From: Cyanobacterium sp. uoEpiScrs1
Lineage (GTDB): Bacteria; Cyanobacteriota; Cyanobacteriia; Cyanobacteriales; Microcystaceae
Reading direction: 5' to 3'
Assembly (NCBI RefSeq): GCF_947331815.1
Contig: NZ_OX373462.1
Coordinates: 1,785,376 to 1,849,375 of the forward strand
Length of the DNA stretch: 64,000 bases
The position numbers and the translations under genes were made by a program. Position 1 is the first letter of the stretch. The number at the start of each line of letters is the position of its first letter. Shown piece after piece: positions 1 through 64,000 of this stretch. Under the pieces are notes generated by a model. That model saw only the letters and a program-made list of their open reading frames with translations. It was not told where the DNA came from and searched no databases.

Positions 1-1095
1 ACTCTTTAACTAACTATTTTTATTAGTTAATATTAACCGAGCATTATCTCAGTCAAGATATTTAAGAATTTAAGAGTTATAGATAAATAAATAGATATAA
101 ATACATACAATAAGCAAGTTATATTGTTGTATTTAAGTAATTAAATGTAAATCAAGACAATCTAATTTTAGATTATTTATGATTGTTATATAGATTGTTA
201 CTTAATAATATTTTTTTATTAGATTTATTTAGAGATAATAAGTTCTTATAAAAAACAAATAAAATTTTTGTAACGATAATAACTTCAGTTTAAATACGAC
301 ACAATTCCTAATCTTTACCGAAATATTATTGATAATAATCTCTTTCTCTGTTAAATACTTTTAAAATTTCTTAACTCTTTATTTTTAAGTATTTTAATAA
401 TTGTCGTTCTTATTTTTGCTATCTTCTACTTTTAGTCATTTTTATAAAAGTTATATAGATTCTTTTGTCAATTGATTTTACTTTTTATTTATTTAATTTT
501 TAGGTAACTATTTGCTGTTATAAATAGTTTTGCTATGCTTCAATATACTTTTTAAAAAACATTTAATATATTTTAAATTTTTTATTGTTCAGGAAAAATT
601 ACAATTCTTGTTTTTCTTGAATAATTAATATAGAGATTACCCTTATTATTATACTTTGTAACTAATATCACAAAAATTTTATTATTTAGACCTTCTATTT
701 TCTTTAACTTTTAAAATCACTTTTACTCTTTTTGTCTGTCTATAAATAACCTATTAAATGTAAATTAACTTTATGGTTACTACCAGCTAAATTATATTAG
801 CTAAATTTTTAGATAGACTACTTCCCATCAATTACTATTGTTAACGATTTTTCTTATGTATACTCATTTAAGCTTATTAATCTAGACATATCAACAACAT
901 TTAAGCTGGCTTTTACAACTGATACCTTAGAAAAGAGAAGTACTCTGATACAGAATTTATATCATATCAGAGTACTTCTCTTTTCTATAAAAATTATTCC
1001 ATTGTAATTTTGTCTTTAATTATTACAGTATATTAATTAATATCAACTATTCTGAGAAGTTGCTTAGTGATTAAATGTTTATAATTTTAGACAAC
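1..1095. other. gene-free AT-rich region
   Basis: I found no supported gene on either strand. The only clear structure is the long hairpin at 928-987. The base composition is far more AT-rich than in the coding regions. Confidence 0.6.
928..987 (-). terminator. long perfect hairpin, probable terminator
   Basis: Arms at 928-950 and 965-987 pair perfectly over 23 bp around a 14-nt loop. It lies about 110 nt beyond the 3' end of the minus-strand gene at 1096-1470. Both flanks are A/T-rich, so it could act in either direction. Confidence 0.6.
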
Positions 1096-1470
1096 TTATT
1101 TCCAATATATCTGTCGCTTATTGGGGTCAGTTAAAGAACTATTTTCCTGCATCATCTGTTTGACTTGATGTGGATCGAAACTACGACTAAAATCTTTTCT
1201 CAATACCGCCACACGTCTTTCTGTTTCTTGAACTTGAGTTGTAACTTCCTTCAGTTTTTCCTGTTGTAAAAACTGATAGGGAAGCAATTTAAACAAAGTG
1301 AAAGCTGCAAGAATTGACAAAGTTCCATTAATGAACAGTTTAACTTTAATTTCAGTGGCTATCCATTGACGTCGAATATAAATTTCTTGTTGATTAGGTT
1401 TGCGACGACGTCGGCGAACAGATGGGGAAGTAGGACTTTGATAAGTTTCTAAGATATGAGATGCGGCCAT
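1096..1470 (-). CDS. conserved single-pass membrane protein with coiled coil
   Basis: A protein of 124 residues that I do not recognise by name. The order is a basic N-terminus with five consecutive arginines at about 19-23, one hydrophobic segment at about 43-65, then a charged segment at about 68-95 that looks like a coiled coil, and a polar tail. This N-in, one-TM, coiled-coil layout resembles FtsL/FtsB/DivIC-type division proteins, but I see no diagnostic residues, so the resemblance is only topological. The ATG is followed by a compact ORF with codon use like its neighbours. It stands alone, with 1.1 kb of spacer downstream and 0.4 kb upstream. Confidence 0.7.
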   Translation of the reverse strand: MAASHILETYQSPTSPSVRRRRRKPNQQEIYIRRQWIATEIKVKLFINGTLSILAAFTLFKLLPYQFLQQEKLKEVTTQVQETERRVAVLRKDFSRSFDPHQVKQMMQENSSLTDPNKRQIYWK

Positions 1471-1893
1471 AAGCGTCTATTTATGTGATGGAAAATCATC
1501 AAAAAAAACTCTGGATGCTAATCAGTCAATAACTATCCTGATAATTTGGTTTATAGACTATCTACCAGATTTCTTAGAGAAGAAGAATAATTCTTAAATT
1601 TAAATATCAAGATAAATAATCAACTATTCTATAAAACGAACATTCTACTTATAAAGTTCCTTAGATAAATGAAAAGCTAGAAATTTAGGAACTCAATTAA
1701 TCATTAAAGAGAGAATAGCCTAGAGATATGATGTTAAGCTGGGAAATAAACCCTTTTTAACTACTATTTACATACTTTTATGTATTGATATCTGGTTTTA
1801 AACTAAGTTTAGTTATCCCTACACAAAAGACTTTTCTTACAAGAACTTGTTATAAATTTTAATCACATTAACGGATGACCAACCAAGAAAACT
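1471..1893. other. intergenic spacer
   Basis: No gene is supported. It should contain the promoter of the minus-strand gene at 1096-1470 and the 3' end region of the gene at 1894-3384. A weak 7-bp inverted repeat (agttcct/aggaact) lies near 1655-1695. Confidence 0.5.
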
Positions 1894-3384
1894 TTAAGGT
1901 AACCATTGTGGCTTGAAACCGATTTCTAGTTCTTCTGGCTTAATTTTAAGAGTTTTGTCTGATCCTTTTAATTCAGGCAAAGGAAGTAACCAGACCTGTC
2001 CATTAGCGATTCCCTGTTGTTCTGAAGTTATTAAATCATTGGTTGAGCTAGGGACCGCTGTTACTACTTGATCAAACAATAAAGCGACTCCATCAGGGGA
2101 CATACTTAGTTGGACATCTCGATAGTTAGGTAAAGCAAGTAAGGGAAAATCCATTGTTTTTTCTATATCAATCACAGAAAGAAATGGTTCTTCACGATAT
2201 TTACCTTTTTTTTCCTCAACTAAGTCAGTTTTAAGGCAATAAAGTAATTTTTTTTCTCTAGGTTCAAACTCGCAGTCAATAATTGGATAAAGAGTACGAA
2301 ATAACTCTTGTTTTTGTTTGTTTTGATTGATAAGTACCAGTGATCTCGTATAGTCCCGATTATCTCTAACCAGAAGCATCTGCTTCCCATCGGCAGAAAA
2401 TCCTAGACTTTTTTCATACCCGGTCAAGAATTCTGATGCTTCCCCATCAGAATTCAAAGAAACTATTCCCACCCCACCTCGTTGAGAGATAACTACATAT
2501 TTACCATCAGGGGAAATGACAAAATCTCCTCCAGGAACTCCTAATGGTCTTGGATTTTGCTCCTCAGAAACCGTCCATAATCCTGAATCAGCTGGATTTT
2601 TACGATTAATTCGCCAAATAACGATACTTTGTCCATTATGCGATAGATCAAAAGTCAAATTTCGATAATTTTTTGTATCAAGAATACGTTTTAATCTCCC
2701 TGCCCGTGGCATTTCAACAGCATTAGGAGAAACTTGTAAACCCGTAGTAACTGTATATAATTGTTGATTAACTAATGTTTGGCTATTGAGGCTAGGTTCA
2801 TAAGCACTAAATAAAATTTTACTGCCATTAGGATAAATTTTAAAATTAGTGACGATTAGATCTAAAGGAGTTAAGATTGTTTTTTTGGGTTGATTAGCAT
2901 CAGTAATATTACATATGATTAGTCGTCCACGTTCTTCTGCAGTAATACCGATATAGGCAAAGGTACGATCACGAGTGCTAAATAAACTGACAAATGGTTC
3001 GATAAATTTATGATCATAAATTCTGTGAGCATTTTGTAATTTAATTTGATAATTTGTCCCGTAAATTGGTGGATCATCTAACGTATAGATTAATTGACGT
3101 CCTCGCCAGCTAATTTTCCCAGAAAGGGGAGGATCAATGGATAGATGTTTTTCAACACTATACTTATCTACGGGACGGTTAAAAGTGATTCTAAAGGCTT
3201 TATCTTGTAACCCTATTTTTTTGCCATTCCAACTAAAATAACTGACTCGTAAAGGAATTTGTTCTCCTCTCACGAGTACTACCCCTAGTATCAGACTGAG
3301 AATAACAATACACCCTAGGGCAATCCAATCAAACAACTTTAGTTTTTTCAGTAAAGATTGATTTCTTTGTGATGAATTTGTCAT
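1894..3384 (-). CDS. membrane-anchored protein with Ig-like domain and TolB-like beta-propeller
   Basis: A 496-residue protein. Residues about 20-38 form one transmembrane anchor, so the rest is probably periplasmic. Residues about 60-135 read like a bacterial Ig-like (Big_5/SbsA-type) fold, with phrases such as ITFNRPVD and the YGTNYQIKL segment. The remainder consists of repeated beta-rich blades containing SPDGKYV, FSADGKQM and MSPDGVAL, the pattern of TolB/DPP-IV-type WD40-like propellers. Such proteins usually act as envelope scaffolds; no enzyme motif is visible. I cannot name a gene. It is isolated, with 1.3 kb of spacer upstream. Confidence 0.75.
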   Translation of the reverse strand: MTNSSQRNQSLLKKLKLFDWIALGCIVILSLILGVVLVRGEQIPLRVSYFSWNGKKIGLQDKAFRITFNRPVDKYSVEKHLSIDPPLSGKISWRGRQLIYTLDDPPIYGTNYQIKLQNAHRIYDHKFIEPFVSLFSTRDRTFAYIGITAEERGRLIICNITDANQPKKTILTPLDLIVTNFKIYPNGSKILFSAYEPSLNSQTLVNQQLYTVTTGLQVSPNAVEMPRAGRLKRILDTKNYRNLTFDLSHNGQSIVIWRINRKNPADSGLWTVSEEQNPRPLGVPGGDFVISPDGKYVVISQRGGVGIVSLNSDGEASEFLTGYEKSLGFSADGKQMLLVRDNRDYTRSLVLINQNKQKQELFRTLYPIIDCEFEPREKKLLYCLKTDLVEEKKGKYREEPFLSVIDIEKTMDFPLLALPNYRDVQLSMSPDGVALLFDQVVTAVPSSTNDLITSEQQGIANGQVWLLPLPELKGSDKTLKIKPEELEIGFKPQWLP

Positions 3385-4670
3385 GATAGTTAATAGATAT
3401 CGTTACAAGTACAGAATTAGATATAAAACTTTTTCAATATAATCTTCATTAGAAAAACTCTAGTTATTGGAAATTTATATAATACCTCGTTAATCATCAA
3501 TTATCCTTCGTTGTTTATCTTTTAAAAGCTGAATGACAGAAAAAATATCTATGGTTGCCGAGACTAAATGATTATTGAATAAATTTTTCTATTAAGATAA
3601 AGCTCATCCTACTTATGAAATGATAACATTAGCATAAGATAGTCAAGAATACTATTCCAAATCAATAAAAATGACTACCATAATTATATTGAAATTAATA
3701 ACAAGAAAATATCGTGTTTATTTCAGTATTTTAAGTCATTTTTTTGTTTTCAAAAAAGTAGTATTAATGTCATATAATGGCTATTCAATTCCGACTATCA
3801 AAACTTAAATATAAAATAATATTTTTTTATATGAACTAAATTGTAGAGATTAGTTTGTTTGAAAAGTATTCTAGTGTAGAAGTAATTTGTTAAGATTAAG
3901 TAAAAAAATAAGAATAAATAACAAGCGTCTTTTCTTGAAATTAAAACAACTTTGATTTATTTTTGTATTTTTAATTTAATTATATTGATTGAGAAATATA
4001 TTAGAATGTCGGTTTATCTAATTCTTGTGGAGAAAGAGTTCCTATAGTATAAAAGTTATAAAATTATCTGGCAAGAATCTTAAAATTTGTTTATTTTAAT
4101 CCTAAACTTAAATAGACAATAGCCTACAATAAATGGAGATTAATTAGCTAGTTTTCTAAAAAAGACTAGAAATTTTATGACGGTCTTTACAAAAATATTT
4201 ATATAAACTCTATTATTTGTTAACATAGCGTAATAAATCCAGAGTGTCTTAGACATAGATGTTAACTATCGGTAAGAAGTCTCCTTTATCGAAAAAGCCC
4301 TCAGAAACATATTTGTTGATAATATAAAGCAGCTATGTAACTGAGATACAACTGTTTAATGATTTTTTCTTAATGCTCACCTGACCACTTTTTACTATTG
4401 TTACTTCTCTTTATATACTAGGTGATGACATGACATAAACTATCATATCTATTTGAATAGGGTTATAATCTCTTCGGAAGAATAATTTAGGATATTCCTA
4501 GGAGATTTATCTAGTAAATTTTATCTAATCCACATTTTGTAGGGGACAATAGTTATCAATCTCTATAAAATATTTAGCTAAGTCCTTAGAAAATTAGTAT
4601 CAAATTTTTTAGACTCCTTTTAAACTTTCTATAAATAGGAAAATGAAAAAATTAAGTCCGATCCAGAGGA
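3385..4670. other. 1.3-kb gene-free region
   Basis: No intact gene. One minus-strand frame at 4213-4410 (66 codons, two internal stops) looks mildly protein-like, but it is not identifiable and such frames are expected by chance in this composition. The region must hold the promoter of the gene at 1894-3384 and the end of the thrC transcript. Confidence 0.5.
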
Positions 4671-5804
4671 TTAAAACCCAATTGCCTCAGCGACAAAAGG
4701 TAATGTTGGCTTAATTCCTTCTTTGACTTGATTGTTACTATAGTTAATCGCGCAGTCAGGATCTTTAAGTCCATTACCTGTCAATACACAGACTACTGTT
4801 GCTTCATTAGGGACTTGATCTTTGATTTTTAATAGTCCTGCCACAGAAGCAGCACTAGCCGGTTCACAAAAAATTCCCTCTTGAAAGGCCAATAAACGAT
4901 AAGCCTCTAGAATTTCCTGATCAGTGACAGCATTAAACTCTCCAAGACTAGCTTCTTTAACTTTCCAAGCTTTATCCCAATTAGCAGGGTTCCCAATCCG
5001 AATAGCTGTTGCTAAAGTTTCAGGAGTTCCAATTGGTTGACCACTAATAAATGGTGCAGACCCTGCAGCTTGAAACCCCATCATTTTTGGTAGGTGATCG
5101 CATTTTCCTAAATTATGATATTGACAAAATCCCATCCAATAAGCACTAATGTTGCCTGCATTTCCCACAGGAATACACAACCAATCGGGAGCATTTCCTA
5201 AACAATCTACCACCTCAAAAGCCGCTGTTTTTTGCCCTTCTAAACGATATGGGTTAATAGAATTAACCAGGGTCACAGGATAATTTGCAGTTATTTCTTG
5301 AACAATACTTAGAGCGTCATCAAAATTACCTTTAATAGCGATTATTTTTGCCCCATAAAGCAATGCCTGTGCCAATTTTCCTAGTGCAACATAGCCATCA
5401 GGAATAATGACAAATGCTTGCATATTACCCCGTCTAGCATATGCAGCTGCTGCTGCTGAAGTATTCCCTGTACTAGCGCAGACCACCGCTTTGGCTCCAC
5501 TTTCAGCAGCCTTGGAAATCGCCATGGTCATCCCCCTATCTTTAAAGCTCCCTGTAGGATTTAAGCCATCATATTTAACCCACACTTTGACTCCACGCCC
5601 AATTTGTTGGGAAATACGAGGAACTTGAATTAAAGGAGTATTTCCTTCTAGAAGGGTAATAACTGGAGTCGTTTCACTCACAGGTAGATAGGGGCGATAT
5701 GTCTCAATTAACCCCGGCCAGGGCTGACAGCTTGTGGGAGGAAGAGTTGGAACTTCCAAAAATTGAGTTTGAGTAGTTTGTGGCGTTGGATAATCAACTT
5801 TCAT
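4671..5804 (-). CDS. thrC: threonine synthase
   Basis: A PLP-dependent lyase of 377 residues that converts O-phosphohomoserine to threonine, the last step of threonine synthesis in the cytoplasm. The PLP-binding lysine is K88 in the motif [12 protein letters not shown], followed by the family's [14 protein letters not shown] phosphate-binding region and a later PVGNAGNI glycine loop and VLTGNGLKD segment. The roughly 45-residue N-terminal extension before the core is usual for the cyanobacterial enzyme. The ATG start at 5804 gives a length normal for the family. It stands alone, with no homoserine genes nearby, and reads toward a 1.3-kb spacer. Confidence 0.95.
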
Positions 5805-6117
5805 GGATAAGTTAACTTTGAGGGTTAGTTGCCTTTACTAGTTTCTAGAAGAATTACTCCTCACAATTGTATATCGATAAGACTGATTAGAACGTCCTTC
5901 TTTTATCCTATCTACGATAAATCTCGATTGATCTAGATAAGTAGTTAGACCCTATTTATACCATTTATTTGGTCAGGGGAGTTAACTAGATTATAGATAT
6001 GGTAAGCATATCAACTCAGTTCTCTACACTGAGAACGATAAATCAATAATTAAAAACCTCTAATAGTCTAGAGGAAGAGGAGTTGTCAATTCCTACTTCA
6101 TTAGTTTTTAATTTAAA
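5805..6117. other. spacer between thrC and tRNA-Arg
   Basis: No gene is seen. It contains the thrC promoter region and a small 6-bp inverted repeat (ctcagt/actgag) near 6015-6035. Confidence 0.5.
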
Positions 6118-6191
6118 CGGGACTGGAGGGACTTGAACCCCCGACCTCGTGGTTCGTAGCCACGCGCTCTAATCCACTAAGCTACAGTCCC
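6118..6191 (-). tRNA. tRNA-Arg (anticodon ACG)
   Basis: A full cloverleaf can be folded on the minus strand: 7-bp acceptor stem GGGACTG/CAGTCCC, a D-arm with GGATTAGAGC, a 5-bp anticodon stem CGTGG/CCACG enclosing loop CTACGAA (anticodon ACG), and a T-arm with GGTTCAAGTCC. Discriminator base G is at 6118. CCA is not encoded. ACG, with A34 edited to inosine, reads CGN arginine codons and is the usual bacterial tRNA-Arg(ACG). Confidence 0.97.
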
Positions 6192-6339
6192 CTATTTCTC
6201 TCAACAGTTAAAGACTATAACACAATTTTTATCAATTGCACAAGAGGGTGATATTAAAAGCTATAATTTCTGAGGAGACAAAAGCCGTTGAAACCCAATA
6301 GATTAGGATATTTCATGTAATAGTCAATAAAAATTAATC

Positions 6340-6756
6340 TTAAGGTTTCCAAACGACTAAAATTACTCCACAGATAATAAATCCTAGCCCACAGGCACGA
6401 TAAATGGGAATTGACTCTTGGAAAAAGAAATACCCAATTAAAACTGAAAAAATATAAATTAACGCCGCAGAAGGACCAGCGATACTCAGTTGGACACGGG
6501 TTAATAAGAGAATATAAGCAATTGCCCCTAACCCATAACAAGATAATCCAGCCAATAATTCTGGAGTCATGACAATATTTAGAATATGACTGACCGCATT
6601 ATCTGTGTTGACTTTGCCTAGCTTAGTTGCTCCTAACTTGAGTAGCAATTGCCCCATGGTACTCGTTAGCACCGAAAATAACAATAAACACAATTCCTTA
6701 TATGTCACAACGGTGGTTCCATCCGGATTATATAATTTTAAGTCAGTATACAGCAT
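6340..6756 (-). CDS. EamA/DMT-family small transporter (half-size, about 4 TM)
   Basis: A 138-residue integral membrane protein with about four hydrophobic helices. It begins the core with SVLTSTMGQLLLKLGA, where the conserved glutamine and lysine of drug/metabolite-transporter half-proteins (EmrE, ArnE/ArnF, EamA) lie, and ends with FFQESIPIYRACGLGFII, typical of the last two helices. Half-size members dimerise. The substrate cannot be told from sequence. It is divergently arranged with the CbiG-CobJ gene, with only 78 nt between the two starts, so the promoters must overlap. The 5' end is at an ATG at 6754-6756. Confidence 0.8.
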   Translation of the reverse strand: MLYTDLKLYNPDGTTVVTYKELCLLLFSVLTSTMGQLLLKLGATKLGKVNTDNAVSHILNIVMTPELLAGLSCYGLGAIAYILLLTRVQLSIAGPSAALIYIFSVLIGYFFFQESIPIYRACGLGFIICGVILVVWKP

Positions 6757-6834
6757 ATATATGGTTCTAACGAAACTGAAAAAGTAATCTCTAATAGCTA
6801 ATAAATCTTAATTAATCATTAATTCGTATTTAAA

Positions 6835-8679
6835 ATGTCTCTATTTAAACTGTTTTATCCCATTGCCGTTATCGCAACGACGCCTCAGGCTATTAAGACT
6901 CTACACCCATTATGTCAACAAATTGGGGCAACTCTTCACATTCCAAGTCATCAAACTAGCTTAGATAATGCTCAAGTTTATCAAGGTTCTCTTAAAGACT
7001 ATCTAGCCTCTATTTGGAGTCAAAACAAAGTATTTATTTTTGGATTGGCAACAGGAGCAGTAGTTCGGTTAATTTCTCATTTACTACAAGACAAATCTAG
7101 TGATCCAGCCGTTCTTGTCATTGATTCAACGGGTAATTTTGTAATTAGCTTATGCGGTGGACATCAAGGAAGAGCAGATCACTTAACCCAGTTAATTGCT
7201 CATCAGCTTGATATAACTCCTGTTATTACAGGAGCAACTAATAATTTAGATTTACCAGGAATTGATATTTTAGGATTACCTTTTGGCTGGCGCAAAGGAG
7301 AGGGAAATTGGACAGCTGTTAGTAGTATTATTTCCCGTGGGGAAACAATACAAGTTATCCAAGAAGTTGGCTCAACTCTATGGCAAAAATATTTACCTTC
7401 TAATCATCCATTTTCTTTTGAATTTTCTAAATTCAATGGAGATGTTAAATGCCAAGGACTAATTTTAATTAGTGCCACTAAAACACAATTTTACTCTGAC
7501 TTACATTTCCCTAAGGTGCAATGGCATCCTCGCATTTTATGGGTTGGAATTGGTTGTGTTAAGGGCACCTCTGAAAGCTTGATTGAGAAGGCAATTTTTG
7601 AAGTATTTCAACAGAATAATTTAGCAATTGAAGCTATAGCAGGAATAGCAACAATTGATATAAAATCTAATGAAATTGGATTAGTAGAATATTGTAAAAA
7701 AAGACAATTACCTTTAAAGATTTTTTCTGCTAATTTTTTAAAAAAAATAAAAGTTCCTAACCCTTCGATAATTGTTCAACAAGAGGTAGATACTCCCAGT
7801 GTTGCTGAAGCATCTGCTATTTCTGCAGCTGATTCTTACCCCAATTCTCTTTTAGTGTCTAAAAAAATTATTAAGTCAAAAGATGAAGGTGCAGTAACGA
7901 TAGCAGTGGCTCAATCTAGTTTAGAATATACTGGAAGGATAGGAAAATTATATTTAATCGGAACTGGTCCTGGTAGCTTAGCTCAGATTACGCCGGCAGC
8001 AAAGACGGCTATCACTCAAGCGGATGTAATTATTGGTTATTCTTTATATTTAGACTTAATTAAACCTTTACGACGTCCTGGACAAGTGGTCGAAGCATCA
8101 CCAATTACTCGAGAAAAACAACGAGCTATTAGGGCAATAGAATTAGCAAAATGGGGTTTGACAGTAGCGGTAGTATCTTCAGGAGATTCTGGTATTTATG
8201 GGATGGCAGGATTAGTACTAGAAGAACTACAAAAAAAGGATTGGGATGGGAAAATACCTCAAGTAGAAGTATTTCCAGGAATTACTGCTGTACAAGCATC
8301 AGCATCAAGGGTAGGAGCGCCTTTAATGCACGATTTTTGCGCTATTAGTTTGAGTGATTTATTAACCCCTTGGGAAGTAATTGAAAAACGATTGGTAGCA
8401 GCAGCTAAGGAGGACTTTGTAACAGCTATTTATAATCCACAATCACGAACAAGAACTCAGCAAATTATTTACACTCAAGAAGTTTTTTTAAAATACCGCA
8501 ATCCTAAAACTCCAGTGGCTTTAGTCCGTGCCGCTTACCGTCCAGATGAAAAAATAATTTTAACTTCCCTTAAGGAAATGCTTAACTTTACTATTGACAT
8601 GCTAACTACAGTTATTATTGGTAATTCTAGTACTCATAGCCATGGAGGTTGGATGATTACACCCAGAGGATATGATTAA
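6835..8679 (+). CDS. cobJ: CbiG-CobJ fusion: cobalamin biosynthesis protein/precorrin-3B C17-methyltransferase
   Basis: A bifunctional 614-residue protein of corrin-ring synthesis. Residues about 1-320 match CbiG (cobalt-precorrin-5A hydrolase type): an N-terminal region with GLATGAVVRL and GLPFGWRKGEGNW, then a C-terminal part with WVGIGCVKGTS. A variable linker of about 45 residues follows. Residues about 370-614 form the SAM-dependent methyltransferase CobJ/CbiH, with GTGPGSLAQITPAA near 376, VVSSGDSGIYGMAG, FPGITAVQASA and AIYNPQSRTR. This fusion is common in cyanobacteria. No other cobalamin gene lies in the window and I see no cobalamin riboswitch in the short 78-nt leader. Confidence 0.93.
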   Translation: MSLFKLFYPIAVIATTPQAIKTLHPLCQQIGATLHIPSHQTSLDNAQVYQGSLKDYLASIWSQNKVFIFGLATGAVVRLISHLLQDKSSDPAVLVIDSTGNFVISLCGGHQGRADHLTQLIAHQLDITPVITGATNNLDLPGIDILGLPFGWRKGEGNWTAVSSIISRGETIQVIQEVGSTLWQKYLPSNHPFSFEFSKFNGDVKCQGLILISATKTQFYSDLHFPKVQWHPRILWVGIGCVKGTSESLIEKAIFEVFQQNNLAIEAIAGIATIDIKSNEIGLVEYCKKRQLPLKIFSANFLKKIKVPNPSIIVQQEVDTPSVAEASAISAADSYPNSLLVSKKIIKSKDEGAVTIAVAQSSLEYTGRIGKLYLIGTGPGSLAQITPAAKTAITQADVIIGYSLYLDLIKPLRRPGQVVEASPITREKQRAIRAIELAKWGLTVAVVSSGDSGIYGMAGLVLEELQKKDWDGKIPQVEVFPGITAVQASASRVGAPLMHDFCAISLSDLLTPWEVIEKRLVAAAKEDFVTAIYNPQSRTRTQQIIYTQEVFLKYRNPKTPVALVRAAYRPDEKIILTSLKEMLNFTIDMLTTVIIGNSSTHSHGGWMITPRGYD

Positions 8680-10584
8680 AATTTAAAATCAATAATTAAC
8701 ATATACTTTACCATTAAACTTAAAACTAATTAGACTGAAAACAATAATTAAATATGAGATATGAGTGTTTAAAAAACTTAATCAAAAAATAATAATCTAA
8801 ATCTTATAACAAAGAAATTAGATTTATAGCATTTAGAGTAAGATAAAGTTTCAAGCATCGAGATAATAATTTATTAAAAACTTACTTAAGAATAACTAAC
8901 CAATTAACTATAAGAATATTAATATTTTTAGTGGTTTACAAATTGTTAACAAAAATTTTATTAAGTACAATATTTAATGCTTAGTTTTTACTAAAATTAA
9001 ATGTAGATAATAAATTTTTATTTATTAAAATAAGGATCAAAGTAATATATCTAATTCTTTAGATGTACAATCCAAAATTTTTAAAATATCGTCAATTATT
9101 GAAGCAGTTTTAGTATATTTAAAAGAAATATTTTTAACAAGCAGTAAACCTCTATTAGGCGACATAAACTATGTATTATTAATATGTTTTTATCATGAAG
9201 TTTCCAAAAAATTTCTATTCCTTTTTGTAGGAATTAATATTTTTCACAAAATATACTTTCGATAATATCAATTATATAATCTAGAGTTAAATATTGCCAA
9301 ATATTATTATATGAATTTATATTATAACAATATTTTTATGAATATATATATTTAGATAAACGCCATTGATTCCAGAAAATTATTCTTTAATTTGAAAATA
9401 AAAAATTATTGATTTATCCTTAACAACAAATAATATAGAGGTAACAATAATCTTAACTTTTAATCTATTTGATTTTTGACTTGTATTTTTTGTGATTTAT
9501 TGTATAAACAATCTTAGCAAATCATTTTTATAAATAAACTGTGATTTAATTATTTTATTTGAATTTATTTAGTTATTACATTCTAAAAAATTAGAAGACA
9601 TTAATTGATAGCTTCTATTTATATTAGAAATTAATTAAAAATAATACTACTTTCCATTATTTTTTAAGTATCTCTTGTCTATTTTTGTTTTACATACTTT
9701 TTCTATGAGAAGATATCTACCTACTACTCTTTGAGTATCAAAAGTATTTTTTATATTCCTTTCATGAATTGTCTACAAAAATAAGATTATCATGTCTTAT
9801 TCATAAGAAGATGAATTACTCGTATTCTAATACGGCTAAAATAAGGAATAAATCAATTAAATCTTTGAAACATAAAGTAGCTCATGAATTATATTTTTGA
9901 TCTTTTAATATTAAAATAGTTTTGCTTTTTTTATACTTATTAGGTAGTAATGATTATCTTTATTGCTAAGTAAATATACTTTTATAGTAAAAACTGTATG
10001 ATTTATATCTCTATTTATATTTATTTAATTTTTATGTTTGGCAATATCTAATTTAAGAAAACTATATTTTTCATTTATAAGTTATTTTTTACGAAAAGTA
10101 TCAATTAATTAATTGTGTTAATGATATACATCATAAATTTATATTACAAAAAAAGTTTATATTAATATAATAGTTGTTAGTGTTTAATATATGGATATAT
10201 GAATATATATTATAAATACGGAGTCGTAGTCATTTGTTAAAAAAAATTTTCTAATATTTGATATCTATTTTATTTAGTTAATAACATAAGTGGGATAATG
10301 ATGTACTAGTTTTGTAATAACTATTCTAAAGTATTCATAATATTTTTATTTCAAATTATTATAAATATACAACTTAATTTATAAGTCAATTGTAACAGTT
10401 GATAGTTATAATATATAAGTTAATTAATATTTCTAATCTATATATTCACTATTGCTGTGTTCTCTTCTTTATCCTTAAGAGTATAAAAAAATATTAAGTA
10501 TGTAAATAAAAAACATAATAGTTAGTTTTTTTTACGTAAAATAGTAGTCTAGAATAAGCTATAAATTCTTTTACTATAAAACCT
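8680..10584. other. 1.9-kb gene-free AT-rich region
   Basis: The longest stretch without a gene. I see no RNA gene, terminator or recognisable pseudogene. A 42-codon ATG-to-TGA frame exists on the minus strand at 9037-9165, but frames of that size are expected by chance here. The region may be completely eroded former coding DNA. Confidence 0.55.
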
Positions 10585-11889
10585 ATGGTTTCGAATTCAA
10601 TCAAAGCCTCATCTTTAGTAGAAATTGCCCGAAAAACCCGTGAAGCTGCACGCCAGTTAGGAGCATTATCTATAGATGAACGTAATAGTGCCATTGAAGC
10701 TATTGTGCAAACTTTAGAAGATGGAATCTCTGATATTATCAGATCAAACAAAGCTGACTGTGAAATTGCCAAGAATAGAGGAATCTCTAAACCTTTATAT
10801 AATCGTTTAAAACTTAGTGAAACTAAACTAAGAACTACAATTCAGGGAGTTAGAAATATTAAAATGATGCCAGATCCTTTAGGGGTCACTCAAATACATA
10901 GAGAATTAGATGATGGTTTAATTTTAAAGAGAAAAACTTGTCCTTTGGGGGTATTAGGTGTTATTTTTGAAGCTCGACCTGAAGTCTTAATTCAAATCAT
11001 CAGCTTAGCTATAAAATCTGGTAATGGAGTAATTCTTAAAGGTGGAATAGAAGCGATTAAGTCTTGTCAAACTATGTTTGCGTTAATACAAAAAGCACTC
11101 TTAAAGACTAGTGTTGATCATAATAGTGTTAAGTTACTAACTACCCGCGAAGAAATTCGAGAATTATTAACTTTAGAAAACGATGTTGATTTGATTATTC
11201 CTAGAGGATCTAATGATTTTGTTCGTTACGTTCAACATAATACTAATATTCCTGTATTAGGCCATGCTGATGGAATTTGCCATCTTTATGTCGACAAACA
11301 AGCCGATTTAAATAAAGCAGTTGCCATAACAGTAGATTCTAAAACTCAATATCCTGCAGCTTGTAATGCGATTGAAACTCTATTAGTTCATCATGATATT
11401 GCACCTCAATTCTTACCTAAGATAGCTCAAGTTTTAAAAAAGAATAATGTTGAGTTAAGAGGAGATAAAACATGTCAAAAATTAATCAATATAACACCTG
11501 CAACAGAAGAAGATTGGAAAACAGAATATAGCGATCTTATCCTCTCAATTAAAATTGAGACTTCTTTAGAAGATGCAATTGCGCATATTAATACTTATGG
11601 ATCAAAACATACTGACGCAATTATTACGGAAAATAAAATTTCTGCTGCAAAATTTTTAAATCAAGTAGATGCAGCCGGAGTATTCCATAATTGTTCGACT
11701 CGCTTTTCTGATGGATTTCGTTACGGTTTTGGAGCTGAAGTTGGCATTAGTACTCAAAAAATACCTCCTAGGGGACCAGTAGGGTTGGAGGGACTAATCA
11801 CCTATAAATATCAGGTAGCCGGAGATGCCCACATTGTAGCAACTTATTCAGGTGATAATGCTAAGTCTTTTCAATATCGAGATATATAA
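10585..11889 (+). CDS. proA: gamma-glutamyl phosphate reductase
   Basis: A 434-residue enzyme of the aldehyde-dehydrogenase superfamily that reduces gamma-glutamyl phosphate to glutamate-5-semialdehyde with NADPH, the second step of proline synthesis. Visible family features are the N-terminal [28 protein letters not shown], the [17 protein letters not shown] segment, the catalytic cysteine at about residue 260 in [12 protein letters not shown], and the C-terminal [20 protein letters not shown]. Length is normal. It starts at an ATG after 1.9 kb of gene-free DNA. Downstream lies a 31-bp perfect hairpin. proB is not in the window. Confidence 0.96.
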
Positions 11890-11941
11890 GAGACTTTATA
11901 CAAAAAATATTAAGTCTGTAGAGTGGACAAATACGATAGTT

Positions 11942-12014
11942 ATCTTAATGGGTGAGATATCATTTTATAAAAGTAAAAATTAATTTTATAAAATGATATC
12001 TCACCCATTAAGAT
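11942..12014 (+). terminator. 31-bp perfect palindromic hairpin downstream of proA
   Basis: Arms 11942-11972 and 11984-12014 are exact reverse complements over 31 bp, with an 11-nt AT loop. It starts 53 nt after the proA stop codon. The position suggests a terminator, although the stem is two to three times longer than ordinary intrinsic terminators and its flanks are AT-rich on both sides. Confidence 0.65.
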
Positions 12015-12351
12015 TAATTATTATTTACTTAAATATATAAGTATTAAATACTATTTAGTTTATCGATTATTGTTTGATTACTAATTATGATAATAATTTT
12101 AAATTTTTAAAAAGTATTTATAGCTGTCACTATCATTGACACACTAATGATATTAAGAATATAGGTCATTTTTTTTACTGTTAATACAGTATTTTCTCAG
12201 ATGGAAGCAGATTTTGTTAAAAGATTTAAATTAAAATATAAATTTTATGGTATACATTTTTATTTATTTTATTAGTATCTTGAATGTTAGCCAAAAATAT
12301 ACTTGAATATGTTTACTATTAGTTAAATTTACATATTAATAACTAATACTC

Positions 12352-12435
12352 AATGTTAATAATATACTCTAACTGTAGCTAATAGTGTAATTAGATACAG
12401 TGTATTATACTACTAGCTACAGTTAAGTTAACATT
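12352..12435. repeat. long inverted repeat upstream of yebC
   Basis: Arms 12370-12391 and 12404-12425 pair over 22 bp with one A-C mismatch and one G-U pair around a 12-nt loop. A further 8-bp outer helix (12352-12359 with 12428-12435) extends it across an internal loop. It ends 80 nt before the yebC start, so it could lie in the yebC leader or be the terminator of a gene that has vanished. Confidence 0.5.
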
Positions 12436-12514
12436 CTATTATCAATACTAATTGTATATAATTCAATTAAAAACGTATTAGAATAGAACGGCGATATATA
12501 ATTTTTTACAAATT

Positions 12515-13276
12515 ATGGCAGGTCATAGTAAGTGGGCAAATATCAAACGCCAAAAAGAAAGAGTTGATGCAAGAAAAGGTAAAACTTTTACTCAATTATC
12601 TCGTGCTATTATTGTCGCGACAAAACATGGGCTTCCTGAGCCAGCAGCTAATTTTCAACTTCGGACTGCAATTGAAAAAGCTAAAGCTGCCGGAATTCCC
12701 AATGAAAATATAGAGCGAGCGATTGCTAAAGGGGCGGGAGTTTACGAGAATAACGATACTATATATGAAGAAATCCGTTATGAAGGTTACGGCTCAGGAG
12801 GCGTAGCTATCCTCATTGAAGCCCTGACTGACAACCGCAACCGTACGGCTGCTGATCTAAGGAAAACTTTTAGTAAAAATGATGGTAATTTAGGAGAAAT
12901 GGGTTGTGTTAGTTGGATGTTCGACCAAAAAGGAGTTGTTATTCTTAAAGGAGAAGTTAATGAAGATTCTCTTCTTGAAGCTTCTGTCGAGGGAGGAGCA
13001 GATACTTATCAATTATTTGAAGAAGAAATGAGGGCTGAAATTTTGAGTGAAGTTACTAATTTAGATATCCTTACTCAAACTTTAAAAGAGAAAAAAATTA
13101 ATTTTTTTGATGTAGAGTTACGATGGATTCCAAAAAACATTATAGAAGTTAATGATCAAGATCAATGTAAATTACTTTTAAAATTAATTGATGCATTAGA
13201 AATACTTGAAGATGTACAAAATGTAACTACAAATTTTAAAATAGCTGAAGAATCAACTAAAAATAATGCTGATTAA
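12515..13276 (+). CDS. yebC: YebC/PmpR/TACO1-family protein
   Basis: A 253-residue member of the widespread YebC family, described as a DNA-binding regulator (PmpR) in some bacteria and as a translation factor (TACO1-like) in others. The N-terminus MAGHSKWANIKRQK is the family hallmark. GIPNENIERAIAKG, YEGYGSGGVAILIEALTDN and NRTAADLRKTFSKN follow, then LGEMGCVSWMF. The full three-domain length is kept and the ATG start is unambiguous. The gene is alone; ruvC, its frequent neighbour elsewhere, is not present. The leader contains a large inverted repeat. Confidence 0.95.
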   Translation: MAGHSKWANIKRQKERVDARKGKTFTQLSRAIIVATKHGLPEPAANFQLRTAIEKAKAAGIPNENIERAIAKGAGVYENNDTIYEEIRYEGYGSGGVAILIEALTDNRNRTAADLRKTFSKNDGNLGEMGCVSWMFDQKGVVILKGEVNEDSLLEASVEGGADTYQLFEEEMRAEILSEVTNLDILTQTLKEKKINFFDVELRWIPKNIIEVNDQDQCKLLLKLIDALEILEDVQNVTTNFKIAEESTKNNAD

Positions 13277-13923
13277 ATAAGCTTATAGATTTAATCAAAT
13301 AATAACATAGTTCTCTTATGAAAAGTCGAGTATTTTAAACTGAGTTGATGGATAGATCCCTTTCTATAATAATTTTACGGTTAAGCACCTAGTAAAGTCA
13401 TTAAATTTTTTTTCAAAAAATAACTGATTTTTAGCAAAAATGATCAAGAGTAATTTATTTAAATGACATAATAATAGACATTAAAGTTATTAGCTATTAG
13501 ATAAGTAATATTGAGTTATTAAATAAATAGAACATTAAAACTTATATATTTTGTTTTCTGTTCGGATGTCTATTGTAAAGATGTAAATTTCTTTTTGAGT
13601 CATATCTCCAAAAATTGCTTAAACATTTAGGGACTAAAGGTAATTATTTTAATCACTCAATAGTAAATTTATATTTTTTTTACAAGGACTATTTAGCATG
13701 ATTTGATATTATTGGTAACTAACTTTTATGATCTATATTTTGCAAAGTTAATTTCAAGATAAAGATATGTTAGCTTTAGGGATATATATCAAAGTTTTTT
13801 GCATAAGGTATCTCATGAGATAATAAAAACTCTATTTTGTTTAAAAACTGTCTATTCCTGATTACATTTATCTGAGTAATTAGAAGTCAACATACATTTA
13901 ATTACAGAAAATTTACTTCAAAA
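13277..13923. other. gene-free spacer
   Basis: Nothing recognisable: no RNA gene, strong hairpin or pseudogene. It contains the promoter of hpnA. Confidence 0.5.
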
Positions 13924-14910
13924 ATGACAATTAAGGCATTTATTACAGGAGGAACCGGGTTTGTTGGCACAAACTTAGTTCGGTTGTTATTACAACAAGG
14001 TCATCAAGTACGAGTATTAGTGCGTCCCAAAAGTTGTTTAGATAATCTTAAAGGATTAGATATTGAACAAGTGGAAGGAAATATAAATGATCCTGACTTA
14101 GCTGCTAAAATACGAGGAACTCACATACTTTTTCATGTTGCAGCTCATTATTCTCTCTATCAACAGGATCGCCAGCAACTGTATCAAAGTAACGTTTTAG
14201 GCACTCGTTCAGTACTAGCAGCAGCCCGTCAAGCTAAAATTGAACGCACGGTCTATACAAGCTCTGTCGCAGCCATTGGTGTAGGAGAGTTCGGTAAAAC
14301 AATTGATGAAACTCATCAAAGTCCAGTAGAAAAATTAGTTGGTCATTACAAAAAATCAAAATATTGGGCTGAACAAGAAGCTTACAAAGCCATCCAAAAA
14401 GGCCAAGATATAGTAATTGTCAACCCAAGTACCCCAATCGGTCCGTGGGACATTAAACCTACCCCCACAGGAAAAATTATATTGAGATTTTTGCGCCGCC
14501 AAATGCCCGCCTATATAGAAACTGGGTTGAACTTAATTGACGTGAGAGATGTGGCCTGGGGCCACTTATTAGCCTTAGAAAAAGGGAAATCGGGGGAGCG
14601 CTATCTCTTGGGAAATAAAAATGTAAGCCTTAAAGTTCTATTAGAAGAATTAGCCACTATTACTCGATTAAATGGTCCTCGGCAAACTGTTCCTCTTTGG
14701 CTGCCTCTGATTGTTGCTTGGGCTGAAGAATCTTTGTTAGTCCCCTTAGGCAGATCTCCATCCCTATCCCTAGATGAGGTACGTATGTCACGGACCCCAA
14801 TGTATTACGATGGAACCAAAGCAGTCAAGGAGTTAGGACTACCTCAATCATCAATTAAACAGGCCTTACAAGATGCTGTGACTTGGTTTGTTAATCATGG
14901 ATATTCTTAG
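13924..14910 (+). CDS. hpnA: hopanoid-associated NAD-dependent sugar epimerase
   Basis: A 328-residue extended short-chain dehydrogenase. The dinucleotide-binding loop GGTGFVG is at residues 9-15, and the catalytic tyrosine and lysine lie in GHYKKSKYWAE near 142-146. NPSTPIGPWDIKPTPTG and the INLIDVRDVAWGHLLA-like region are characteristic of HpnA, a family named for its association with hopanoid gene clusters. Its exact substrate in cyanobacteria is not settled. Squalene-hopene cyclase and other hpn genes are absent here. An ABC ATPase gene starts 29 nt downstream, so the two may be co-transcribed. Confidence 0.85.
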   Translation: MTIKAFITGGTGFVGTNLVRLLLQQGHQVRVLVRPKSCLDNLKGLDIEQVEGNINDPDLAAKIRGTHILFHVAAHYSLYQQDRQQLYQSNVLGTRSVLAAARQAKIERTVYTSSVAAIGVGEFGKTIDETHQSPVEKLVGHYKKSKYWAEQEAYKAIQKGQDIVIVNPSTPIGPWDIKPTPTGKIILRFLRRQMPAYIETGLNLIDVRDVAWGHLLALEKGKSGERYLLGNKNVSLKVLLEELATITRLNGPRQTVPLWLPLIVAWAEESLLVPLGRSPSLSLDEVRMSRTPMYYDGTKAVKELGLPQSSIKQALQDAVTWFVNHGYS

Positions 14911-14939
14911 CAGTTCAACCGTCATTGATTCTAACTATA

Positions 14940-15917
14940 ATGTCAATTATTGTAAAAAATCTTGGTAAAACGTATTCTATTCCCGTAAAAAAATCTGGGA
15001 TTAAAGGAACATTATCTCATTTTTTTAATCGGAATTACCGACAAGTGGAAGCTGTAAAAAATATCTCATTTATCATTGAACCAGGGGAAATAGTTGGGTT
15101 TCTTGGAGCTAATGGGGCAGGTAAAACTACCACTCTAAAAATGCTCTCTGGACTAATTTATCCCTCAGAAGGAGAGGTAAGAATTGCGGGGTATACCCCT
15201 TTTCGTCGTCAACCTCAGTTTCTACAGAAAACCAGTTTGGTGATGGGACAAAAACAGCAACTATTATGGGATTTACCTACACTAGATTCGTTAAGAATTA
15301 ATGGAGCAGTCTATAAAATTCCAGACAAAATATTCAAACAACGACTACAAGAATTGTCTCAAATGTTATCAATTGAGGACAAATTAACTCAACCTGTTCG
15401 TAAATTGTCTTTAGGGGAACGGATGAAAGCTGAATTATTGGCAGCTCTTTTACATAATCCCCAAGTATTATTTTTAGATGAACCTACTTTAGGATTAGAT
15501 ATTAATGCTCAAGTTGCAGTTAGAAAATTTTTACAAGATTATAATCAACGCTATCAATCAACAATTCTATTAACCAGTCATTATATGGCTGATATTACAG
15601 CTTTATGCAAACGAGTTTTATTGATTCATCAAGGACAATTAATCTACGATGGAGATTTGGAAAAAATATTTGCAAAATTTTCTCCTTATCGACAAGTAAA
15701 TGTGGAGTTGGCTAACTCCATTTCTGCTGATAGATTAGCTAATTATGGAAATGTTGAAACTATTGATGGACAAGCTGTTCGGTTTTTAGTGAAACAAGAA
15801 AATTTAATCGCTATGATAAATTGTATTTTAGATCAATTAGAAGTTATTGACCTTAATATAACTGACCCTTCCATAGAAGAAATTATTGGTCATATTTTTA
15901 AAACCAATAGTATTTAA
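14940..15917 (+). CDS. ABC transporter ATP-binding protein (ABC-2 type), no adjacent permease
   Basis: A single ABC ATPase of about 325 residues. I choose the ATG at 14940 (MSIIVKNLGKTY) over an in-frame TTG at 14925. Walker A GANGAGKTT lies near 56-64, the signature is LSLGERMKAEL, and Walker B is VLFLDEPTLGLD, with the switch histidine in LLTSHYM. The C-terminal extension of about 90 residues is typical of ABC-2 exporters. In free-living relatives such an ATPase is normally followed by one or two ABC-2 permease genes. Here 550 bp of spacer follows, so the partner is elsewhere or lost. The substrate is unknown. Confidence 0.88.
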   Translation: MSIIVKNLGKTYSIPVKKSGIKGTLSHFFNRNYRQVEAVKNISFIIEPGEIVGFLGANGAGKTTTLKMLSGLIYPSEGEVRIAGYTPFRRQPQFLQKTSLVMGQKQQLLWDLPTLDSLRINGAVYKIPDKIFKQRLQELSQMLSIEDKLTQPVRKLSLGERMKAELLAALLHNPQVLFLDEPTLGLDINAQVAVRKFLQDYNQRYQSTILLTSHYMADITALCKRVLLIHQGQLIYDGDLEKIFAKFSPYRQVNVELANSISADRLANYGNVETIDGQAVRFLVKQENLIAMINCILDQLEVIDLNITDPSIEEIIGHIFKTNSI

Positions 15918-16468
15918 CCGTAAATATAGTTTTTACTTCTTGGCTATTAATTTAAATTTATCTAGATAAATATCTATAAATAAGTCAAATTAAATTGCTA
16001 GTTTTTTATAAAAAGTTTTTAGAAAAATTGACTAGCAATAACGAATTACATTTTAAGCTTCTTGTTTCATTTTATCAATAACTTTAGAAAAGTTGTTTAG
16101 TCAAGACTAAAAACATTATTTACTTAAAAAGTAAATAGGGTAGATTATAAAATCTAATCTAGTGATTTATAAAAGAACTACTTCTTGTACTTTCATAACA
16201 TTATTATATACAATAATACTTTTCTGTAGTTTTATATTTTAGTTTCTCTCTGTTCATTTTTAATAAAAAGCTATAATTTGATGCTTTTATATTGACTATA
16301 TTTAGGTTGATAAACTAATAAATTATTATTAGCAGTTAAAATTAGAATTTTTATTTGTATGTATTTAGACAATCTATATTGTTTTTTCTGGATTTTCTTA
16401 TTCTACAGTAAAAAACTTTTTAGATTTTACTACTTTTTTAAAAGTAATCTAAATATAATACTTCTTAA
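15918..16468. other. spacer after the ABC ATPase gene
   Basis: I looked for remains of an ABC-2 permease and saw none. It contains an imperfect hairpin at 15994-16039 and, near 16407-16431, a weak 7-bp inverted repeat. Confidence 0.5.
15994..16039 (+). terminator. hairpin downstream of ABC ATPase gene
   Basis: Outer arms attgctagt (15994-16002) and actagcaat (16031-16039) pair over 9 bp and continue inward as a T-run against an A-run with a small bulge. It is 76 nt after the stop codon. Confidence 0.5.
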
Positions 16469-17647
16469 CTATCTCAAATGAGCTGATTGTACTAGCAATA
16501 ATACTCCAGCACCCAGTCCTAAAAGGTTGGGAGTCCAAGCTGCTAGAAACGGTGTAAAAACCCCCCAAATCCCTAAAGAACTAGTGACGAAGGAAAGAAT
16601 ATAATAGCCAAAAATTAATCCAACACAAATTCCAAAACTGGTAGCTCTATTCGTATTTTGTGGTCTAACCCCTATCGCTGCTCCCACTAGCCCAAAAACT
16701 AAACAAACAAAAGGAAGAGCGTACTTTTCTTGGATACGAACTTGTACTTTACGAACTCGTTTCTCATTCCCACTAAGTTTCATAACTTTTAAATATTTTT
16801 TAGTTTCGCGAATACTCATTTCTGTAAAGTTTTGACGACGATTTGCTAAATCTAAAGGAGCGCGTGGTAGAGCTAATTGCTGATGTTGAAACCGGACAAT
16901 ATTACGATAGGAACCATCAGGGGCAATTAAATAAATTGTTCCGTTGAAAAAATCCCAGGTATTAGTCAAAATATTCCACGTTGCAGACTGAGATGTGACG
17001 ATTTGATTTACCCCCTCTTGAGTACGATCAAGGATCGTCAATCCCCGCATTTGTTTTCCATTAAATTCCTCCGCATAGAATAGACGGCTTAAAATTGTTG
17101 TTTCATTTCCATCTTCCTTTTGAATAGTGCGGTATTCCGGATAAACAATATTTCTTTCTGTAAAATTAGGGCGTTCTTGGTTAACAGCCTTTTCTAGGAT
17201 GACAGCCGCTTCGTGAGTAGCTGCTGGGGCAATCCAGTCATTCACTATAAAAGCACAACCTGTCACTATTAAACTAAATAACACTGAAGGAATTACTAAG
17301 CGGTAAACACTAATTCCTAAACTTCTCATTGCAATCAGTTCACTATCGCTAGATAGACGACTATAAGCCATCAAAGCTGCTAACAACATGGCCATTGGAA
17401 ATGCTAAAACAATGAATCCAGGCATTTTCAATGCCAGAATCTTTAGAGCTACAGTAAGTAATAAACCCGATTCTGTGACACGGCGTACTAGATCAAATAA
17501 AGTTCCAATCGCAATACCTAATGAGGTAAAAATCCCCATACCAAAGAGAAAAGGTAATAAAATCTCAATAAAAAGATAGCGATCCATAATGGACAAGCTA
17601 GGAAGTTCTAAATTAACCTTTTTTAATTTAAATTGCCCCATATCCAT
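16469..17647 (-). CDS. LptF/LptG-family lipopolysaccharide export permease
   Basis: A 392-residue YjgP/YjgQ-type permease. Three N-terminal helices span about residues 25-130, including the family stretch AFPMAMLLAALMAYSRLSSDSEL and IAMRSLGISVYRL. A periplasmic beta-jellyroll domain follows at about 135-290, then three C-terminal helices at about 305-390 with LVFGLVGAAIGV. In proteobacteria LptF and LptG form the membrane part of the LptB2FG exporter. Cyanobacteria usually have a single such gene in this context. It ends the lptA-lptB-lptF-type operon and starts 21 nt after the longest lptB reading frame, confirming co-transcription. Confidence 0.9.
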   Translation of the reverse strand: MDMGQFKLKKVNLELPSLSIMDRYLFIEILLPFLFGMGIFTSLGIAIGTLFDLVRRVTESGLLLTVALKILALKMPGFIVLAFPMAMLLAALMAYSRLSSDSELIAMRSLGISVYRLVIPSVLFSLIVTGCAFIVNDWIAPAATHEAAVILEKAVNQERPNFTERNIVYPEYRTIQKEDGNETTILSRLFYAEEFNGKQMRGLTILDRTQEGVNQIVTSQSATWNILTNTWDFFNGTIYLIAPDGSYRNIVRFQHQQLALPRAPLDLANRRQNFTEMSIRETKKYLKVMKLSGNEKRVRKVQVRIQEKYALPFVCLVFGLVGAAIGVRPQNTNRATSFGICVGLIFGYYILSFVTSSLGIWGVFTPFLAAWTPNLLGLGAGVLLLVQSAHLR

Positions 17648-17668
17648 GGTGATTTTAAGTTATTTTCG

Positions 17669-18397
17669 TTAAAATTGGAAGTTTTCCCCCAGATAGTACT
17701 GACGTACTAAGTTGTTGGTATAAAGTTCTTCAGCACTACCAGAAGCTAGAATCTGACCGTCACGCATGATATAAGCACGATTAGTGATAGCAAGAGTTTC
17801 TCGGACATTATGGTCGGTAATCAAAATCCCCATATTGCGATCACGTAATTGGGCGATTAAAGTTTGGATTTCCGACACCGCAATTGGATCAACCCCAGCA
17901 AAAGGTTCATCTAATAACAGAAATTCGGGACCATTGAGTCCTACAGCTAAAGCTCTAGCAAGTTCTGTGCGCCGGCGTTCTCCCCCAGAGACTTGAGATC
18001 CTTGAGTATCGGCAATCTTTTCTAGACGAAATTCCTCCATAAGTTGATGGAGACGGTCCGCTCGTTGGCGAAAGGGAACTTCAGTTTGTTCTAGAGCCAA
18101 GTGAATGTTTTCACGAACACTCAGGTGTCGGAAAATACTAGCCTGTTGTGTCATGTAACCAATTCCTAACCGTGCTCTTCTATTAAGAGGCAAAGTAGTT
18201 ACGTCTTGTTGATGAAGCCATATTCTACCCGTATTGGGTCTAATTAATCCTGTCGCAATGTAAAAAGTAGTAGTCTTACCGGCTCCATTAGGACCGAGAA
18301 GTCCCACAATTTCCCCAGGAGCTACTTGTAGGTTGACTCGATTAACGACAAAACGTTTTCCGTAGGATTTATGAATGTTATCTAGAACAAGTGTCAT
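17669..18397 (-). CDS. lptB: LptB, lipopolysaccharide export ATPase
   Basis: The cytoplasmic ATPase that drives lipopolysaccharide transport. I take the ATG at 18397 (MTLVLDNIHKSYGKR), giving 242 residues, the usual LptB length. An upstream in-frame ATG at 18451 would add 18 unconserved residues. Walker A GPNGAGKTTTF, the Q-loop region GYMTQQASIFRHLSV, signature SGGERRRTELARAL, Walker B FLLLDEPFAGVDP and switch histidine ITDHNVRE are intact and closely match LptB. The gene lies between the lptA-like gene and the LptF/G permease on the same strand. Confidence 0.93.
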   Translation of the reverse strand: MTLVLDNIHKSYGKRFVVNRVNLQVAPGEIVGLLGPNGAGKTTTFYIATGLIRPNTGRIWLHQQDVTTLPLNRRARLGIGYMTQQASIFRHLSVRENIHLALEQTEVPFRQRADRLHQLMEEFRLEKIADTQGSQVSGGERRRTELARALAVGLNGPEFLLLDEPFAGVDPIAVSEIQTLIAQLRDRNMGILITDHNVRETLAITNRAYIMRDGQILASGSAEELYTNNLVRQYYLGENFQF

Positions 18398-18475
18398 TAT
18401 GTCAAATTCAGAAGTCGCTAATTTATAAATCTCAAAAAGACACCCTATCAAAAATCGTAACTCTTCAATTACTAA

Positions 18476-18979
18476 TTAGGGATTGAAGAGAGAAGGTAAA
18501 GGGGCTGAATTTAAAGGAGAAGTAGGGGCTACAGATGCAGGAGGACTTTCTTGGTTTTCAGTTACAAGATAAATAGATTCGACTTGCTCACTAGACTCTG
18601 GTGTAGCAATAAATCTTCCCTCATCAATTAGATAGGTCATGATTTCTGCTCGCATACTATTACCCTCTTGTAGGACATAAACGTTACCCGTTAAAACCAG
18701 ACGACGTTCTCGACTGAAATATTGTGCTTGGGCGGCAGTGCCTTGAATTTGGCGGGCAGGATAAAAAATTTGCACATTACCTCTAGCGGTAACAACACCT
18801 GTTTCTGAGTTAGCTTCTTGAATATCCGCACGAACGGTTAAGGGACTGTCGGAGGGTGAGGTTTGGGCAATCGCGTTCAGAGATGTCCCCTTAAGAGTCA
18901 AGACTCCTATTATTAGGACGAGAACACTCTCTAGAACTTTTAAGTAATATTTGGGCGCTAATACCGGAACGGATAACAT
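18476..18979 (-). CDS. lptA: LptA/OstA-like periplasmic protein
   Basis: A 167-residue exported protein. Residues about 14-38 are a hydrophobic signal segment ending near AIAQ. The middle (about 45-120) reads as the OstA/LptA beta-jellyroll, with VRADIQEANSETGVVTARGNV and YFSRERRLVLTGNV. The tail is rich in serine and proline. LptA carries lipopolysaccharide across the periplasm from LptBFG. Its position directly ahead of lptB and the permease supports this role. The gene precedes lptB by about 80 nt when the later lptB start is used. Confidence 0.85.
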   Translation of the reverse strand: MLSVPVLAPKYYLKVLESVLVLIIGVLTLKGTSLNAIAQTSPSDSPLTVRADIQEANSETGVVTARGNVQIFYPARQIQGTAAQAQYFSRERRLVLTGNVYVLQEGNSMRAEIMTYLIDEGRFIATPESSEQVESIYLVTENQESPPASVAPTSPLNSAPLPSLFNP

Positions 18980-19619
18980 TGCTCTTCTAGTCTAGTCAAG
19001 ATTATTGATTCGATTATAGAGATAAAAATAACGAGTTGGTCTGAAAGTTGAAAAAACATTAGGCTAGCTTAAATCATTAAATATCCTGTAGCGTCCTATT
19101 TTATTGAAATATCTTTACTTTTGGTACCCCTTTTAGAATAAAAATGTCCACAGTGCTTACTATTTTGCATTAGAAATAAATATTTAAACAAATAAAGTTT
19201 GTTATTAATTAAATATATTAAAATTAATAACAAACTTTATTTGAAGTATTTTTAACATTTTATCGTATTTTTTAATCAAATTACAGGTTATGCTTAGGCA
19301 GCTACACAAGGCAATTGAATTGTTTTTATTAAAGTTCAAATTATATCAAGTGTAATTCATATTTTTAATATTAAATAATTTATTATACTTTATTGTTATA
19401 AATCTTAACTAAGTAAAAAACCTTTCGTACTCACTCAATAGATATACAACATAGACAATAACTATACTTATAATACTTTATCAACAATTAAATTAGTTAT
19501 CTTCTGATAAAAACGCTATTCCAATATTTAATATAATGTCATTTTTAGCATTTAATATTCAGTTATAGTGTTGTTAATATTGCCTGTACCTTTATTAACC
19601 AATAAATACTTAATAAAAA
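18980..19619. other. spacer between wecB and lptA
   Basis: No gene. It contains the lptA-operon promoter region and the 22-bp hairpin at 19189-19243, about 380 nt beyond the wecB stop codon. Confidence 0.5.
19189..19243 (-). terminator. 22-bp perfect hairpin
   Basis: Arms 19189-19210 and 19222-19243 are exact reverse complements over 22 bp with an 11-nt loop. It may terminate the wecB transcript, but its distance of about 380 nt from the stop codon is large. Confidence 0.5.
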
Positions 19620-20831
19620 CTATAAATATTTTTTCCCTTCCTTTTCTACTAAATAGTGTTGAACAATTTTTAAGATACGATCACTTGCTTTTCCATCGCC
19701 GAAAGGATTGATTGCGTTAGCCATTTTTTCATAAGTATTTTTATTGCTCAACAATTCACCAGTTTCTTTTAAAATATTTTGAGAATTAGTTCCCACTAAT
19801 TTAGCGGTTCCTGCCTCAATAGCTTCAGGACGTTCAGTAGTATCTCTTAATACTAAAACTGGCTTGCCCAAACTAGGGGCTTCTTCTTGTAATCCACCTG
19901 AATCCGTCAATAACAAGTAACAATTTTGAATTGCAATAACTAATTCTCTATAACTTAAAGGTTCAGTAAGGAAAACTCTTGGATGATTCTTTAATACTTT
20001 TTGAATTGGTTCCCTAACTATTGGATTACGATGCATTGGTAATAATAAAATTGTATCAGGATACTTGTCCAAAATAAGACGAAAACTAGTGAGGATATCT
20101 TGCAGAGGTTGACCCCAATTTTCACGTCGGTGCACTGTTGCAAGTAACAGTCGACGATTGTTTATATCCAAGCCTTTAATGTCAAAGGCTTGCTGTTTCT
20201 TGGCCACTGTTAGCAAGGCATCAATTACTGTATTGCCTGTGAGATGGATTTCGCCTGTGACTCCTGAACGCTTAAGATTTTCTACAGCCAACTGAGTAGG
20301 AGCAAAATGTAATTGAGCAAGTTGAGAAACCAGACGACGGTTGGCTTCTTCAGGAAAAGGGTTATAAATGTTATCAGTACGTAATCCCGCTTCAACATGG
20401 CCAATGGGGATTTGTTGATAAAATGCTGCTAGGGCGGCTGCAAAAGTAGTGGTCGTATCTCCCTGAACTATAATTAATTGTGGTTGGATTTTGTTAAAAA
20501 TAGCTTCTAAACCTTGCAAACTACGATAGGTAATATCAGTAAGGGTTTGATGGGGCTGCATAATTTTAAGATTGTGATCGCCCTCCAATTCAAATTCAAA
20601 CAATTTCATTACCTGTTCTACCATTTCCCTATGTTGTCCAGTTAGTACAACATGGGTCTCAAAGACCGACAATTGACGAAATTTTTTGATTACGGGAGCA
20701 AGTTTAATTGCTTCAGGACGAGTTCCTAGGGTAATACAGATGGAGTAAGGCACCGAAGTTATTATTCTATAATGTTGGCTTATTGATTTTATAATATTAG
20801 AGGTCGGTAATGAAGTCGCCTCTACTTTCAC
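19620..20831 (-). CDS. wecB: UDP-N-acetylglucosamine 2-epimerase (non-hydrolysing)
   Basis: A 403-residue cytoplasmic enzyme that interconverts UDP-GlcNAc and UDP-ManNAc for surface polysaccharide synthesis. Family motifs are ITLGTRPEAIKLAPV, VLTGQHREM, IVQGDTTTTFAAALAA, GHVEAGLRT, PFPEEANRR, LLATVHRREN, PMHRNP and LTDSGGLQEEAPSLGKP. All are intact. The start is a GTG at 20831. No later in-frame ATG precedes the conserved core. The first 30 residues are not conserved in the family. No other polysaccharide gene is adjacent. Confidence 0.94.
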   Translation of the reverse strand: MKVEATSLPTSNIIKSISQHYRIITSVPYSICITLGTRPEAIKLAPVIKKFRQLSVFETHVVLTGQHREMVEQVMKLFEFELEGDHNLKIMQPHQTLTDITYRSLQGLEAIFNKIQPQLIIVQGDTTTTFAAALAAFYQQIPIGHVEAGLRTDNIYNPFPEEANRRLVSQLAQLHFAPTQLAVENLKRSGVTGEIHLTGNTVIDALLTVAKKQQAFDIKGLDINNRRLLLATVHRRENWGQPLQDILTSFRLILDKYPDTILLLPMHRNPIVREPIQKVLKNHPRVFLTEPLSYRELVIAIQNCYLLLTDSGGLQEEAPSLGKPVLVLRDTTERPEAIEAGTAKLVGTNSQNILKETGELLSNKNTYEKMANAINPFGDGKASDRILKIVQHYLVEKEGKKYL

Positions 20832-21104
20832 AAGTTGTTCTCAAATAATACCTTAGCATTATAAAGATTTTTGCATGTATAAATGAAAGCAAATAAACGA
20901 AAAAATAAAATTATACTCTATATATATTTTAGTTAGGATTATGGGGCTAAACAATAAGACTAATTCAATTGTCCCTTAAACCAGCAGGGACTGTTTAAGT
21001 TCGTTATCGTTTTGTGAATTATATGTTAAGATCTTTTGAAGCAATAAAAAGTATAAAATAATTGCTACAACCAATAAACAATGTCACTCCAAAGGATATG
21101 TAAG

Positions 21105-21146
21105 GTATTAGTACTTACTTGAATTTAAAAAGTTATTAGATATAAT
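21105..21146 (+). promoter_or_regulatory. candidate NtcA-activated promoter
   Basis: GTA-N8-TAC at 21105-21118 is followed after 22 nt by a perfect TATAAT at 21141-21146. This is the canonical layout of NtcA-activated class II promoters in cyanobacteria. It points toward nadK, 540 nt away, with no ORF between. A chance match in a window this AT-rich cannot be excluded. Confidence 0.4.
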
Positions 21147-21639
21147 TGTTACTAATGTAGAAAATATAATAAAAGTCAAAGTCAAGGCACGAATATTATA
21201 TGTACTTAGTATATATATTTCAAATGAACTTTTTAATCAATTTTACTTTTAAAATACAGACAAATAAAGAAGCTTTTTATAACTATAAAATAGTATAGAA
21301 ATACTGACATAGTACCGCTGAGAGCTTATGTAAGCATAGATAATTTACTAGTGTATAGAACAAAGAACACTTGATTATTAACATAATCTATATGGAGTAA
21401 TTCCTTATTTCCATTCATCTATTCCCTTGACTTCAATTCCATTAGATATCAGTCGGAAATCAAAAAATATTTTATAAGTCTAAAAATTATTGAACTATAG
21501 AGATAGAGGTTGAAACCAAGTTATCAATCTAGTAACAATCGATCAAGACACAAATCGACTGTCAGTCAAGTCTAATGGACTTAGTGATCTCATAGACAAC
21601 TTGATTCGATACAATAATAGGGAAAGAAAGGTTTAGGAA

Positions 21640-21659
21640 TCCCTCGGCAAGTTGAGGGA
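21640..21659 (+). promoter_or_regulatory. leader hairpin of nadK
   Basis: A 6-bp GC-rich stem (tccctc/gaggga) with an 8-nt loop ends 26 nt before the GTG start. It is GC-rich compared with its surroundings and has no T-run, so it is unlikely to be a terminator. Confidence 0.35.
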
Positions 21660-21685
21660 AAAAGTAGTAATTAAACTCAACTAAC

Positions 21686-22606
21686 GTGGAACTTAAACAG
21701 GTAATTATTGCTCATAAAGCTGAAGATGCTCAAAGTAGATCATGGGCTCAAATCTGCGCTCGACAACTCGAAGCTCGTAACTGTAAGGTCTTAATGGGAC
21801 CTAGTGGTATTAAGGACAATCCCTATCCCGTGTTTTTATCCTCTGTCACCGAAAAGATTGATCTAGCTATTATTTTGGGAGGAGATGGAACCATACTAGC
21901 TGCAGCACGACAATTAGCACCAGAAAATATCCCTATCTTGGCAGTGAATGTGGGGGGACATTTAGGGTTTCTCACCGAACCTTTTGAGTTATTTCAGGAT
22001 ATAGAAAATGTTTGGGCTCGTTTGTTAGGTGACCGCTATGCGGTACAACAACGGATGATGTTAGAAGCTCGTCTATTTGAAGGAAATAAGACAAACCCAA
22101 TCCCCAGTAGTGAACAGTTTTATTGTCTAAATGAAATGTGTGTCAAACCTGCTAGCATTGATCGGATGCCCACGGCAGTTTTAGAAATGGAACTTGATGG
22201 AGAAGTAGTGGACCAATATCAGGGAGATGGATTATTGGTTGCAACTCCTACTGGATCAACCTGTTATACTGCTTCAGCCAATGGACCTATTGTTCATCCG
22301 GGCATGGATGCGATCGCTGTTACTCCCATTTGCCCCTTGAGTTTAGCTAGTCGTCCCATTATTATTCCTCCTCGGTCAGTAGTAGATATTTGGTCTTTGG
22401 GAGATTTTGAATTAAATACTAAATTATGGACAGATGGGGCTCTAGCGACGTCTATTTGGCCAGGACAATGGGTAAGAGTTCATATGGCTGAATGTGTTGC
22501 TAAATTTATTATTCTTCAAAAGAATTATTCTTTTTATCAGACTTTACGGGAAAAATTACAATGGGCTGGAACCAGAATTCATTATGACAACAATCGTAGA
22601 GGATAA
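21686..22606 (+). CDS. nadK: NAD kinase
   Basis: A 306-residue kinase that makes NADP from NAD with ATP. The GGDGT motif lies near residue 62 in IILGGDGTILAAARQ, followed by NVGGHLGFLTE. The second signature is YQGDGLLVATPTGSTCYTASANGP, shortened here to its key residues G-D-G and T-P-T-G-S-T, and the third is the SLASRPIIIPP segment. The start is a GTG at 21686; the N-terminus MELKQVIIAHKAED is conserved in cyanobacterial homologues. Cyanobacteria often carry two NAD kinases; only one is in the window. One HIP1 site (22310-22317) lies in this gene. Confidence 0.94.
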   Translation: MELKQVIIAHKAEDAQSRSWAQICARQLEARNCKVLMGPSGIKDNPYPVFLSSVTEKIDLAIILGGDGTILAAARQLAPENIPILAVNVGGHLGFLTEPFELFQDIENVWARLLGDRYAVQQRMMLEARLFEGNKTNPIPSSEQFYCLNEMCVKPASIDRMPTAVLEMELDGEVVDQYQGDGLLVATPTGSTCYTASANGPIVHPGMDAIAVTPICPLSLASRPIIIPPRSVVDIWSLGDFELNTKLWTDGALATSIWPGQWVRVHMAECVAKFIILQKNYSFYQTLREKLQWAGTRIHYDNNRRG

Positions 22607-23011
22607 GATATAGATAACGTCATCGTTTAATAATAAACTAAGACATATCAACATAGTACACTACGCATGAAATTTGCCAGGGTAAGTGAGTTACTTCGTA
22701 GTTCGAGCTAAGTATAAAAATTTTTTATACCTCATAATTCTTCTGAAAAAATAATCTACCAGGGTATATTTTATCCGAAATTTTTTGATATTTAATTTAA
22801 ATATCAAGTTTATTATGTTAAGTAATTATTTGCACAATCTAAAATCAAATATTACTTCCTCGTAAGATAACTTTCTTTATCTACTTAATTCTTTCCATAT
22901 TAAGTAGGTGAAGAAACTACACGAACTTAAGGCAGATAGATAATATATATCTATTTACTCAACTGGTTTTGCTGTTCCTCCAGTTTTATGTTTTATTGTA
23001 ATAGACTAATC
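22607..23011. other. convergent spacer nadK/clc
   Basis: No gene. It holds the hairpin at 22873-22915, placed to terminate both converging transcripts. Confidence 0.55.
22873..22915. terminator. bidirectional terminator-like hairpin
   Basis: Arms 22873-22888 and 22900-22915 pair over 16 bp with two G-U pairs. It sits between the converging nadK and clc genes. Confidence 0.5.
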
Positions 23012-25654
23012 CTACAATGCATCTCGAACTAAAATAACAGTACTGCGAACTTGCCGAGCAATTGTTTTAGGAAGATTTCCATACATCACTTGTTCTAACA
23101 GACCCTCACGACTAACCCCTAACATCACTACATCACAGTTTTCAGCCGTTGCTAAATGAACTACTGCATCAGCCACCGACTGGGAACGAATGGGTAAAGG
23201 AATAACAAGACGCTCAAGAGTTCGTTTCAATTCTTGAGCAGTTTGTTCTAAAGCTTGGTATTGTGGGAAATCTCCATCGGGGGAGAATACCTTACACAAC
23301 CAAATAATTGGTGATCGGGAACGATTATATAACCCAGTTAGTCCAGGAAGTAACTCCATAGCTCGTTGTGCATTTGGTCCTCCAGCGATAGGAATTAACC
23401 AGGTGGCATCTTTGTCTAAATTATGAGGGTAAACATCATGATTATCACCCAATTTTACTAAAACTAACTCACAAGGCGCTTTACGAATCAAAAAATCAAC
23501 TACATGTCCAAAAACTGCACCAGGAGTTCGACTATCTTCAGTCCATTCCAAAATCATTAAATTAATATGGCGATCACGGATTGTCTCTAAAATAGCTTGA
23601 GAGATATCATGGGCAACCCGGATTTGGGTATGAACTGGAAGACCTTTATTTTTTCCTAATTTTTCCAGGTGTTGGAGTAATTGGCGATAAGGTTGATTTG
23701 CCAGAGAAGTTTGGGCTGGATTACTGTGTTTTGGAACTTTAACTATCCGTAAACATTCTAATTCTGATTGTTTCTGACTTGCGATCGCAGCTCCAATTTT
23801 GAACAAAGCCGTTGCACTATCTAAGTTAGCTAACGGTAATAGAATACGTCCTTCCCCAATAGCTGGGGCGCGGGTTTGATAGACAACATAAGAAGGTTCT
23901 TGCAAGGATTCATTTCCTTGAGCATCATTACCTTCGAGTTTATTAGCCTCTACACGAATAATATCAGTTCTTGTAATAATTCCTACTAATTTTGTCCCTT
24001 CTGTCACTGGCAGACGAGATAATAGATATCGATTTAGTATATAAAGAACATCACTTAGGACAGCATCGGCTGGAACTGTAATCGGGCGTGGAGTCATGAA
24101 ATCTCTGAGATATTTGTCTGGCGAATATTGAGCCGAATTAGCCAAATCAGTTTGAGTAACAATTCCCACTAACTTGCCCTTCTCCATTACTGGGAAACCA
24201 CGATGACTTGACACGGACATTGCTTGAAAAACTTCTTCAAGGGTTAAATGACTAGGTAAACTTTCTACCTTAGACTGCATAACGTCGGCGGCAGTTAATC
24301 GAGATAAAAAATCTTGCGCTGTTGCTGCTTCATTAATGCAAATACCCTTAGTTTTAAGCATGTCTTCGTATAAGGATCCTCGTGATGCACTTTCAGCTAC
24401 CACATAAGAAACTGCACAAGTCACCATTAAAGGAAGAACAATATTAAAATCTGTATTTAATTCAAAGACAATGACAATGGCTGTCACCGGAACCCGGACT
24501 ACCGCAGTAAAAAAGCCCCCCATTCCTGCCAGGGCATAAGTAGATTCAGCTCCCGTCCCTGTCAGAAATTCCTCAAAATCTCCTACCAGATAGCCTAAGG
24601 CAGATCCCAAAACCAATGCAGGGGCAAAAAGTCCCCCTGGAGCATTAGAACTATAAGCTAATATAGTCAGGAAAAAATGAGCAATAAAAGCCAAAAGAAT
24701 TTTGTCTCCACTCAATTCTCCCGTTACTAAAAAAGTTCTTAATCCTGCATTATCTTGAAAAAAAGGAGGTAGAATAGCAACAATCATCCCAGAAATCATG
24801 CCGACCAGCCCCATCCGCCAGGGTAAAGGTAAATTAAGACGGCTTTGTACGGTTAGACTAAATAGCAATCCCCGTTTAAACAGTGTGCCCAATATCCCGG
24901 CTAAAATTCCCAGTAATAGGTAAAAAGGAATTTCGGAAGCTGAAAAGCTAATATTTGGCAGATCTAAAAGGGAAGATGAAAATGACAAAGATGCTGACTG
25001 GAGTATTAAGGAGACGACAGCCCCCACAAATGAAGCAACAATAGCAGTTTGTAGAGTTAGACCAGAAACATCGCGCATCAACTCTTCAACCACAAATAGA
25101 ACCCCAGCAATAGGAGTGCTAAATCCAGCAGCTAGTCCGGCAGCTGCTCCAGCAGCGATCATTTGTCGTCGATGTTCAGGTGAGGTTGGAACCCAACTAC
25201 TTAATTGTGCCGCTAAAGCTGCTCCAATATGGACTGTAGGAGCACGACGACCTAGGGTTAACCCACCTCCTAGGACCATAATCGTACCGATTAATTTGAC
25301 CAGAACAACTTGTAGAGATAATGGAACAGGGTAGCGTGCCAACGATGCTTTAACCTGGGTAATACCACCTCCTGCAGCACTGAGAGAAACTTGTTCAATC
25401 AACCATCCCGATATTAATCCTAAAGTTAAGCCTCCCAGGGGAAGGATCCAGATCGCTCCAAATTGATTGGCTAGACTTACTCGCAATCCTCCCAACCAAC
25501 CGACGCCTACTTTAAGAATAAGAGCGGCTAAAGCTGAAAGAAATCCAATCAAACAAGCTTCTAATAAGGCATAGCGAGGATCGGTGGTACTAAGCCCAAA
25601 GTTGCTGGAAGTGAGCCATTGGTAGAGACGTTTGGGATAGAAATGAGGCTGCAT
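23012..25654 (-). CDS. ClC-type anion transporter with CBS pair and two universal-stress domains
   Basis: An 880-residue inner-membrane protein. Residues about 30-435 are a ClC core of many helices. Two CBS domains follow at about 455-570, then two UspA-like domains at about 610-735 and 745-880 ending in VMLGVSREGLLEQVMYG. The architecture is known in cyanobacteria. The ClC filter is unusual: GSGIP is replaced by GGGIT (95-99) and GREGP by GRRAP (135-139), so the gating glutamate is an arginine, while the inner glutamate (LFVVEE, 190-191) and GLFAP remain. Substrate and transport mode are therefore uncertain. A HIP1 site lies at 23781-23788. It is a single-gene unit. Confidence 0.88.
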   Translation of the reverse strand: MQPHFYPKRLYQWLTSSNFGLSTTDPRYALLEACLIGFLSALAALILKVGVGWLGGLRVSLANQFGAIWILPLGGLTLGLISGWLIEQVSLSAAGGGITQVKASLARYPVPLSLQVVLVKLIGTIMVLGGGLTLGRRAPTVHIGAALAAQLSSWVPTSPEHRRQMIAAGAAAGLAAGFSTPIAGVLFVVEELMRDVSGLTLQTAIVASFVGAVVSLILQSASLSFSSSLLDLPNISFSASEIPFYLLLGILAGILGTLFKRGLLFSLTVQSRLNLPLPWRMGLVGMISGMIVAILPPFFQDNAGLRTFLVTGELSGDKILLAFIAHFFLTILAYSSNAPGGLFAPALVLGSALGYLVGDFEEFLTGTGAESTYALAGMGGFFTAVVRVPVTAIVIVFELNTDFNIVLPLMVTCAVSYVVAESASRGSLYEDMLKTKGICINEAATAQDFLSRLTAADVMQSKVESLPSHLTLEEVFQAMSVSSHRGFPVMEKGKLVGIVTQTDLANSAQYSPDKYLRDFMTPRPITVPADAVLSDVLYILNRYLLSRLPVTEGTKLVGIITRTDIIRVEANKLEGNDAQGNESLQEPSYVVYQTRAPAIGEGRILLPLANLDSATALFKIGAAIASQKQSELECLRIVKVPKHSNPAQTSLANQPYRQLLQHLEKLGKNKGLPVHTQIRVAHDISQAILETIRDRHINLMILEWTEDSRTPGAVFGHVVDFLIRKAPCELVLVKLGDNHDVYPHNLDKDATWLIPIAGGPNAQRAMELLPGLTGLYNRSRSPIIWLCKVFSPDGDFPQYQALEQTAQELKRTLERLVIPLPIRSQSVADAVVHLATAENCDVVMLGVSREGLLEQVMYGNLPKTIARQVRSTVILVRDAL

Positions 25655-26463
25655 GCTTCACTAAATTGAGGCCAAGTGTATTAATCATAGATTATTCTTA
25701 GAGCTTTAGCTAATAATCCTTTAGATCTCTTTGTAATTTGAATAATTTGATGGTAAGAAGATGGTGTTGCTATTAAGTATTTCCTAGTCTTTCTAAGCTA
25801 GAAAATATTACCCTATATACTTTAATAGTACTAGCCAAAGTCTTTACGTGCAATTGCTCTCTATAGAGTCTAAATTTAAACTATTTTCAAATACGTTTTT
25901 GATTATTTAAAGTCAACTTCCAGAATATTATTTATTCTGCAAACTAATAATATATATTTATTTAACATATTTTACTCTATTATTTACGTATTTATTAAAT
26001 GGATATTCAAGAATATTTACAAACAAATAATTTACTATTAAGTTTGATAACTTAATCTTTTTATAGATACTTCGTTGTAATTTAATGTTTTGTAAATAAA
26101 AATCTAAGTATTTTATTATGTTGTGTTTAAATATAAAGTAGTTAAATTATATTATTAAATATAGACAAACAAGACAGAAAAGATTTTGTCAGAAAAATAG
26201 CTAAAATTATATTAATTAATATAGATAATAAATTATTTTTTAAGTTAATTAAAATTGCATAAATTATCTATAAATAATAAGTTTAAGAACTATTTCTTTC
26301 TCATTGTTGTCGAAAGAATTCCTATTATATAGCAATTATATTTTCTTGCACAAACTAAATACTTAATTATATAAACAAAAGATGTAAAAGTTACTCTACT
26401 ACGCTAGAGATTAGTTAAAATAAATAAAGAATAAAGAATAAATATTTTATATATTAGTCGCTC

Positions 26464-26501
26464 ACATAGATATAGATTTTATCTAAGATCTATATCTATG
26501 T
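26464..26501. repeat. orphan 14-bp hairpin
   Basis: Arms 26464-26477 and 26488-26501 pair perfectly over 14 bp with a 10-nt loop. The nearest gene ends are more than 700 nt away. Confidence 0.45.
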
Positions 26502-26811
26502 ATTATTAAGTGATTTAGATTTTTAGATTTATTTTTGCTAATTTAGCTGCAGGACAAACAACTATATTCAATTGAATATACATTCATATTACAAATTAAT
26601 AGTAAATAATATTATTTTTATTGCTTATCAGATATAAATTATAAAGCTGACATGATGTATCAGGTTATGTATAGTATTTAGTTATTGTTATTTTTATTCA
26701 AAAATATTCGATAATTTTATATGTTTATATTTTGACGACAAGAGAAATTAGAACTATATAAACACAGATTAAAATGCCAACAAAATCATAGATCTAATTA
26801 CTGATTAAATT

Positions 26812-26860
26812 ATTATTTACTAATAAGTTTATTTTTTTAAAAAACTTATTAGTAAATAAT
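26812..26860 (-). terminator. 19-bp perfect hairpin
   Basis: Arms 26812-26830 and 26842-26860 are exact reverse complements over 19 bp with an 11-nt loop. It could terminate the minus-strand gene at 27240-27473, 380 nt upstream. Confidence 0.45.
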
Positions 26861-27239
26861 TTACTTTTCAATAAAACACTCAAGTAAAATAATTAATTGC
26901 TAGATGTTATCTTCTTTAGGAAGTTAAGTTGACATAATAATAACTATAACTATTATTGAATTTAATCTGTAACTATAAAACAAAAAAATTGATTGTTATC
27001 ATCATACAGACAAGAAAAAGCTCAACTAAATAACTTATAAATATCAACAATATAAATACATTGAGCTAAGATATATTACCTTAGTTTTAATAATAAAATA
27101 TTAATGCTATTTGTACAGTTAATAAAATACTGATAGAGATGACTTAATAATTATAATTTAATTTAGTTTGTTGAATTAATCTAGGAGTCAATATAGTAAA
27201 GATACTTTTTCCACAAGATGGAAAGCTTACAATGAGGTT

Positions 27240-27473
27240 TCAACGTCCTAGTTTTTGTGTTTGAGCAACAAAACCAGCATTGACGTAGCGAATATAATTA
27301 TTAATACGATCTTTTTGACCAATACGACCAGGATTTTTAAAAATATCCGTCAATCCCACACCCAAAACCATAACAACTAGAGAAAGAATAATATAATTAC
27401 GGATAATAGTAACTTTGTTAGTTGAAGTTGATAACATCTTGCTATATGATGAGCATTTTAAAGTTAAATTCAT
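27240..27473 (-). CDS. small single-pass membrane protein, unrecognised
   Basis: A 77-residue ORF; a second ATG at 27437 would give 65 residues starting MLSTSTNKVTIIRNY. One hydrophobic helix spans about residues 27-44, followed by a short polar domain with IFKNPGRIGQKDRINNYIRYV. The charge pattern and the GC content, higher than the surrounding spacer, suggest a real gene, and its survival within about 2 kb of eroded DNA argues it is under selection. I do not recognise the family. It might be a small subunit of a respiratory or thylakoid complex, but nothing in the sequence shows this. Confidence 0.6.
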   Translation of the reverse strand: MNLTLKCSSYSKMLSTSTNKVTIIRNYIILSLVVMVLGVGLTDIFKNPGRIGQKDRINNYIRYVNAGFVAQTQKLGR

Positions 27474-27770
27474 GACAAATATAACGAAAATTTTATAGAT
27501 ATAACCGTACCTAAAAGTATTGGTAATTATGAATTTAAATAAATTTAAATTTATTTAAATTCCTTGCCTTTTGTATAAAAACTGTCTAAGAAGATCTGAG
27601 CGCTCACTAGCATAACACTTTTGTCAAAATTATATCCGAGGACAACCTATTAAATTTTACTAACTGTGATTGTGTGTATTCTGAAATTAAAGCACTTGCT
27701 TTATTGAATTATTCTCCTATATCTTTTAAGGACGGTATCCTGTTGTTACCCTCTCATTCTTCAGTTGAAC

Positions 27771-28580
27771 ATGGAACAATTTTGGCACGAGGTCTTAACT
27801 TTTTGTCGTACGACAACTCAAAAACTTGGACATTACTTAGTGACTGATGTAGGTAAAATATCCCCGACACAGAAGGAGGATGGTTCTTTAGTTACTCAAG
27901 CTGATCATTGGGCTGATCAAACTATTAGGGTAGCAATTGCTACGAAATTCCCTGAACATGGGGTTCTTACTGAGGAAACCACTCATATATTTCCTGAGAC
28001 AGACTGGTGTTGGATCATTGACCCGATTGATGGAACCACTAACTTCACTCGAGGTATTCCAATTTGGGGCATTTCTCTAGGATTATTATATCGAGGAACA
28101 CCTGTGTTTGGCTTTGTTTATTTTCCTCAACTTCAGCAGTCTTTTCATGGATATTGGTATGGAAACACTGGAATAACTGGACCTGATGGGGCTTATTTAA
28201 ATGGGGTGAAAATTCATACTAGTTCTGATCAGCCTAGCAAAAGTCATCTTTTCAATTTGTGCACCCGTAGTATTGAAATTCTTAGACAACCCTTTCCTTG
28301 TAAAATTCGTATGGTTGGAGTCGCTACTTATAATATGTTATTAGTGGCTTGTGGAGCAGCGTTAGGAGGAATAGAAGCTACTCCGAAAATTTGGGATATT
28401 GCAGCGGTTTGGGTTATTGTCAATAGTGCTGGCGGAGTTTTTGTTTCCTTAAATAATGACCCCATTTTTCCTCTTAAAATCGGTCATGACTATGGAAACA
28501 AGTCTTTTCCTTGTTTAGTGACTAGTAGACCTGAACTAATTTCTTTTTTTAGTCCTCTAGTACAAAGTATCCTGTCTTAA
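27771..28580 (+). CDS. inositol monophosphatase-family phosphatase
   Basis: A 269-residue Mg-dependent phosphatase of the IMPase/SuhB superfamily, starting at the ATG at 27771 rather than an in-frame TTG at 27765. The metal-binding motifs are complete: GVLTEETT supplies the first glutamate, WCWIIDPIDGTTNFTRG (near residue 84) the paired aspartates, and PKIWDIAAVWVIVNSAGG the last aspartate. Family members dephosphorylate inositol phosphate, histidinol phosphate, fructose bisphosphate or PAP; the exact substrate cannot be read here. It is a single-gene unit, with a weak 6-bp hairpin at 28606-28624 after its stop. Confidence 0.88.
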   Translation: MEQFWHEVLTFCRTTTQKLGHYLVTDVGKISPTQKEDGSLVTQADHWADQTIRVAIATKFPEHGVLTEETTHIFPETDWCWIIDPIDGTTNFTRGIPIWGISLGLLYRGTPVFGFVYFPQLQQSFHGYWYGNTGITGPDGAYLNGVKIHTSSDQPSKSHLFNLCTRSIEILRQPFPCKIRMVGVATYNMLLVACGAALGGIEATPKIWDIAAVWVIVNSAGGVFVSLNNDPIFPLKIGHDYGNKSFPCLVTSRPELISFFSPLVQSILS

Positions 28581-29713
28581 ATTATTATTTAACAATCCTA
28601 AACTGTGAATCTATCAGGGATTCATCTATCTACTTTATTTGGAATAGGATCTAGTAAAATAATCACTTTTACTACTGCATGGTTCGGCTAACAACGACTC
28701 AGTATAGTTAAGTTTAGGAGACTATTTATCCAGAGATTATCCGAGCCATGTTTAATTGGCTATATTAATTATAGTAAGATTTAAACCTGCTATAAGTTTA
28801 CGGGCTAATTATCTTATAGCTAGATTGACGAAGTGTTTAGGATAAACTGACTTGACTGTATGATAAAGTGTATTTTTAAAATACTTGCTCATAATAAAAA
28901 GTTTTACGATTAGGAATTAAAGACAAAATCAGAGAAGATAAGACAGTAAATTTGCAATACAGTCCTACAAATTGGTTGTCTAATATTTTAAAAAATATGT
29001 AAGATTAGCCAAGTCTATTTAGATTTACACTTTGTTTATTTTTATTGATAAAAATTATTTAAATAACTTATCTTTACAAAAAGTCCCAGGAATTATTAAA
29101 CTTTTTTAATATAAATTAAACTTTTAATCAATCGCTTAAAATATATTTATTAAACAAAAAATAGCAAATATAATTCAAAATCTCTTGTACTATCTGTTCT
29201 CGATCTATTTTTAGTATTGCTAACATTTTTGTAAATATTCAGATACTTGTCCTGATAATAAAATACAACATAGAATATTAGTAGCAGCCAAAGTCAATAA
29301 TATTTTATAAAAAAATTAATTACAGCTTCTGAGTTAATAATAGATCTCAAAAAAATAACAATTTAAAAGTACAACAACTGGATACTCCGAAAACATAAGC
29401 CCAATATTTTTTCCTATAAAAACACAAAGTAATTACTCCTAAAAAAGTCAATAAACTTATAAATCCGGCTAAAATGAAAGAAATATGATTGATTATTTAA
29501 CAAAAAGCTGGTGTTATTAAAGTTAAATCACTGATAGCTACTTTAACCATATGATTAATATATTTCTATCATTGTAATAACCAATACTGTTAAATTACAG
29601 AGAATCACCGTATCAACAAATGTACCTGAGATGACAATAATCCCGTATTAAATGTTTTAAGTCAGGTAACGCACAATAGAGAATTACTTTTAATTACAGA
29701 GAATTATGTTAGA
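28581..29713. other. spacer with a structured segment and a decayed gene
   Basis: No intact gene. It includes a closed stem at 28678-28750 (10 bp catggttcgg/ccgagccatg with one G-U) and the decayed symporter gene at 29220-29644. Confidence 0.55.
29220..29644 (-). pseudogene. decayed sodium:alanine/glycine symporter (AGCS), C-terminal remains
   Basis: Three successive minus-strand reading-frame pieces resemble the last third of an AGCS symporter in the correct order. Piece 1 (29555-29644) contains SGTFVDTVILCNLTVLVI, like the family's GTFIDTIIICTLT motif. Piece 2 (29347-29496) contains LTFLGVITLCFYRKKYWAYV, matching the FAFTTILGWSYYGEK-type helix. Piece 3 (29220-29315) contains AATNILCCILLSGQVSEYL, matching the MAIPNLIALLLLSG end. 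Frames differ and stops interrupt them. The N-terminal two thirds are missing: tolC ends 70 nt away. The assignment rests on recall of family motifs, not a search. Confidence 0.55.
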
Positions 29714-31402
29714 CTAACGTGCCTCAAATAATCCATTATCAGGCAAGTTACTGACTGATCGTTGTAAGGCATTAAGTGATTGATTGTAGCCAATAACTGC
29801 CTGTAGAAAACGCCCCCGTGCATCAGTGAGATCTCGTTGGGCATCAATGACATCAGTTTGAGTTCCAACCCCTGCCTGAAATCTTAAGCGAGCTAATCTG
29901 AGAGCTTCTGAAAAAGTTTCAACGTTCTTACGAGTACTGTTGATGTTTTCCCTATTTGCAATAAAGTCATAATAAGCTTCTTCCACCTCAAAACGAATGG
30001 CATTACGTTTTTTAGCAAAATTGGTATTGGCTAAATCTATATTTCGTTCAGCTCGTCTGGCTCCCGCAAAGGCTCTTCCCCCATCAAAAATTCGCCAGCG
30101 TACCCGTGCTTCAAATGTCCAGTCCATGAGAACAGGGACTCCATCGTCTAAGTTGTCTCGTGCATCATATTCTGCGAACAAACTAACCTTGGGCCTAATT
30201 TCTGACAAGGCAATGTCACGGTCTTGTTGGCTAATCTCTCGTTGTACCAGTTGTTGTTCTAACTCAGCACGATTTTTATAAGCTCGAACAATAGTTTCAT
30301 CAAGGGTCATTGCCCAAGTTCCGGCTTCCGAGATCTCATCCACAGCTGTTAGTTGAACGTGCTGTCCCACACTTAAAAATTCAGCTAAACTGCGTCTTGC
30401 AGTTCTTTGTTCAGCGATTGCACGAGTTAACCCTTGATTAGCCGTAGCTAAGTCTCCTTCAGCTCGCAAAACATCAAATCGAGTTCCTAACCCTGCTTGT
30501 TCTAATAATCTAGCATCCCGTAAACTTTGATTTGCATCTTCTACAGCTGCTTGAGCAATAGCCACTTGAGCATCGGCGTTTTGTAGTCGATAATAACGAT
30601 CAGTAGATTCAAAGCGGGTTTGCTCAGAAATCCGTTCCACTTCTAATTCTTGATTACGAACTGCTCGTCGAGCACGCGTGATTTGAGCTGACCGTTCACC
30701 CCCACTGTAAATCACGTAATTTAGGGTTGCTAAAGCTCGAAGATCTGTAAAAGTTTCAGCACTGGTTTCTTCGGGAATTAAATCTCCAAGTTGATTTGTC
30801 CCACCACCAAATACCCTATCATTCCTAAATCTTACAGTACTACCTCCAATATCTATTGTAGGAAACAAGTCAGCTTGTTCAATCTTTAAACTGGCTTGAC
30901 GCTCTTCTAATTCAATGCGAGAAGCTTGGAGCTCCCTATTATTATGCAAGGCCAGAGCAATGGCTTGATTTAAGGTAATTGGTTGACTAATGGCAGTTTC
31001 CACTTCTGAGGATTTAGTAGGAAACAATAAGGGGTTGCCACTGGGGTTAAGCCTGTTAGGCAGTAAGTTTTTTAGTATTGGAGAAGAAAGATCAACAGCA
31101 TTTGGTACATTTAGCGAGTCTGTTGATTTAATATTGACCTGAGTATAAAACTCCTTGACGGTTGATGATGTTTGTTTTGGAATGGATTGTTTTACTTGCT
31201 TTGTATCCACCACATGAGGGTTCATCTCCTCCCTCTGCACTTGTCTATTGGAGGATAAAAGAGAAGTCTTCTGAGAGGTTGCAAAAGTTTTATCGTGAGT
31301 TTTGACAGAAGATGACGACACTTGTGTAGCCATCGATACTTCCCAGATTAAGGCTAGAAAAATACTAACACTCACACTCACACACAAACGGAAAACAAAC
31401 AT
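29714..31402 (-). CDS. TolC-like outer-membrane efflux protein
   Basis: A 562-residue outer-membrane factor. A hydrophobic signal peptide covers about residues 1-24 (MFVFRLCVSVSVSIFLAL). A low-complexity serine/glutamine-rich region follows, to about 130. Two OEP repeats then follow, with ALALHNNRELQASRIELEERQ in the first and a long alpha-helical segment including DANQSLRDARLLEQAGLGT. The second repeat ends with ARLRFQAGVGTQTDVIDAQRDLTDARG, the classic TolC hairpin. Cyanobacterial TolC serves protein secretion and drug efflux. No inner-membrane partner is adjacent. Upstream, 1.2 kb separates it from dusB, which is divergent. Confidence 0.9.
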   Translation of the reverse strand: MFVFRLCVSVSVSIFLALIWEVSMATQVSSSSVKTHDKTFATSQKTSLLSSNRQVQREEMNPHVVDTKQVKQSIPKQTSSTVKEFYTQVNIKSTDSLNVPNAVDLSSPILKNLLPNRLNPSGNPLLFPTKSSEVETAISQPITLNQAIALALHNNRELQASRIELEERQASLKIEQADLFPTIDIGGSTVRFRNDRVFGGGTNQLGDLIPEETSAETFTDLRALATLNYVIYSGGERSAQITRARRAVRNQELEVERISEQTRFESTDRYYRLQNADAQVAIAQAAVEDANQSLRDARLLEQAGLGTRFDVLRAEGDLATANQGLTRAIAEQRTARRSLAEFLSVGQHVQLTAVDEISEAGTWAMTLDETIVRAYKNRAELEQQLVQREISQQDRDIALSEIRPKVSLFAEYDARDNLDDGVPVLMDWTFEARVRWRIFDGGRAFAGARRAERNIDLANTNFAKKRNAIRFEVEEAYYDFIANRENINSTRKNVETFSEALRLARLRFQAGVGTQTDVIDAQRDLTDARGRFLQAVIGYNQSLNALQRSVSNLPDNGLFEAR

Positions 31403-32586
31403 AAGATTTATCGAAAATTTGAGTAGAACCGAGGATGATCTCGTCAGTCTAATTAAACTAAGGGAATCATGATGTTTTTTTGATCTTGACTCTTTAGCTA
31501 TATAAGTTACAGTATCTTAATAAGAAAGAAAATTGTCTGAGGACAGAAAATCACTCATTACTGTTTCAGCGTAGTCTAACAAAAATGTCAGTAGAAGTTT
31601 TTACCCTAAGTTTAGTATCATAATTTATTGTTGGCTAGACGAACAGTTAGTTCAATCATAAACAACTCCAAATTGTCGGGGATACCGATAGTTACTACTA
31701 TGCTGTTGTGTTGTGTCCAGTTTATTGACACTCACAAACTTTCCTGAAAAATACATTCTCGTTTTATTAATTGAATGATTTATATACTTTCTTCTATGAC
31801 TAATTATTTTGAGTTCTCGGATTGATATAATAGTTCAATACTGCAAACAGTATTTATGTCTGGTGTTAGACTCTGGATAAGTTATTGTCTTATTTAGAGA
31901 ATATCTAAGTGTAAGAACAATAGTATGAAATACTATTAAGGAGATTACAGTTATTAAAATATCATAAGTAAAATACACTCAAGCTTCAGTCTTCTTCTCA
32001 TAAACGTATTATTTAAGAAATCATTTAGGATTGTACTCCTTTATATAATTTAGAAACACTAACGGCATCAATATTGTTGTTATTGATAGTAATATTTATG
32101 CTTCTCTCTCATTAATTTTTTAAATTATCAATTAATAATTAATTTATTTTTCTGATTTAAGGTATTTAATGTTTTATTACTAATAATATAGCTATTATGA
32201 CTTTTGTATTTTTGTTGTTAGCATTAAATGTTTTAATATATTTATATACAATTACTTGATGAGAATTTTAATTTTTTGTATATAAAAAATAATTATGCAA
32301 ACCAATTTTTATACTTGAGGCTATAAAAACTTATCATAAATAAATACCTCAGGATCATCTTAGATATTTATTTTTTTATTTCTCTATCTAAAACAGGATG
32401 ATTATCAACAAAGTAAACTATAAGATATAGATATAATTATCATTTGTGTTCCCATACTAACTGTGACAAGATCATAATAACTACAATCTACAAATATTGC
32501 TATGTAAAAGTTGTGTAGATCATGAGTTACTTATCTACGATTTTTAGCCGATAAATTTTTCTCCTTCAAATTTACTTAACCTTTAC
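31403..32586. other. divergent spacer tolC-like gene/dusB
   Basis: No gene seen in 1.2 kb. It must contain the promoters of both divergent genes. Only weak, short inverted repeats are present. Confidence 0.5.
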
Positions 32587-33594
32587 ATGCTATCTAATTA
32601 TCTAAGACAAAAATTATCATCTCCTTTGCAAATAGGATCATTAAAAATAAAAAGTCGTGTATTTCAGTCGCCTTTATCTGGAGTTACAGATTTTACCTTT
32701 CGTCGTTTAGTTAGGCGGTATGCACCACAATCTATGATATATACTGAAATGATTAACGCAACAGATGTCTACCATTTAAAACATGTACCAAAACTAATAA
32801 CAATTGATATAGATGAACAGCCAATTAGTATTCAATTGTTTGGCTGTCGGCCCTATCCAATGGTAAAAGCTGCTCAAAAGTCTGTAAAAAAAGGAGCAAA
32901 AACTATTGACATAAACATGGGATGTCCTGTGAGTAAAATCACTAAAAAAGGAGGTGGCTCTCACCTACTTCGTCAACCAAATATTGCCCAGGAAATTGTA
33001 AAAGAAGTAGTAAAATCTATTGGAGTTCCTGTTACTGTTAAAACTCGTATTGGTTGGAGCGATCAAGAAATTAACATCATTGACTTTGCAAAAAGGATGG
33101 AAGATTCAGGCGCAGCAATGCTTACTATTCATGGCAGGACTCGCGCCCAAGGATATAATGGAAAAGCAAGATGGGAATGGATTGCTAAAGTAAAAGAAAC
33201 ATTAAGTATTCCTATTATTGCTAATGGTGATATTTTTTCAGTGGAATCAGCCCTGAAGTGTTTAGAAATTACAGGTGCAGATGGAGTAATGTGTTCACGA
33301 GGAACATTAGGTTATCCTTTTTTAGTCGGAGAAATTGATTATTTTTTACGAACAGGAATTCGAAAATCTGCCCCAACTCCAAAACAACGGCTAGAATGTG
33401 CTAAAGAACATCTTAATGGTCTATGGGAACATAAAGGACAGCGGGGAATTTATCAATCACGAAAGCACCTAGCGTGGTATTGTAAGGCATTTCCAGGAGC
33501 ATCTGAGTTACGCGACCATGTCTCTCGTATTGAAACTGTTGAGCAAGGAAATCGGTTATTAGATGAAGCTCTTGAATTTTGTAAAAACATTTAA
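32587..33594 (+). CDS. dusB: tRNA-dihydrouridine synthase (DusB/NifR3 type)
   Basis: A 335-residue flavoenzyme that reduces uridines in the tRNA D-loop. The N-terminal FMN-binding barrel begins QSPLSGVTDFTFRRLVRRY, with MIYTEMINA following. The catalytic cysteine lies near residue 113 in DINMGCPVSKITKKGGGS. KTRIGW, LTIHGRTRAQGYNGKARWEWI, IPIIANGDIF and GADGVMCSRGTLGYPFL are the usual Dus/NifR3 motifs. Length and ATG start are normal. It is flanked on both sides by more than 1.1 kb of spacer. Confidence 0.94.
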   Translation: MLSNYLRQKLSSPLQIGSLKIKSRVFQSPLSGVTDFTFRRLVRRYAPQSMIYTEMINATDVYHLKHVPKLITIDIDEQPISIQLFGCRPYPMVKAAQKSVKKGAKTIDINMGCPVSKITKKGGGSHLLRQPNIAQEIVKEVVKSIGVPVTVKTRIGWSDQEINIIDFAKRMEDSGAAMLTIHGRTRAQGYNGKARWEWIAKVKETLSIPIIANGDIFSVESALKCLEITGADGVMCSRGTLGYPFLVGEIDYFLRTGIRKSAPTPKQRLECAKEHLNGLWEHKGQRGIYQSRKHLAWYCKAFPGASELRDHVSRIETVEQGNRLLDEALEFCKNI

Positions 33595-33649
33595 TTTAGT
33601 TCGGCAAGTTCAGTGTAATTGAAGATTTATCTAGTAAAGAATAAATACA

Positions 33650-33670
33650 ATTTATATTAGTAATATAAAT
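33650..33670 (+). terminator. weak AT hairpin after dusB
   Basis: A perfect 9-bp stem (atttatatt/aatataaat) with a 3-nt loop, 56 nt after the dusB stop codon. The stem has no G-C pair. Confidence 0.3.
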
Positions 33671-34709
33671 ATTTAAGTATTGCCAAATTTATTGTTCTAG
33701 TAATTTTTACTATTTATAAAACTAGTCAATATTTGTATCCTTATTCAAATTAGTAATACTTACTACAAAGAGAATAAATCAATAATAGAAAATTACTGAT
33801 AATTAAGAATGTTAAAGATTGGATGATATTAATTATTCTATCGACATAGTATACAATTTTAATATCGCTACTGTTAATATAAGCTCAAAAGTGCTAGTAG
33901 CACTAAAATTTACAGACCCTTTATTAAAGTCGTGTATGGCTTAGTGTTATTATATTATGTAGAATATATTACATATGCAATACTTGTTAAGTAAAAGCCT
34001 TTTTTGTCAAGAGCTTTTTTGGTGTAATCCCCTACCTGAAATAAAATTACAGATACCATGGTTTCGTAGATAGTAAAAATAATTTATTTATTTATTAATA
34101 ACTTCGTATAAACTATTAAACTATTTAAAACTAATAATCAATATATTAAGCATGATACTTTTACTAGTACTGGACATAGAAGAATATGTCTTCCAAATAG
34201 AGAGGGTTTTTGTCGGCTTTATAGAAAACTAATAAAAGAACTATAAACAGTTCATTTATATTGTTGTTAAATTAATAATAATATAAATGTATGATATAAA
34301 AAAACTACAATAGTGAATACAATGATTTATATAGATTAGAAGCTTTTTATGGTAATTATCTTAGTATAAATAAAGACTTTAAATAAAACTAATAGATGAA
34401 CCTATTTCTAGTTATTAAATATGTTCGTACAGTATAGAAAATTCTCATAAATTTGCTATACTGTCTCTACCAGTTATAAACAAGTAATTATTCAATGATA
34501 ATCTACTCCCTCGTAAAGTTAATCTGGACTGTCTTCTACTAAAAGAAGATTGACTATACTTACCTAGAAGTTTTAAGATAGGTATCAGAAATAATTTATT
34601 CCAGGTATTTGTTCTCCTTTTTTTGAAAGTTAATTCTTAATTACAATTGTCTCCTTATTATTGGATTTTGATTAATTCAATAGCGCCATAGCAGCTTATG
34701 CAAGGAGCA

Positions 34710-34757
34710 AACGTCTATTATCTTATTACTATTAGTAGTAATAAGATAATAGACGTT
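34710..34757 (-). terminator. 22-bp perfect hairpin downstream of hydrolase gene
   Basis: Arms 34710-34731 and 34736-34757 are exact reverse complements over 22 bp, with a 4-nt loop. It is 150 nt beyond the stop of the minus-strand hydrolase gene. Confidence 0.55.
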
Positions 34758-34906
34758 GTAAAAACTGTATTTCTTAAAATCTATTTTAGGAATGTGAAAG
34801 TACTAAAATGTTGTTGAGCTTTTGTATGTCTCTCCTCCCTAATATTCTCCGATTATTACTATATTTGATAGTGGCTATTAGTTGACCAATCTTGCTGACT
34901 TTAATA

Positions 34907-35692
34907 TCAATAGGCTATAGTCTTGAAAGGTAAAAAATTATACTTTTGAAGTACATTAGTTAAATCGACTTCAGTTTCTAATAAACAGGCATGTCCACTA
35001 CCGTGTAAGACTACTAAATGACTATTAGGTAAACAAGTAACTAATCGTTTTCCCTCAGCGAGGGAAGGTAAAAGATAATCGCTATCACTAGCTACAGTTA
35101 AAATAGGTTGAGTTAACTGTTTTAATTGTGCTTCGTCAACATTAAAATTCCTCAGTAACCTCAGTCGGTAACTAACTACTAATGGAGGAACTGACTGCAT
35201 CGCCTTTAATAAAGTGTGATAGTCTTTTCTTTCTATTCTTCCTAAAGCTACTAAAAATGGTAGAAAACCTAATGTTGAAGTTTGATGTAAAATATCTGGT
35301 ACCCACTGAATTAATTCACTCCCCCAACTTAATAAAGGACGTTGTGTAAAAGATGAAGCAGGATTGATTAGAATCATTTTTTTGACTAACTCAGGAGACT
35401 TAAGAGCAAGTTTGATCGCTAAACACCCTCCAAAAGATTCTCCACATAAATAAACAGAGGAGGCTTGAGAATAATGCTTGAGTTCTTTCTTAATTAAGTT
35501 AATAGTTTTAGAAACTAAAGTATTCCAGTTGCTGCAGTCATCTTTGGGAATTGATAAGCAACAAACTCTAAAAAAACAACTTAATTTGTTTATTTGTCTA
35601 TGTAGTAACTCGCCCGTTCCATCCATTCCTGGTAGATAGATAAATAAAGGACTGTCTGGTAATGACAAGGATTTTGGACAAACTAACCTCAT
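34907..35692 (-). CDS. alpha/beta hydrolase
   Basis: A 261-residue protein of the alpha/beta-hydrolase fold. The oxyanion region is IYLPGMDGTGELL, the nucleophilic serine sits in YLCGESFGGCLAIKLAL, and the likely catalytic aspartate and histidine are in ASDSDYLLPS and LHGSGHACLLE. The LPGMDGTG start and overall layout resemble the hydrolase part of phytyl-ester-synthase/esterase proteins found in cyanobacteria and plastids. I infer a lipid or phytol esterase, but the substrate is not shown. The ATG at 35692 gives a normal length. It is a single-gene unit. Confidence 0.8.
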   Translation of the reverse strand: MRLVCPKSLSLPDSPLFIYLPGMDGTGELLHRQINKLSCFFRVCCLSIPKDDCSNWNTLVSKTINLIKKELKHYSQASSVYLCGESFGGCLAIKLALKSPELVKKMILINPASSFTQRPLLSWGSELIQWVPDILHQTSTLGFLPFLVALGRIERKDYHTLLKAMQSVPPLVVSYRLRLLRNFNVDEAQLKQLTQPILTVASDSDYLLPSLAEGKRLVTCLPNSHLVVLHGSGHACLLETEVDLTNVLQKYNFLPFKTIAY

Positions 35693-35746
35693 TTTCGGTT
35701 ATACAGAATTGATAATTTAGTTAAAAGTTGCTAAATAGAAAACTTT

Positions 35747-35820
35747 CAAATCATAACAAACTTTTATTTCTACTATTTAAAAAAGAGATTAGACTTTTTA
35801 TAAAAGTTTGTTATGATTTG
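35747..35820. repeat. orphan 21-bp perfect hairpin
   Basis: Arms 35747-35767 and 35800-35820 are exact reverse complements over 21 bp, with a 32-nt loop. It lies 55 nt upstream of the hydrolase start, not at any visible gene 3' end. Confidence 0.55.
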
Positions 35821-36850
35821 ATCTTGCCATAATTTAGGTAAATTGTGTTAAGATACTATTTTATTTAGCTTTAGACTAGCTTTAAACAAAATGCTAATAA
35901 CTTGAATAACTTTTTGTAAACTATTTACTATCTGTAAAGACATAGTGTTCCTATTTTTATTGCTAACTATTTTTGATATCTAGTCAATTTAATAGCTTAA
36001 GTCTATACCATATTATTAAAGATTTATTTAATAGCTATATTATTTTGAAATAGTATCTTATGCTACTTTAGAGAAAAAAAATTTAATAAACTATTATTAT
36101 CATGCAGATTATAGAGGAATGAACTAATATAAATCCTATTTAAACCTTTCAAAAATCTAGGTACAGACAATTTTAGTATAAAAATTTGCGGATACAAGTA
36201 TAATAACCGTTCATTGTTTTTACATAAAGTTATTAAAAATGATACTTGTACCCTACCGAGAGTGTAATATTTCGAATTTAATAAAATACTATGTTATTGC
36301 CATCGACCTAAATTTGAAGAAGGTTATCAGTTTGACTATCTCAGTCTTATAAATGAATTTTTGTGTATTACTTAACTCATAAAATAGTTTTTTTACATTG
36401 AATACTATTATCGATTACTAATAAACAGTAAATCTAGAAATATTAATAATTAATAAATTGTTTTTACTAATCATTGAGGTTTAATAAATTTATTTGATCT
36501 ATTGATATTTGTAGTACATTCAATTGATAATTATATAAAAATACGATAAAATTTTAATAAATTCTTCAGCAAAGTAAGGAAGCAAGTAATATAATCTTGT
36601 AGCTAAAACTTAATTTACTAATAGTTAATTAAAATATGACGATAAAAAACAAAAAAATAATTGATATTATATTCAATATTGTAGAATTTGACAGTAGCTT
36701 TTTACCCAGCATAAACATCGGTTTGTCTAAACTTACTTTATTGGATGAACGGGTAGGTAAGAAAATGTTCAATTAACCACTCACAAGAATTAAGGTAATA
36801 CAACTTATTTATTTAAATTTACCTAGCCTATTATACTAAAAAAAACTATG

Positions 36851-36886
36851 CAATTAATGCTCAATATTTTTGTTGAGTATTAATTG
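36851..36886. repeat. 14-bp hairpin in front of murF
   Basis: Arms 36851-36864 and 36873-36886 pair over 14 bp with one G-U, around an 8-nt T-rich loop. It ends 42 nt before the murF ATG. It may be a leader structure or the terminator of a vanished upstream gene. Confidence 0.45.
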
Positions 36887-36928
36887 TATGGTTTTGTTGA
36901 TTTCACTAATATAGTTTTATTAAAACAT

Positions 36929-38293
36929 ATGTCATTGCAAATTTCTCTCAGTAACCTTTTTGATTTATTTGAAAGTAATTTAGATAAAGTTTTTGACTTT
37001 ACTTTTTCAAAAAATATTCAAGGAATTAATACAGATACCCGCTTCCTTAAACAAGGAGAAGTGTTCTTAGCATTAAGAGGTAGCAATTTTGATGGACATA
37101 AATTTGCAGAGGATGCAATAGAAAAAGGAGCAGCAGCTCTGATTGTAGATCATTATTTATCACTAAATTTAGATAAGAAAATACCACAGTTTAAAGTAAA
37201 AGATACTTTGGTTGCTTATCAGCAAATTGCTCATTGGTGGCGTAATCAGGTTAACATTCCTGTGATAGCTGTCACAGGCTCGGTTGGTAAAACGACTACA
37301 AAAGAACTAATTGCAGCTGTCTTGACAACACAAGGAAAAGTACATAAGACTCAAAACAACTTCAATAATGAAATTGGTGTTCCTAAAACTTTATTGGATA
37401 TAACAACCAATCAAAATTATGTGGTAATTGAAATGGGCATGCGGGCTCTGGGGGAAATTGCTTTACTCACTCAAATAGCCAGTCCCACTATTGGACTGAT
37501 TACAAATGTAGGAACAGCCCATATTGGGCGACTAGGCTCAAGAGAAGCAATCGCTCAAGCTAAGTGTGAATTACTAGCTCACATGCCCCGCGAAGGAATT
37601 GCTATTCTCAATCACGATAATCCTCTTTTAATTCAAACAGCAAAGGAAATCTGGTCAGGAGAAACCATTACTTATGGGCTTAAAGGAGGAAATATAATTG
37701 GAAAGTTAATTGATTCTCAAATTCTGCAGGTAGAAGGAATAAACTTTCCAGTGCCGTTACCAGGTGAGCATAATGCTTTAAATTATTTAGGAGCTTTAGC
37801 TGTAGCTAAATGTTTAAGTTTGGATTGGGCTCCTTTAACTCAAGGAATTAAAGTTCATTTACCTAAAGGACGTTCTCGGCAATATCAATTAGCAGGCGAT
37901 ATTATTATTCTTGATGAGACCTATAATGCTGGATTAGAGTCTACGAAAGCGGCTCTAAATTCGTTGAAAGAAATTCCTGGAAAACGACATTTAGCAATTT
38001 TAGGAGCTATGAAAGAACTAGGAAAAAAATCAGCCAAATTCCACCATGAAGTTGGTAGAACAGTAAAACAAGTCGGAGTTGATTATTTGTTAGTCTTAGT
38101 TAATGATCCTGAGGCAAAGGAAATTACTCAAGGTGCACTAGGCATAGTTACAGATTGTGTATCCACTCATCACGAGCTCATTGAACGATTAAAAGAAATT
38201 GTCAAACCAGGTGATCGTTTACTTTTTAAGGCTTCTAATTCTGTTGGGTTGAATCTAGTGGTAAAAGAGCTTCGGGAGCAATTAATAGTTTGA
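36929..38293 (+). CDS. murF: UDP-MurNAc-tripeptide:D-Ala-D-Ala ligase (MurF)
   Basis: A 454-residue cytoplasmic ligase that adds D-Ala-D-Ala to the peptidoglycan precursor. I take the ATG at 36929 (MSLQISLSNLF); the longer frame would begin at a TTG at 36884 inside a hairpin. The N-terminal domain contains GINTDTRFLKQGEVFLALRG. The ATP-binding P-loop is AVTGSVGKTTTKEL (near 118), followed by TQNNFNNEIGVPKTLL, EMGMRALGEI and ITNVGTAHIGRLGS. The C-terminal domain contains ILDETYNA and ILGAMKELG. All key residues are present, so cell-wall synthesis is retained. Confidence 0.95.
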   Translation: MSLQISLSNLFDLFESNLDKVFDFTFSKNIQGINTDTRFLKQGEVFLALRGSNFDGHKFAEDAIEKGAAALIVDHYLSLNLDKKIPQFKVKDTLVAYQQIAHWWRNQVNIPVIAVTGSVGKTTTKELIAAVLTTQGKVHKTQNNFNNEIGVPKTLLDITTNQNYVVIEMGMRALGEIALLTQIASPTIGLITNVGTAHIGRLGSREAIAQAKCELLAHMPREGIAILNHDNPLLIQTAKEIWSGETITYGLKGGNIIGKLIDSQILQVEGINFPVPLPGEHNALNYLGALAVAKCLSLDWAPLTQGIKVHLPKGRSRQYQLAGDIIILDETYNAGLESTKAALNSLKEIPGKRHLAILGAMKELGKKSAKFHHEVGRTVKQVGVDYLLVLVNDPEAKEITQGALGIVTDCVSTHHELIERLKEIVKPGDRLLFKASNSVGLNLVVKELREQLIV

Positions 38294-38425
38294 TTTTTGA
38301 CTGGCTAACAGACTATCTACGGCCTTTTTTGTACTTCATTAACTAGTTTGTATTTTTACTTAATTGGAGGATTTATATCTTGGGACAAAAGACAGTAAAT
38401 ATTAACTTTTATATTCAATTATTGT

Positions 38426-40609
38426 TTATATCAACTGTTGACTGTCTAATGCCATTTTCATAAAAATACTGTGAGCACTTTGTTCTCGACAATTTTTTCC
38501 AGGGTGTCTTTGAACATAACTACCATCAGGCTGTAACTCCCAAGCTTGACGATTATCAGCTAGCATAATCCCTAAAATTTCTTGTAACTCCTGCATAATT
38601 GATGGCTCCTCGATAGGAGTTACAGCTTCAACCCGACGAGAAAGATTACGAGTCATCCAGTCAGCACTCCCAATATAAATTTTTTCTTTTCCACTATTTT
38701 GAAAATAAAAAATTCGTGAATGTTCTAAAAATCGACCTACAATGCTAATAACATTAATATTTTCACTTATTCCTTTAATCCCTGGACGTAAGCAACAAAT
38801 TCCCCGTATAATCAAGTCAATCTTAACTCCTGCTTGAGAAGCTTCATAGAGAGTTTTAATCATCTGGGGATCAACTAAGGCGTTCATTTTAGCTACAATA
38901 CGACTACTCTCTCCATTTTTACAATTTTCCGCTTCGCGATAAATCATCTCTATCACACGATCACGCATATTAACGGGAGCAACTAACAGTTTTCGGTAAT
39001 ATTTCTGACGAGAATATCCTGTAAGAAAATTAAATAAATCTGTTAAATCAGCTCCTAATTCTTCCCGACAACTTAATAAACCTAGATCAGTATACAATTT
39101 GGCTGTTTTAGAGTTATAGTTTCCTGTTCCAATATGGACGTAACGCCGGATTCTATTATCCTCTTGTCGCACTACTAAGACTACCTTAGTATGAGTTTTG
39201 AGTCCCGCCAACCCATAAACAACATGAACTCCAGATTGTTCTAAACGCCGAGCCCAAAGAATATTATTTTCTTCATCAAATCTCGCTTTTAATTCCACCA
39301 AGGCTGCCACTTGCTTACCATTCTCTGCTGCCGCCATTAAGGCATTGACAATAGGAGAATCTCCGGAAGTACGATACAGAGTTATTTTAATTGTTAAAAC
39401 ATTAGGGTCATAAGCAGCTTGGGTAATAAATTCTTCAACAGAAGCACTAAAAGAATCATAGGGGTGATGAACTAACAAATCGGAATTGCGAATTAGAGAA
39501 AAAATATTTTCTCCTTCCTGTTGAATTATGCTATTTTCATTGTTACTAACAACTTGTTTGATTCGTTGTAAAGGATTAGGAATGACTGCACTCCAAGGTT
39601 CATCTTTAAGATCAGAACGGGGAATAAACATAAAATAAAATAAGTCTTTGAGACTTAACAACCCGTCAATATGGTAAACATCAATCTCATCCAAAATTAA
39701 ATCTGTCATCAGTCTTTCCCGAATGTTACTGGGCGTAGAAGAGTGAATTTCTAAACGAACTGCCGATTTACCTACATGACGTTTGCGGAGTTCCTGTTCT
39801 ATGGCTAATAGGAGATCATCAGCTTCATCCTCTTCTACCGATAAATCCGCATTGCGGGTTACACGAAAGGGATGACATTCTTGCACAATCATTCCTGGAA
39901 ACAAAGCCTCCAAATTATGGGCGATCACTTGTTCAAGAGGTACTCCTGTCCAAGTGGCAATTTGATCATCTTCTTGATGGCGTAATTCTTTGGGCAGTGC
40001 GACAAAACGGGGTAGAACTTGAGGAACTTTAACCCTTGCAAAGTGTTCTGTTGCGATGTTAGGCTCACGAACTACAACCGCTAGGTTTAAGCTTAGGTTG
40101 GAAATATAAGGGAAAGGATGACTTGGATCAACTGCTAATGGTGTTAATACCGGAAAAATATAATTGTTAAAATATTGATGAAGATAACTACGTTGTTCTT
40201 GATCAAGATCGACATAATTAATTAAGTAAATTCCTTTAGAAATTAAAAGATTTTTAAGTATATATTCAAATAGATGATCCTGCTGTTTTACTAGAGAACG
40301 AAGGCGATTGCTAATATCAATTAACTGTTGAGAAGGGGTACGACCATCAGGAGTTAGTTTACTTACATTAGCAGCTACTTGCTGTTTTAATCCTGCCACG
40401 CGAACCATAAAGAATTCATCGAGGTTAGAGCTAAAAATTGCAGTAAATTTGAGGCGTTCCAGAAGTGGAGTTCTTTCATCTAATGCTTCGTGTAAGACTC
40501 GATAGTTGAATTCTAACCAGCTTAATTCTCGGTTGAAATAATATTGAGGATCTTTAAGGTTAAAGATCTCATTAACTACATCGACTTGAGATTCAATTTT
40601 TGAAAGCAT
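38426..40609 (-). CDS. ppk: polyphosphate kinase
   Basis: A 727-residue Ppk1 that reversibly makes polyphosphate from ATP. The N-terminal domain starts YYFNRELSWLEFNYRVLHEA, followed by FFMVRVAGLK. The catalytic regions include YDPNVLTIKITLYRT, ALVELKARFDEENNI, and THTKVVLVVRQ with the first catalytic histidine. The HIGTGNYNSKTAKLYTDLGL segment lies near residue 495, with SADWMTRNLSRRVEA containing the second conserved arginine cluster later. Length is normal. It converges with murF across 132 nt. Confidence 0.95.
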   Translation of the reverse strand: MLSKIESQVDVVNEIFNLKDPQYYFNRELSWLEFNYRVLHEALDERTPLLERLKFTAIFSSNLDEFFMVRVAGLKQQVAANVSKLTPDGRTPSQQLIDISNRLRSLVKQQDHLFEYILKNLLISKGIYLINYVDLDQEQRSYLHQYFNNYIFPVLTPLAVDPSHPFPYISNLSLNLAVVVREPNIATEHFARVKVPQVLPRFVALPKELRHQEDDQIATWTGVPLEQVIAHNLEALFPGMIVQECHPFRVTRNADLSVEEDEADDLLLAIEQELRKRHVGKSAVRLEIHSSTPSNIRERLMTDLILDEIDVYHIDGLLSLKDLFYFMFIPRSDLKDEPWSAVIPNPLQRIKQVVSNNENSIIQQEGENIFSLIRNSDLLVHHPYDSFSASVEEFITQAAYDPNVLTIKITLYRTSGDSPIVNALMAAAENGKQVAALVELKARFDEENNILWARRLEQSGVHVVYGLAGLKTHTKVVLVVRQEDNRIRRYVHIGTGNYNSKTAKLYTDLGLLSCREELGADLTDLFNFLTGYSRQKYYRKLLVAPVNMRDRVIEMIYREAENCKNGESSRIVAKMNALVDPQMIKTLYEASQAGVKIDLIIRGICCLRPGIKGISENINVISIVGRFLEHSRIFYFQNSGKEKIYIGSADWMTRNLSRRVEAVTPIEEPSIMQELQEILGIMLADNRQAWELQPDGSYVQRHPGKNCREQSAHSIFMKMALDSQQLI

Positions 40610-41204
40610 ATAATATGATTTTGAGATAGAAGTTATTGCCTTTGATTGTATATTTAATCTGTTCTTTCAGAATAAGAATATAGATAAAATTAGTTAAATA
40701 ATTTTAAAAAAATGATTGTTATTATTAACATAATAAGTTTAAACATAATAAATTTAACTATTAATATTAGGAGGAAGGTTAGCTTATTTTGTTCTTCTAA
40801 ATCAAGAGAATATTTATCGGACATATAAATATAAGCAGTTAGTCAAGAAAAAAGTTGATCGATCCATTCTAAACACTTGATTGTTTTTGATATATATTAA
40901 ATATTTTTAGTTTATTATTAACTACTTCCATTAAATAATACCTATAAACTAAGAATTAATTGGATTTGTTTACTTTTATTTTGTATGTTATTAACAGTAA
41001 TTAATTGTTTTAAGTCGTTATTTATATAGTTTCTATAAAAATCAAAGAAAATATATTCAGTATTTAACTACCTATTTTGAATAAAAATATCTTATCTAAT
41101 GACATAAATTTAACTTTATAGCTAATATATACTTCATTTGTTAATACTATTTAATGAAAATCAGTCTATTAAAGTAGAAAAATTTAATAAACAAAATTTA
41201 TTTA

Positions 41205-41244
41205 CTTGATATATTTTTTATAGATTTATAAAAAATATATCAAG
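41205..41244. repeat. 18-bp perfect AT hairpin
   Basis: Arms 41205-41222 and 41227-41244 are exact reverse complements over 18 bp, with a 4-nt loop. The nearest gene 3' end (cyclophilin, minus strand) is 500 nt away. Confidence 0.45.
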
Positions 41245-41564
41245 ATGATTATCTAGGGTATAAATCTGCGGAAAAATTTTAATAAATTAAATTAGGAAAG
41301 ATTTTCTCTTAATGGAATAGGTGATAAGATATATAAAGTTTTTAGAAGTTTAATATCCCAACTTAGTAAAAATAACCTTAATAGTCGTTAATTCATATTT
41401 TATGAAATGAAATACCGTCTTTTTCTCTAAATAAGTTATCAACACTATAAAATACTTTTGTGATATTAATATGAGATTTTATCTGCACAGCACTTATATT
41501 TTAACAAATGCTGATTTTTGTATAAATTTACTGTTTTCTTTTTTATCTATGGTTTTTTATTATG

Positions 41565-41708
41565 TTAATGTACAAAAACACAAAATTCCTGCGGCTTAGC
41601 AGCAGCATAGTCGCAGGCTTTCAGTAAATCCAGTTTATTGAATAAGCCGACAGACTCAAATCTTAGAACTGTATCACTCCCAGTCTCACTAAAGCTATCA
41701 TCAATAAG
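41565..41708 (-). pseudogene. unidentified open frame, possible gene remnant
   Basis: A 47-codon open frame without an ATG, directly downstream of the cyclophilin gene. It ends in TAA and reads plausibly as protein (for example GLFNKLDLLKACDYAAAKPQ). Its GC content is higher than the spacer beside it. No family is recognised. It overlaps the terminator-like hairpin at 41588-41617. It could be the tail of a lost gene or coincidence. Confidence 0.25.
41588..41617 (-). terminator. intrinsic terminator candidate after cyclophilin gene
   Basis: On the minus strand a GC-rich stem CCTGCG/CGCAGG (41612-41617 with 41588-41593) is followed by a T-rich tract read from 41587 down to about 41571. It lies 130 nt after the cyclophilin stop codon. 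Confidence 0.45.
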
Positions 41709-41746
41709 TCATCTAGATTACTATTTTAGTATTAAATATCTATGAG

Positions 41747-42490
41747 TTATAGTTTTAGATTTTCTAAACCAAAAATAACTTTAGCTGAGTCAATATGATC
41801 GCCCTGTTCAATATTATCAATGGTATCCATTCCTTGAGTTACATAAGCAAACACAGCATAGTCTCCATCGAGAAAAGCTAAGTCTGACAGAGCAAAATAG
41901 AATTGGGAAGAAGCACTATCAGGCATTTGGGAACGAGCCATAGCCACTGCGCCACGGGTATGGGGCAGAACTACTGTTTTTTTTACAGAAGCCCCTTGTC
42001 GACCTAAAGCTCTACCATAGATAGGTTTTTCGTCCCCATCTAACTTAATTTCAAGGGGAACATAACGAGTTTTCTTGCTATCAGGATCAACAAAACTCCC
42101 AGTTCCAGTTCCTTGGGGATCCCCCCCCTGGGCTACAAAAGGTTGAGGATCTTTAACTACTCTATGGAAAGTCAATCCATTGTAAAAGCCACGGTCAACT
42201 AAATCAATAAAATTTCCAGCTGTGACGGGAGCATCTTCTCCATTGACTTCAATCGTGACAGGGGAGCCTTTGATGATCATTTCTACTATTGCTTTGCCCT
42301 CAAGTCTGGGAACATAGTTGTCCATATCTAATTGATTATCTTGATCATTCAGTATTGATTGAATCGAGTTTTCACTAGTATTGGCATCAGAAGAAGTCGC
42401 TGATGGACTGGAACATCCTGTTAAAAACAAACCGCTAACTAAAATTAAACAAGCCAAGATAGTTGACCAACGCTGTAGTAATTTTTTCAT
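41747..42490 (-). CDS. lipoprotein cyclophilin-type peptidyl-prolyl isomerase
   Basis: A 247-residue exported foldase. Residues 1-25 are a lipoprotein signal ending in the lipobox LTGC, with cysteine 26 as the acylation site, so it is membrane-anchored in the periplasm or thylakoid lumen. After a serine/asparagine-rich linker the cyclophilin domain starts about residue 65. It includes [51 protein letters not shown] and [17 protein letters not shown]. The catalytic-site FHR and QFYF residues are intact. It is a single gene on the minus strand. Confidence 0.92.
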
Positions 42491-43033
42491 TTTGATTCTC
42501 TAATATTATGGTTGGCAATCATTATAAGCCCTCGAGGTAGCTTCAAAAAACAAGCTAATTTAGTCCTTTGGTCTTCTAATTCTGATAGAAAGATAAGTCC
42601 TTCCCACATAAGTTAAAAGAATTCCCTTACATTGCTTAATCAGTAGATAGAAAGAGTTTGTCTGTCATTTAATCTTTTTTGAATACCAGTCTATATAGCT
42701 TAGACATTTTTAAGAACATCTATAAACTTCGATAGGGTTGAGTTCCAATAGTGGACTTTTTCCTTTTCCTTCTTGAATCTATTCTGGATTTCTCTAATGT
42801 TTAAAATAAAATCAGACTGGAAATAGAATCTATAAGTTAGGCTAGCAGTTCGATGGTATGGAAGATTTCCTGATGAGTAAATTGAATTACTTTTTTATCG
42901 TTAACAAAGAAAATGCAAAGTTTAAGATAACTAAATATCCAACTTAAAGAATAAAAGTATTCTTATTCAACCCACTATTTTGTGGTTATTTTATGACAAT
43001 GGCTCGGGGCGTAAACTAGCAAGATTGCATTTT
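42491..43033. other. spacer between cyclophilin and decarboxylase genes
   Basis: No gene is supported. A minus-strand open piece of 38 codons near 42855-42970 ends in a protein-like stretch (VIQFTHQEIFHTIELLA), but chance is likely. The region holds the cyclophilin promoter. Confidence 0.45.
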
Positions 43034-44704
43034 TCAATTTACTTTTGGGTTAGCTATGCTTAGTCTACATTTTAAATTTCCTGACTTTTTGGAAAAACGG
43101 ATATTTTCGCCATAATCAACGGGGCAATCAATAACTGCGGGAACGTCTTGTTCTAAAGCAGTCTTTAAAGTAGGAATTAGGTCCGCAGCTGACTCAACTC
43201 GATATCCTTTTAATCCCATACTTTCAGCAAATTTAACAAAGTCAGGATTGCTAAATCTAATAAATGCTGATTCTCCGAACTGATTAAGTTGTTTCCATTC
43301 AATCAACCCATAACCATTGTCGTTAAAAATCAAAGTAACAAAAGAGGTTCCGACCCGTAAAGCAGTTTCTAATTCCTGACAATTCATCATAAACCCGCCA
43401 TCTCCTGTGACGGCTACCACCTTCTTATCAGGGTGAACCAACTTAGCAGCTATCGCTCCTGGAATAGCAATTCCCATGGCAGCAAACCCGTTAGATATCA
43501 GACAGGTATTGGGAGTATCACAATGATAATGACGAGCGATCCACATTTTATGCGCTCCTACATCAGAAATCACAATGTCTTCTGGACCCATTACCTGACG
43601 TAAATCATAAATAATCTTTTGGGGTTTAATAGGATACTCTTTATCATGGGCGTATTGTTTATAATCAGCGACAATTTCTTTTCTTAAACTTGTCACAACC
43701 TCTGTTAATTGTCCCTGGCGATCAGCTCTTTTCAGTATATCTATCAAGGAATCAGAAATGTCACCAACTACTTCTACTAAAGGAATATAACTACTATCAA
43801 TTTCAGCCGCTTCCATGCCTATATGAATAATAGGTGTTGTTCCCTCAGGATTCCATTTTTTAGGAGAATATTCAATTAAATCGTACCCTACTGCGATCAC
43901 TAAACTACATTTTTCGAAGGCATAGCTAATCAAATCCCGTTGCTGTAATCCCAAAGTCCATAAAGCTAAAGGATGAGTGTAAGGCACTATCCCTTTGCCC
44001 ATAAAAGTATTGACTACTGGAATATTCAAGGTAGTGGCAAATTTTGTTAATGCTTCACTGGCTTGAGCGCGAATGGTTCCATTACCTACCAAGATCAGGG
44101 GGTTTTTTGCCTTTGAAATGGCCATAGCCGCTGCATTTAAACTACGATAGGAAGCGTACGTTTTTTCTTGTTCATCTTGTTTAAGAGGATGCCCAAAAGC
44201 GGGCATAGCGGCAATATTTTCTGGTAAATCAATATGAACTGCCCCTGGCTTCTCACTTTTTGCTATTTTAAATGCTTTTCTAGTAATTTCAGGGGTAATA
44301 CTTGGACGGACAATTTGCTTGTTCCATTTAGTTACTGGAGCAAACATGGCTACTAAATCTAGATATTGATGAGATTCAATATGCATGCGATCAGTTCCCA
44401 CCTGTCCTGTGATAGCTACTAATGGCGCACCATCGAGGTTAGCGTCAGCTACTCCTGTCATCAAATTAGTTGCCCCTGGACCAAGAGTAGACAAACATAC
44501 TCCTGGATTTCCCGTCAGTCGCCCATAAACGTCAGCCATAAAAGCTGCCCCTTGTTCATGACGAGTAGTGATAAATTTGATAGAAGAATGCTTTAATGCC
44601 TCAAGGACATGGAGATTTTCTTCTCCAGGAAGTCCGAAGATGTACTCCACTCCTTCATTTTCTAGACATTCAACTAGTAATTCAGCTGTTGTTGGCGCCC
44701 CCAT
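43034..44704 (-). CDS. kgd: 2-oxoglutarate decarboxylase (ThDP enzyme, ALS-like)
   Basis: A 556-residue thiamin-diphosphate enzyme of the acetolactate-synthase superfamily. The catalytic glutamate is E50 in TTRHEQGAAFMAD, and the ThDP/Mg motif runs from GDGGFMMN near residue 431 to FNDNGYGL. Enzymes of this type are often annotated as acetolactate synthase. I call it 2-oxoglutarate decarboxylase because it sits directly downstream of a succinic-semialdehyde-dehydrogenase-like gene on the same strand, the pairing established in Synechococcus PCC 7002 (A2770/A2771) as the cyanobacterial TCA bypass. A true acetolactate synthase cannot be fully excluded. The intergenic gap is 171 nt. Confidence 0.82.
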   Translation of the reverse strand: MGAPTTAELLVECLENEGVEYIFGLPGEENLHVLEALKHSSIKFITTRHEQGAAFMADVYGRLTGNPGVCLSTLGPGATNLMTGVADANLDGAPLVAITGQVGTDRMHIESHQYLDLVAMFAPVTKWNKQIVRPSITPEITRKAFKIAKSEKPGAVHIDLPENIAAMPAFGHPLKQDEQEKTYASYRSLNAAAMAISKAKNPLILVGNGTIRAQASEALTKFATTLNIPVVNTFMGKGIVPYTHPLALWTLGLQQRDLISYAFEKCSLVIAVGYDLIEYSPKKWNPEGTTPIIHIGMEAAEIDSSYIPLVEVVGDISDSLIDILKRADRQGQLTEVVTSLRKEIVADYKQYAHDKEYPIKPQKIIYDLRQVMGPEDIVISDVGAHKMWIARHYHCDTPNTCLISNGFAAMGIAIPGAIAAKLVHPDKKVVAVTGDGGFMMNCQELETALRVGTSFVTLIFNDNGYGLIEWKQLNQFGESAFIRFSNPDFVKFAESMGLKGYRVESAADLIPTLKTALEQDVPAVIDCPVDYGENIRFSKKSGNLKCRLSIANPKVN

Positions 44705-44765
44705 AATTACTATCCCTAAGATTGATAAATCATTTTAGTCTGTACTGATCTCTAGACAATCTTTA

Positions 44766-44800
44766 CCGAAGGGAAGACGTATTTTAGTAACTTCCTTCGG
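44766..44800. promoter_or_regulatory. GC-rich hairpin between dehydrogenase and decarboxylase genes
   Basis: Stem ccgaagg/ccttcgg (44766-44772 with 44794-44800) extends past a one-base bulge by three more pairs (aag/ctt). No T-run follows on the minus strand, so it is more likely a processing or stabilising structure in a shared transcript than a terminator. Confidence 0.35.
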
Positions 44801-44875
44801 ACTTTTAATTGTGAAATATTTATCCAAACTAACCAAAAATACTTGAATATAATCTGCTCAGTATGGCAACATTAA

Positions 44876-46243
44876 TCACTTGATCCAAATAGTTTTTACG
44901 TTGACAAATTCTTGAATGCCTTGAATACCTAATTCTCGTCCGTAACCTGATCTCTTGATCCCGCCAAACGGTAAGCGAGGATCAGATTTGACTAGCCCAT
45001 TGATAAAGACGCATCCAGCTTCAAGCTCTTCCACCAATTGTTCTTGTTCCATAGGATTATTAGTCCAACCGCTAGCTCCTAACCCAAAGGTGGTACTATT
45101 AGCTAATTCAATAGCTTCATCGAGATCTGCAACCTGAAAGAGTAATGCAACAGGACCAAAGAATTCATCACTATAACCAGGAGAATCTACAGGAATATTT
45201 TTTAAGATAGTTGGAGGATAGAAATTTCCAACACGATCACGGTCAGGTTGACCACCGACTAAGATTTTAGCCCCTTTGGTTACAGTTTCTTGAACTTGTT
45301 TATCAATATCTTGAAGAATTTTAGGCGTAGCCAAGGGTCCAATATCTATCTCTTCTAACATGGGATCACCCATTTTCAGAGTTTGAAATTTTTTTACTAA
45401 AAGTCGCTCGAAACGTTCAGCGACTGATTTGACTAAGATAAACCGTTTTGCGGCAATACAAGATTGCCCATTATTATGCATTCGGGCAGTAACGGCAGTA
45501 GTAGCAGCAGCTTCAATATTGGCACTATCTAAGATGATGAAAGGGTCACTCCCTCCTAATTCTAAGACCGTTTTTTTTATATTTTTTCCCGCTGTAGATA
45601 AAAAACTAATCCCAGCCGGTTCACTCCCAGTTAAGGTTCCTGCTTTTATGCGCTTATCAGTCATTACGGCCTCAACCTGCGGGGCACTTATTAAGAAAGT
45701 TTGAAATGCCCCTTCCGGCAATTTAGCAGAGTTAAAAATTATTTCAATGGCTAGAGCGCATTGAGGGACATTAGAAGCATGTTTAAGAATACATACATTC
45801 CCAGCCATTAAAGTGGGGGCTGCAAAACGAAAAACTTGCCAAAATGGAAAATTCCATGGCATGACAGCTAAAATTATTCCCAAAGGTTGATAGCGAATAA
45901 AACTGCGATTGGCCTCAGTGACTACTGGAATATCCTTAAGAAATTCAGAAGCATTTTCGGCATAAAAACGGCAAACAAGAGCACATTTTTTGATTTCGTC
46001 CATTGCCTCTTTAATAGGTTTTCCCATTTCCAAGGTTATCAGCTTAGCAAATTTGCAATAGTCTTCCTCTAAAATGTCGGCAGTATTGTTTAACCATCGA
46101 CTTCGTTGTGCCATTGTCGTTTTACGATATTTTTTAAAAGTTTTATCTGCCAGGGCAAGCTTGGTCTCAATTTCTGAGTCTGTTAGTGGTTCAAAAGTCT
46201 TTAAAATTTTGCCTGTTGTTGGGTTTACTGTAGCAATACTCAT
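44876..46243 (-). CDS. gabD: succinic semialdehyde dehydrogenase
   Basis: A 455-residue aldehyde dehydrogenase. Family motifs are MPWNFPFWQVFRFAAPTLMAGN, the catalytic glutamate in VLELGGSDPFIILD, and the catalytic cysteine near residue 260 in NNGQSCIAAKR. Later motifs are FGPVALLFQV, FGLGASGWTNN and LPFGGIKRSGYGRELG. The short N-terminus (SIATVNPTTGKILKTF) and length of 455 match the cyanobacterial succinate-semialdehyde type, which converts the decarboxylase product to succinate. It is the upstream gene of the two-gene unit. Confidence 0.88.
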   Translation of the reverse strand: MSIATVNPTTGKILKTFEPLTDSEIETKLALADKTFKKYRKTTMAQRSRWLNNTADILEEDYCKFAKLITLEMGKPIKEAMDEIKKCALVCRFYAENASEFLKDIPVVTEANRSFIRYQPLGIILAVMPWNFPFWQVFRFAAPTLMAGNVCILKHASNVPQCALAIEIIFNSAKLPEGAFQTFLISAPQVEAVMTDKRIKAGTLTGSEPAGISFLSTAGKNIKKTVLELGGSDPFIILDSANIEAAATTAVTARMHNNGQSCIAAKRFILVKSVAERFERLLVKKFQTLKMGDPMLEEIDIGPLATPKILQDIDKQVQETVTKGAKILVGGQPDRDRVGNFYPPTILKNIPVDSPGYSDEFFGPVALLFQVADLDEAIELANSTTFGLGASGWTNNPMEQEQLVEELEAGCVFINGLVKSDPRLPFGGIKRSGYGRELGIQGIQEFVNVKTIWIK

Positions 46244-47299
46244 AATATTTGTTTTCCCTATTGACTAGGGTTACTTTAAATTTATATCCTTGTTTCAGTG
46301 TGCTGTTCATTTGTTGACCAAAACGGTATTCTTTGTAAATTTTTAACTTCTATGCTTTTAAAAAACTTTCTATATCTAGTTTTAGAATTCAAATTCTATA
46401 TGTTACGCGTACTTGCCGACTCGAAAGTTTATATTTAAAACTTTAGTCTCGTTAGAGAGAGAGCTTAATCACTTACTAAAGATATTAAGTATTTTTGCAG
46501 CTACTTAATATCTTTAGTAACTAATGTGGCTAAGTCGTATTTTTGGAGAATAGTGTACCTAATTTACCCCCGTACAGATGCTGTTCTAACATAATAGTAT
46601 TTCAATATTTTTTTTACACAATCAATAATAGTTTCAGTTATAAGAAAATTAACTTACTATTAAGTTAATACCATTTTTAATTGTTTTTTTAACGAAATAA
46701 TATTAAACTCGAAAATAACTAAATATCTAGTATACAGACTTTTTAGCTTGACTAAAATAAAATTATATAAATGGTTAAATAGAATTACTAGATAATCTTT
46801 GAAGCAACTTTAGACAATAAGAACAGAATAATAATTCTTTAAAATAAAAGTCTGATAAATCTCAATAAATAGTTTTAAAAATCAATTTTGTATCAGTTTC
46901 TTAACATGAGACATTATAGTTTCCGTAAGTTAATACATTTTATCCTACAATAACTGCATAATAGTTAACTTATTACTTTAAAATTACGGCAGTTTCCATA
47001 AATTGTATGGTAAAATAATTGATGAGATCCTATATACAAATAACGAATTAAAGATATTATTTTACAGTAAATCCGAATTAATATTTTTATTTGTTAAACT
47101 TAATTGAATTAAAAGTTTAGGTCTAAAAGAACTAAGTATCAGCTCTATACAAGTTTTTGTTTACATCATCACAAGCATATCATTTTATCAAAAGTAGATA
47201 CCATAAAATAATTAAAAAAAGTATGCATTTTCTGTTTTAAGCCAGACAGTTAGAGTGTAGACAAATCCTACTTAGAAAATCAACTCCTTGTTGATTTTT
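46244..47299. other. 1.1-kb spacer
   Basis: No gene. It contains the gabD promoter region and an orphan 19-bp hairpin at 46473-46520. Confidence 0.5.
46473..46520. repeat. orphan 19-bp perfect hairpin
   Basis: Arms 46473-46491 and 46502-46520 are exact reverse complements over 19 bp with a 10-nt loop. It is 230 nt upstream of gabD and 780 nt beyond rluD. Confidence 0.5.
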
Positions 47300-47303
47300 C
47301 TAA
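47272..47303 (-). terminator. terminator hairpin overlapping the rluD stop
   Basis: A 13-bp stem with a one-base bulge (47272-47284 with 47290-47303) and a 5-nt loop. It includes the rluD stop codon. Confidence 0.5.
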
Positions 47304-48256
47304 CATCGTTTACGCAATATAGATAAAAGTTTAGTAAAAGCTTCTTGAAGAGGAGCAATTACTTCGATTGGTTTTCCTGTCACTGGATGTTCTAAACTTA
47401 ACTTGTGAGCGTGTAAAACCTGACCCGTTAAATTTACTCCGACTGATCCTTTAAAAGAATATAGTGGATCGCCTACAATAGGATGACCAATATAACTACT
47501 ATGAACCCTTATCTGATGAGTGCGTCCAGTTTCCAGGCGAAATTTAACGAGAGTATAGTTCCCTAGCCTTTCCAATATTTCCCAATGAGTTACCGCCTCA
47601 CGTCCCCCCTTTTCCACGGGGACTACTGCCATTTTTTTGCGGTCGACCCTATGACGGCCAATTGGCAAATTGATTGTACCATTGTTCTCCTGGTTGTGAG
47701 TAAGACTACTCCCCTGTTCCTTAAAATGAGGAATACCGTAAACTATACCTAAATACTCTCGTCTCGCTGTTTTTGTTTTCAACTGACTTTGTAGGTGCTG
47801 GTGAGCATGATCAGTTTTTGCTACCATTAAAGCTCCTGTTGTATCCTTGTCAAGACGATGAACAATCCCTGGTCGTTGTACTCCTGCAATTCCTGCTAAT
47901 TTAGGAAAATGGTACAATAGTCCATGGACTATTGTATTAGTGGAATGGCCAGGAGCAGGGTGAACTACTAAGCCTGCAGGTTTATTGATAATGATGAGAG
48001 AGTCATCTTCGTAAAGAATATCAAGAGGAATAGGTTCTGGTTTCAGATCCAACTGTCGAGGAGGAGGAAAAGAGATAAGAAGATGATCTCCTGAACGAAC
48101 CTTAGTTTTCTTATTGGTACAAATTTGACGGTTAATTTGAACGTTCCCTTGTTTAATGAGCTTTTGAAGATGTGATCGGGAAACATCTTTTAAATTTTGA
48201 GACAACCAAAGATCAAGGCGATCACTTGTTTTCATTACGGTTAACTCTATTTTCAT
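47300..48256 (-). CDS. rluD: RluD-type 23S rRNA pseudouridine synthase
   Basis: A 318-residue RNA-modification enzyme of the RluA/RluD family. An N-terminal S4 RNA-binding domain (about residues 8-70: DRLDLWLSQNLKDVSRSHLQKL) precedes the catalytic domain. The catalytic aspartate is in RPGIVHRLDKDTTGALMVAK near 138. NKPAGLVVHPAPGHSTNT and LETGRTHQIRVHSSYIGHPIVG are further signatures. The RluD-like features suggest 23S rRNA as substrate, but RluA/C/D cannot be separated surely by eye. An alternative start at 48235 (MKTSDRL) would remove seven residues. Confidence 0.88.
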   Translation of the reverse strand: MKIELTVMKTSDRLDLWLSQNLKDVSRSHLQKLIKQGNVQINRQICTNKKTKVRSGDHLLISFPPPRQLDLKPEPIPLDILYEDDSLIIINKPAGLVVHPAPGHSTNTIVHGLLYHFPKLAGIAGVQRPGIVHRLDKDTTGALMVAKTDHAHQHLQSQLKTKTARREYLGIVYGIPHFKEQGSSLTHNQENNGTINLPIGRHRVDRKKMAVVPVEKGGREAVTHWEILERLGNYTLVKFRLETGRTHQIRVHSSYIGHPIVGDPLYSFKGSVGVNLTGQVLHAHKLSLEHPVTGKPIEVIAPLQEAFTKLLSILRKRC

Positions 48257-49137
48257 TCTCTAATATCAAATAGTAAACTAGGTTTTATTGTCAGTTATAG
48301 TAACCTAACTAAGATCTAAAATAGATTAATTTATTCTTATTTTTACTTAGAATTTAGTCATCAAGTCTTTAGTTGATTTACTCATATATTAATAGTTGTT
48401 TATTGTACTTTAATTTAAACTATTAAAGTGCTACTCTATAGTACCTTAATAGTTTAAATATTTTAGCACATAGTTATTATTAATAGAATAGATTATATCT
48501 AGATATTTAATATAATAATCGTCAATTTAATTGAGTAAGGTTAATACCAAAAATACAGATAGAATATTTCTACATAAAAAATTTGTATCTTGACGGTATT
48601 TATTTATATGAGGCTAAACTTAAATTATATAAATTAGAATAGATTAATTTTTTAAATTATTGTATGATGTATGCGAGATCTGTATGATAGACAATTATTA
48701 AAAAACACTTTCATATTTACTTATTCTAAAGGAGAGAAGATGGTAAGTAATTAATTGATTAAATATTGTTGACTGACTCCTAGCGATACTAATTTTTAAA
48801 ATAGATATATTGAACATTAGTAATAGTGGTATCTATTTTTTATTAAGTTTAGTCACAATATAATTTTATATTTTTATCTATTAAATAGAAAATAAGACTT
48901 GATATTATAAAATATTCAATGTTTTATTAAACTTATAGGTGATTGCCTAACAAGGTATTACTTAGATTATATAATTATATAATTTTGTATTTGAATATAT
49001 TACTCTCATTGTAGCCTATGAAAATTTATGCAAAAAGCTATCTTAAATAGCCGTTATTTTAAACATATATTTATCGTATTGCTTGATTTAATCAAATAAA
49101 TATAGAGATAATAGAAAAATTTTACATATTTTATTGA
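48257..49137. other. spacer between priA and rluD
   Basis: No gene. It contains the hairpin at 48413-48459. Confidence 0.5.
48413..48459. repeat. 20-bp imperfect hairpin
   Basis: Arms 48413-48432 and 48440-48459 pair over 20 positions with one A-C mismatch and one G-U, around a 7-nt loop. It lies 157 nt upstream of rluD and far from priA's end, so it is not an obvious terminator. Confidence 0.45.
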
Positions 49138-51660
49138 TTAATCAATTCTTAATGGATCGATATCAATGGTTAAATTTACTGATTGAGGACAAGCCATTTT
49201 TAAATCATTAAAATCTGGAATAACCACCTTAGTATTATAATCAAATTTCAATAAAATATGCCAACGATAACGCTTAGCTATTCGCATAATATTGGCTGGT
49301 ACAGGACCTAAAATATCACAATTTTTTCCTATTTTTTTACGGCAAATATCTCCTAATACTTGAGAAGTTTGTTCAACTTCTACTTTATTAGTTCCACTCA
49401 ATCTAATTAAAATTAATCGTCCATAAGGAGGATAATTTAATACCTCTCTTTGAAGTAATTCTGTTTCAGCAAAACTTTGATAATCATGGGAACTAGCTGA
49501 TTTTATAACAGGATGTTCCGGAGAATAAGTCTGGATAATTACCCGGCCAGGATCATTTCCTCTTCCTGCTCTTCCTGCCACTTGAGTTAAGGTTTGAAAA
49601 GCTCGTTCTGCTGCTCTATAGTCAGACAAGTGTAGTAGTTCATCTGCCGTCACTACTCCTACTAGTGTGATTTGAGGAAAATCTAACCCTTTAGTCAACA
49701 TTTGAGTTCCTACTAATAGATCTGCTTTTCCCTGAAAAAATTTAGTTAGTAAACTACGATGAGCACCTTTCGTTCTTGTCGTATCACTGTCAAAACGTAA
49801 AGGACGTAGAGAAGGAAATAGTTTGGTTAATTCCTGGATTACTTTTTGGGTTCCACTACCAAAAAATTTTAAATAAGGAGAACTACATTGAGGACATTTA
49901 CTTGGTTGACTTTGACTATAATTACAATAATGACACCTCAATAGTTTCATTGCTCCTTCATGAGTATAATGGTAAGACAAAGATACATCACAATGGGGAC
50001 ATTCTAAAACGTAACCACAACTTCGGCAGGAAACAAAAGTGCTATGACCACGATGGTTGATAAATAGAATGCCCTGTTTCTTTGAATTTTCTAACTCAGC
50101 TAAAGCGTTCTGTAAAGAACGACTGAAGATAGAACGATTTCCTAATTTTAATTCTCGTCTCATATCTATAATTTCTACTGGGGGTAAAGGACGAGATTGA
50201 ACTCTTTCCGGTAAAGATAGGTAGTGAAAATTAGGGGATGAGAAGAGAGATAAAGGAAGGGAGTTATCTGGATCTGTGTTTGCTGTTTTTAGCCAAGTTT
50301 CTAACGAAGGGGTAGCTGATCCTAAAATTATTGGACAGTTATCTATTTCTCCCCGCCATAAAGCAACATTACGGACATGATAAGTAGGTGAAATTTGAGT
50401 TTGTTTAAAACTAGAATCATGTTCTTCATCAAGGATAATTAATCCTAAATTTGGTAAGGGTGAAAAGATTGCTGATCTAGTTCCAATAATAACTTGAGGT
50501 TGTCCTGTCAACATTTGTCGCCAAGTATCGTACCTTTCTCCCCTGGATAAACCACTGTGGTATACATAAACTTTATTTCCAAAACGAGATCGAAATCGAT
50601 CAGTTAATTGAGGAGTTAAACCAATTTCGGGAACTAAAATTAAAGCAGATTTTTTTTTTTCTAATAAAGGGGCAATCGCTTGCAAATAGACTTCTGTTTT
50701 TCCTGAACCTGTTACTCCATGTAATAGAATTTCTGCGAAACCTTCTATAGATTTAATAGTATTTAAGGCTTTTGTTTGAAATACAGTTAGTGATTTAGGG
50801 TAATCTCTATTTACTTGAGGTTGTTCTAATAACCTTAATTTTTCTTGATATTGAATGGTAACGCATCCTTTTTCTTCTAAATTTTTCACTACTTGAGAAC
50901 TTCTGTTACAAAGTTTAACTAATTCTGTTAACCAACATTTTCCACCTTGCTGATGCAATACCTTTAAAACTTCTAACTGTTGTTTAGTCAAATTTGTGGG
51001 GAAGTCATCTACTAGTAAAGTAACAGCTTTTTGTTGTTTTGCTTGGTTAATCCTAGGTGGTTCAAGATAACTTTCAATCAAACCCTGTTGACTCAATTCT
51101 CGTATTCCCTGACTTGCTCCTCTAACTTCTCTATGTAAATACTGACTACTATAGTTTCCATATTTTTGCAACAGCAATAAATTTAAAATTTTTCTAGCTA
51201 CTGGACTACAACAAGTTTCAGCTTCAGGAGGTAAAACCTTAGATTTTAAACGAATACGACGTTGTGATCGCCCTAGTAATCCTGGTGGTAACGCCCCTCG
51301 AATTACCGTCATCAAGTCCGTACAATAATACTGGGCAACTCGACTAAGTAATTTCCAATATCCAGGGGAAAAAAATTCTGTTGTAATTACATCTTCAACA
51401 TTCCGAACTCGTTGTATGTCGAGATTATGAGGAAGAGAAGTGACTAGACGGATAGCAATCCCTCCTATCATTTGAGAACCAAAGGGGACATTGAGAATAT
51501 CTCCTGGTTTTAGATTTAATCTAGGAGGAATACTGTATGTATATAATCCTTGTGTCCCTGGACAATCAACCATCACCTCAACCCATTGTTTGGAAGATGC
51601 TCTTACCTCATAGTGAGAGTGTGATTTAGCTGCAATAAAAGTTTCTGTGTGATGGTCCAT
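49138..51660 (-). CDS. priA: primosomal protein N', replication-restart helicase PriA
   Basis: An 840-residue superfamily 2 DNA helicase that reloads replication forks. An N-terminal 3'-DNA-binding domain (VMVDCPGTQGLYTYSIP...) and winged-helix region precede Walker A HGVTGSGKTEVYL near residue 318 and the DEEH box in LIILDEEHDSSFKQ. The zinc-binding cysteine pairs are in CRSCGYVLECPHCD and CHYCNYSQSQPSKCPQC. LLVGTQMLTKGLDFPQ and QVAGRAGRG are the later helicase motifs. All motifs are intact. It is transcribed away from sigC, with an 800-nt shared upstream region. Confidence 0.95.
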   Translation of the reverse strand: MDHHTETFIAAKSHSHYEVRASSKQWVEVMVDCPGTQGLYTYSIPPRLNLKPGDILNVPFGSQMIGGIAIRLVTSLPHNLDIQRVRNVEDVITTEFFSPGYWKLLSRVAQYYCTDLMTVIRGALPPGLLGRSQRRIRLKSKVLPPEAETCCSPVARKILNLLLLQKYGNYSSQYLHREVRGASQGIRELSQQGLIESYLEPPRINQAKQQKAVTLLVDDFPTNLTKQQLEVLKVLHQQGGKCWLTELVKLCNRSSQVVKNLEEKGCVTIQYQEKLRLLEQPQVNRDYPKSLTVFQTKALNTIKSIEGFAEILLHGVTGSGKTEVYLQAIAPLLEKKKSALILVPEIGLTPQLTDRFRSRFGNKVYVYHSGLSRGERYDTWRQMLTGQPQVIIGTRSAIFSPLPNLGLIILDEEHDSSFKQTQISPTYHVRNVALWRGEIDNCPIILGSATPSLETWLKTANTDPDNSLPLSLFSSPNFHYLSLPERVQSRPLPPVEIIDMRRELKLGNRSIFSRSLQNALAELENSKKQGILFINHRGHSTFVSCRSCGYVLECPHCDVSLSYHYTHEGAMKLLRCHYCNYSQSQPSKCPQCSSPYLKFFGSGTQKVIQELTKLFPSLRPLRFDSDTTRTKGAHRSLLTKFFQGKADLLVGTQMLTKGLDFPQITLVGVVTADELLHLSDYRAAERAFQTLTQVAGRAGRGNDPGRVIIQTYSPEHPVIKSASSHDYQSFAETELLQREVLNYPPYGRLILIRLSGTNKVEVEQTSQVLGDICRKKIGKNCDILGPVPANIMRIAKRYRWHILLKFDYNTKVVIPDFNDLKMACPQSVNLTIDIDPLRID

Positions 51661-52455
51661 AGTCCTTGATACTTTTTTAAAGTAAATTATAGTGATCCTA
51701 ATAGAATTGCATCAACGAGTTGACTTATTGTTTTAGAACCCAAGGCATACCAACAAAGCTGAAGTCACTAATAACACTCGCTAGTGAACTGTGCCCTATT
51801 TATCAAAATATCTTTGCTCACACAGAGAAGAATTTTAATAAAAATTTATTTACACTTACACTAAAACTTTATCTAATACATTTAAAGTATAAATATATAC
51901 CATTATTATTTTTTTTAAAGGTTAATTATCGTTAATTTAATTTTTTTTGTAATAAAACTTTATTATAAAATCATAAAATAACTGTTTTAAAATCAGAAAA
52001 ATTCAGTATTATCATTTTTCTTGATATCCTTGATTGTCACTTAGGTTAAAGATGTTATATATTTAGACAATTGAGGATTTACTCTCCATAAAATAAAACA
52101 AAACAAAACTTCATCAACTTATTTGTTATTTTGTAATTAGACAAACAAAAACTTTAAATAATTCTGGTAGCTTAGTAGACATGACCGTTCACAAAAGAAC
52201 AATTTTGACACAGGCAAAATTGTAGTCTACTAGGAAACACTAATGACTTAGTCCCTCTATTTCCTTGTTGAGAGGCTATAACTTTTCTTTATTTTGATAG
52301 CTGTTTATTTGGGGTTATTACTTAATAAAACATTAAATATTTTCTCCAAATTGCATTCGATAACTACAGTTCAGCTTCATAAAACACTTGACATTGTACC
52401 TAGCTCTATTGTTCCCGATTTTATTGATCTTTTTACCCCCCATTCTCATTTATTT
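51661..52455. other. divergent spacer priA/sigC with structured element
   Basis: No gene is supported. It contains a GTA-N8-TAC sequence at 51887-51900 without a good -10 box, and the three-way-junction element at 52173-52232. Confidence 0.5.
52173..52232 (+). promoter_or_regulatory. possible three-way-junction leader RNA upstream of sigC
   Basis: An outer 8-bp stem (tagtagac/gtctacta) encloses a 4-bp hairpin (gttc/gaac, 52187-52200) and a 7-bp hairpin (aattttg/caaaatt, 52201-52221). It lies 224 nt before the sigC ATG. It matches no riboswitch family I recognise. Confidence 0.35.
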
Positions 52456-53583
52456 ATGAACATGACTAAGATGATCCAAGACCATTCCTTGACTGCTCCA
52501 TTAGATCAAGAGACTTTTGATCCAAATAGTATCGAGCAAGTTAATGCCGATCTTCACGCGGTTGAAGTAGAGTTTTCGTCATTATCTAATGCATTAAGCA
52601 ATCAGCACTCTGATGAATACCGCAAGGCCGTTTCGGATGATACTGTTGGAGCATTTTTTAAGGAAATGTCACGTTATCCTTTGTTAGAACCTGAAGAAGA
52701 GATTGAATTAGCTAAAAATGTTCAATTTTTAGTAAAAACAGAAGAACAACGTCAGCAACTAAAAGAAGAATTGCAGCGTTTTCCGACAAAAGGGGAGTTA
52801 GCCGAAGCAATGGGATTTGATATCCAACGGCAGTTTGAAAGTCGTCTTTATCGAGGACGTACTGCCAAACGAAAAATGATTCGCTCGAATTTAAGGTTAG
52901 TTGTTTCAATTGCAAAACGGTACCTAAATCGGGGGGTTCCCTTTCTAGATTTAATTCAAGAAGGAGCTATTGGTTTAAATCGGGCAGCTGAAAAATTTGA
53001 TCCGAATAAAGGCTATAAGTTTTCTACCTATGCCTATTGGTGGATTCGTCAAGCCATTACTCGTACTATTGCAAATGACGCACGGACAATTCGCTTGCCA
53101 ATTCATATTGTTGAAAAACTTAATAAATTGAAAAAAGCACAACGCATTTTGAAACAAAATTTGCAACGCAACCCTAATGAAAAGGAACTAGCTATAGAGT
53201 TAGAAATGACACCTTCTCAACTACGTCAGTTGCTGCAGTTGCGCAGGCAATCTCTTTCGTTAAACCATCGCGTTGGAAAAGGAGAAGATACAGAATTAGT
53301 GGACTTATTGGAAGATCAGGAACTACAACTTCCTGAAGAACAAATGAGTGAAGGAATGTTGCGTAATGAAATATCAGCAGTGTTAAGTGATGTCCTTACT
53401 GAACGGGAAAAAGATGTAATCTCTCTACGCTATGGATTGTCCACTAGTCAACCTCACACTTTAGAAGAAGTAGGAGGAATGTTTAACCTCTCCCGTGAAC
53501 GAGTTCGTCAAATTCAGAGTAAAGCCATGCGAAAATTGCGTCGTCCTCAAGTTGCTCGTCGCTTAAAGGGATGGTTACACTAG
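52456..53583 (+). CDS. sigC: group 2 RNA polymerase sigma factor, SigC-like
   Basis: A sigma-70 factor of 375 residues if started at the ATG at 52456 ([12 protein letters not shown]); the open frame continues upstream to a TTG at 52294 without conserved residues. Region 1.2 reads [17 protein letters not shown], as in cyanobacterial SigC. Region 2 contains [18 protein letters not shown] and [18 protein letters not shown]. Region 3 contains [17 protein letters not shown]. Region 4 ends [20 protein letters not shown]. It lacks the long acidic region 1.1 of the principal factor. SigC is linked to stationary-phase and nitrogen responses in some cyanobacteria. The SigC label is by recall of region 1.2. 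Confidence 0.85.
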
Positions 53584-53840
53584 TTATTTTATTAGATGAT
53601 TGACAGTGAATTAGTAGGTTGTTGTGGTCGAGTCAGTAGTTAAAGCTAACTGTACAGAATGGTCTTAAGGTGCTGCTATTTACTGTTAATCAAAAAAAGA
53701 TTTATGGAAAAAGTCTCGGAATACGTTCTGCTTAATCATTGGATGTTATATTGTTTTTGTTAATTCAATCCTTAGCTAGATATAAAAATATCTCTCATCA
53801 AGTAATAGGAGATGCAAGGAAATTGCGGTGATGTTTATTC

Positions 53841-53870
53841 AGAGAAAGACCCTATATGGGGTCTTTCTCT
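53841..53870 (+). terminator. strong intrinsic terminator downstream of sigC
   Basis: A 12-bp stem (agagaaagaccc/gggtctttctct) with a 6-nt loop is followed by a T-rich tract. It is the best classical terminator in the window. Confidence 0.8.
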
Positions 53871-54771
53871 TTGTTAAACTAGTCCAGAAATCCATGTCAA
53901 ATATTTATTTATATTACTTAATTATCATTGTCAGATAGTCTGGAAATATTTATTAATTTACTTAGTTCAATTAACGGTTAAACAGGGGAAACGACGAGTA
54001 AGATAGTTGGAGTGGAATATTTGAGATTAGAATAATCTTATACTTAAATTTTATCAAAAAATTATGATGATATATTACTTAATCAACGTATATATTCAGA
54101 TAACTGAGAATACTTTATCTAAATTAGTTAACGATAACTAATTTAGCTGCCAATGACAAAGGATATTTTACATTAACTAATTAAAGATAGTAGTTAATGT
54201 CAGTCTTTCTAAAAACTAGATAAGTCATTTAAAAGAAGTATAAAATAGAAGACTAATAAAAAAATAGGGATAGTAAAATACTTAGTATTTCGATAGACTC
54301 AAGAGAGTAAAAATCGTCAATATTATTGATTTGATACATAAAATTTTGTAGAGACTGTGATTGCATTCACTGTTTATAATTGTGTTACTCAAAGATGGTG
54401 TGAATACTTATTTATTGAAGAAAAAAGCAAGAAAACAGTTTAGAAAAAAAGTTAATGAAATACTAGGAGTATATTTAACTGTGAATATTAATACATTTTA
54501 GCTAAAATGCTTATACTAAGTATTTACATAAAAAGCATTACAAAAATATGGGTAAATAAATTAAAATTTAACTTCTTGAATATAGGTGTGTAATTTGTTA
54601 ATATTTATATGTAGTTTGCTATTTACTATAATCTGTGAACAATGTTTAGACAAAGATTATAAAAATATTGAGTCGTTATAAATCACAAAAACATCCAACT
54701 TATTAACAGATAGATTGCACCCATACCTATTTTAGGGGATAAGTTAGATAACTAATAACATAAATAATTAA

Positions 54772-54819
54772 AAATTACTGCCCTGGTCTTTTCAGAGTGA
54801 AATTATGAAGCAGTAATTT
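54772..54819 (-). terminator. hairpin downstream of the pphA-type gene
   Basis: A perfect 10-bp stem (aaattactgc/gcagtaattt) encloses a 28-nt loop. It lies 65 nt beyond the stop codon of the PP2C gene and ends the three-gene operon. Confidence 0.45.
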
Positions 54820-54883
54820 ATATAAATTTAAGTCTGTTTTAATTAGCTATGCTTATTTTGTTAATCATATTATTAAGCTCATT

Positions 54884-55630
54884 CTATTCAATATCATGAA
54901 TTTCTTTTCCTTCAACAACAATAACTACCGTAATATTATCCGATCCTCCAGCCTCTTTAGCCATTTCTATGAGATTATTGGCAACTACCTTACAAGCTTT
55001 TTCTTGTTCAAAAAGCTGCTGAATGGTTTCATCGGAGACTTCTTCAGTTAATCCATCACTACATAACAATAAACGATCACCAGGTTGAATATCCAGATGG
55101 GCAACCTCAATGGTATTAATATCCTTACGCCCTAAACATTGGAATAGAACATGTCGCCAAGGATGAGTTGTCGCTTGTTCTCGGGTAATATCCCCCATTT
55201 TCAACGCCCGTGCCACCCAAGTATGATCCTCTGTAATTTGCTCAAGATCAGTGTCACGGAAGCGATAAAGACGAGAATCTCCAATATATGCATACCAAGG
55301 TTGATTATTTCGGAAAATAACTGCCAAAGCTGTTGTCCCCATATCTCCCCGTTCAGGATAATTTTGTTGATCAGTAAGAATTCCTTGATTAGCTTTTAAA
55401 AAGGCTTCTTCAAGGAGAATATGAGAAGGAGTATTAGAATCCCAGTGAGTCTCAAGATAAGATTGAATCTCCCGAGTAGCAATCAAACTGGCTTCTTCCC
55501 CTCCAGCATGACCTCCCATACCGTCAGCCACAATAAAAAACCGACCTCCAGGGTCGATGTGGAAATTATCTTGGTTAACTGATCGCACAATGCCCGTATC
55601 AGTTAACCCCGTGAAGCTACGATTCATCAT
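54884..55630 (-). CDS. pphA: PP2C-type protein phosphatase, PphA-like
   Basis: A 248-residue metal-dependent protein phosphatase. The conserved motifs are in order: VRSVNQDNFHID, FFIVADGMGGHAGGEEAS (metal-binding aspartate and glycine), GDMGTTALAVIF, AYIGDSRLYRF, DHTWVARAL, GDRLLLCSDGLTEEV and GGSDNITVVIVV. It is the last gene of an operon that corresponds to Synechocystis sll1769-sll1770-sll1771, where sll1771 encodes PphA, the phosphatase of the nitrogen regulator PII. I infer the same role by gene order and length, and have not confirmed orthology. It begins 45 nt after the ABC1-kinase gene. Confidence 0.88.
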   Translation of the reverse strand: MMNRSFTGLTDTGIVRSVNQDNFHIDPGGRFFIVADGMGGHAGGEEASLIATREIQSYLETHWDSNTPSHILLEEAFLKANQGILTDQQNYPERGDMGTTALAVIFRNNQPWYAYIGDSRLYRFRDTDLEQITEDHTWVARALKMGDITREQATTHPWRHVLFQCLGRKDINTIEVAHLDIQPGDRLLLCSDGLTEEVSDETIQQLFEQEKACKVVANNLIEMAKEAGGSDNITVVIVVEGKEIHDIE

Positions 55631-55675
55631 TGGTGAGTTAGCTACTAATAATTTACTATAATGATAGACAAAAAC

Positions 55676-57424
55676 CTAAAACATTGGATCTAGACGATTG
55701 AGACGAAATAGCAAGCGAAATAAAGCCCGTGCTGGAACTAATGCAATTATGGCACTGATGATTGCCAAAAGAAATGAACCGTCGACAAATAAAATGACCG
55801 CAGATATGACTAAAGCACTGGTGAGGATAGTATAGTTAGTCCCCATCTGCATCATACTTAACCGACGTAATAGACGATCAGTTGAATCTGATCGTACTCC
55901 TATGCGAATATCCCCGCGATCCAACTTATCCATTGTATCGTTAATTCGCCGAGGTAATCCTAACGCTGTGTTGCTTACTTGAAGCGCTTGTTGTCCCAAT
56001 TTATCGATAATGTTGACTTCAGTATTTTTATTAATGTCAGTCATAAGTTTTATCGCAAACGGTTGTGCCACCTCCATGAAGTTAAATTCTGAATCTAACC
56101 CTTTTCCTACTCCTTCTATAGTTAATAATGCCCGTACAACAAAGGTAAAAACTGCTGGGAAGCGAAAAGGTTTATCATAAGCAAGTGCATACAAATCATC
56201 ACTAATTTGAGTAACTGACTGTTCCTCAAAAGGTTTTTCCATAAAATTATCGATCATAAATTGAATGGAACGACGAACTGGTCCCATATCATCTGCAGGA
56301 TTTAAGATATCAAGAGCTACTAAAGACGAGACCACTATAGCAGCATCTTTTTGAATGATACCAAATAAGATATCTATTAACTTTTCACGAATATTGACGT
56401 TGATACGTCCCATCATGCCAAAATCATAAAAAATCAAGTCTCCATCTGTATTCACAGCAATATTTCCTGGATGAGGATCTGCATGGAAAAACCCACTATT
56501 AAGCAATTGGGACAAATAAGCTTTCGCTCCTAGTTTGGCTAAGATTTTACGGTTTAACCCGGCTGCTTCAAGTGCTTTATAATGACTAATTTTAATCCCA
56601 GGTAGATATTCAAGAGTTAAAATGCGAGGAGAGGTGTAACGCCAGTATACTCGGGGCACTTTAACCCAATCTTCATCTCGAAAATTACGACGAAAGGTAT
56701 CGGCATTTTGTCCCTCGTTCAGGTAGTTAATTTCCAACCAGAGAATACGGCAGCATTCTTCATATATACCGGACCAGTCTCGTCCTTTACCCCAATGAGG
56801 ATGGTTTTGAAAATAATGGGCGATGTGTTTAAGAATCACCAGATCAATAGTAAACAGTTGTTTTAACCCTGGCCGTTGCACCTTTACTACAACGTCTTCC
56901 CCTGAATGGAGTCGAGCTTTATGAACTTGACCTAAACTAGCTGCTGCAATAGGAACTGGAACAAAATCATGGAACAGTTCGGGAAGGGGCTTACTAAAAT
57001 CCTCTTCAAGGATAGCTGCAACTTGCTCGTAGGTAAAAGCCGGAACTTCATCTTGAAGTTTCGATAGTTCCGCAATATACTCAATGGGAAACAAATCGGC
57101 GCGGGTAGATAACAATTGACCTACTTTAATAAAAGTAGGTCCAAGATTGAGTAAATTTTCTCTAATCCACACTGCATCTTTTTGTCGCCGGGCAGCCCTT
57201 TTTTCTTCGCTATAGCCTCCTCGATAGCTCCATTTTTTTCCGTTGAGCCAAAATTTGGTAAATAAGATCAGCACAAAACACCAAATATCCAGACGACGAC
57301 GATTAATAGAATATTTTCCATAATTCCAACGGTAATTTGCATTTTCTAATTTGGGAACATGATTAGAAACTACAGTAGTTTTTCTGGAATAGAAATGGTT
57401 GACATTAAAGGGTAGAAGAGACAC
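55676..57424 (-). CDS. ABC1/UbiB-family atypical kinase
   Basis: A 582-residue member of the ABC1 (AarF/UbiB/ADCK) family, membrane-linked proteins needed for quinone or prenyl-lipid homeostasis. The family-specific KxGQ motif is PTFIKVGQLLSTRADLFP (near residue 96). The alanine-rich loop is AAASLGQVHKARL near 160. The kinase-core residues are VVVKVQRPG, FHADPHPGN near 317 and FYDFGMMG near 336. Two hydrophobic segments lie at the C-terminus (about 525-570). It is the middle gene of a conserved three-gene operon, 67 nt after the DUF gene. Confidence 0.92.
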   Translation of the reverse strand: MSLLPFNVNHFYSRKTTVVSNHVPKLENANYRWNYGKYSINRRRLDIWCFVLILFTKFWLNGKKWSYRGGYSEEKRAARRQKDAVWIRENLLNLGPTFIKVGQLLSTRADLFPIEYIAELSKLQDEVPAFTYEQVAAILEEDFSKPLPELFHDFVPVPIAAASLGQVHKARLHSGEDVVVKVQRPGLKQLFTIDLVILKHIAHYFQNHPHWGKGRDWSGIYEECCRILWLEINYLNEGQNADTFRRNFRDEDWVKVPRVYWRYTSPRILTLEYLPGIKISHYKALEAAGLNRKILAKLGAKAYLSQLLNSGFFHADPHPGNIAVNTDGDLIFYDFGMMGRINVNIREKLIDILFGIIQKDAAIVVSSLVALDILNPADDMGPVRRSIQFMIDNFMEKPFEEQSVTQISDDLYALAYDKPFRFPAVFTFVVRALLTIEGVGKGLDSEFNFMEVAQPFAIKLMTDINKNTEVNIIDKLGQQALQVSNTALGLPRRINDTMDKLDRGDIRIGVRSDSTDRLLRRLSMMQMGTNYTILTSALVISAVILFVDGSFLLAIISAIIALVPARALFRLLFRLNRLDPMF

Positions 57425-57491
57425 TCGATTTTTAGTGCTTAGGGTAACGTGGGTTAATAAGGGGAGGACAATGAGAGTAGTAAAAGAATAA

Positions 57492-57809
57492 TTACGTTTT
57501 TTGATCGCGATAAATTTTTAATTCTGCTTTAAGACGGGCAATTTCAGCACGTAAGTTGTCTATAGTCTCTTGTAGATCAATGGGAGAACTTTCACTAGGA
57601 GTAGTATTAACAGGGTCTTCTGAGGCAACACTGATTTTGGCTCTTGCTTGTACCTCTTCGATAAATTTTCTCAGTTCTTCACGTTGTTCTGTATCAAATC
57701 TGCCCAATTCACTGAGGGCATTGGTAAAATTTTCTTCTATTTTCTCGCTGAGGACTTCGGCAAGAGCTCGACCTAAGAAAAAAGCATGAAGTACTGGATT
57801 GTTCATCAT
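57492..57809 (-). CDS. conserved cyanobacterial protein with C-terminal coiled coil
   Basis: A 105-residue protein found at the head of the operon with the ABC1 kinase and PP2C phosphatase. The N-terminal half reads [20 protein letters not shown], then an amphipathic helix up to about residue 60. After a serine/threonine/proline-rich linker, residues about 77-102 form a heptad-like coiled coil. No signal or membrane segment is clear. It corresponds in position to Synechocystis sll1769. I do not know its function; association with its kinase or phosphatase neighbours is a guess. Confidence 0.8.
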
Positions 57810-58354
57810 AAAATTTTTTTGAATCTATTTTGTAACAAATTATATCTTGCTTCTCTAAGACTTACCCAGTAAACCAAAAAATTTTTTCAGGGTTGTAAAA
57901 TACTTGAAAAAAGTAGAAAAAATAATACAAATTTAAGTTTTACTTGTACACAGTAGTCAAAACGATTATTCTAGATACTGGCAGGAAAGACTGTCTAAAA
58001 ATGTGAATTAGACATAAACTTAAGAGAAAAGTCAATAATGTATTCACCATAGAAGTGGTATTCTATTGAAGTCTAATAGTCTAAATATAGAACAAAAATT
58101 TGAGTTTGATCTAACAGAAGTATTTTTTAATATAGACATTGCTATCAAATATTTGAACGGTACTGTTATTTCACTCTTAAGACGTATTAAGACTTGGATA
58201 TTGAGGATAACAAAGGTGTTTTTAAGTTACCTCGATTTCGCATTGTAACAAATAATTCGCTTTGATAAAGATGGACTAATTGTCATATGATTCCCTGCTA
58301 TCATTTCTAAATCTCGATATCCTGGAAAGGAGATTCTAGACGTCGTTTTTTTCG
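57810..58354. other. divergent spacer between the sll1769-type operon and the M16 gene
   Basis: No supported gene. A 60-codon frame at 58066-58248 begins with TTG and has no recognisable features, so I do not call it. A GGAAAGGAG sequence at 58324-58332 lies 23 nt before the M16 start. Confidence 0.45.
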
Positions 58355-59935
58355 ATGACATCAATGATAACAAACTCTTTAACTAGATCGCTTCCTATGC
58401 GCTATTCTTTTGCAACTCTCAGCTTATTATTCTTTCTTTGGAGCAGTGTTCCAGTTATTGCTCAACCAGTTCCTAATCCTTCTTCTACTCTAGTGGCTAG
58501 CCAAGCGATTACACCTTATCTTCATCGAGCGATCAAACAAATAACGGAATTTAAACTTGATAATGGAATGAAATTCATTGTCATGGAAAATCATGAAGCA
58601 CCTGTGGTATCTTTTGTTACTTACGCCGATGTGGGAGCCGTAGATGAACCTGATGGCAAAACAGGGGTTGCCCATTTTCTAGAACATTTAGCCTTTAAAG
58701 GCACTAAAGACATTGGGACCATTAACTACACAGCAGAAAAGCCTCTTTTAGATCAATTAGATACCTTGTCGTCCCAAATTAAAGCGGCTAAAGATGCGGG
58801 AAAAATACAAGAAGTCGAAAGATTAACTCAAGAATTCCAAAAAGTGCAGATAGAAGCTAATCAATATGTTAAACAAAATGCCTTTGGTCAAATTGTAGAA
58901 ACAGCCGGAGGAGTTGGGCTAAACGCAGCGACTTCAAGTGATTGGACAACTTATTTTTATAGTTTTCCGTCGAATAAGTTAGAACTTTGGATGTCGTTAG
59001 AATCGGAGCGATTTCTGGAGCCTGTTTTCCGAGAGTTTTATAAAGAACAGGACGTTATTTTAGAAGAACGCCGCCTCAGAACTGAAAATAGTCCTATTGG
59101 TACAATGGTAGAAACATTTCTTGACGTCGCCTTCACTAAACATCCTTATAAACGCCCTGTTATTGGTTATAACGAAGATATTCTTAGCCTTACCCGTAAA
59201 GATGTACAGCATTTTTTTGAGACTTACTATGGACCTAACAATTTAACTTTCGCTATTGTAGGGGACGTGAGTCCTAAACAAGTTAAACAATTAGCTCAGG
59301 TTTATTTTGGTCGTTATTTGACTAAGCCTAAACCGCTTAAAGTGGCCAGCGTAGAACCTCGACAAACTGAAACAAAAGAAATTACTCTAGAGTTACTATC
59401 CCAACCTTGGTATCTTGAAGGATATCATCGTCCAGCGATTACCCATCCCGACCATGCTGTCTATGAGGTAATTGCAACCTTGTTAAGTTCAGGGCGTACC
59501 TCACGTCTCTATAAAACTTTGGTTGAAGAGAAAAAATTAGCTTTAGTCGCTCAAGGTTTTAATGGATTTCCGGGGGACAAATATCCTAATTTAATGTTGT
59601 TTTATGCTCAGACTGCCCCTAATAGTACAGTTGTTCAGGTAGGTAAGGCCTTGGAGCAAGAAATTGAGCGATTGAAGAAAGAACTTGTTGCCAATAAAGA
59701 GTTACAAAGGGTAAAAACCCAACTTAGGGCAACATTGGTGCGGTCTCTCGATTCTAATTTAGGTATGGCTCGATCCTTAATTGAATATGAAGTAAAAACT
59801 GGAAGTTGGCGTAATCTTTTTGATCAATTAACAGCTATTGAAGCAGTGAGTGCAGAAGATATTAAACGGGTAGCTAAAAAAACGTTTGTTCCTGAAAATC
59901 GAACTATTGGTCGTATTTTATCTAAAACTAAATAA
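58355..59935 (+). CDS. M16-family zinc protease (pitrilysin/processing-peptidase type)
   Basis: A 526-residue exported metalloprotease. A signal peptide covers about residues 14-37 (MRYSFATLSLLFFLWSSV, with a likely cut after VIAQ). The zinc motif is HFLEHLAFKGT at about 107-117, and the third ligand is a glutamate in ILEERRLRTE. The Y/R region GRTSRLYKTLVEEKKLA in the second half completes the active fold. M16 enzymes often work as pairs; no second M16 gene is adjacent. An insert of about 60 charged residues after the zinc motif is common in this cyanobacterial subgroup. The gene ends in a hairpin terminator. Confidence 0.92.
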   Translation: MTSMITNSLTRSLPMRYSFATLSLLFFLWSSVPVIAQPVPNPSSTLVASQAITPYLHRAIKQITEFKLDNGMKFIVMENHEAPVVSFVTYADVGAVDEPDGKTGVAHFLEHLAFKGTKDIGTINYTAEKPLLDQLDTLSSQIKAAKDAGKIQEVERLTQEFQKVQIEANQYVKQNAFGQIVETAGGVGLNAATSSDWTTYFYSFPSNKLELWMSLESERFLEPVFREFYKEQDVILEERRLRTENSPIGTMVETFLDVAFTKHPYKRPVIGYNEDILSLTRKDVQHFFETYYGPNNLTFAIVGDVSPKQVKQLAQVYFGRYLTKPKPLKVASVEPRQTETKEITLELLSQPWYLEGYHRPAITHPDHAVYEVIATLLSSGRTSRLYKTLVEEKKLALVAQGFNGFPGDKYPNLMLFYAQTAPNSTVVQVGKALEQEIERLKKELVANKELQRVKTQLRATLVRSLDSNLGMARSLIEYEVKTGSWRNLFDQLTAIEAVSAEDIKRVAKKTFVPENRTIGRILSKTK

Positions 59936-59945
59936 CATCGATTAT

Positions 59946-59972
59946 GGGGAATAAATACTGTTTTTATTCCCC
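59946..59972. terminator. terminator between M16 gene and patD-like gene
   Basis: A perfect 10-bp stem (ggggaataaa/tttattcccc) with a 7-nt loop, followed by a T-run for the plus-strand transcript. It is shared by two convergent genes. Confidence 0.75.
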
Positions 59973-60001
59973 GATAATTTTTTTTAGAAACCACCAATCA
60001 C

Positions 60002-60358
60002 TTAGTCTAGAATAATTTGACAATAACCTATCAGTTTTTCGATGTGATCGAGTACGATTTTTAATCGTTGTTCTTCTGTTCTCTGCCTGTAGGAGGACTG
60101 TAAAAACAATAAATCGGTACTCAATAAACGCAACGTTCTATGGATTTCAGTCTGGATGGATTGTAAAGAATAGGTAGCAGAATTCTCTAGGTTCCCAGTC
60201 ATTGACTCCAAAATTTGATCTTGAAAAGTTCCTTGTACTATTTGAAAATTATTGGATAATCGCTTTAGGTCTACATCTTTCATCATGACCTGAGCTCTGA
60301 GTTTGGTTAAAGAAGTAAAAAATTTTTGATAAAGTTTTTGATGAGATTTCGGTAGCAT
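60002..60358 (-). CDS. patD: PatD-like protein (heterocyst frequency control/FtsZ modulator family)
   Basis: A 118-residue helical protein from the ATG at 60358 (MLPKSHQKLYQKFFTSL); a TTG start would add three residues. The body contains FQIVQGTFQDQIL, SIQTEIHRTLRLLSTDLLFLQSS and the C-terminal IEKLIGYCQIILD, which I recognise as the PatD family. In Anabaena PatD limits heterocyst frequency and influences FtsZ assembly. This organism appears unicellular, so a general role in cell division is more likely than heterocyst patterning. The family call is by recall. It converges with the M16 gene and diverges from spoT. Confidence 0.65.
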   Translation of the reverse strand: MLPKSHQKLYQKFFTSLTKLRAQVMMKDVDLKRLSNNFQIVQGTFQDQILESMTGNLENSATYSLQSIQTEIHRTLRLLSTDLLFLQSSYRQRTEEQRLKIVLDHIEKLIGYCQIILD

Positions 60359-60632
60359 AGACGACAAGACTCCGTTAATATATATTAAATAATATTAAAC
60401 TCTAGAAATTAGTTTTATCAGTCCTAAACTGCAATCGTTCAAACAAGTATTGGATTTATTCGAACTAGTTCCTCTATGAAATGATATCAACAGGGAATAT
60501 AAGTTCAAATTTTTGGGTATTTTTAGTTAATTTTGTTATTTAACAATAATTTCTCATCAATCCGCACAGTAATTATGCTTTCAGTCACTACAACTATCTT
60601 ATTTTGTATCTTATCGCTCTATTAATTCTTCT

Positions 60633-62873
60633 ATGAACCTAGTTAGCTATACTGACCCCAAGCCTGTTGAACTGTCTCTTCCTGATTGGTTAAATCAAGG
60701 TCTCATCCTCTGTCAATCTGATCAAGACAGTGAAGGCATTGATCTTGTCTGTCAGGCATTCAGTTTTGCCTATCAACTACATGAAGGGCAATATCGTAAA
60801 TCGGGAGATCCGTATATTGCACACCCTATCGCCGTAGCAGAGATATTACGTGATTTAGGCGGGGATAAGTCCATGATTGCGGCTGGATTTCTCCATGATG
60901 TAGTGGAAGATACAGATGTCACCTTAGAACAAATTGAGGAACAATTTGGGAAAGAAATACGACACTTAGTGGAGGGAGTGACTAAGCTATCTAAATTCAA
61001 TTTTTCGAGTAAGACAGAACACCAGGCCGAAAATTTTCGTCGAATGTTCTTGGCAATGGCTAAGGATATCCGGGTGATTGTGGTGAAGCTAGCTGATCGC
61101 TTACACAACATGCGAACTTTGGAACACCTAAAACCAGACAAACAAAAACGTATTGCTCTGGAAACTAGAGAAATTTTTGCTCCTTTAGCTAATCGTTTAG
61201 GAATTTGGCGGTTGAAGTGGGATCTGGAAGATCTTTCCTTTAAATATTTAGAACCAGAAGCCTATCGAGAAATTCAGTCCCTAGTAGCTGAAAAACGTAG
61301 TGATCGAGAAAACCGTTTAGAAAAAGTAAAGGAAATTCTACGTAAACGGTTAGAAAGTCTTGAAATTCGAATTTTAGACTTACAAGCTCGTCCTAAACAT
61401 CTCTACGGGATTTATAGTAAAATGCAGCGGCAGCAAAAAGGATTTAATCAAATTTACGATATTGCTGCTCTGAGGATTATTGTTCAAAATAATGAAGAAT
61501 GTTATCGTGCTTTAGCAGTAGTTCATGATGCGTTTAAACCAATTCCTGGGCGTTTTAAGGATTATATTGGCTTGCCAAAGCCCAACCGTTATCAATCTCT
61601 TCATACAACAGTAGTAGGCTTAACAGGTCGTCCCCTAGAAGTACAAATTCGTACCCTAGAGATGCATCATATTGCTGAATATGGGATTGCTGCTCATTGG
61701 AAATACAAAGAAACAGGAGGATCTGACTATATAACTCTTTCTGACGAGGATGAAAAATTTACTTGGCTACGTCAACTTCTAGAATGGCAAAAAGATCTCC
61801 AGGATGCCCAGGAATATGTAGATACTCTTAAAGATAATCTATTTGATGATGATGTTTATGTATTTACTCCACAAGGGGATGTAGTCGTCCTGGCACGAGG
61901 GGCTACGCCTGTGGATTTTGCATATAGTATCCATACAGAAGTTGGAAATCATATGAAAGGGGCAAGAGTAAATGAAAAGTGGTCAGTTTTAGATATTCCC
62001 CTTAACAATGGAGATATTGTAGAAATTATCACGCAGAAAAATGCCCATCCTAGTTTAGACTGGCTTAATTTTGTAGTAACTCCCAGTGCCCGAAATCGTA
62101 TTCGTCAGTGGTATAAACGATCACACAGAGACGAAAATTTTGCTCGAGGACGCGAGATGTTAGAAAAAGAATTAGGTAAAAGTGGACTGGATGCTTTATT
62201 GAAATCTGATCCCATGCAAAGTGTCGCTGAACGCTGTAATTACCAGTCAGTTGAAGACTTACTAGCAGCCTTAGGATATGGAGAAATTACTCTTAATCAA
62301 GTCGCTAACAGACTCAGAGAAATTACTGTTAAGACTCAAGAAGAAAAAGTATCCGATGATAAAACTCAATTTTCTAATTCTTTTCCACTTGCTTTTTGTC
62401 CGGTTAAACAAAATAAATCTCCAATTATGGGCGTTGAAGGTTTAGTTTACAATATTGCTGGGTGCTGTCATCCTTTGCCTGGAGAACCCATTATCGGTAT
62501 AGTAACAAGGGGAGCTAGAGGCATTTCAATTCACTGTCAAGGGTGTCCTAACGTAAATGATATACTCGGAGATCGCCTAATTCCAGTGCGTTGGAATTCT
62601 ACGGAAAACAGTGGACATACCCAAACTTACCCAGTGGATATTTTTATTGAAGCCCTTGATCGTGTAGGAATACTCAAAGATATCTTATCCCGTCTTAGTG
62701 ACAACAACATTAATGTTCGAAATGCTGGGGTACAGACCAGGCGTAGCCGGACTGCAATGATTAACTTACGAATTGATATCCGTGACCGTCAACAACTAGA
62801 ATATGTCATCACTCAAATTCGGAATCTGAGTGATATCGTCAATGTTCACCGTGTCAATAATATGAAATCTTGA
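60633..62873 (+). CDS. spoT: bifunctional (p)ppGpp synthetase/hydrolase (RelA/SpoT homologue)
   Basis: A 746-residue stringent-response enzyme. The hydrolase HD domain (about 45-200) contains AHPIAVAEILRDLGGDK, FLHDVVEDTDVT (near 88-95) and VKLADRLHNMRTL. The synthetase domain (about 250-370) contains RFKDYIGLPKPNRYQSLHT, where an arginine follows the asparagine. The TGS domain starts near 406 (DDVYVFTPQGDVVVLARGA). A zinc-finger-like CCHPLPGE and a C-terminal ACT domain complete the protein. Both catalytic halves look intact. crcB begins 27 nt downstream on the same strand. Confidence 0.95.
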   Translation: MNLVSYTDPKPVELSLPDWLNQGLILCQSDQDSEGIDLVCQAFSFAYQLHEGQYRKSGDPYIAHPIAVAEILRDLGGDKSMIAAGFLHDVVEDTDVTLEQIEEQFGKEIRHLVEGVTKLSKFNFSSKTEHQAENFRRMFLAMAKDIRVIVVKLADRLHNMRTLEHLKPDKQKRIALETREIFAPLANRLGIWRLKWDLEDLSFKYLEPEAYREIQSLVAEKRSDRENRLEKVKEILRKRLESLEIRILDLQARPKHLYGIYSKMQRQQKGFNQIYDIAALRIIVQNNEECYRALAVVHDAFKPIPGRFKDYIGLPKPNRYQSLHTTVVGLTGRPLEVQIRTLEMHHIAEYGIAAHWKYKETGGSDYITLSDEDEKFTWLRQLLEWQKDLQDAQEYVDTLKDNLFDDDVYVFTPQGDVVVLARGATPVDFAYSIHTEVGNHMKGARVNEKWSVLDIPLNNGDIVEIITQKNAHPSLDWLNFVVTPSARNRIRQWYKRSHRDENFARGREMLEKELGKSGLDALLKSDPMQSVAERCNYQSVEDLLAALGYGEITLNQVANRLREITVKTQEEKVSDDKTQFSNSFPLAFCPVKQNKSPIMGVEGLVYNIAGCCHPLPGEPIIGIVTRGARGISIHCQGCPNVNDILGDRLIPVRWNSTENSGHTQTYPVDIFIEALDRVGILKDILSRLSDNNINVRNAGVQTRRSRTAMINLRIDIRDRQQLEYVITQIRNLSDIVNVHRVNNMKS

Positions 62874-62900
62874 CAATAAGTACTCTAAATACAATGGTTG

Positions 62901-63293
62901 ATGAAAAAAATGCAATTCTTACAATTTTTGATAGTATTTCTAGGGGGTGGCTTAGGTAGTTGTTCTCGGTATCTTGTAGTCCAAATTGTTAGTAGTGAGC
63001 TGGGACTCAAATATACCTTTCCCCTAGCGACACTTACCGTTAACATTGTGGGATGTTTTATTATTGGAATTTCTATCGGATTAACTGAAAGATTTCAACT
63101 TCACTCTAATTGGACATTGTTGTTAGCAACGGGATTTTGTGGGGGGTTCACAACCTTTTCTTCTTTCTCTTATGAGAACCATCTCTTGTTAAGGAACAAA
63201 GAATATCTATTAGGATTAAGCTATATATTAATTAGTTTACTTTGGGGGGGGACAGCAACTTTTTTTGCAATCTCTCTTGTGAGGAAAATTTAG
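62901..63293 (+). CDS. crcB: CrcB/Fluc fluoride exporter
   Basis: A 130-residue membrane protein with about four helices, started at the ATG at 62901 rather than at a preceding TTG. The signatures are FLGGGLGSCSRYLV (with the family's arginine), FPLATLTVNIVGCFIIGI and the central break motif TGFCGGFTTFSSFSYE. Members form dual-topology dimers that export fluoride. Some cyanobacteria carry two crcB genes; only one is here. No fluoride riboswitch fits in the 27-nt gap after spoT, so it is probably co-transcribed with spoT. Confidence 0.93.
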   Translation: MKKMQFLQFLIVFLGGGLGSCSRYLVVQIVSSELGLKYTFPLATLTVNIVGCFIIGISIGLTERFQLHSNWTLLLATGFCGGFTTFSSFSYENHLLLRNKEYLLGLSYILISLLWGGTATFFAISLVRKI

Positions 63294-63468
63294 AAAATAA
63301 TTTCTAGATCGCTACATACAAGATAAAAAGTATTCATAAAATCAATAAAGGGTAGATATGTCTTATATAACGCACAAAACAAAGAATTGTTGAGGAAATG
63401 CTGATGTTTGAAATAATACTTCAGTCAGAGGTTTATGATGAAAGAGAGATTCCTAGTAGCTACAATAA

Positions 63469-63517
63469 GGACAATTTTTGTGATCAAAATAGCCCTGTTG
63501 GGTCACAAAAATTGTCC
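63469..63517. terminator. bidirectional terminator crcB/def
   Basis: A perfect 15-bp stem (63469-63483 with 63503-63517) with a 19-nt loop, between the convergent crcB and def genes. Confidence 0.65.
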
Positions 63518-63542
63518 CTCGTCTGATGTGTTAGTCAACTAG

Positions 63543-64000
63543 TTATTTTACTGGCTTGATAGCCTGCGGAGAAAATCCATTTTTTTGTAGAGCTTCTGTT
63601 AACGCTAGACTATTGTCAACTCGATCAACAAACATTACCCCATTGAGATGATCTATTTCATGTTGAATAACCCGTGCTAATAAATCAGTTACTTGTCGCT
63701 TACATGGTTTGCCTTGTTCATCTTTAAAGGACACTTCAATTACTTCAGGACGAGTCACATCTAAATAAACTCCAGGAATACTTAAACAACCTTCTTCAAC
63801 CAGGGATAAATCTTTAGAAAAACTAGTGATTTTAGGATTAATTAAGACCATAGGTTGATTTGTGGAATCATTAGGGGCACAGTCTATAACAATTAATTGT
63901 TTATGAACCCCCACTTGAGGTGCAGCTAAACCGATTCCATAAGAACTATACATAGTTTGCAACATTTCTTTGACTAGTTTGCGAACAGAACTGTCCACTC
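63543..64000 (-). CDS. def: peptide deformylase, 5' part beyond the window
   Basis: The C-terminal 152 codons of peptide deformylase, which removes the formyl group from new proteins. The three metal-enzyme motifs are present: GIGLAAPQVG, EGCLSIP with the zinc cysteine, and QHEIDHLNG with the two histidines and catalytic glutamate. Full-length enzymes have about 30 more N-terminal residues, and the frame is open to the window edge, so the true start lies beyond 64000. The in-frame GTG near 63998 is therefore not the start. It is the usual housekeeping copy. Confidence 0.95.
   Translation of the reverse strand, partial: VDSSVRKLVKEMLQTMYSSYGIGLAAPQVGVHKQLIVIDCAPNDSTNQPMVLINPKITSFSKDLSLVEEGCLSIPGVYLDVTRPEVIEVSFKDEQGKPCKRQVTDLLARVIQHEIDHLNGVMFVDRVDNSLALTEALQKNGFSPQAIKPVK

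Follow-up and report, generated by a model that had tools for sequence, protein, structure and literature searches.

The ClC protein encoded in the window (the whole stretch of 64,000 nucleotides of the Cyanobacterium sp. uoEpiScrs1 genome analysed here) has an arginine in place of the gate glutamate that in ClC proteins shuts the outer pore and carries the proton. The altered gate is a family pattern and not a quirk of this single protein, as most of its sampled cyanobacterial relatives lack the glutamate too. By analogy with characterized ClC mutants, we consider it reasonably likely that the protein is a proton-uncoupled, passive anion pathway (most likely for Cl-) that is regulated through its CBS and Usp domains and descended from a Cl-/H+ exchanger.

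The gene occupies positions 23012..25654 of the minus strand, where all of its features described below also lie, and encodes 880 aa from an ATG start. Pfam placed the product in the ClC family with 284.7 bits for Voltage_CLC (PF00654) against a curated cut-off of 24.8, the domain covering residues 79-420 (24395..25420; E 1.4e-84). It is followed by a CBS pair at about residues 452-568 (23951..24301; two PF00571 stretches, the first boundary approximate), a first Usp domain at residues 603-734 (23453..23848), and a second at about residues 757-880 (23015..23386), the bounds of which are approximate and were inferred from a second Pfam Usp stretch. This ClC-CBS-CBS-Usp-Usp order, together with a single clade shared with its relatives, makes the protein a member of a cyanobacterial ClC-CBS-Usp subfamily. 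The window genome is complete at 2.48 Mb, and this is its sole PF00654 gene. Its neighbours, named from reading their open reading frames, are nadK-like, wecB-like, and inositol-phosphatase-like, and the order wecB-like, nadK-like, ClC, inositol-phosphatase-like is retained in the diatom endosymbionts named below. The 2.1-kb stretch upstream of the gene (window 25655-27764) has a longest open reading frame of 77 aa and no Rfam match. A structure prediction whose input was limited to the window protein plus three named relatives reached a pLDDT of 33.6, and no claim made here is built on that model.

A phmmer search against PDB (best E = 1.3e-46) paired two motifs without gaps with those of E. 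coli ClcA: GRRAP (residues 135-139; 25238..25252) with GREGP, and GGGIT (residues 95-99; 25358..25372) with GSGIP. Position, strand, and letters of both motifs were exactly as the initial annotation had them, and its replacement of the gate glutamate by arginine was borne out by this ungapped alignment, in which R137 (25244-25246) corresponds to E148, A138 to G149, and G96 to S107. The hallmark external glutamate of exchangers is thus absent from the window protein, as is the central-site serine of the GSGIP motif that marks Cl- selectivity, and the internal proton glutamate, Glu_in (E203 in ClcA), is present as E191 (25082..25084). Also kept are the third filter motif, GLFAP (residues 341-345; 24620..24634), in which F343 corresponds to F357, and the central-site tyrosine, Y429 (24368..24370), equivalent to Y445. 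The non-standard selectivity filter of the initial annotation therefore holds for GSGIP, which has become GGGIT, but does not extend to GLFAP or the central tyrosine: what is altered is the outer gate and one filter motif. A non-glutamate gate is also the hallmark of ClC-K-like proteins, which R137 shares as a likeness of working mode and not of kinship. Where ClcA has E113, every family member among the matches listed carries a basic residue (lysine in the window protein), a point that we count against a passive pathway. PDB matches to CLC-F were weaker (phmmer, E 7.3e-12). Nothing pointed to misalignment or to an error in the sequence at the gate, and the ungapped conserved flanks and 38 distinct Arg gene sequences leave such explanations with almost no probability.

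Relatives were drawn from 39 near genomes and 388 genomes of the class, and the best matches listed were read. At 1e-60, matches came from 275 of the 388 class genomes, and about 150 of the listed matches, the higher-scoring ones, were read, so the resulting set of 168 distinct relatives leans toward the window protein. Near-duplicates were merged by an identical start of the matched stretch; L001, L035, and L036 were excluded from the motif count, and the paralog L186 was counted in the raw tally of 170 aligned rows, not in the set of 168. Among the matches listed, GRRAP was present in 31 of these 170 rows and an Arg gate in 39, the window protein being counted twice, which excludes chance and answers the initial annotation's question whether GRRAP is a subfamily trait with yes. 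The larger pattern was one it had not foreseen, namely that most sampled ClC-Usp proteins carry glutamine: of the 168 relatives among the matches listed, 105 had Gln at the gate, 38 Arg, and 25 Glu, the gate glutamate thus being missing in 143. The paralogous ClCs of related genomes served as an internal control and had the gate glutamate in 19 of the 19 aligned (2 of the 21 fetched were unalignable).

Neighbouring pore positions varied with the gate residue. Among the matches listed, Gly occupied the Ser107 position in all 38 Arg proteins, and Ser prevailed there in the Gln proteins (102 of 105; Gly in 2, Thr in 1) and the Glu proteins (24 of 25; Gly in 1). The residue after the gate was Ala in 30, Gly in 7, and Ser in 1 of the 38 Arg-clade proteins, Ala and Ser at this position being confined to that clade among the matches listed. 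An acidic residue occupied the Glu_in position in all Arg proteins (100%), in 99% of the Gln proteins, and in 84% of the Glu proteins, again among the matches listed. An independent DNA scan found GRQGPT-type motifs in 193 of the 388 class genomes, and its control, the reversed pattern, matched in one genome row among the rows listed. The corresponding scan for the Arg motif matched in 69 of the 388, mostly outside the ClC-Usp gene; when coordinates were compared by eye, 23 of the listed matches fell inside it, all of them from six families within the order to which the window belongs, and one that was read (G355) was confirmed as GRRGP/GGGIP. A second origin of Arg in G382 and G331 was considered and rejected, as both motif matches were chance ones when read, and the G371 stretch, read for another reason, contained no ClC.

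The tree (173 rows, motif columns left out, rooted on paralogs) placed the Arg proteins in one clade of 38 rows (SH-aLRT 100) nested among the Gln proteins, with the Glu proteins mostly basal and one further Glu set inside the Gln proteins. The order of gate states is therefore Glu to Gln to Arg, and Arg arose once. These changes are reachable by single-base steps in the standard code (GAR, CAR, CGR), and the codon in the window gene is CGT. The minimum number of gate changes on the tree is six, though the number of Glu-Gln changes is uncertain because several deep branches are weakly supported. The Glu gates found among the Gln-gate proteins, those of L176 and of the group L168/L158/L156/L172/L164/L169, may be reversion or retention. 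Arg and the change of Ser107 to Gly arose together only once, leaving one independent pair, so their link is unreplicated; Ser to Gly without Arg was seen in 3 rows among the matches listed, and a coupling of the two is suggestive but not proven. Position 202 of the window protein, near Glu_in, is a second marker of the Arg clade: among the matches listed, it is Glu in 30 and Gln in 8 of the 38 Arg proteins (Q202 in the window protein) and Gly in 104 of 105 Gln-gate proteins.

Purifying selection on the ClC gene is strong among diatom endosymbionts. Compared with its orthologs in three genomes of the window's genus, the endosymbionts of Epithemia clementina (EcSB), Epithemia turgida (EtSB), and Rhopalodia gibberula, dN/dS values were 0.058, 0.044, and 0.062 for the ClC part and 0.098, 0.101, and 0.122 for the CBS-Usp part. 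Each of the four diatom-endosymbiont genomes (G001, G003, G005, and the window genome, which by its kinship is probably another of them) has one PF00654 gene, of the Arg form, as do G013 and G021, two genomes of 1.4-1.5 Mb from the same family as the window that we take, from their size and relationship, to be UCYN-A. The ClC of G013 (1.44 Mb, presumably UCYN-A1; L027, G013:C1:439852-444564) is 579 aa long and ends after the CBS pair, with both Usp domains lost and no Usp remnant found downstream of the gene, and that of G021, from the same genus, keeps 879 aa. ATP-binding Usp proteins carry the signature G-2X-G-9X-G[ST], which the window protein lacks in its first Usp domain; among the 37 Arg proteins covered, the signature is complete in 5 and partial in 10, and 22 have neither. 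The initial annotation's intact CBS pair and Usp domains are thus borne out at the level of Pfam matches, but the first Usp domain has not kept its nucleotide signature. Most Arg-type proteins, this one included, have a degraded signature there (window 23453-23848), and the CBS aspartates, D503 and D564, are conserved.

With the change from Glu through Gln to Arg, an exchanger probably became a passive route for anions, since published E148A and E148Q mutants behave in this way. E148A/E148Q and ClC-4/-5 mutants lose H+ coupling and keep conduction (PMC4188032, PMC7253180, PMC7274781): E148A is called H+-uncoupled (PMC7274781), E148Q catalyses downhill Cl- transport (PMC7253180), and a gate-glutamate exchange matching that of ClcA uncouples ClC-4 and ClC-5 (PMC4188032). 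Loss of the gate carboxylate would take away the group that competes with Cl- and moves H+ along the outer pore. The first step, Glu to Gln, removed the carboxylate and preserved the size of the residue, and the second, taken once, brought Arg together with the change of Ser107 to Gly, stripping the central site of a side chain and setting a fixed positive charge at the former gate. Mutating E148 together with Y445, the central-site tyrosine, raised unitary transport further (PMC4188032); in the Arg clade, the gate carboxylate and Ser107, the other central-site side chain, are both lost. A138, a change of Gly to Ala, parallels human ClC-5 G212A beside the gate glutamate, which shifted activation by ~100 mV without uncoupling (PMC4436585), although ClC-5 has the gate glutamate where the window protein has Arg. 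The CBS pair and Usp tail would regulate this anion pathway from the cytoplasm. Altered coupling or channel-like behaviour, as proposed in the initial annotation, is therefore the natural prediction from mutants that lose coupling, and holds as an analogy with them.

Other features, too, sit less easily with a passive pathway. According to a review, ClC anion sites form without full positive charges (PMC4188032), so an Arg at the gate is unusual: at the outer site it may either stabilise anions or hinder them, and it could block instead of conduct. The kept Glu_in (E191) counts against uncoupling because an uncoupled protein would have no use for it, but it could have a structural role or serve coupling by another route. 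In the literature searched we found neither an assayed Arg-gate ClC nor a transport assay of any family member. A protein that is still a coupled anion/H+ exchanger, with another residue or a water wire standing in for the gate glutamate, would account for the near-invariant acidic Glu_in of the Arg and Gln proteins, and for the acidic residue that the Arg clade gained at position 202 in 30 of 38 members, among the matches listed. Glu_in, one of two glutamates, need not be titratable for H+ pumping (PMC7253180), but the dispensable residue in that study is Glu_in and not the gate. Our column-by-column search of the core found no substitute acidic residue near the outer gate among the matches listed, a glutamate elsewhere in the gate included. 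The only near-pore core position that is acidic mainly in Arg proteins is 202 (Glu in 79% among the matches listed), which is Gln in the window protein and adjoins Glu_in in sequence instead of the outer gate. We therefore regard continued coupling as unlikely.

Retuned selectivity for another anion (e.g., bicarbonate, nitrate, or sulfate), brought about by Arg and by Gly at Ser107, seems improbable to us as well. Ser107 is a selectivity position, with Ser favouring Cl- and Pro favouring nitrate in plant ClCs (PMC7733266), and its replacement by Gly throughout the Arg proteins among the matches listed fits such a shift, but the serine is kept in nearly all Gln-type relatives listed and no neighbour gene suggests another anion. 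It is quite improbable, too, that Arg plugs the pore and that the ClC core now serves as a sensor or scaffold that does not conduct: a side chain with a fixed positive charge at the outer site could hold anions tightly and the large regulatory tail is present, yet the pore residues are conserved, dN/dS is lower in the ClC part than in the CBS-Usp part, and the presumed UCYN-A1 genome drops the Usp tail and retains the ClC part.

Returning to the passive anion pathway, its role in the cell is the weakest step of this report. As the only ClC of diatom endosymbionts, it would serve as a leak for anions, offsetting electrogenic transport or handing back Cl- imported by other carriers. These endosymbionts have lost photosynthesis and kept thylakoid membranes and respiration (PMC11070190), so an anion leak balancing proton pumping is plausible. 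An NKCC1-like cotransporter is present in all Rhopalodian endosymbionts and UCYN-A and has been proposed as an ammonium export route (PMC12903740). We detected an NKCC/KCC-like cation-chloride cotransporter in the window genome (L207, G000:C1:1337295-1338608, 747 aa); it contains AA_permease and SLC12 domains, and its best matches in the PDB were to SLC12A2. Speculatively, a passive anion path would complete the circuit if L207 transports Cl-. As a long shot, R137 may reach the outer site and, with Ser107 gone, form an arginine-lined conductance unlike the helix-dipole sites of other ClCs, which in N2-fixing endosymbionts with this as their only ClC would return the Cl- of the NKCC/KCC-like cotransporter and so aid ammonium export to the host.

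ClCs span channels and exchangers, and what divides the two is an old open question. The family is a natural experiment on it, with Glu, Gln, and Arg forms of one protein, Glu_in nearly always kept, and unaltered paralogs as controls; because one family has all three forms, loss of coupling is testable on orthologs and not on crippled mutants. In the literature searched, which covered few subscription journals, we found no paper dealing with cyanobacterial ClCs whose gate residue is Gln or Arg and no description of a bacterial family mostly without the gate glutamate, with Glu_in, that moved to Arg. The available parts of PMC12069385 and PMC3516471 contain nothing bearing on the gate of the cyanobacterial ClC-Usp family.

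Among known systems, the closest matches were the Cl-/H+ exchangers E. coli ClcA (CLC-ec1; aligned residues 26-433, E 1.3e-46) and Synechocystis Sll0855 (3nd0; aligned residues 30-433, E 6e-44), both of the same ClC fold. The window protein resembles ClcA in keeping Glu_in, GxFAP, and the central tyrosine, but differs from both exchangers in its gate Arg, Ser107 to Gly, and G149 to Ala, and in having a CBS pair and two Usp domains. We know of no Usp domain in ClC-Ka/Kb, nor in CLC-G, which is a plant clade. Loss of the gate glutamate is of a known kind, because it is naturally absent from ClC-Ka/Kb, which have Val there (PMC4188032), and naturally replaced in plant CLC-G, a predicted channel (PMC7733266). 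However, ClC-Ka/Kb are animal channels working with barttin and have Val instead of Arg, and CLC-G keeps the filter serine (PMC7733266). The CLC-ec1 mutants E148A/E148Q and E148-Y445 lack the carboxylate at the same gate position and show passive Cl- flux, but they are engineered and not Arg, and the central change in the window protein is at Ser107 instead of Tyr445. Synechocystis Sll1864, known here from its annotation alone as a probable chloride channel, is possibly a cyanobacterial relative, and its gene is overlapped by nirP1 (PMC10907346). The thylakoid ClC AtCLCe keeps the gate glutamate and is missing the proton glutamate (PMC4746265), the reverse of the window protein.
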